Source: a virus. Taken from it: 21,006 nucleotides of DNA. The stretch spans positions 1-21,006 of the IMG/VR virus record IMGVR_UViG_3300045999_007227; one strand, written 5' to 3'. Positions 1 to 21,006 of this stretch are shown piece by piece; within the stretch, counting starts at the first letter, position 1, and the number at the start of each line of letters is the position of its first letter. Under the pieces are notes generated by a model. That model made no database searches. It had not been told where the DNA came from and saw nothing but the letters and a program-made list of their open reading frames with translations. A program made the position numbers and the translations under genes.

Positions 1-119
1 AAATTGAGAACGGCAGAAGGGAAGGGTTCGATCTCTGCCAGCCACGCGGCCTGCCACCCGAGCGGATGCCATGCCACGCTGGCTGCCTCAATGCCAGAGC
101 ACACTGATCCGAAACGCAT
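1..119 (-). CDS. DNA (cytosine-5) methyltransferase, N-terminal fragment
   Basis: Only the first 39 codons are inside the window; the gene runs off the left edge on the minus strand. The ATG at 119-117 overlaps the last base of the RuvC-like stop codon (TGATG), as expected for translationally coupled phage genes. The visible protein reads MRFGSVCSGIEAASVAW, then HPLGW and AEIEPFPSAVL. This matches motif I of cytosine-5 methyltransferases (the SAM-binding F-x-G-x-G-type loop, here FGSVCSGIEAAS) and the acidic segment after it, in the form common to phage Dcm-like enzymes. Such enzymes transfer a methyl group from SAM to C5 of cytosine and usually protect phage DNA from host restriction. The catalytic Pro-Cys motif and the target recognition domain are outside, so activity and specificity cannot be judged. 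Confidence 0.85.
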   Translation of the reverse strand, partial: MRFGSVCSGIEAASVAWHPLGWQAAWLAEIEPFPSAVLN

Positions 120-604
120 CATGATGTGACTTTCTCAATGCCCCAAGCAGCAATCAGCGCCGCCTCGGCCTTGCCGTCGTCCTTGACGCGCCTGAACTCC
201 CCGGCCTGCTGGGGCCAGCGGCGGGCGGCCTCGGCGCGTGCGGCGTCCTTGCCGGTGTTCAGCTTCATGGCGCGCTTCCAGCTGGCCGGGGTGACGGTCT
301 TGGCCGGGATGCCCATGCCGGCCAGCACGCCCAGCGCCAGCCCGTAGGCCTGGCCAAAGGCGAACATGGAGCTCACGCCCTGGCCGGGCATGGCGCCAAC
401 CTGCTCGACCACCGCGGTGGTGCCGTGGACGTTGTACAGGCGCAGCTCGGCGGCCAGCATCTCGGGGCTGACGCGGCGCTTGGCCTTGCCGTTGCTGACG
501 ATCTCGACGCTGGGCATGTCGAAGACCTGCACCAGGCTGCCGTCCGGCTCGAGGATGGCCACCGCGCCCGCGGCGCCTGGGTCGATGCCGATGATGAAGC
601 TCAT
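119..604 (-). CDS. RuvC-like Holliday junction resolvase
   Basis: A protein of 161 residues that begins MSFIIGIDPGAAGA, the first beta strand of the RuvC/RNase H fold with its first catalytic Asp (D8). Further acidic residues sit where the family has them: E67 in VVEQVGAMPG and D143/E147 in DDGKAEAALIA near the C-terminus. RuvC-type phage resolvases cut four-way or branched DNA before packaging or during recombination. I chose the ATG at 604 because it overlaps the upstream stop codon by four bases (ATGA) and directly opens the conserved strand. The in-frame extension to 652 only adds unconserved Arg/Gly-rich sequence. The gene lies in the leftward operon with an exonuclease and a Sak4-type ATPase, which fits a late step of phage recombination. 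Confidence 0.85.
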   Translation of the reverse strand: MSFIIGIDPGAAGAVAILEPDGSLVQVFDMPSVEIVSNGKAKRRVSPEMLAAELRLYNVHGTTAVVEQVGAMPGQGVSSMFAFGQAYGLALGVLAGMGIPAKTVTPASWKRAMKLNTGKDAARAEAARRWPQQAGEFRRVKDDGKAEAALIAAWGIEKVTS

Positions 605-1167
605 GCGTTGCGCTCCTTCAGCTTGGCCTTGACGGCCCGGGCGCATTCCCACGCATCAACGGTATTGCTGGCCATCTGGTGAACTTCCTCCTCGCTCAAC
701 GAGCGCCACTCGCGGCGGGGTGGGTGGGCGTAGATCGGGACGATGTGCTTTGCGGCTTCGCTGTTTCCGAGGTATTCCTCCAGTTCTTGCCGGGTATCAG
801 TCACCAACGACGGGGTGATCCTGTTGCGTTTCGCGTCGTCAGGTGATTGAACACTGTGCGCCACCGGCTCCTGCTCCTGCTCTACTTGCTGACGAGTCAG
901 ACCAGCGGTCATGTTGTCGATTTGAGTCAGTACCCCCATCAAATCTGGAAAGGGCTTCCAGTTCACAGCCGTGGCTTTGTAATGCTTCTCCCAAATTGCA
1001 ACCGCAAGACGCGAGGCATAGCCATATGCGGCAGGCTCCGGCTGCTCCAGCGCGGCGCGGAGGGCGGTGATGGCGCTCAGGCGGCGTGTGTAGCCAGCCA
1101 TCATCGGAGGCTCCATAGCTTCCAACGCCTCCAGCGCCTGCTTGGCTGCTTGCCTCAAGTCAGCCAT
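601..1167 (-). CDS. Hypothetical phage early protein
   Basis: A 188-residue protein of unknown function. It opens with an Ala/Leu/Glu-rich helix (MADLRQAAKQALEALEAME) and repeats the theme in ITALRAALEQPEPAAY. This pattern is common in small early proteins of proteobacterial phages, often followed by a QEPVAH segment and a C-terminal W-R-x-L-S-x-E-E-V stretch, both of which are present here (EQEPVAH, EWRSLSEEEVHQMA). No catalytic motif, signal peptide or membrane segment is visible. The ATG at 1167 has a purine-rich GGGGGA seven bases upstream. The start lies inside the end of the membrane-peptide gene (13-bp overlap) and the stop overlaps the RuvC-like start by four bases, so it is part of the same transcript. 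Confidence 0.7.
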   Translation of the reverse strand: MADLRQAAKQALEALEAMEPPMMAGYTRRLSAITALRAALEQPEPAAYGYASRLAVAIWEKHYKATAVNWKPFPDLMGVLTQIDNMTAGLTRQQVEQEQEPVAHSVQSPDDAKRNRITPSLVTDTRQELEEYLGNSEAAKHIVPIYAHPPRREWRSLSEEEVHQMASNTVDAWECARAVKAKLKERNA

Positions 1168-1283
1168 TGCAGAATCCCCCAGCCAAAGCCGACCACAAAG
1201 GCCAGCACACCCACCAAGGCCAACAGCACCAGGATGCGGGCGAAGCGCTCAAGTCCTTTGACGTCTTCGATGTTCTCTCTCAT
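1155..1283 (-). CDS. Small single-pass membrane protein (42 aa)
   Basis: A 42-residue ORF starting MRENIEDVKGLERFARI and followed by one strongly hydrophobic segment, about residues 17-38, rich in Leu, Val, Ala and Gly. Its ATG (1283-1281) overlaps the stop of the HNH-like gene in the ATGA arrangement, and its stop lies 13 bp inside the next gene. That packing is the main reason to accept so short an ORF. The charged N-terminus precedes the membrane segment and there is no signal-peptidase site, so it is probably a membrane-anchored peptide. Function is unknown; similar small membrane proteins are frequent in phage early operons. The same frame stays open upstream to 2066, but that part is antisense-type noise over the HNH-like gene. 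Confidence 0.55.
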   Translation of the reverse strand: MRENIEDVKGLERFARILVLLALVGVLAFVVGFGWGILQWLT

Positions 1284-1783
1284 GTTTTCACCATCAGTTG
1301 GAGGTAAGGGTTGCCGTAATCCTTCCACTTCGCGCCGCGCCGGATGGCCGACACCGTGGACTGGGTGATGCCGTACAGGGCCGCGATGTCGCGCTGCTTC
1401 ATCCCGTCGATGGCGCGGATCTCGGCCACCTGGGCCTCGGTCAGCTTGCCCCTGCGCCTGGCGCTCTGGGCCAGCTTGCGGCAGCGGGCCTGGTTGGTGT
1501 GCATCTGCGTCACCTTGGCGGTGCGCTGCTGGAGCTGCTGCCGGGTGACGGTGATGACGTGCTCGGGGTTCACGCACAGCGGGTTGCAGCAGCGCGCCGT
1601 CGCGTAGCGGCCCTCGACCTTCAGCTCCAGCGTCTGCGCGATCACCCGGCGCACCGCCTGGGGCCGGCCGTCGTGGCGCATGACCGGGGCCCGGCTGAGC
1701 CGCTGCACCGCGCCCGTCCACTCCCAGCACTCGCCCACCTCGTCGCTGCGGGCCTGCAGGTACGGGATGAGCCAGGTGGTCAC
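1280..1783 (-). CDS. HNH-endonuclease-like protein with C-terminal HTH
   Basis: A 167-residue protein in two parts. Residues 17-80 resemble the phage HNH homing-endonuclease core: CWEWTGA near the start and CCNPLCVNPEHV at 65-76. Residues 113-154 form a helix-turn-helix, with KLTEAQVAEIRAIDG then QRDIAALYGITQSTVSAIRRG and a trailing W, typical of the DNA-binding tail of such nucleases. The usual first His of the H-x-C-D-N-P-x-C-V-N-P-x-H motif appears to be Ala (A63 in ATARCC), so nuclease activity is doubtful; H75 and the Cys pairs that bind zinc remain. Translation probably starts at a GTG (1783) that overlaps the exonuclease stop by four bases, with GAGG eight bases upstream. It may act as a DNA-binding protein rather than a nuclease (inference). 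Confidence 0.65.
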   Translation of the reverse strand: MTTWLIPYLQARSDEVGECWEWTGAVQRLSRAPVMRHDGRPQAVRRVIAQTLELKVEGRYATARCCNPLCVNPEHVITVTRQQLQQRTAKVTQMHTNQARCRKLAQSARRRGKLTEAQVAEIRAIDGMKQRDIAALYGITQSTVSAIRRGAKWKDYGNPYLQLMVKT

Positions 1784-2976
1784 TGCAGCGCCTCAAGCTG
1801 CTTGAGGCTGGCCGCGATCTTCTTGCGGCTTTCGCGCTTGGCCGGCGTGTCGGGCTTGCTCGGCACCGCGTCCAGGTCGTCGCTCGGCATGTCATCGAAC
1901 GGCGTGCGCGGGGCCACGCTGCCCGACACCACGGTGGCGCCAGGGAACTCGGCCTTCGTCTCCACCGCGTCGGGCAGGACCGCACCCGGGCACCGGTGCA
2001 GCTCGGTGCTGCTGAACACCGGGCCGTAGGTGGTGTCGTGCGGCATGTCGGCCGGGCCGTTGACAAACGTCTTGCCCGACTCGCGGTGCCGATACGCCAC
2101 CCAGGTGCTGCCGCCGTCCACCGGCTCGGCGTAGGGCACCAGGCCGGGGATCATCAGGTGGTCCTCGCAGCCCTCGCGCTGCTCCTGCACGGTCAGGTGT
2201 TCGTTGTGGCTGTCGCAGCGCCATGCTGCATTCTCAACGGGCGACGCATGGCAACACGTCCTGCAGTTGGCCTCCGCAGCCACGCCCTGGTGGCAGTGCT
2301 TGTAGAACCCGCAGAACTTGCATTGCCAGTGCGTCGGATCCTCGCTGAGCCTGTCAGGCGGCGCCGTCATGCTGATGAGCTTCTCGGCGCGGGCCAGCAG
2401 CTGGTCGAACCTGGCCTGGTCGAACTCCACCCACTCCACGTAGACGTCGTCGGTGTCCTTGTCCACCGCCATGTACAGCGCCCGCGTTAGCTCCATCAGG
2501 CCCATGTAGACCTGCATCTGGTCGTAATGCTGCGGCTTGCCTTCGCGCACGCGCTTGGCCACGACGTCCAGGAACGACTTGTGGCTGTGCGTCTTGAACT
2601 CCAGCACCGCGGGCGTCTTTGGCCCCTCGGGCAGGCCCTTGGCCACACCGTCCAGGCTGCCGCCAAAGTGCCCGTTGAGCGCGCTGACGCGCCACTGGTC
2701 GCCCGTGGCAGGGTCGGTGTCCCAGACCTGGGCGCCGATGCCGCGCAGCTCCTCCAGCAGTCGCGGCTCCTCGCGCTTGCCGGTGTCGAACAAGCGCAGG
2801 ATGCGGCCCTTGAACTCGGGCTTGAGCACCCAGCGCCAGGTCATCCAGACGTTGCGGTCGCACGGGTGGCCAATCAGACTGGCCCCCATGTGCGGCCGGT
2901 GCTCTTGGGGCTTGCTTTCGTACCACCGCACGATGGCGGTGGCCGTGCTGTGCGGAGACTCAGGCAGCGCCGCCAT
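1780..2976 (-). CDS. Cas4/RecB-like PD-(D/E)XK nuclease
   Basis: A 398-residue protein with the core of RecB/Cas4-type exonucleases. It has GSLDG with D109, LEFK with E126 and K128, and the downstream QMQVY (Q153, Y157) that matches the QxxxY motif. Four cysteines sit in the Cas4/AddB iron-sulfur arrangement: C39 (GHPCDRN), then C219, C222 and C228. The protein is much longer than the core because about 160 residues follow, including a second Cys/His cluster (C238, C241, C254, C270, H273). The likely role is resection of DNA ends to produce single strands for recombination; it is the exonuclease partner of the Sak4-like ATPase and DUF669 protein upstream. The ATG at 2976 is preferred because a GGGG purine run lies six bases before it; a TTG at 2982 would overlap the upstream stop. 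Confidence 0.8.
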   Translation of the reverse strand: MAALPESPHSTATAIVRWYESKPQEHRPHMGASLIGHPCDRNVWMTWRWVLKPEFKGRILRLFDTGKREEPRLLEELRGIGAQVWDTDPATGDQWRVSALNGHFGGSLDGVAKGLPEGPKTPAVLEFKTHSHKSFLDVVAKRVREGKPQHYDQMQVYMGLMELTRALYMAVDKDTDDVYVEWVEFDQARFDQLLARAEKLISMTAPPDRLSEDPTHWQCKFCGFYKHCHQGVAAEANCRTCCHASPVENAAWRCDSHNEHLTVQEQREGCEDHLMIPGLVPYAEPVDGGSTWVAYRHRESGKTFVNGPADMPHDTTYGPVFSSTELHRCPGAVLPDAVETKAEFPGATVVSGSVAPRTPFDDMPSDDLDAVPSKPDTPAKRESRKKIAASLKQLEALQ

Positions 2977-2978
2977 GG

Positions 2979-3461
2979 TCAACCCCAGGGCCGTGCAGCC
3001 TTGGCCGGCGCGGCAGCGGGCGGGGGAGGCGGCGTGTTCTTCAGCTTGGCCGGGCTGACAGGCGCGCCCGTGATGGCGCGGTAGTTCCAGATGACGTTGC
3101 GGGTGTCGTCCTTTTTGTCGATGCCCACCTCGGCCACGAAGGGCCTGTCGTGCATCTGCTCGCTGTCGTCCACCTCATCCAGGCCGAGCGCCACACACAG
3201 CCGGGCAAGCTGCTCCTGCGCGATCTTCACAGTCTGCAGTGACGGGTTGTCGAGGTTCAGCCGCTCCCAGTGCCGGCGGCCGGTGTGCTCACCCGAGATG
3301 ATGTGCATCTCGAGCTCCAGGTAGTTCCCGTCGCCGCGTTTCGTGGGCTTGGTGGTGGACTTGACCACCATCATCTCGTACTCACCCGCGGGCAGCGGGC
3401 CGTAGGACGTGTTGCGCTCCTCGATCTGGATCGAGCTCGCCTTGAAGTTCAGTGATGCCAT
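2979..3461 (-). CDS. DUF669 family protein, ssDNA-binding-like
   Basis: A 160-residue protein with the DUF669 pattern: GPLPAGEYEMMVVKS, TKRGDGNYLELEMHI, SGEHTGRRHWERLNLDNPS and a helix ending in LARLCVALGLDEVDD. Members are found in phage replication/recombination clusters next to Sak4, Erf or Red-type recombinases and are thought to bind single-stranded DNA. The C-terminus is a low-complexity Pro/Ala tail (about residues 143-157), comparable in layout to the disordered tail of SSB proteins, although the acidic tip of true SSBs is missing (it ends ARPWG). The ATG at 3461 has GGAG upstream. It lies between the exonuclease and the ATPase genes. The ssDNA-binding role is family-level inference, not seen directly. 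Confidence 0.75.
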   Translation of the reverse strand: MASLNFKASSIQIEERNTSYGPLPAGEYEMMVVKSTTKPTKRGDGNYLELEMHIISGEHTGRRHWERLNLDNPSLQTVKIAQEQLARLCVALGLDEVDDSEQMHDRPFVAEVGIDKKDDTRNVIWNYRAITGAPVSPAKLKNTPPPPPAAAPAKAARPWG

Positions 3462-3465
3462 GGTT

Positions 3466-3678
3466 TCAGTTCTCCGTGGTTGCGGTTTCGGGTTCGGATT
3501 CGGTGGCGACCGTCTCCAGTTGGATGCCGGCGCCCATCAGTTTGGCCACCAGGGCAGCGCTGGCGGCCTTGACGCCGAATTGCTGGCTGGTGACGTGGCG
3601 CAGGGCGCGGGCAGGGTTAGGTGCATCCACCAAACGGGTGTCGTGGTTGGCGGTGTCGGTGATGACGTACAGGGGCAT
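3466..3678 (-). CDS. Hypothetical small protein (70 aa)
   Basis: A 70-residue ORF starting MPLYVITDTANHDTRLVDAP, followed by NPARALRHVTSQQFGVKAAS. The sequence suggests a short beta strand and then helices, with an acidic Thr/Glu-rich end. The layout 'xxYVITDxxNxxxRLVxAxNPAxALRHV' is one I associate with small conserved proteins of phage recombination operons, with no known function. The ATG at 3678 has GAGAAG upstream, and the gene sits with gaps of 12 bp (to the ATPase) and 4 bp (to DUF669), consistent with a real operon member. Confidence 0.65.
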   Translation of the reverse strand: MPLYVITDTANHDTRLVDAPNPARALRHVTSQQFGVKAASAALVAKLMGAGIQLETVATESEPETATTEN

Positions 3679-3690
3679 GGTCTTCTCGGT

Positions 3691-4437
3691 TCAGGTTTGT
3701 GATGCCGCCAAAGCGGCTGCGAATGCCTCCCAAGAGAGAGGCATGTTCTTGAGGCCAAACCGGTTGCCGCCCATGTGAGCGGGGTGGGGTTCGACATGGA
3801 GAATGCGGTCGCCCGTCGTGCGGGCCTTGGTTTCCTTGTTGCCGTAGCCGGCGTCTGTCTGCGTCGTGACCACGCGGTAGTTGGCCCAGCCGATGACGTC
3901 GGCCCACTCCTGCACCAGGGCAGCGGCGCGGTCGTGCAGCTTTAGCACGTACTGGTCGTACCCGTCGTGCAGCGGTGATTCGAAGCGCTTGATCTTGTCG
4001 TGCGCGATCAGGATCACGGCCATGTTGCGGCGCTGGCGCAGCTCCTCCAGGCCGTTGAGCAGCGTGCGCCACTCATCAGCCGCGGCCAGGTAGCCCTTGC
4101 CATAGCCCGGCGCCTCGATGCTGGCCCACTTGTTCTGCTCACAGACGTGGGCGTGCACCAGGGGCTCGAGCCAGTCGAGCGAGTCCATGAACACGGTGTT
4201 GAAGTCGTGCTCTTCCTTCAGCAGCGTGCCGATGGCCTGGTAGACCTCCTGCAGGCTTGAGGCCAGCGGGAAGGCTGAGGCATCGACCGCGTCGGCGCCG
4301 TCCTCAGTCAGGATGCCCACCGCGTTGGGGGCGCTGGCCGCGAAGGTGGTCTTGCCCAGTTTGTTCGGGCCACAGATCACGATCTTGGGGGCGCGCAGGC
4401 GGCGAGTCTTGGAGATGGAAGCGAGGTTGAAGGCCAT
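3691..4437 (-). CDS. Sak4-like RecA-fold ATPase (phage nucleotide-binding protein)
   Basis: A 248-residue protein with a Walker A motif at residues 23-30 (GPNKLGKT). A Walker B strand (NTVFMDSLDWLE, D85) and a following VILIAHDKIKRF strand also match RecA-core ATPases. This is the compact RecA-like family called Sak4 or AAA_24 phage nucleotide-binding protein, which promotes single-strand annealing or strand exchange with a partner ssDNA-binding protein. Its length is normal for the family and no key residue is missing. It lies three bases downstream of a conserved small gene and shortly upstream of DUF669 and the exonuclease, which is the usual company for Sak4. Assignment to Sak4 rather than another RecA-like subgroup is by pattern and context. 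Confidence 0.8.
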   Translation of the reverse strand: MAFNLASISKTRRLRAPKIVICGPNKLGKTTFAASAPNAVGILTEDGADAVDASAFPLASSLQEVYQAIGTLLKEEHDFNTVFMDSLDWLEPLVHAHVCEQNKWASIEAPGYGKGYLAAADEWRTLLNGLEELRQRRNMAVILIAHDKIKRFESPLHDGYDQYVLKLHDRAAALVQEWADVIGWANYRVVTTQTDAGYGNKETKARTTGDRILHVEPHPAHMGGNRFGLKNMPLSWEAFAAALAASQT

Positions 4438-4440
4438 GGC

Positions 4441-4824
4441 TCACTCCTTCCACTTGATGCTGACGCCGGTCTTGGCCGGCTTCGTCTCCACTGCGGCGGC
4501 GATCTGCCCCCACAGCTTGGGGCTCTCGTTGCGGATGGCCTTCAGGCGCGTCTCATCGGCCTCGACCTTGGTCTTGACCGGGCGCACGTCGTCAGGCCAT
4601 GCGCCCGTCAGGGCGATCAGCTTGTCGATGTCCACCTTGTAAGTGACGCGTCCGGTGAGGGTGATCTTGGCGCCGCGGGGCGTGCTGAAGGACTCGCTGC
4701 CTTCTTCCTTGGCCGGGTGAAGCTTGAGGATCTTCTCCTCGATGTCGATGCGCTCGGCCTTGGCGGCGTCTTCCTTCTCTTTGGCGATGGCCCATTCAGT
4801 GGCCAGTTGGTCTATCGGTTCCAT
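4441..4824 (-). CDS. Conserved phage protein adjacent to Sak4-like ATPase
   Basis: A 127-residue protein beginning MEPIDQLATEWAIAKEKEDA. A charged helix (about residues 8-35) precedes a beta-rich segment (RGAKITLTGRVTYKVDID) and a C-terminal part ending in VETKPAKTGVSIKWKE. I recognise the layout 'WAxAKxxEDAAxxERIxIEExI ... ITxTGxxxYKxDxDK ... RPVKxKxExDETxLK ... KPAKTxVxIK' as a family that accompanies recombination ATPases in many phages; no biochemical role is known to me. I chose the ATG at 4824 because AAAGGAA lies at a good distance upstream. The longer in-frame ORF (to 4971) overlaps the zinc-ribbon gene and has no conserved content. Confidence 0.75.
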   Translation of the reverse strand: MEPIDQLATEWAIAKEKEDAAKAERIDIEEKILKLHPAKEEGSESFSTPRGAKITLTGRVTYKVDIDKLIALTGAWPDDVRPVKTKVEADETRLKAIRNESPKLWGQIAAAVETKPAKTGVSIKWKE

Positions 4825-4867
4825 GTGATTCCTTTCGTGGGTCAAAACAGGGCGTCTTCCAGGCCCT

Positions 4868-5083
4868 TCAGGGCTTCTCGTTGTTGCTGGGAACGGGTGA
4901 GTGCCACACCTGTGCCAAAAGGCCACCAGGCGGGACAGGTTGGGGTTCGTCGGCCTTCGGGCGTACACCACTGATCACGGCTTCGTTGGTGGTGAAGCGG
5001 TGGCCGTTGCGGCACTCCCGGCGCCGACGTGGCCCGCGCTTGGTGATCACCTCGGTTTGCGCGTCGCATGCGGGGCACCTCAC
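4868..5083 (-). CDS. NrdR-like small zinc-ribbon protein
   Basis: A 71-residue protein whose first 34 residues match the zinc ribbon of NrdR: MRCPACDAQTEV, then TKRGPRRRRECRNGHRFTT and NE. Probable metal ligands are C3, C6, C24 and H28; the second Cys pair of NrdR is replaced by a C-x3-H pair, a variant seen in phage-encoded ribbons. There is no ATP-cone domain, so it is not a full NrdR. The basic RRRR stretch suggests nucleic-acid binding, and the Pro-rich tail looks disordered. It starts at a GTG (5083) that overlaps the upstream stop by four bases (GTGA). The function is unknown; a small transcription-related role is an inference. Confidence 0.7.
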   Translation of the reverse strand: MRCPACDAQTEVITKRGPRRRRECRNGHRFTTNEAVISGVRPKADEPQPVPPGGLLAQVWHSPVPSNNEKP

Positions 5084-5247
5084 ACCAGCACCAAGATCAG
5101 GATGATCAGGAGCGTGATGACAACCACAGACGCTGCGCCGAGAAACTCAATCTCGCGGCCGTCGTCGTTCTGGAGCTCGCAGGCCTCGGGTGCTGGGCAG
5201 GGCTTGCGTCCCTGGTCGCACGGGCCGGTGCAGTGCTTGCAGCTCAT
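5080..5247 (-). CDS. Small Cys-rich membrane protein (55 aa)
   Basis: A 55-residue ORF starting MSCKHCTGPCDQGRKPCPAP. Five cysteines (C3, C6, C10, C17, C23) precede an acidic linker and one hydrophobic C-terminal segment (about residues 39-55) rich in Val, Leu and Ile. The ATG at 5247 overlaps the upstream stop codon (ATGA) and its own stop overlaps the GTG of the zinc-ribbon gene, so the gene is locked into the operon at both ends. The Cys-rich N-terminal head could bind a metal ion, with the protein anchored by its C-terminal tail. No function is known. Phages of Burkholderiales often carry tiny proteins of this design (recollection, not a search). Confidence 0.6.
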   Translation of the reverse strand: MSCKHCTGPCDQGRKPCPAPEACELQNDDGREIEFLGAASVVVITLLIILILVLV

Positions 5248-5420
5248 GCAACCACCGCGTAAGCCAGCAGCACGGACATGCCGATGATGGAAGCCCAGGC
5301 CACGACGGCCTCGAGCGCAGACATCGGGGCGCGGTAGCGCTCCACGCTGTAGGCCCACTGCCTGTCGCGGGGGAAAGCCTCGCGGAGGGTGCGGGGGAAG
5401 CGGCGCGTGGTGTCGTTCAC
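5244..5420 (-). CDS. Small membrane protein, first gene of the leftward operon
   Basis: A 58-residue protein if it starts at the GTG at 5420 (MNDTTRRFPRTLREAFPRD), with GGAG seven bases upstream. The N-terminal motif 'TTRRFPRTLREAFP' is shared by many small phage early membrane proteins as I recall them. One hydrophobic segment spans about residues 37-57. The ORF could extend upstream to 5474, but that would add unconserved sequence and run into the inverted repeat in front of the operon. Its stop overlaps the ATG of the next gene. Since it is the first gene after a gap of about 115 bp that follows the repressor terminator, the early leftward promoter should lie just upstream. Confidence 0.6.
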   Translation of the reverse strand: MNDTTRRFPRTLREAFPRDRQWAYSVERYRAPMSALEAVVAWASIIGMSVLLAYAVVA

Positions 5421-5438
5421 GTTCGGGCTCCGGTTGCG

Positions 5439-5485
5439 TTGTGTTGCTGTGAATTCTGCTCCACGTTGAGACATTCACAACACAA
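5439..5485. promoter_or_regulatory. Inverted repeat, possible operator/promoter of the leftward operon
   Basis: The left arm TTGTGTTGctgTGAAT (5439-5454) is matched by ATTCACAACACAA (5473-5485). The arms are complementary over 13 positions apart from a 3-base insertion in the left arm, and they are separated by 18 bp. On the minus strand the repeat contains a weak promoter candidate, TTGTGA, 16 bp, CAGAAT. It lies in the only non-coding gap between the repressor terminator and the first gene of the left operon, so a role in controlling that operon is likely but unproven. Confidence 0.45.
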
Positions 5486-5489
5486 GCCC

Positions 5490-5517
5490 GACAAAAATAC
5501 AGGGACATTGGTCCCTG
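5490..5517 (-). terminator. Rho-independent terminator after the repressor gene
   Basis: Read on the minus strand, a perfect 7-bp stem CAGGGAC / GTCCCTG with a 4-base loop (CAAT) is followed by TATTTTTG. It begins about 20 bp past the stop of the repressor gene. A T-rich tract follows the stem only on this strand, so it should end repressor transcription and separate it from the left operon. The stem is short, so efficiency may be moderate. Confidence 0.65.
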
Positions 5518-5537
5518 CGCAAGTCAGCCGGAAGGGG

Positions 5538-6122
5538 TCAGGGCCGCGGCTTGATCCAAAGAACCATGGACGTCCAAGCGATCTGCGCGTCCGACAGGAT
5601 CTCCATCGACGGCCACAGCACCAGGTTACAGGTGTCCCTGCGGTAGCCACGGCGGACCACTGCCATCACCTGCTTGCCGTCCGCAGTGGCCACTAAGCAG
5701 AGCTGGTCGATGTTCTTTTCAGGAGGCAGTTGGGCCGGCGTAACGAACAGCATCCACCTATCTTTGATTGACGCGTGCGATCGCACCTGCACCGCGTAAG
5801 TGCCCACAGGGCAGTCGGCCGGGCCCTTGGCCAGGTCGTGCGTGCCTCGAGGCATGAGCGTCACGGCACCGTGCTCGTTGACGTGCGCTGCCACGGGGCT
5901 GTTGTGGATATCCTCGCTCACCTCAATGCCTGCGTTGCGCAGCACTTCGTTGAGCGGAACGCCAAGGATCACCGAGATCTGATGCGCATCATGTGGCGTG
6001 ATCTTTCGCTGACCCTTGAACATTAAGGAGACGGCGGCAGGGTCGATATCCAGCATCTTGGCCAACTTTCGCTGAGACAGTTGCTTGTCTTGTAACCGTT
6101 CGCGGAACCACTGAGTGTTCAT
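5538..6122 (-). CDS. CI-like repressor (HTH plus degenerate S24-like domain)
   Basis: A 194-residue protein. Residues 5-60 form an XRE-type helix-turn-helix domain (SQRKLAKMLDIDPAAVSLMF is the core). Residues 105-194 resemble the C-terminal dimerisation domain of S24/LexA-type repressors: YAVQVRSHASIKDRWMLFV, then a strand pair ending in VMAVVRRGYRRDTCNLVLW. The usual catalytic GDSM becomes HASI (Ser may be kept) and the Lys position appears to be Arg, so RecA-stimulated self-cleavage looks impaired. It is divergent from a Cro-like gene across a gap with two palindromes, the classical immunity layout. The ATG at 6122 is the only sensible start, with AAAGG upstream. Function as the prophage repressor is inferred from context and the HTH. 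Confidence 0.8.
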   Translation of the reverse strand: MNTQWFRERLQDKQLSQRKLAKMLDIDPAAVSLMFKGQRKITPHDAHQISVILGVPLNEVLRNAGIEVSEDIHNSPVAAHVNEHGAVTLMPRGTHDLAKGPADCPVGTYAVQVRSHASIKDRWMLFVTPAQLPPEKNIDQLCLVATADGKQVMAVVRRGYRRDTCNLVLWPSMEILSDAQIAWTSMVLWIKPRP

Positions 6123-6181
6123 GTTCGGGGGCCTTTTCGGCAGCTATTTCCAGGTGCGGGCATGGTGACATCTGCTCTACG

Positions 6182-6196
6182 TTGCGTCAAACGCAA
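6182..6196. promoter_or_regulatory. Operator candidate 1 in the divergent control region
   Basis: A perfect palindrome, TTGCGT-caa-ACGCAA, lies between the repressor and the Cro-like gene. The TTGCG/CGCAA half-sites recur in the second candidate, which supports a shared binding protein (CI-like or Cro-like). It overlaps the -10 of a leftward promoter candidate. Confidence 0.6.
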
Positions 6197-6223
6197 GATA
6201 GACTAGCCCTTGCGATTGCGCAA
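6195..6223 (-). promoter_or_regulatory. Candidate repressor promoter (leftward)
   Basis: On the minus strand, TTGCGC (6223-6218) is separated by 17 bp from TATCTT (6200-6195). The matches to sigma-70 consensus are modest (3/6 and 4/6), but the spacing is ideal and each element is covered by one of the two palindromes, which would allow autoregulation. A weaker rightward candidate has TAGACT (6199-6204) as its -10. Confidence 0.35.
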
Positions 6224-6224
6224 T
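6210..6224. promoter_or_regulatory. Operator candidate 2 in the divergent control region
   Basis: TTGCG-attg-CGCAA (6210-6223) repeats the half-sites of candidate 1 with a spacer one base shorter, and contains the perfect 10-bp palindrome ATTGCGCAAT (6215-6224). The centres of the two sites are about 28 bp apart, between two and three helical turns. Confidence 0.55.
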
Positions 6225-6242
6225 TCACAACCTGGAGCGAAC

Positions 6243-6485
6243 ATGCCAATTCCCACGATCCACACCATGGACCCAGCCTACGGCGTCATTGAGCGCCTCG
6301 GTGGCAAGGCCGATGTGGCCCACCACCTGAAGCTGGACAAGTCAACGCTGAGCCGCTGGTGCCAGCCGCGGCCTGACGGCACAGGCGGCCAGATCCCGCA
6401 GCGCCACTGGCCTGAGCTGCTTGAGATGGCGCGCGCCAAGGGCGTGACCATCGAGATCAAGGAGCTTGTCGCAGTCGAGGTCTGA
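6243..6485 (+). CDS. Cro-like HTH protein (carph-isopro type)
   Basis: An 80-residue DNA-binding protein. Its N-terminal half has a helix-turn-helix (AYGVIERLGGKADVAHHLKL, then DKSTLSRWCQPRP), followed by GTGGQIPQRHWPELLEMARA and a short IEIKEL strand. The pattern 'VARHLxLxxSTVSRWxxPxxxGTGGxIPxxHxxxLLxxA' is the one NCBI names the carph-isopro domain, found in Cro-position regulators of proteobacterial phages. The ATG at 6243 has GGAG six bases before it; the ORF is open to 6210 but that lies in the operator. As first gene of the rightward operon, 3 bp before the primase/helicase gene, it probably acts as the Cro-like switch protein on the palindromes just upstream (inference). Confidence 0.8.
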   Translation: MPIPTIHTMDPAYGVIERLGGKADVAHHLKLDKSTLSRWCQPRPDGTGGQIPQRHWPELLEMARAKGVTIEIKELVAVEV

Positions 6486-6487
6486 GC

Positions 6488-8605
6488 ATGGTCATCGGAG
6501 CAACCACGATGACCAACAGCGACTTTCTGGCCGAGCTTCTCGGCGATCTCACATCGGGCACTCACGGCTGGGTATGTACTTTCCGCGCCGACCCGAGCAA
6601 AGCGCCTCCCGACGTCTGGTCAGGGCGGCCGTACCGAGGGCTTCCTGCCCAGGCTGGCCTCATCGACAAGGCCACACAAGACAACACCTACTTCTGCACC
6701 GGAGTCCTGCGCGCCACTGACGACGGCGAGATCGTCAGGCGCAAGGAGGCTTTCGTCAGGCTGGCCGTGCTGCTGCTGGACGACGTGCAGATGGACGACG
6801 TCAAGGGCTACAGCTACGCGATCCAGACCAGCCCGGGCAAGTTCCAGGTCGGCATCCTCTTGGACCCGGCCGATCCCGACACCGCCAACCAGGCCCTGAT
6901 CGACCGCGTGATGTCAGCGCTGGCCGCCCGGGGCAGATCGAATGACGCCTCAGGCAATGCGCTGGTCCGATACGGGCGCCTGCCCGTGGGCTGCAACACA
7001 AAACCCCGAGCGGCCGGCACCTGGCAGGTGCAGCTCGAGTCCTGGCAGCCCAAGGTGCGCTGGAGCTTGGCCGACGCCTGCGACGCAGTGGGCATTGACC
7101 TGGACGCGCTGCGCGCCACGGTCACACGTACAGCCGAGCGTTCATCAACGCATGCAGGCACGGGCACACATGCGGGCGAGTTCCTGCAGGGCCTGACCGG
7201 TGCACCGAGCGAGCGGGCCTATCACGACAGCCTCACGCGCATGGCAGCGTCATTGGTGGCTGGCGGGATGTTCCCTGGCGCTGCCGTCGAGCACCTCTAC
7301 AGCCTGATGGACGCGGTGCGCCCGACAGGGCCCGAGGAGGAGGTGCGCAGGTGGGAGGCCAGGCGGGCTGAGATTCCGCGGGCTGTGCGGTCAGCGGAGA
7401 AGTTCGCGCCGGATGAGCGCAAGCCGCCGGCCATCACGGTCAACCTAGCGCCGCCTGTTGAGCAACAGGAGACGAAGAGCGACATCCAGCCCATGGACTG
7501 GGGCGTGCTCGAGCATGAGACGCCCGAGCCTCCAGCCTGGCGCCTGGATGGCTGGCTGCCTGAGGGCACGGTCACGCTGCTGGCTGCCAATGGCGGTGTG
7601 GGCAAGTCCAACCTGAGCCTGCAGCTGGGCGTGGCGCTGGTGCATGGCCAGCAGTTCATGGACATCGCCACCAAGCCGAGCCGGGTGCTGGTGCTGTCAG
7701 GCGAGGACGAAGCGCGCACCGTCCACTTCCGCGTGGCCAACATCTGCCAGGACATGCAGGTGCCCATGGCCAGCCTGGCCAACCGCATGACGGTCTACGA
7801 CCTGACGCAGCAGGACTGCGTCCTCTGGCGCGATGGCCACCCCACCGAGCGCATGCAGTGGCTGGCTGACCAGGCCGTGAGGCTCAAGGCTGAGGTCATC
7901 GTCATCGACAACGCGTCTGACGTCTTCGCGGACAACGAGAACGACCGGACGGCCGTGCGCGGCTTCATGCGGGCGCTGAACCTGATCGCCCATGTGACGC
8001 GGGCCGCGGTGCTGCTGCTGGCGCACGTGGACAAGGCCTCAGTGCGCATGGGCGCGGGCCAGGACACCAACTCAACCTTCAGCGGATCCACAGCCTGGAA
8101 CAACTCAGCGCGCTCACGCTGGGCCATGGTCCGCGATGGCCAGACCGTGACCATCAAGCATGAGAAGTGCAACCTGGGTCCGCTGCAAGAAGAGATCCGC
8201 GTGGAGTTCGACTCAAGCTCCAAAACCTTTAAGCGCTTCGGCACCGTGCCTGGCGCCACAGCTGCGGCCGCGCTGATGAGGAACGGCCAACGCGTTGCGG
8301 TAATGCGACTGCTGCTCGAGGCTGAGCGGGCTGGCCAACGCGTCAGCCTGTCAGCCACCGCCAACAACAACGCTTGGCTCGCGCTGCACGGCGCTGAAGG
8401 CTTTCCACGCATCGACCGGCGTGACCTGTTCTCGATGCTGTTCGACATGCAGCGCGACGGGCTGGTGGAGGAAAGCGAGTACGTCAACGACCGCAAGAAG
8501 TACCGCTGCCTGGTGCTCACTGAGGTAGGCAAGTTACGGGCTGCGCAGGGCTCAGGCGCGCCGGCTATGTGGCGCGGCACGGGCTCAAGTCATGACGATG
8601 AGTGA
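6488..8605 (+). CDS. Primase/RepA-type helicase fusion replication protein
   Basis: A 705-residue protein with two enzymatic parts. The N-terminal third (about 1-200) resembles the RepB-like primase domain: VLLLDDVQMDD with D98/D99, and QTSPGKFQVGILLD from residue 113. After a linker, residues 340-560 form a RepA/AAA_25 hexameric-helicase domain. It has Walker A in AANGGVGKSN (about 365-374), VLVLSGED, Walker B in VIVIDNASD (about 470) and LLLLAHVDKAS near 511. The last 100 residues look like a winged helix (LFSMLFDMQRDGLVEESEY). It would prime and unwind DNA at the phage origin. The start could also be the ATG at 6509, which has GGAG eight bases upstream; the ATG at 6488 has GAGG at seven bases. 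It follows the Cro-like gene in one transcript. Exact primase residues are not certain. Confidence 0.8.
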   Translation: MVIGATTMTNSDFLAELLGDLTSGTHGWVCTFRADPSKAPPDVWSGRPYRGLPAQAGLIDKATQDNTYFCTGVLRATDDGEIVRRKEAFVRLAVLLLDDVQMDDVKGYSYAIQTSPGKFQVGILLDPADPDTANQALIDRVMSALAARGRSNDASGNALVRYGRLPVGCNTKPRAAGTWQVQLESWQPKVRWSLADACDAVGIDLDALRATVTRTAERSSTHAGTGTHAGEFLQGLTGAPSERAYHDSLTRMAASLVAGGMFPGAAVEHLYSLMDAVRPTGPEEEVRRWEARRAEIPRAVRSAEKFAPDERKPPAITVNLAPPVEQQETKSDIQPMDWGVLEHETPEPPAWRLDGWLPEGTVTLLAANGGVGKSNLSLQLGVALVHGQQFMDIATKPSRVLVLSGEDEARTVHFRVANICQDMQVPMASLANRMTVYDLTQQDCVLWRDGHPTERMQWLADQAVRLKAEVIVIDNASDVFADNENDRTAVRGFMRALNLIAHVTRAAVLLLAHVDKASVRMGAGQDTNSTFSGSTAWNNSARSRWAMVRDGQTVTIKHEKCNLGPLQEEIRVEFDSSSKTFKRFGTVPGATAAAALMRNGQRVAVMRLLLEAERAGQRVSLSATANNNAWLALHGAEGFPRIDRRDLFSMLFDMQRDGLVEESEYVNDRKKYRCLVLTEVGKLRAAQGSGAPAMWRGTGSSHDDE

Positions 8606-8633
8606 GGGGCTGCGCGTGCTGCGCGCGCGCTAT

Positions 8634-8784
8634 GCGGTCGCTATGCGGTCGCATGCGGTCGCAGATCGGGAAAAGCAAAGCCCCCGCCGCCCATGGCGGG
8701 GGGCTTTTCCCCTGCGTTGTGAGTGCGCGCGCTCGCTCTTAGTAGGGGTGTGGGGAGCACGCGCACGCAGTCGCAGGCGGTCGC
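8634..8784. repeat. GCGGTCGC direct repeats around a terminator
   Basis: GCGGTCGC occurs at 8634-8641, 8645-8652 and 8655-8662, then GCAGTCGC (one mismatch) at 8767-8774 and GCGGTCGC at 8777-8784. Spacings are 11, 10 and 10 bp, i.e. one helical turn, so the copies would face the same side of the DNA. The two clusters flank a terminator in the gap between the replication gene and the TerS-like gene. Candidates are a terminase (pac or cos) recognition site or iterons of a replication origin. The rest of the gap (8606-8827) is non-coding. Confidence 0.6.
8672..8710 (+). terminator. Strong rho-independent terminator, probably bidirectional
   Basis: A GC-rich hairpin: AAAGCCCCCGCC (8677-8688), loop GCCCAT, then GGCGGGGGGCTTTT (8695-8708), with one bulged G. 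A T tract follows on the plus strand, and AAAAGCAAA before the stem gives a T-rich tail on the minus strand, so it may work both ways. It would end early/replication transcription and separate it from the late genes, which then need a promoter between here and 8828. Confidence 0.75.
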
Positions 8785-8827
8785 AGAGCTGGGCTGGCGG
8801 GTGGGCTAAAAGTGTGAGAATCTCTCC

Positions 8828-9319
8828 ATGATGACGACGGAGCAATGTGAGCGGCCGGCGGCCGGAAAAATTCCGAGCGAGATCCGGCGGCAGCGGCCGG
8901 CGCCCAACGGGCAGGCCCTGCCAGTGGGCCGCGCCAAGGGCACGCCCAACCGCCTGACCGTCGCGCTGAAGGACGCGGTCGAGCGCGCAGCCCGCGACTG
9001 CCACCCGCAGGGCCTGGCCGGCTGGCTGGTGGACCGCGCCAACGGCAGCATCGGTGACCGGCAGATCTTCGCGGCCGTCGTGTCCAAGGTGATCCCGCTG
9101 CAGATCCAGCAGCACGTGCAGGGCGGCATCAGCATCAACCTCAACTGGTTGGGCGGCCGCCAGATTGGCACAGTCACGGCACAAACCGTGGAGCACAAGC
9201 CGCAAGTCGTTGATCTGATTGAGCAATCCGCCGACAAGTACCGGATTGTTGATCAGCACACAGCACCGGCACAGGCGGCGGCAGGGGTCGCAGGAGCGCC
9301 TGACAAGGGCGGCACGTAG
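8828..9319 (+). CDS. Putative terminase small subunit (TerS-like)
   Basis: A 163-residue protein. The recognisable part is residues 30-100: LPVGRAKGTPNRLTVALKDA, then WLVDRANGSIGDRQIFAAVV and SKVIPLQIQ. A K-G-x-P-N-R-L-T helix followed by a helical F-x-x-V-V-S-K-V-I-P segment is typical of small phage proteins placed directly upstream of large terminases. The C-terminus is Ala/Gly-rich and probably disordered. No catalytic motif is expected for TerS, which binds packaging sites and regulates TerL. The position fits: one small gene before TerL and right after the repeat cluster. ATGs at 8828 and 8831 are equivalent; the RBS is weak (GAGAA). The TerS label rests largely on position, so it may instead be an unrelated small DNA-binding protein. 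Confidence 0.55.
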   Translation: MMTTEQCERPAAGKIPSEIRRQRPAPNGQALPVGRAKGTPNRLTVALKDAVERAARDCHPQGLAGWLVDRANGSIGDRQIFAAVVSKVIPLQIQQHVQGGISINLNWLGGRQIGTVTAQTVEHKPQVVDLIEQSADKYRIVDQHTAPAQAAAGVAGAPDKGGT

Positions 9320-9519
9320 GGTGGACAGGGCGGGGCCGGGATCGTGCAGCCTGGGCCACGCCAGCCCCCGGCGCGGGGCATGCACGGGGGCGGCGCGGCC
9401 ACGGCGCCCGTGGGCCGACCCCCATCCCCCCGTCGAGCCGGTGGTGGGGGCCTCGCTGGAGCTGGGGCCCCCCCCCGAAATTTCTGAAAGTTGCACAGGC
9501 TCATTGAGCCATTCTCACC
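9320..9519. other. Non-coding gap between TerS-like and DUF3310 genes
   Basis: About 200 bp of very GC-rich sequence without a convincing ORF. It contains a perfect palindrome GGCTCA-t-TGAGCC (9498-9510) just before the DUF3310 start, and a run of C (9470-9477). No convincing promoter is visible. The DUF3310 gene that follows has no clear Shine-Dalgarno sequence. Confidence 0.4.
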
Positions 9520-9729
9520 ATGCCCGACCCCATCAACCACCCCGCGCACTACACCGTCCACCCCAGCGGGGTGGAGTGCATCCAGATCACCGAGCACTTC
9601 AACTTCAACTGCGGCAACGCTATCAAGTACGTCTGGCGCGCCGGCCTCAAGACCGAGAGCCCCATCGAAGACCTGCGTAAAGCCGCCTGGTACATCAACA
9701 GGGAGATCCAGAGGCTAGAAAAAGCATGA
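9520..9729 (+). CDS. DUF3310 family protein
   Basis: A 69-residue protein with the complete DUF3310 signature: NHPAHYTVHPSGVECI, ITEHFNFNCGNAIKYVWRAG, then IEDLRKAAWYINREIQRLE. This family occurs in many phages, sometimes as the C-terminal part of T7 gp1.7-type proteins linked to nucleotide metabolism; the small stand-alone version has no firm role. The ATG at 9520 is the only start and no strong RBS is seen. Its stop overlaps the TerL start (ATGA), so the two are translationally coupled. This gene is more often found among replication or nucleotide-metabolism genes, which makes its place inside the packaging cluster slightly unusual. Confidence 0.85.
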   Translation: MPDPINHPAHYTVHPSGVECIQITEHFNFNCGNAIKYVWRAGLKTESPIEDLRKAAWYINREIQRLEKA

Positions 9730-11063
9730 AGCTGCAGGAGTACCAGCCGCGGCAGGTGTTCCTGCCCTTGCACAACCGGACCAAGCGCTGGACGGTCGTC
9801 GTCGCGCACCGGCGCGCGGGCAAGACGGTGGCCATGTGTGCGGACCTGGTGATCGGCGCGCTCGAGACGGCGCTGCCCAAGCCGCAGTTTGCGTACCTCG
9901 CCCCCCAAAGAGATCAGGCCAAGCGGGTGGCCTGGGGTTACCTCAAGGACTTGACGAAGGACTTGTGGGCCAAGCCGCCGAATGAGTCGGAGCTGAAGAT
10001 CACGATCAGCAACGGCCACGGGGGCGAAAGCACGATCTACGTCGCGGGCGCGGACAACTACGACGCGCTGCGGGGGATGTACTTTGATGGGGTGGTGCTG
10101 GACGAGGTGGGGCAGATCCGGCCGAGCGCCTGGTACACCGTCCTGCGGCCCGCGCTCAGCGACAGAAGAGGCTGGGCCATCTTCGCCGGCACGCCTGCGG
10201 GCAAGAACATGTTCTGGAACCTGCGCGAGGAGGCGCGGCTCAACCAGGGCACGCACCTGCTGCTCGAGCTGCCAGCGAGCCTGACCGGGATCATTCACCC
10301 GGACGAGCTGCGCGACGCGAAGGCGCAGATGACCGAGGACGCGTTCCTGGTCGAGTACGAGTGCAGCTTCGATGCGGCGGTGCCGGGCGCGTACTACGCC
10401 AAGCAGATCAGCGAGATCTACGGCCTGGGCCGCGTTGGCGACTTCAAGCCGCAGGCCGACATGCCGGTGCATCTGGTGGCGGACCTGGGCTACACGGACT
10501 CATGCAGTTGGTGGGGCTGGCAGGAGACGCCTGACGGATACCGCATCGTTGACTTTTACGAAGACGACAACCAGCCGATCCAGCACTACATCGACTGGGT
10601 CAAGAGCAGGCCGTACAAGGTGGGCCAGGTGCATCTGCCGCACGACGCGAAGGCCAAGAGCCTGCAGACGGGCAAGTCGATCATCGAGCAGTTTCTCCAA
10701 AGTGGCATCCGGCCGAGCCTGGTGCCTGAGATGAGCCTGCAAGACGGGATCGAGGCGGCGCGTCTGGTGCTGAACCGGTGCTACTTCCATGAGGAGGCGA
10801 CCTACGACGGGGTGGAGCACCTGCGGGCGTACATGCGGGAGTGGGACGAGAAGACGCAGACCTACCGCAACAAGCCCAAGCACGACCAGCACAGCCACGC
10901 CGCGGACGCGTTCAGGTATCTGGCGCTTGCTGCGCGTCCGGTGGTGGGAAAATCGAAACACGATGAGAGTCGGCCAGTGCGCAACATCGGGGGGGCCCAT
11001 TACGCGTTCAGTTTGGACGACATCTGGGACACCGGGCCGCAGTCGAACCAGAGGATTGGGTGA
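9726..11063 (+). CDS. Terminase large subunit
   Basis: A 445-residue packaging motor with all expected motifs. The ATPase has Walker A AHRRAGKT (27-34), Walker B GVVLDEVG (D126, E127) and coupling motif AGTP (154-157). The RNase H-like nuclease has ADLGYTD (D253), HLPHDAK (D307) and HAADAFRY (D394). It translocates DNA into the procapsid through the portal and cuts it at packaging ends. Length and motif order are normal for the family. The ATG at 9726 overlaps the DUF3310 stop and its TGA overlaps the portal start, so terminase and portal are produced together. The last 40 residues (from about 405) are low in conservation. Subgroup (cos or pac) cannot be told from motifs alone. Confidence 0.93.
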   Translation: MKLQEYQPRQVFLPLHNRTKRWTVVVAHRRAGKTVAMCADLVIGALETALPKPQFAYLAPQRDQAKRVAWGYLKDLTKDLWAKPPNESELKITISNGHGGESTIYVAGADNYDALRGMYFDGVVLDEVGQIRPSAWYTVLRPALSDRRGWAIFAGTPAGKNMFWNLREEARLNQGTHLLLELPASLTGIIHPDELRDAKAQMTEDAFLVEYECSFDAAVPGAYYAKQISEIYGLGRVGDFKPQADMPVHLVADLGYTDSCSWWGWQETPDGYRIVDFYEDDNQPIQHYIDWVKSRPYKVGQVHLPHDAKAKSLQTGKSIIEQFLQSGIRPSLVPEMSLQDGIEAARLVLNRCYFHEEATYDGVEHLRAYMREWDEKTQTYRNKPKHDQHSHAADAFRYLALAARPVVGKSKHDESRPVRNIGGAHYAFSLDDIWDTGPQSNQRIG

Positions 11064-13276
11064 TGGACGAAGGCAAGATCGTCAGCGCCAGTGACTTTGA
11101 TGCCAGCCCGACGGGCATGGCGCAGCGCTGGGGCACGGAGATCGAGGCGGCTGACCAGGAGCTGAGGAAGTTCCACGACGAGGCGCGTCGGATCGTCCAG
11201 CGTTACCTGGACAAGCGTGACGCCTACGGCAAGGACGAGAGCAAGGTGAACTTGTTCTGGTCCACGATGAAGGTTCTGCTGTCGATGCTGTACGCCAGGC
11301 CGCCCAAGGCTGACGTGTCGCGGACGTTCCAGGACTTTGAGGACGACGTGGCGCGGGTGGCGGGCACGATGCTGCAGCGCATCCTGAACCGCGGCTTCGA
11401 TGACGACACCTCGAACTGGGACACGAACGTGCGCCAGGGCATTGAGGACTGGCTGGTGGTGGGGCTGGGGCAGATCTGGCTGCGCTACGAGGTCAAGACT
11501 GAGCCCTACGTGATCCCGGCGCAGGTGGACCCGATGACGGGGATGGAGCTCGCGCCCGAGCAGGAGGCCGAGCGGATCGTGGATGAGGACGCCCCGTGCG
11601 ACTACATCTACTGGGAGGACTTCTACTGGTCGCCGGCCAGGACCTGGGGCGAGGTGCGGTGGGTCGCCCGGCGCGTCTACATGACCAAAGACCAGCTTGA
11701 GGCGCGGTTTGGGGCTGAGATTGCGTCGGTGGTGCCTCTGGGCAAGGCGAAGAGCCAGGCCAACGTCAACGACCAGGTGGTCAAGCACGATCCGTGGAGC
11801 AAGGCCGAGGTCTTTGAGATCTGGTGCAAGGAAAACCGCAAGGTTTACTGGTACACCAAGGGCGCGGACGTCATCCTGGACGTCAAGGACGACCCGCTGC
11901 AGCTCGATGGGTTTTTCCCGTGCCCCAAGCCGGTGGCGGCCAACGTCACCAGCTCCAACTTCCTGCCGCGTGCGGACTACGTGTTCGCGCAGGACCAGTT
12001 CAACGAGCTGGACGAGATCAACACCCGCATCACCTGGCTGACGCGTGCGGCCAAGGTGGTGGGCGTGTACGACAAGTCGGCCGAGGGCATCCAGCGGGTG
12101 TTCCAGCAGGGCGCCGAGAACCAACTGATTCCGGTGGACAACTGGGCCCTGTTCGCTGAGCGCGGCGGGATCAAGGGTCAGGTGGACTGGATCCCGATCG
12201 ACCAGGTGACCAACGCGATCGAGCGCCTGCGGCAGTACCGTCAGGACAAGGTGATGCAGATCTACGAGGTGCTGGGCATCTCGGACATCATGCGTGGCAG
12301 CTCCAAGGCCAGCGAGACGGCCGCGGCGCAGCAGATCAAGGCCCAGTTCGGCTCCACGCGGATCCAGTTGAGCCAGTTCTACATCGCTGACTGGATCAGC
12401 CAGGCGCTGCGGATCAAGGCCGAGATCATCTGCAAGCACTGGCAGCCCGAGACGATCCTGCGGCGCTCCAACATCGAGCGCACGCCCGATGCCCAGTTTG
12501 CGGGCCAGGCCATCCAGCTCCTGAAGGACGAGGAGATGGCCGAGTACCGCATCAACATCGAGGCCGACAGCATGGCCGCGCTGGACTGGGCGTCCGAGCG
12601 GGACGCGGCCGTGCAGTTCATGCAGGGCCTGGGCGCGTTCATCAGCCAGACGGCGCCGATGGCCCAGCAGGTGCCCGAGGCCGGGCCCTACCTGCTGCGG
12701 ATGATGCAGTGGGCCGTGAGCAAATTCCGAGTGTCGACCCAGATCGAGTCGATCTTGGACCAGGCCGCGGCGGGCATGCAGCAGCAGCTCATGCAGCCCA
12801 AGCAGCCGCCTCAGCCGGCGCCTGACCTGGTGATCCAGGCTCAGATCGAGCAGGAAAAGATTCAGTCGAACGAGCGCATTGCGGCGATGGAGGCGCAGAG
12901 CGACGAGAAGGTGGCGGCGCTGAAGGCGACGGTGGAGCTGCAGAAGGTCGAGATGCAGGCCAAGTTCGACCAGATGGCGGCGCAGTTCGATCAGCTTATG
13001 ACGATGTTCGGCGCCAACCAGCAGCGCCAGCAGATTGACGGGCTGTCTGGAGAGGTCAGCAAGTTGGCGCAGGCCAGCGTCGAGGGCCAGCAGCAGAACA
13101 GCGCGCAGATGCAGCAGTTGCTGCAGACGGTGTCGAAGAAGAAGCGCCGCATTCCGATCCGCGACGCGATGGGTGACATCGTTGAGGTGCGAGAGGAAGA
13201 CGACGACGAGGGTGTCCCTGGCGTGCCGCCTGGGATGCCTGGGATTGGGATGAACTCACCATTGGGGATCAACTGA
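11063..13276 (+). CDS. Portal protein
   Basis: A 737-residue protein with the features of large podovirus-type portals. These include an N-terminal helical region with QRYLDKRDAYGKDESKVNLF and MKVLLSMLYARPPK, a core with DYIYWEDFYWSPARTWGEV, FFPCPKPV and a long helix near residues 310-330 (QFNELDEINTRITWLTRAAK). The C-terminal 140 residues are Gln/Glu-rich and predicted coiled coil, followed by a basic KKKRR and an acidic tail. The dodecameric portal sits at the capsid vertex and takes DNA from the terminase. The ATG at 11063 has AGAGG upstream; a GTG at 11060 would overlap the TerL stop and is a possible alternative. It directly follows TerL, as in most phages. Confidence 0.88.
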   Translation: MDEGKIVSASDFDASPTGMAQRWGTEIEAADQELRKFHDEARRIVQRYLDKRDAYGKDESKVNLFWSTMKVLLSMLYARPPKADVSRTFQDFEDDVARVAGTMLQRILNRGFDDDTSNWDTNVRQGIEDWLVVGLGQIWLRYEVKTEPYVIPAQVDPMTGMELAPEQEAERIVDEDAPCDYIYWEDFYWSPARTWGEVRWVARRVYMTKDQLEARFGAEIASVVPLGKAKSQANVNDQVVKHDPWSKAEVFEIWCKENRKVYWYTKGADVILDVKDDPLQLDGFFPCPKPVAANVTSSNFLPRADYVFAQDQFNELDEINTRITWLTRAAKVVGVYDKSAEGIQRVFQQGAENQLIPVDNWALFAERGGIKGQVDWIPIDQVTNAIERLRQYRQDKVMQIYEVLGISDIMRGSSKASETAAAQQIKAQFGSTRIQLSQFYIADWISQALRIKAEIICKHWQPETILRRSNIERTPDAQFAGQAIQLLKDEEMAEYRINIEADSMAALDWASERDAAVQFMQGLGAFISQTAPMAQQVPEAGPYLLRMMQWAVSKFRVSTQIESILDQAAAGMQQQLMQPKQPPQPAPDLVIQAQIEQEKIQSNERIAAMEAQSDEKVAALKATVELQKVEMQAKFDQMAAQFDQLMTMFGANQQRQQIDGLSGEVSKLAQASVEGQQQNSAQMQQLLQTVSKKKRRIPIRDAMGDIVEVREEDDDEGVPGVPPGMPGIGMNSPLGIN

Positions 13277-13277
13277 C

Positions 13278-13709
13278 ATGCCAAAGAGCACAACTTTCTG
13301 CAATGACGTCCTGAAGTTGATCTTCAACGGGACTGCCATTGCCAACATCGCAGACAACGCCGGCACGTCGCCGCTGACCAACCTGTACCTGAGCCTGCAC
13401 ACCGCAGACCCGGGCATCGGCGGCGCCCAGACGACCAACGAGACGAGCTACACCAACTACGCCCGCGTGGCCGTGTCGCGCACCAGTGGCGGCTGGACGG
13501 TTTCGACCAACACCTCGACCAATGCCGCCTTGGTGCAGTTTGCGCAGTGCGGGGCCACGGGCGCCACGCTGACGCATGTGGCCATCGGCACAGCTTCCAG
13601 TGGCGCGGGCAAGGTGCTGTATGCCGGCTCGCTGAACTCATCGCTGGCCGTGGCCAACGGCATCCAGCCGCAATTCCAGGCTGCAGCGCTCACCGCCCAG
13701 GAGACGTGA
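13278..13709 (+). CDS. Tail-fibre-like virion protein
   Basis: A 143-residue protein with LYLSLHTADPGIGGAQTTNE, then YTNYARVAVSRTSGGWTV, followed by a T-H-V-A-I-G-T-A-S strand and a C-terminal beta-rich part. This pattern (LYVSLHTADPG...QxTNExxYxxYARVxVxR) is a widespread phage family usually annotated as tail fibre or minor structural protein, though its actual place in the virion is not established to my knowledge. The ATG at 13278 follows the portal stop by one base. It is predicted soluble and all beta. Its position directly after the portal suggests a small decoration or adaptor role (inference). The single Cys residues do not form a motif. Confidence 0.65.
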   Translation: MPKSTTFCNDVLKLIFNGTAIANIADNAGTSPLTNLYLSLHTADPGIGGAQTTNETSYTNYARVAVSRTSGGWTVSTNTSTNAALVQFAQCGATGATLTHVAIGTASSGAGKVLYAGSLNSSLAVANGIQPQFQAAALTAQET

Positions 13710-13710
13710 G

Positions 13711-13845
13711 ATGACCTACCGATGCGCGCACTGCCAGCGCGTGCTGGCCACCGAGAGCACGCCCGAGCCCTGCCCGGACCACCCCGATGCCGGCATCGCG
13801 GTGGACATGAGCGCAACCGTCTACGGCGAAGGGCACGCCGAGTGA
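13711..13845 (+). CDS. Tiny zinc-ribbon-like protein (44 aa)
   Basis: A 44-residue ORF reading MTYRCAHCQRVLATE, then a second Cys/His pair (CPDH), giving probable zinc ligands C5, C8, C21 and H24. The ATG starts one base after the upstream stop, and the stop is followed by another tiny ribbon gene. Such C-x2-C...C-x2-H mini-proteins are common in phage structural operons but their role is unknown. Acceptance rests on the clean Cys pairs, start spacing and codon use like its neighbours. Confidence 0.55.
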   Translation: MTYRCAHCQRVLATESTPEPCPDHPDAGIAVDMSATVYGEGHAE

Positions 13846-13852
13846 GGCCAGC

Positions 13853-13972
13853 ATGTGGCGAGCCACCTGTCGCGTGTGTGGAATCTTCACCCGGATCCTG
13901 CAGCCCGAGGATGAGTGCCACGTCTGCGGCTGCTCCGGTGACTACGAGATCGTGATCGACACGGTGGACTGA
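13853..13972 (+). CDS. Tiny zinc-ribbon-like protein (39 aa)
   Basis: A 39-residue ORF reading MWRATCRVCGIFTRI, then ECHVCGCSGDYEIVIDTVD. Probable ligands are C6, C9, C22 and C25, with one extra Cys at 27. GAGG lies five bases before the ATG, and the TGA overlaps the ATG of the next structural gene (TGATG). It is adjacent to another mini-ribbon gene of similar size and may be a diverged duplicate, although beyond the Cys pairs the two share no obvious sequence. Function unknown. Confidence 0.55.
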   Translation: MWRATCRVCGIFTRILQPEDECHVCGCSGDYEIVIDTVD

Positions 13973-14835
13973 TGGCCTACACCTCCGTCAAGGCGCTGGT
14001 GGACGCGGAGCTGGCTGGCCAGAGCGCGTTCCACACCTTCCGCAAGGTGCCCAACCAGGCCACCGCGGCGGGGGTGTGGTTTGACCTGAGCATGAGCCCA
14101 GGCAACCCGGTGCCGAATTACTACGCCGCCACCGCGGTCACGTCCGTGGCCATGCGCCAGAGCGTGCAGGGCGGCATTCCGCACGGCGGCAACGTGGCGC
14201 AGCTCGGCCAGAGCAAGTACGTCAAGACCATCATGGCCATGACGCAGACGGCCACCGCGGCGCCGCTGCCCATGATCCTGTGCGACTACCAGCTCTTCTA
14301 CCCGTTCGTGGACATGTCGATCACGGACTGGCAGGAGATGACCAACACCGTGGCGCTGCCGCGCCCCACGGCCACGCCGCCGCAGATCATGGCCGTCATC
14401 GTTGCGGCGCCCACGGGCGCCAGCATTCGCTTCCGGGTGCAATACACCAACAGCGCCGGGGTCACGGGGCGTCTGACGCCGCTGGTCAGCACCACGACGC
14501 AGGTCGTCAACGGCACCATCATCAGCGGCTCGCCGGCCACGGCCTTTTCGGCCGGCCCGTTCCTGCCGCTGCAGCCCGGCGACCGCGGCGTGAGCGCCAT
14601 CGAGGCCGTGCAGTTCGAAACGGCTGACGTGGGCCTGCTGTCGTTCGTTCTGGTGTCGCCCGTCGAGAGCCTGGCCATCCGCACCATTGACGCGCCCGTG
14701 GAGCGCGTGCCGTTCACCGACATGGCCGACATGCCGATCATCGTGGACGACGCCTACCTGAACCTCATCTGCTACCCAAACGGGTCGCTTCAAAACGCAA
14801 ACATCAACGGCTACTTGCAAACCGTGTGGGGATGA
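13972..14835 (+). CDS. Structural protein, first of a tandem paralogous pair
   Basis: A 287-residue protein starting [16 protein letters not shown]. Key shared blocks with the next gene are [51 protein letters not shown] and a C-terminal NGYLQTVWG. It has no transmembrane segment, no signal peptide and no catalytic motif, and is rich in beta-forming residues, which fits a virion surface protein. It lies between portal and scaffold genes. I do not recognise a named family. It could be a capsid-associated or head-fibre protein; the major capsid protein is more probably outside the window, after the scaffold gene. Confidence 0.65.
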
Positions 14836-14836
14836 C

Positions 14837-15958
14837 ATGACGATTCAATCGATGGACCAGATGATCAACGCTCTGACGAGCGGGTCAACCAACCGGACGG
14901 ACTGGAACAAGAACTGGCTGGGCGCCGCTGCCCAGGCCGCCGGCCTGTGGTACGACCTGAGCATGGGCGCGGGCAACCCGCCGCCCAACGCCGTCATCGG
15001 CTCGACCACCAACCTGGCGCAGCAAAACGTCAGCGAATCCACAACGACCACGGCCACCACTGCGGCCACCAGCGGCAGCATCTCGGGCACCACGTTCACC
15101 GACACCACGCACGGCACGGGCCGCTTTACGGTCGGCATGGTGCTCACCGGCACGGGTGTGGCTGCGGGCACGTTCATCACCGCGCTGGGCACCGGCACGG
15201 GCGCCAACAACGGCGGCACCTACACGGTCAACATCTCGCAGACGGTGACGTCGCAAACCATCACCGGCACGGCCTACCCCAACGGCATCGCCCACGGTGG
15301 CAACGTCTCCACGGCGGTAAAGAACCTGCTCAACGCCAGCGTGTTCAGCGCCGCAGCAACGACGGCGCCGGCGGTGTTCCTGCTGTACGACATGCTGGCC
15401 ACGTTCACCATCAGCAGCGTGACCACCACGGGCGCGCAGAACTTCACAGGCGCGGCAGCCTGGCCTCGCTACGCTGACGGCCAGGGCGTGCGGGCGTTCC
15501 TTACGCCCAGCGTGGTGATGGGCGCCGGCACTCCCACCGTGCGCCTGGGCTACACCAACCCGGCCAGTGTCTCGGGCCGTCTGACGCCGGCTGCGCCGTC
15601 ACTGCCCCTCATCAACGCCACGGCGCCGGTCGGCTCAGTGCCCTACAGCGGCACCGGCGCGGGCAAGTACGGGCCTTTTATTCCGCTGGAGGCAGGAGAC
15701 ACGGGCATCAAGTCAGTGGAGAACATCAACTTCAGCGCCACGATGACATCGGGCTGCATGAACCTGGTGATCTGCCGCCCGCTGGCCTACATCCCTGTCA
15801 CCACGGTGGGTGTGGCTGCCGAGCGCGACTTCCTGAACCAGTTGCCCAGCCTGCCCACCATCCAGGACGGCGCGGTGCTGCACTGGCTGATGTACGCCGG
15901 TGCGGCCACGCCGGCCAACAGCGCCTTCTACGGCCACCTCGATACCGTCTGGGGCTGA
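14837..15958 (+). CDS. Structural protein, second paralog with inserted domain
   Basis: A 373-residue protein that aligns with the previous gene: [51 protein letters not shown] and C-terminal YGHLDTVWG. Between the first two blocks it carries about 80 extra residues (roughly 66-146), very rich in Thr, Gly and Ser. This insert holds [20 protein letters not shown], then [20 protein letters not shown], a beta-rich motif I have seen in other phage tail and capsid-associated proteins. The start ATG lies one base after the upstream stop. Being a tandem paralog with an extra exposed domain, it is likely a variable virion surface protein; the exact location is unknown. Confidence 0.65.
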
Positions 15959-15959
15959 C

Positions 15960-16826
15960 ATGCTCCTCGGCAACCATTCGGTCCTGAGCAAGATGCCCGT
16001 GAGGTTTCGCGGGGGCTCAACCACGGCTGTCGAGGTCAACGTCATCGCCAACTACCAGGGCAGCGGCCCACGGCGCAACCGCTTCTATGTCAGCGGCCAG
16101 ACCACGGCCTACAAGACGCTGGCCGTGCCCACAGGCTACTACCCACCAGGCACCTGGATCATCCCCCAGGTGTCGGGCGAGATGGGCGCGGTCAATGCGC
16201 TGGTGGGTGTGGGCAGTGCCACCGCCAACCTGGCGGGCGGGCGCAACGCGCAGGCCACTGTCACCGGCGCGGGCGACATCACCAACGCTTTGGCGGGCCT
16301 GATCGTCTCGCTGGCAGCCACCATCAGTGGCAGCGGCGATCTGACCGACGCAGACCTCAAGGCGTTCCTGAACGCGGTGGCCACGCTGGCCGGCAGCGGC
16401 GACCTGTCTGCGGCCATCGGGGCCATCGCCTCGGTGACGGCCAGCGCCAGCGGCGCCGGCACACTGGCCGGCACGTCCACCGCCACGGGCGCGCTGGGCG
16501 CCACCATTCGCAGCTACGGTGACCTGACGCCCGAGGGCCTGGCCAACGCCGTCTGGTCGGCCATCGCCGCGCAGTACAACGTCAGCGGCTCCATGGGCGA
16601 GCTGCTCAACAGCGCAGGCGCCGCGGCTGACCCGCTGCTGGGCATCGTGGAGGGCCCGCTGACGCTGCGCGACGTGCTGCGCATCCTGCTGGCCGTGAAT
16701 GCGGGAGATGCCACGGGCCTGGAGGGCGCCAGCATGGTCTTCAAGAGCCAGGACGGCACCGTGGACCGGGTGGAGGCCTCCTATGCCTCTGGCGCCCGCA
16801 CCATCAACGTCATCGACCCGTCGTGA
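15960..16826 (+). CDS. Gly/Ser-rich repeat virion protein
   Basis: A 288-residue protein starting MLLGNHSVLSKMPVRFRGG. The N-terminal 90 residues are beta-rich, with TGYYPPGTWIIP. From about residue 95 to 200 there are four to five imperfect repeats of the type Ala-rich, then 'GSGDL' or 'GAGDI' or 'GAGTL', about 22-28 residues apart: TGAGDITNALAG, SGSGDLTDAD, AGSGDLSAAIG, SGAGTLAGTS. The C-terminal part (TPEGLANAVWSAIAAQYN) is helical. I recognise this as a phage repeat architecture but no firm function. I chose the ATG at 15960 because it is one base past the upstream stop region and opens the conserved start; an upstream start at 15900 would overlap the paralog gene. Confidence 0.65.
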   Translation: MLLGNHSVLSKMPVRFRGGSTTAVEVNVIANYQGSGPRRNRFYVSGQTTAYKTLAVPTGYYPPGTWIIPQVSGEMGAVNALVGVGSATANLAGGRNAQATVTGAGDITNALAGLIVSLAATISGSGDLTDADLKAFLNAVATLAGSGDLSAAIGAIASVTASASGAGTLAGTSTATGALGATIRSYGDLTPEGLANAVWSAIAAQYNVSGSMGELLNSAGAAADPLLGIVEGPLTLRDVLRILLAVNAGDATGLEGASMVFKSQDGTVDRVEASYASGARTINVIDPS

Positions 16827-17293
16827 GCTACTTCGGCCTGACCTTCGGAGAGTACCCCGGGCGGTGGTGGGGCCAGGCCTTGGCGCCGCCGCCTGTGGTG
16901 GTCTTTGCCGGTGGCGATGACGCCCCCAGGCGCAGGCGGGCCAAGCCGCGCGACTTTGAGCAGGAGCGCAAAGAGGCGGCGCAGCTGCGTCGTTTCCTTG
17001 AGCGGCTGCTGGAGCCTGTGGAGGTGGCCGCCGAGGTGGTCACTGCGCCTGATGTGGTGGCGGTGGTGCCCAAGCGGGGGCAGGACATCGTGGTGCCCGT
17101 GCCCCCGGCCTTCAGCGTGGCCGAGGTGTCCGAGGCCGTGATGTCGGTGCTGCGCCAGCGGTCTGTCGAGTCCAAGCGCCTCAGGGCTGCGGATGACAGG
17201 CTGCGGGAGATCGTGGCGGCTGCCAAGGCTGAAAATGCGCGCCAAGCGTTGCGGAAACGTCGACGCGATGAGGAATTCCTGTTGTTGATGTGA
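16823..17293 (+). CDS. Hypothetical virion-region protein with charged helix
   Basis: A 156-residue protein starting at a GTG that overlaps the upstream stop (GTGA). The first 30 residues (MSYFGLTFGEYPGRWWGQAL) are aromatic and Gly-rich; then a basic patch (RRRRAKPRDF) leads into a charged helix (QERKEAAQLRRFLERLLEPV). A Val/Pro-rich linker and a second, strongly basic helical segment end the protein (RQALRKRRRDEEF). It looks like a coiled-coil structural or assembly protein. I do not recognise the family. It sits in a block of beta-rich virion genes, so an adaptor role is possible, but this is speculation. Confidence 0.55.
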   Translation: MSYFGLTFGEYPGRWWGQALAPPPVVVFAGGDDAPRRRRAKPRDFEQERKEAAQLRRFLERLLEPVEVAAEVVTAPDVVAVVPKRGQDIVVPVPPAFSVAEVSEAVMSVLRQRSVESKRLRAADDRLREIVAAAKAENARQALRKRRRDEEFLLLM

Positions 17294-17301
17294 GGCACTG
17301 A

Positions 17302-17772
17302 ATGAGCCTGTTCCCCATAGTTGATGGTCGGGCGCGGTTCGACGCGTCAGCCAACGCAGACAGCGACCGTTACTCCGCGGGAATCCGCTTCACGCAGGAG
17401 GGCGCGGCGCGCTCGATGACGAGCGCCGGGACGTTCTTCAACCAGGGCATCCCGATGTCTGCCAGCGGCCAGGTGGCGCTGGTGGACGCGTCCTCGGGCC
17501 TGCCTGCCAACGTGGTTTGGCTGAGCGGCCTGCCCATCAGCAACGACAGGGTCTGCATCAGCAACAAGCCGGTGTCGATCGTGTCCAGCGGCATTCCGTA
17601 TGACTCTGCAGGAGCGGTCGCGGCCACGGTGGCGCCGATCACGTTGGAGGCGACGCTGGATCTTGTCTTCGCAGGTTCGGCTGAGAACTTGGGCCAGGCG
17701 GGCCCCTCTCTCGATTTGAATTTTGTGGCGGGCACCTACTGCTCGACCTGCAGCTACACCGTTTGGGAGTAA
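17302..17772 (+). CDS. Hypothetical virion-region protein
   Basis: A 156-residue protein beginning MSLFPIVDGRARFDASANAD, with GAARSMTSAGTFFNQGIPMS and repeated short beta segments (WLSGLPISNDRVCIS, SIVSSGIPYD). No catalytic or membrane motif is visible; the composition (Ala, Ser, Gly, Val) is that of a soluble beta-structured virion protein. GAGG lies eight bases before the ATG. It precedes the spike gene by three bases, so it may belong to the same surface assembly. I do not recognise a family. Confidence 0.6.
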   Translation: MSLFPIVDGRARFDASANADSDRYSAGIRFTQEGAARSMTSAGTFFNQGIPMSASGQVALVDASSGLPANVVWLSGLPISNDRVCISNKPVSIVSSGIPYDSAGAVAATVAPITLEATLDLVFAGSAENLGQAGPSLDLNFVAGTYCSTCSYTVWE

Positions 17773-17775
17773 CTC

Positions 17776-18984
17776 ATGGCACTGGTTTGCAAGAACTTCA
17801 GCGACATCATCACCTTCACCCGTGCCAGCACGGCCACGTACTTCGACTCTGCCGGTGTGCTGACCACCGCTGCCATTGACGCTCCACGCTTCGACTTCAA
17901 CCCCAGCACGCTGGCGGCTCAGGGGCTGCTGAGTGAAGAGTCTCGCGCAAATTTGCTGTTGCGTAGTGCTGAATTCGATAACGCAACATGGAATAAAAGT
18001 AACGCCAGAGTTACCGCTAACGCAGCAACGGCTCCAGATGGCGGCGCAAACGCAGACAAGCTGATCGAAAATGCAGGGACTGGAACAAAGCAAATATTTC
18101 AACCCGGAATTTCTTTTGTATCCGGAACGGCATATACATACACAGTTTTTGTAAAACAAGCCGAGCGTAGTTTTGTCTATATTGTCGGAGCAAGTGGTGT
18201 ATTCAGCGCTGCGCCAGCAGGTTCGGTTAACCTGTCTTCCGGCGCAATTGTTCAAACGCCATCTGGCAATTCTTCTGCTCTAACCGTAAGAAACGTAGGA
18301 AACGGTTGGTTTAGGATTGAATTTACCGCTACCGCCACAAGCACTACAAACGCCGCTGGATTTGATATTCGTCCTTCGCTGAACGGCACTGATCTCGGGT
18401 CTTACACCGGCGACGGCACCAGCGGCATTTTTATCTGGGGCGCTCAACTTGAAGCCGGAGCCTTCCCCACCAGCTACATCCCCACCACCACCACTGCCCT
18501 CACGCGCTCTGCTGATGTGGCTTCAGTGAATACGCTGAGTCCTTGGTATAACGCGAGTGCTGGAACTGTTTACGCTGGGCTGCAACGATACGCTCTGATA
18601 CCTTCTACAGCGCTTGCTAATGCGTGGGCTTTGTCAGACAACACCAATAATGAAAGATTTTTAGCGTACAACACCGGATCTGTTCAAACGATGGATTTGG
18701 CTGTTACAGACGGAGGCGTTGCGCAAGCAACGTTAGTTGCCCCCAATGCAATTACAGCAAACGCAACTATAAAAACTGCATTTGCGTACGCAGTAAACGA
18801 CTTTGCTTTTGTTAGGGACGCGGGTGTGGTGCAAACTGATACGTCTGGAACATTGCCAACTGTTGACCGTCTTTATATTGGTGCCAATGCAACTGGCATC
18901 GGGCAGTGGACAAGTCACATCCGCCGCATCACCTACTACCCCCGCCGCCTGAGCAATGCCGAGTTGCAGGCCATCACGGCGTAA
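17776..18984 (+). CDS. Phage head-spike-type fibre protein
   Basis: A 402-residue protein that starts with the 'phage head spike fibre' pattern. FTRASTATYFDSAGVLTTA, then RFDFNP, GLLSEESRANLLLRSAEFDN and a WNKS block are followed by IFIWGAQLEAGAFPTSYIPT and TRSAD at about residues 214-251. The remaining 150 residues form a LamG/concanavalin-like sandwich, ending RLYIGANATGIGQWTSHIRR and YYPRRLSNAELQAIT. It is probably a receptor- or carbohydrate-binding spike. GGGAG lies six bases before the ATG. Two stretches (about 17945-18400 and 18530-18900) are much poorer in GC than the rest of the window, while the linker between them is GC-rich like its neighbours, suggesting recent exchange of the binding modules. 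Confidence 0.8.
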   Translation: MALVCKNFSDIITFTRASTATYFDSAGVLTTAAIDAPRFDFNPSTLAAQGLLSEESRANLLLRSAEFDNATWNKSNARVTANAATAPDGGANADKLIENAGTGTKQIFQPGISFVSGTAYTYTVFVKQAERSFVYIVGASGVFSAAPAGSVNLSSGAIVQTPSGNSSALTVRNVGNGWFRIEFTATATSTTNAAGFDIRPSLNGTDLGSYTGDGTSGIFIWGAQLEAGAFPTSYIPTTTTALTRSADVASVNTLSPWYNASAGTVYAGLQRYALIPSTALANAWALSDNTNNERFLAYNTGSVQTMDLAVTDGGVAQATLVAPNAITANATIKTAFAYAVNDFAFVRDAGVVQTDTSGTLPTVDRLYIGANATGIGQWTSHIRRITYYPRRLSNAELQAITA

Positions 18985-18993
18985 GGAGCAACC

Positions 18994-19440
18994 ATGTACC
19001 ACGACTACTACCTGAAGTTCAAAGACGCCGAGGAAGCGAACGAGGTGCTGTTCACCATCGTTCCATCGGGTTTCCCGACAATGAAAACTGTGCCGGGTAC
19101 GAAGTACCTTGTGAAAGGCACGGCGGAATACGACTTTGAGGACTACACCACGTTCGACCCACCAGAAGGCGCGGAGGTGCTGGACTCTTGGCCCGAGGAT
19201 CAAGAGATTGTCGATCCGGATGCGCCGCCGCAAGGTTTGTGGGTGCCTCGGTATGCAGCTGTGGATGTCATCGGCACGATCTACAAGCCCACGGGCAAGG
19301 TGTTGAAAACACCGGAGGGCCCGGTGGACGAGATGAAGCCCCTACCCGGCTGGCATGTCAACGTGCGGCACACTGCCGAGGCTCCCGAGTTGGACGCCTA
19401 CAAGGTTGAGGTGAAGACGCCGAGCAGGATGTGGGCGTGA
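18994..19440 (+). CDS. Conserved phage protein, possibly fibre-associated
   Basis: A 148-residue protein starting MYHDYYLKFKDAEEANEVLF. The C-terminal half has RYAAVDVIGTIYKPTGKVLK, PGWHVNVRHTAEAPEL and ends KTPSRMWA. I have seen this layout (MYxDYYxxFxDxxxAxxVLF ... VIGxIYKPTG ... PGWHVNVR ... TPxRVWA) in tail-fibre regions of many proteobacterial phages, with no tested function. A strong AAGGAG lies before the ATG. It directly follows the spike gene, so a fibre chaperone or attachment role is plausible but unproven. No catalytic residues are apparent. Confidence 0.7.
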   Translation: MYHDYYLKFKDAEEANEVLFTIVPSGFPTMKTVPGTKYLVKGTAEYDFEDYTTFDPPEGAEVLDSWPEDQEIVDPDAPPQGLWVPRYAAVDVIGTIYKPTGKVLKTPEGPVDEMKPLPGWHVNVRHTAEAPELDAYKVEVKTPSRMWA

Positions 19441-19447
19441 GGTAAAC

Positions 19448-20473
19448 ATGGACGCACAGGCACTGATCGCAGCCCTGCGTGACAGGGCGCGCAAGTTCGT
19501 CTCCCTGGACACGCCCGAGGACGCTGACCTGGGCGACATGGCCATCGACATCGCCACGGGCTTCCTGCCGGTGGTGGGCACGGCCCAAGCCGGTCGCGAC
19601 TTCGAGCGCGCTAGGCGCGACAAGGACAAGCTCGGCATGGCCTTGGCCAGCCTAGGAGCGGTGCCGGTGGTGGGCGGTGTGGCCAATGCGGCCAACAAGG
19701 CGCGCAAGGGGGGCAAGGCGGCTGAGGAGGCTGTGAAAGTTTTGCGCGGGCCACGCGCTGAGGCTTTGGAAACGGCCCGGCAGAACGCAGTCAAGATGCT
19801 GGGGCTGCCTGAGAACAACACGGCGATGGATCGTGCGCGGGCGCTGGGATTTGAGACAGCGCCCAGCAAAACCACGTATCACGGCGCACGCGGTGAGATT
19901 GCCGGCCAGATTGATCCTGCCAAGTCGGATTTTGGTTTCCACACCGGGACGTTGGATCAGGCTGAGAGTCGCCTCAAGGCTTTTGCGCGGCCAATGGAGG
20001 TGTTTCCAGAAGGAGCCAACGTCCTGCCCCTGATGAAAAGCCGATACGCAAACATGCTGCGTGTAGCAGATGAAGGCTCATTCCACGCCGATGCTCTTGC
20101 GCCTCAACTGGCAAAGAAGGGGGTTGTCAGCAAGGACTGGGCGAAGCGCGCAGTCAAAGACATTGACGGCGACTGGAGGAAGGCTGCGGAGTACGACGAG
20201 ATTCTGCGACGCGCGATGCGAGAGAACGATTACCACGGCATCCGTTACTCCAACGCACAAGAGGGCTCTGGCACTTCCTACGCTTTTAGTGACCCATCTG
20301 TCCTTCGCTCTCGCTTCGCCGCCTTCGACCCTGCCAAGGTCAATGACAACGACCTGCTGGGCCGAGCAGACCCAAGGCTTCTGGCGGCAATCGCTGCCGG
20401 TGGTCTTGGCACCGCAGCCGCCGTTTCCGCCCTACGCAACCGCAAGAAGGAAGAGGAAGAGGCCACACGATGA
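19448..20473 (+). CDS. Toxin-like protein: pre-toxin region plus ADP-ribosyltransferase-like core
   Basis: A 341-residue protein in three parts. Residues 29-90 hold two similar Gly-rich hydrophobic stretches, GFLPVVGTAQAG (38-49) and GAVPVVGGVANAA (70-82), the layout of pre-toxin (PT-TG) regions of polymorphic toxins. Residues 140-300 resemble phage/PolyVal-type ADP-ribosyltransferases: YHGARG (144-149), DFGFHTGTLDQAESR (161-175), and GIRYSNAQEGSGTSY (264-278) with E272, then SDPSVLRSRFAAFDP. A C-terminal hydrophobic Ala/Gly segment (about 311-329) is followed by a charged KKEEEEATR tail. GAGGT lies before the ATG. By its location among virion genes it may be ejected with the DNA and modify a host target (inference). 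Catalysis is not proven: the key residues are placed by pattern only. Confidence 0.55.
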   Translation: MDAQALIAALRDRARKFVSLDTPEDADLGDMAIDIATGFLPVVGTAQAGRDFERARRDKDKLGMALASLGAVPVVGGVANAANKARKGGKAAEEAVKVLRGPRAEALETARQNAVKMLGLPENNTAMDRARALGFETAPSKTTYHGARGEIAGQIDPAKSDFGFHTGTLDQAESRLKAFARPMEVFPEGANVLPLMKSRYANMLRVADEGSFHADALAPQLAKKGVVSKDWAKRAVKDIDGDWRKAAEYDEILRRAMRENDYHGIRYSNAQEGSGTSYAFSDPSVLRSRFAAFDPAKVNDNDLLGRADPRLLAAIAAGGLGTAAAVSALRNRKKEEEEATR

Positions 20474-20793
20474 CCCGCCGCCGCTACATCCAAGACCGCC
20501 ACACCGGAGAGTTGATCGAAGTCACTGCCGACCACCGCGAGCCGATGCGCAACGACGCCGGCATCCTGTGGGGCGACCGTCACTACGACGGCCTGCAGGC
20601 CACTGACGGCAGCGACATCAGCACGCGCAGCAAGCACCGCGAGTACATGCGGGCCAACAACGTAACGCTGGCCGACGACTTCAAGGACACCTGGGCGCAG
20701 GCCCGGGCACAGCGTGAGCGCCTCTATACCCAGGGCGGCACGTTCTCTCGACGCGACGTAGAGCGCGCGATCCATCAACTCCAAAACAGGTAA
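20470..20793 (+). CDS. Conserved phage protein upstream of scaffold
   Basis: A 107-residue protein starting MTRRRYIQDRHTGELIEVTA, with NDAGILWGDRHYDGLQATDG and then ISTRSKHREYMRANNVTLAD, ending in a charged helix (ARAQRERLYTQGGTFSRRDV, ERAIHQLQNR). The pattern 'RxYIQxxxTxELxEV... GDxxYxGLxAxDGxDISTRxKHREYMxxxxLTxxDDFxxxWAxAxxxR' is one I associate with small phage proteins placed just before scaffold and capsid genes. The ATG overlaps the stop of the toxin-like gene (ATGA), so the two are coupled. No enzyme motif; probably a virion or assembly protein. Confidence 0.7.
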   Translation: MTRRRYIQDRHTGELIEVTADHREPMRNDAGILWGDRHYDGLQATDGSDISTRSKHREYMRANNVTLADDFKDTWAQARAQRERLYTQGGTFSRRDVERAIHQLQNR

Positions 20794-20799
20794 CACCCC

Positions 20800-21006
20800 A
20801 TGAGCGAACCCACGACCCTGCGCGACTCCATTGAGGCCGCGCTGGATACCGCAGCGCCTGACACGGCGCCCGATCCCATTTCGCAGCCTGCTCCGTCTGG
20901 GAGTGACCCGGGCGAAGAGCGGGGGAGTTCCCCGGCGACGCAGGCTGCCTCCTCCAAGAATCAGAACCTGGACGAACTGGCCGAGGGGCAAAAGCCTCTC
21001 TTCCTT
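20800..21006 (+). CDS. Probable scaffolding protein, N-terminal fragment
   Basis: The first 69 codons of a gene that runs off the right edge. It reads MSEPTTLRDSIEAALDTAAP, then an acidic Pro/Ser/Ala-rich stretch with little order. Starts of the type 'MSExTTLRDxIExA' followed by disordered acidic sequence are typical of scaffolding proteins of podovirus-like phages, and the gene has the right position after the small conserved protein. The major capsid gene would then be expected next, outside the window. The RBS is weak (AGG about eight bases before the ATG). The label rests on position and N-terminal pattern only. Confidence 0.5.
   Translation, partial: MSEPTTLRDSIEAALDTAAPDTAPDPISQPAPSGSDPGEERGSSPATQAASSKNQNLDELAEGQKPLFL

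Follow-up and report, generated by a model that had tools for sequence, protein, structure and literature searches.

A probable phage replication origin with iterons that change in step with the C-terminal winged helix of the adjacent primase-helicase

The DNA analyzed here (the window) is a 21,006-bp virus fragment, IMG/VR virus record IMGVR_UViG_3300045999_007227, positions 1-21,006. Its element at ~8611-8784 is very probably the replication origin (oriV) of a phage, and its short repeats would serve as iterons, bound by the winged helix of a primase-helicase whose gene lies immediately upstream. Replication iterons had been one guess of the initial annotation of these repeats, and this guess is supported by the finding that, among relatives, the repeats change in step with the winged helix at the C-terminus of the primase-helicase. 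The features concerned, in window coordinates, are:

6488-8605, plus strand: primase-helicase-initiator gene (705 aa), with AAA_25 and RepB_primase profile matches and a match to 1g8y.
8237-8602, plus strand: C-terminal winged-helix domain (aa 584-705), proposed to bind the iterons; helix-helix-wing in an AlphaFold model of pLDDT 86.
8489-8497, plus strand: wing tip D668-R669-K670; R669 is invariant, and D668 and K670 best predict repeat type.
8611-8663, plus strand: main iteron array, TGCGCGTGCT, CGCGCGCGCT, TGCGGTCGCT, TGCGGTCGCA, TGCGGTCGCA, in 10/11-bp steps, with place and layout kept in relatives.
8668-8711, no strand assigned: bulged hairpin, with a 9-bp outer stem, a 4-nt 5' bulge and a 9-bp inner stem.
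8724-8736, plus strand: unit TGCGCGCGCTCGC, forming the left arm of the second element, from sequence inspection and relatives' alignments.
8738-8756, plus strand: conserved core CTTAGTAGGGGTGTGGGGA between opposed units, from alignments and enrichment of GGGTGTGGG.
8757-8784, plus strand: right cluster, GCACGCGC, GCAGTCGC, GCGGTCGC, from the repeat search and relatives.
8828-9319, downstream of the repeat element: TerS-like gene, matched by PHROG 11043 only.

On its 5' side the 705-aa gene is accompanied by genes for a CI-like repressor (minus strand) and a small Cro-like protein, and on the 3' side of the repeat element lie genes for a TerS-like protein, a DUF3310 protein, TerL and a portal. 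The only match of the TerS-like protein is PHROG 11043, a family of unknown function; as it has no Pfam match and its AlphaFold model is poor (pLDDT 46), it is called a small terminase because of where it lies and the order of the genes. Among named phages and plasmids none is close to the TerS-like protein or to the helicase: the best phage matches of the primase-helicase reach ~26-33% identity, over its middle, and all relatives of the helicase found by a genome scan (in Comamonas, Rhodoferax and other genomes) are distant. An Rfam scan of the window found no known RNA element.

The five repeat copies first reported, one of them mismatched and all placed in two clusters, are borne out by exact coordinates and by TRF. 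GCGGTCGC occurs exactly at 8634-8641, 8645-8652, 8655-8662 and 8777-8784, and GCAGTCGC, with one mismatch, at 8767-8774; start-to-start spacings are 11, 10 and 10, and TRF describes the first cluster as a period-11/10 tandem of 3.3 copies with 96% matches. The helical phasing claimed for the copies holds inside each cluster (10/11 bp) but not between clusters, where the distance (112-122 bp) does not correspond to whole turns. The repeat word is itself ordinary for this GC-rich window (56 occurrences with at most one mismatch, 60 expected), so that the repeats exceed chance by clustering alone; three identical 8-mers chained in steps of 10/11 bp, as present in the window, arose in none of 300 trinucleotide-model shuffles. 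The copies form part of the larger element at ~8611-8784, and the array begins earlier than first noted, with two divergent units (TGCGCGTGC at 8611 and CGCGCGCGC at 8622). There are thus five TGCNNNNGCA-like unit starts (8611, 8622, 8633, 8644 and 8654), the first lying 5 nt past the primase-helicase stop codon (8605).

The structure between the clusters had been taken for a terminator. A strong hairpin is indeed present there (8668-8711; DNA MFE -19.9 kcal/mol, z -3.8; 5' bulge AAAG at 8677-8680), but a consensus terminator scan of the window calls it on the minus strand only, and its T-tract is missing from most relatives, in which the bulged stem is nonetheless retained. The same fold, bulged by 4 nt on the 5' side and not on the 3' side, recurs in many relatives, and the outer stems vary yet stay fully complementary (GGGAAAAGC/GCTTTTCCC, GGGGCAGGC/GCCTGCCCC, GGCTAAAGC/GCTTTAGCC, GGGGCATGC/GCATGCCCC). 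A conserved hairpin of the origin is a better reading of this structure than a terminator; because the T-tract is not kept, termination would be at most a secondary role. As to the second element, 24 of 57 relatives have GGGTGTGGG of the core at most 260 nt away from where the array starts, compared with 3 sites elsewhere in 515 kb. Four loci (L004, L006, L065 and L070) carry a short hairpin behind a TANNNT box instead of the G-rich core (TACAATCGCGTCCGGTGACGCGAT in L004), so the core comes in two alternative forms.

The 705-aa protein combines a RepB-primase-like N-terminal part, a RepA/AAA_25 hexameric helicase and a C-terminal winged helix. The AAA_25 match is strong (E=1e-34) and the helicase part also matches the profile of RSF1010 RepA (1g8y, E=2e-9); the RepB_primase match is weak (E=0.002) and falls below the curated cut-off. 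In the AlphaFold model of the C-terminal domain the wing strands comprise model residues 77-84 and 87-94, and D668-R669 (model residues 85-86) form the turn of the wing itself. The closest solved folds are MarR/PadR winged helices (Z 9-11), and Pfam PadR is matched weakly by some members. As the winged helix is a common fold, the model tells shape and not function; the origin-binding domain of P4 alpha is absent among the fold matches listed, which decides nothing.

Searches with TerS, TerL and the helicase yielded ~180 IMG/VR loci as relatives. The layout of array, hairpin, core and units is found behind the helicase gene in many of them, with units of either GCG or GCAC type, and many arrays start 1-30 nt past the helicase stop codon; in some relatives genes are inserted between helicase and array, which then lies up to 2.5 kb away. 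Arrays behind each helicase gene were sought as chains of TGCX....X'GCA in 9-12-bp steps, a unit model picked after the sequences had been viewed and in which X alone was left free. The search was by half-sites, as a detector requiring full palindromes misses half-site arrays. A clear array was one scoring at least 5, a score reached in 0 of 455 shuffles.

In all 57 relatives with a clear array, the residue preceding the invariant Arg669 predicts base X after TGC: Asn goes with A (27) or T (1), whereas His (11), Ser (10) and Asp (8) go with G (29 in total). When all alignment columns are ranked, the two best predictors are the residues that flank the wing Arg, both error-free across 28 representatives of <90% identity (these are D668 and K670 in the 705-aa numbering; the alignment numbers, 689 and 691, include 21 residues of the upstream reading frame). 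In a tree built from the residues before ~580, which leaves out the C-terminus of the protein, the residue and the repeat base switch 14 times, always together, and independent pairs on supported branches of this tree agree in 9 of 9 cases (p=0.004). After deduplication 94 loci have a relative of the gene, and in ~30 of them no array scores at least 5, these including fragments and loci with degenerate units. The Asn-type locus L099 has a G-type chain with a chance-level score of 4, and L081 is tied, also with a chance-level score.

A more drastic change of the protein is seen in six loci (L012, L027, L031, L033, L035 and L068), in which the N-terminal part is kept but the helicase half and the C-terminus are different ones. 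At the corresponding position these loci carry CGGGACA direct repeats at ~10-12 bp followed by opposed TGTCCCG copies, and in most of them an AT-containing dyad lies between the two sets (e.g., L012:2290-2434). The L012 proteins are informative in that its TerS is 96% and its Cro-like protein 99% identical to those of the window, yet its repeats are of the CGGGACA type, which argues that neither TerS nor Cro reads the repeats. The case that the C-terminal domain determines which repeats are used is thus a statistical one, made by covariation together with the domain swap.

The same comparisons bear on whether the repeats might be transcription operators at the early/late boundary, serving Cro/CI-like repressors or a primase-helicase that regulates itself, the hairpin then being a terminator. 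Such an arrangement would suit the terminator-like scan match at the hairpin and, in the window, the position of the right-hand units near the -35 to -65 region of the promoter-like TGTGAGAAT 5' of the TerS ATG. However, loci with G-, A- and CGGGACA-type arrays share a Cro-like protein of 98-100% identity, and CI (86-92% identical) does not track repeat type either; on this ground the Cro/CI form of the proposal was rejected; in addition, arrays are often distant from the TerS promoter, and the terminator is weakened by the unconserved T-tract. We consider it improbable that operators are the main explanation of the repeats, although transcription control by the initiator itself may be a second role. 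TGTGAGAAT (8810-8830), 6-8 nt 5' of the TerS ATG, looks like an extended -10 box, and relatives have similar boxes in this place; a -10 box so close to the ATG would make the TerS mRNA leaderless.

Co-inheritance of wing and array could also arise if the repeats had no function, being slipped tandem repeats in a recombination joint that hitch-hike with the adjacent C-terminal domain. The module is plainly exchanged between phages, as the 14 switches on the tree attest, and array copy number and units differ even between the window and the near-identical phage L029; part of the co-inheritance may indeed be linkage, with domain and array exchanged together. Against this, wing and array still match at a distance: all 25 arrays lying more than 400 nt (400-2500 nt) from the gene agree with the wing residue (Fisher p=5e-7, on rows that are not independent), and the stretches between contain open frames of 135-281 codons. 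The location of the two best-predicting columns at the wing tip, together with these matching distant arrays, makes linkage alone less likely, and the core, the bulged hairpin and the DnaA boxes described below are conserved or enriched beside the array. Functionless repeats are a very improbable account of the element.

Least credible is the other guess of the initial annotation, a pac or cosB-like packaging site bound by the downstream TerS-like protein: the repeats do lie just 5' of the TerS-like gene in the window and its nearest relatives, and lambda cosB, which adjoins its small-terminase gene, offers a parallel, but TerS does not track repeat type, being 94-96% identical across three repeat types (96% in L003 and 94% in L004, both with GCAC-type repeats) and only 81% identical in L014, which has the window's type, while in L021-L024 it is the helicase gene, not the TerS gene, that the array adjoins. 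A packaging site is better matched by a strongly conserved element that lies between the TerS-like gene and DUF3310/TerL. This element is C/G-rich and non-coding (GACCCCCATCCCCCCGTCGAGCCGG...GGGG...GGAGCTGGGGCCCCCC, at 9417-9477), and a strict pattern recovers it 5' of TerL in 55 loci. It is a good candidate for the packaging (cos/pac) site, better than the repeats.

The reading of the element as a replication origin draws indirect support from DnaA boxes in some relatives. Of 51 distinct arrays, 7 have the DnaA box TTATCCACA as an exact copy 116-158 nt away from their start, and TTATNCACA was found nowhere else in 64 loci (589 kb). The seven loci with TTATCCACA (L026, L051, L073, L093, L098, L106 and L158) are all from Asn-type phages and have it beside the second element. 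In the window itself neither TTATNCACA nor a DnaA box was found, and a search of the CGGGACA class for DnaA boxes returned none. GC skew, suggested earlier as a check for an origin, has no clear turn at the repeats and is uninformative.

We infer that the winged helix physically binds the units and that the element is active as an origin, in the following manner. The C-terminal winged helix would bind each ~10-bp unit (TGCNNNNGCA), with the wing tip reading the base after TGC, which in the window would be G read by Asp668-Arg669-Lys670. Lying on one face of the helix, the five phased units would bring the initiator together and load its RepA-like helicase ring; melting, or priming by the RepB-like primase, would be served by the bulged hairpin and by the G-rich core with its opposed flanking units. 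A more specific version is put forward tentatively, as possible but somewhat less likely to be right than wrong in its entirety: the residue adjacent to Arg would set the iteron base (Asn, A/T; Ser, Asp or His, G); wing and iterons would have been exchanged repeatedly as a replication-identity module, possibly allowing escape from origin-directed nucleases, satellites or competing phages; and the fused RepB-type primase would use the conserved bulged hairpin for priming, in the manner of an ssi site.

With respect to known systems, the window origin is best read as similar in layout to the origins of satellite P4 and the staphylococcal SaPIs: helically spaced short repeats lie beside the initiator gene, and the initiator has a helicase and a terminal predicted DNA-binding domain. 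P4 alpha (ori1/crr) likewise unites primase, helicase and winged-helix origin-binding domain in one polypeptide; the sequence and layout of the ori1/crr repeats presumably differ from those of the window. The P4 origin-binding domain is, as cited in PMC4234260, a solved winged helix (Yeo 2002). In SaPI Rep the C-terminal domain recognizes an iteron origin directly 3' of its own gene, and SaPI Rep and SCCmec Cch2 resemble the window protein as helicases with a C-terminal DNA-binding domain and a short-repeat origin directly behind the gene (PMC7581432). They differ in that the window helicase is RepA/AAA_25-like, not DUF927 or D5/Primase_Cterm, and in that the window units, known here from sequence alone, are ~10-bp quasi-palindromes around a bulged hairpin.

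The IncQ plasmid RSF1010 replicates with three Rep proteins (PMC4538821) and shares with the window a RepA-like helicase, a weakly matching RepB primase, iterons and a hairpin. Its RepA helicase, RepB' primase and RepC initiator (with ssiA/ssiB) are separate, whereas the phage has one protein, in which the three Rep proteins seem to correspond to fused domains. In pRN1, the primase-helicase gene of ORF904 is likewise followed directly by a stem-loop, which is required for replication; unlike in the window, iterons are not reported there (PMC4234260). Covariation of initiator and iteron also has precedents. In the PLE satellites of Vibrio phage ICP1 (RepA, iterons, Odn), origin-binding domain and origin are exchanged as a module and iteron changes escape the origin-directed nuclease (PMC8263062); their initiator belongs to another family, and the window group differs in presenting 14 residue/repeat-base switches within one phage group. 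In the geminivirus Rep iteron-related domain, variation in initiator residues correlates with iteron variation (PMC10653810), in that case in a rolling-circle Rep of other fold and host range.

A probable replication origin has thus been located from sequence alone in environmental phages that have no close relative among named phages. The ~14 natural switches of protein-DNA specificity come with a proposed one-residue rule that is unusually clean and testable, and there is a suggestion that origin recognition is swapped as a module in the manner of phage immunity, as in the PLE satellites (PMC8263062). As iteron type is predictable from the wing tip, the rule may aid origin finding in uncultured phage genomes.
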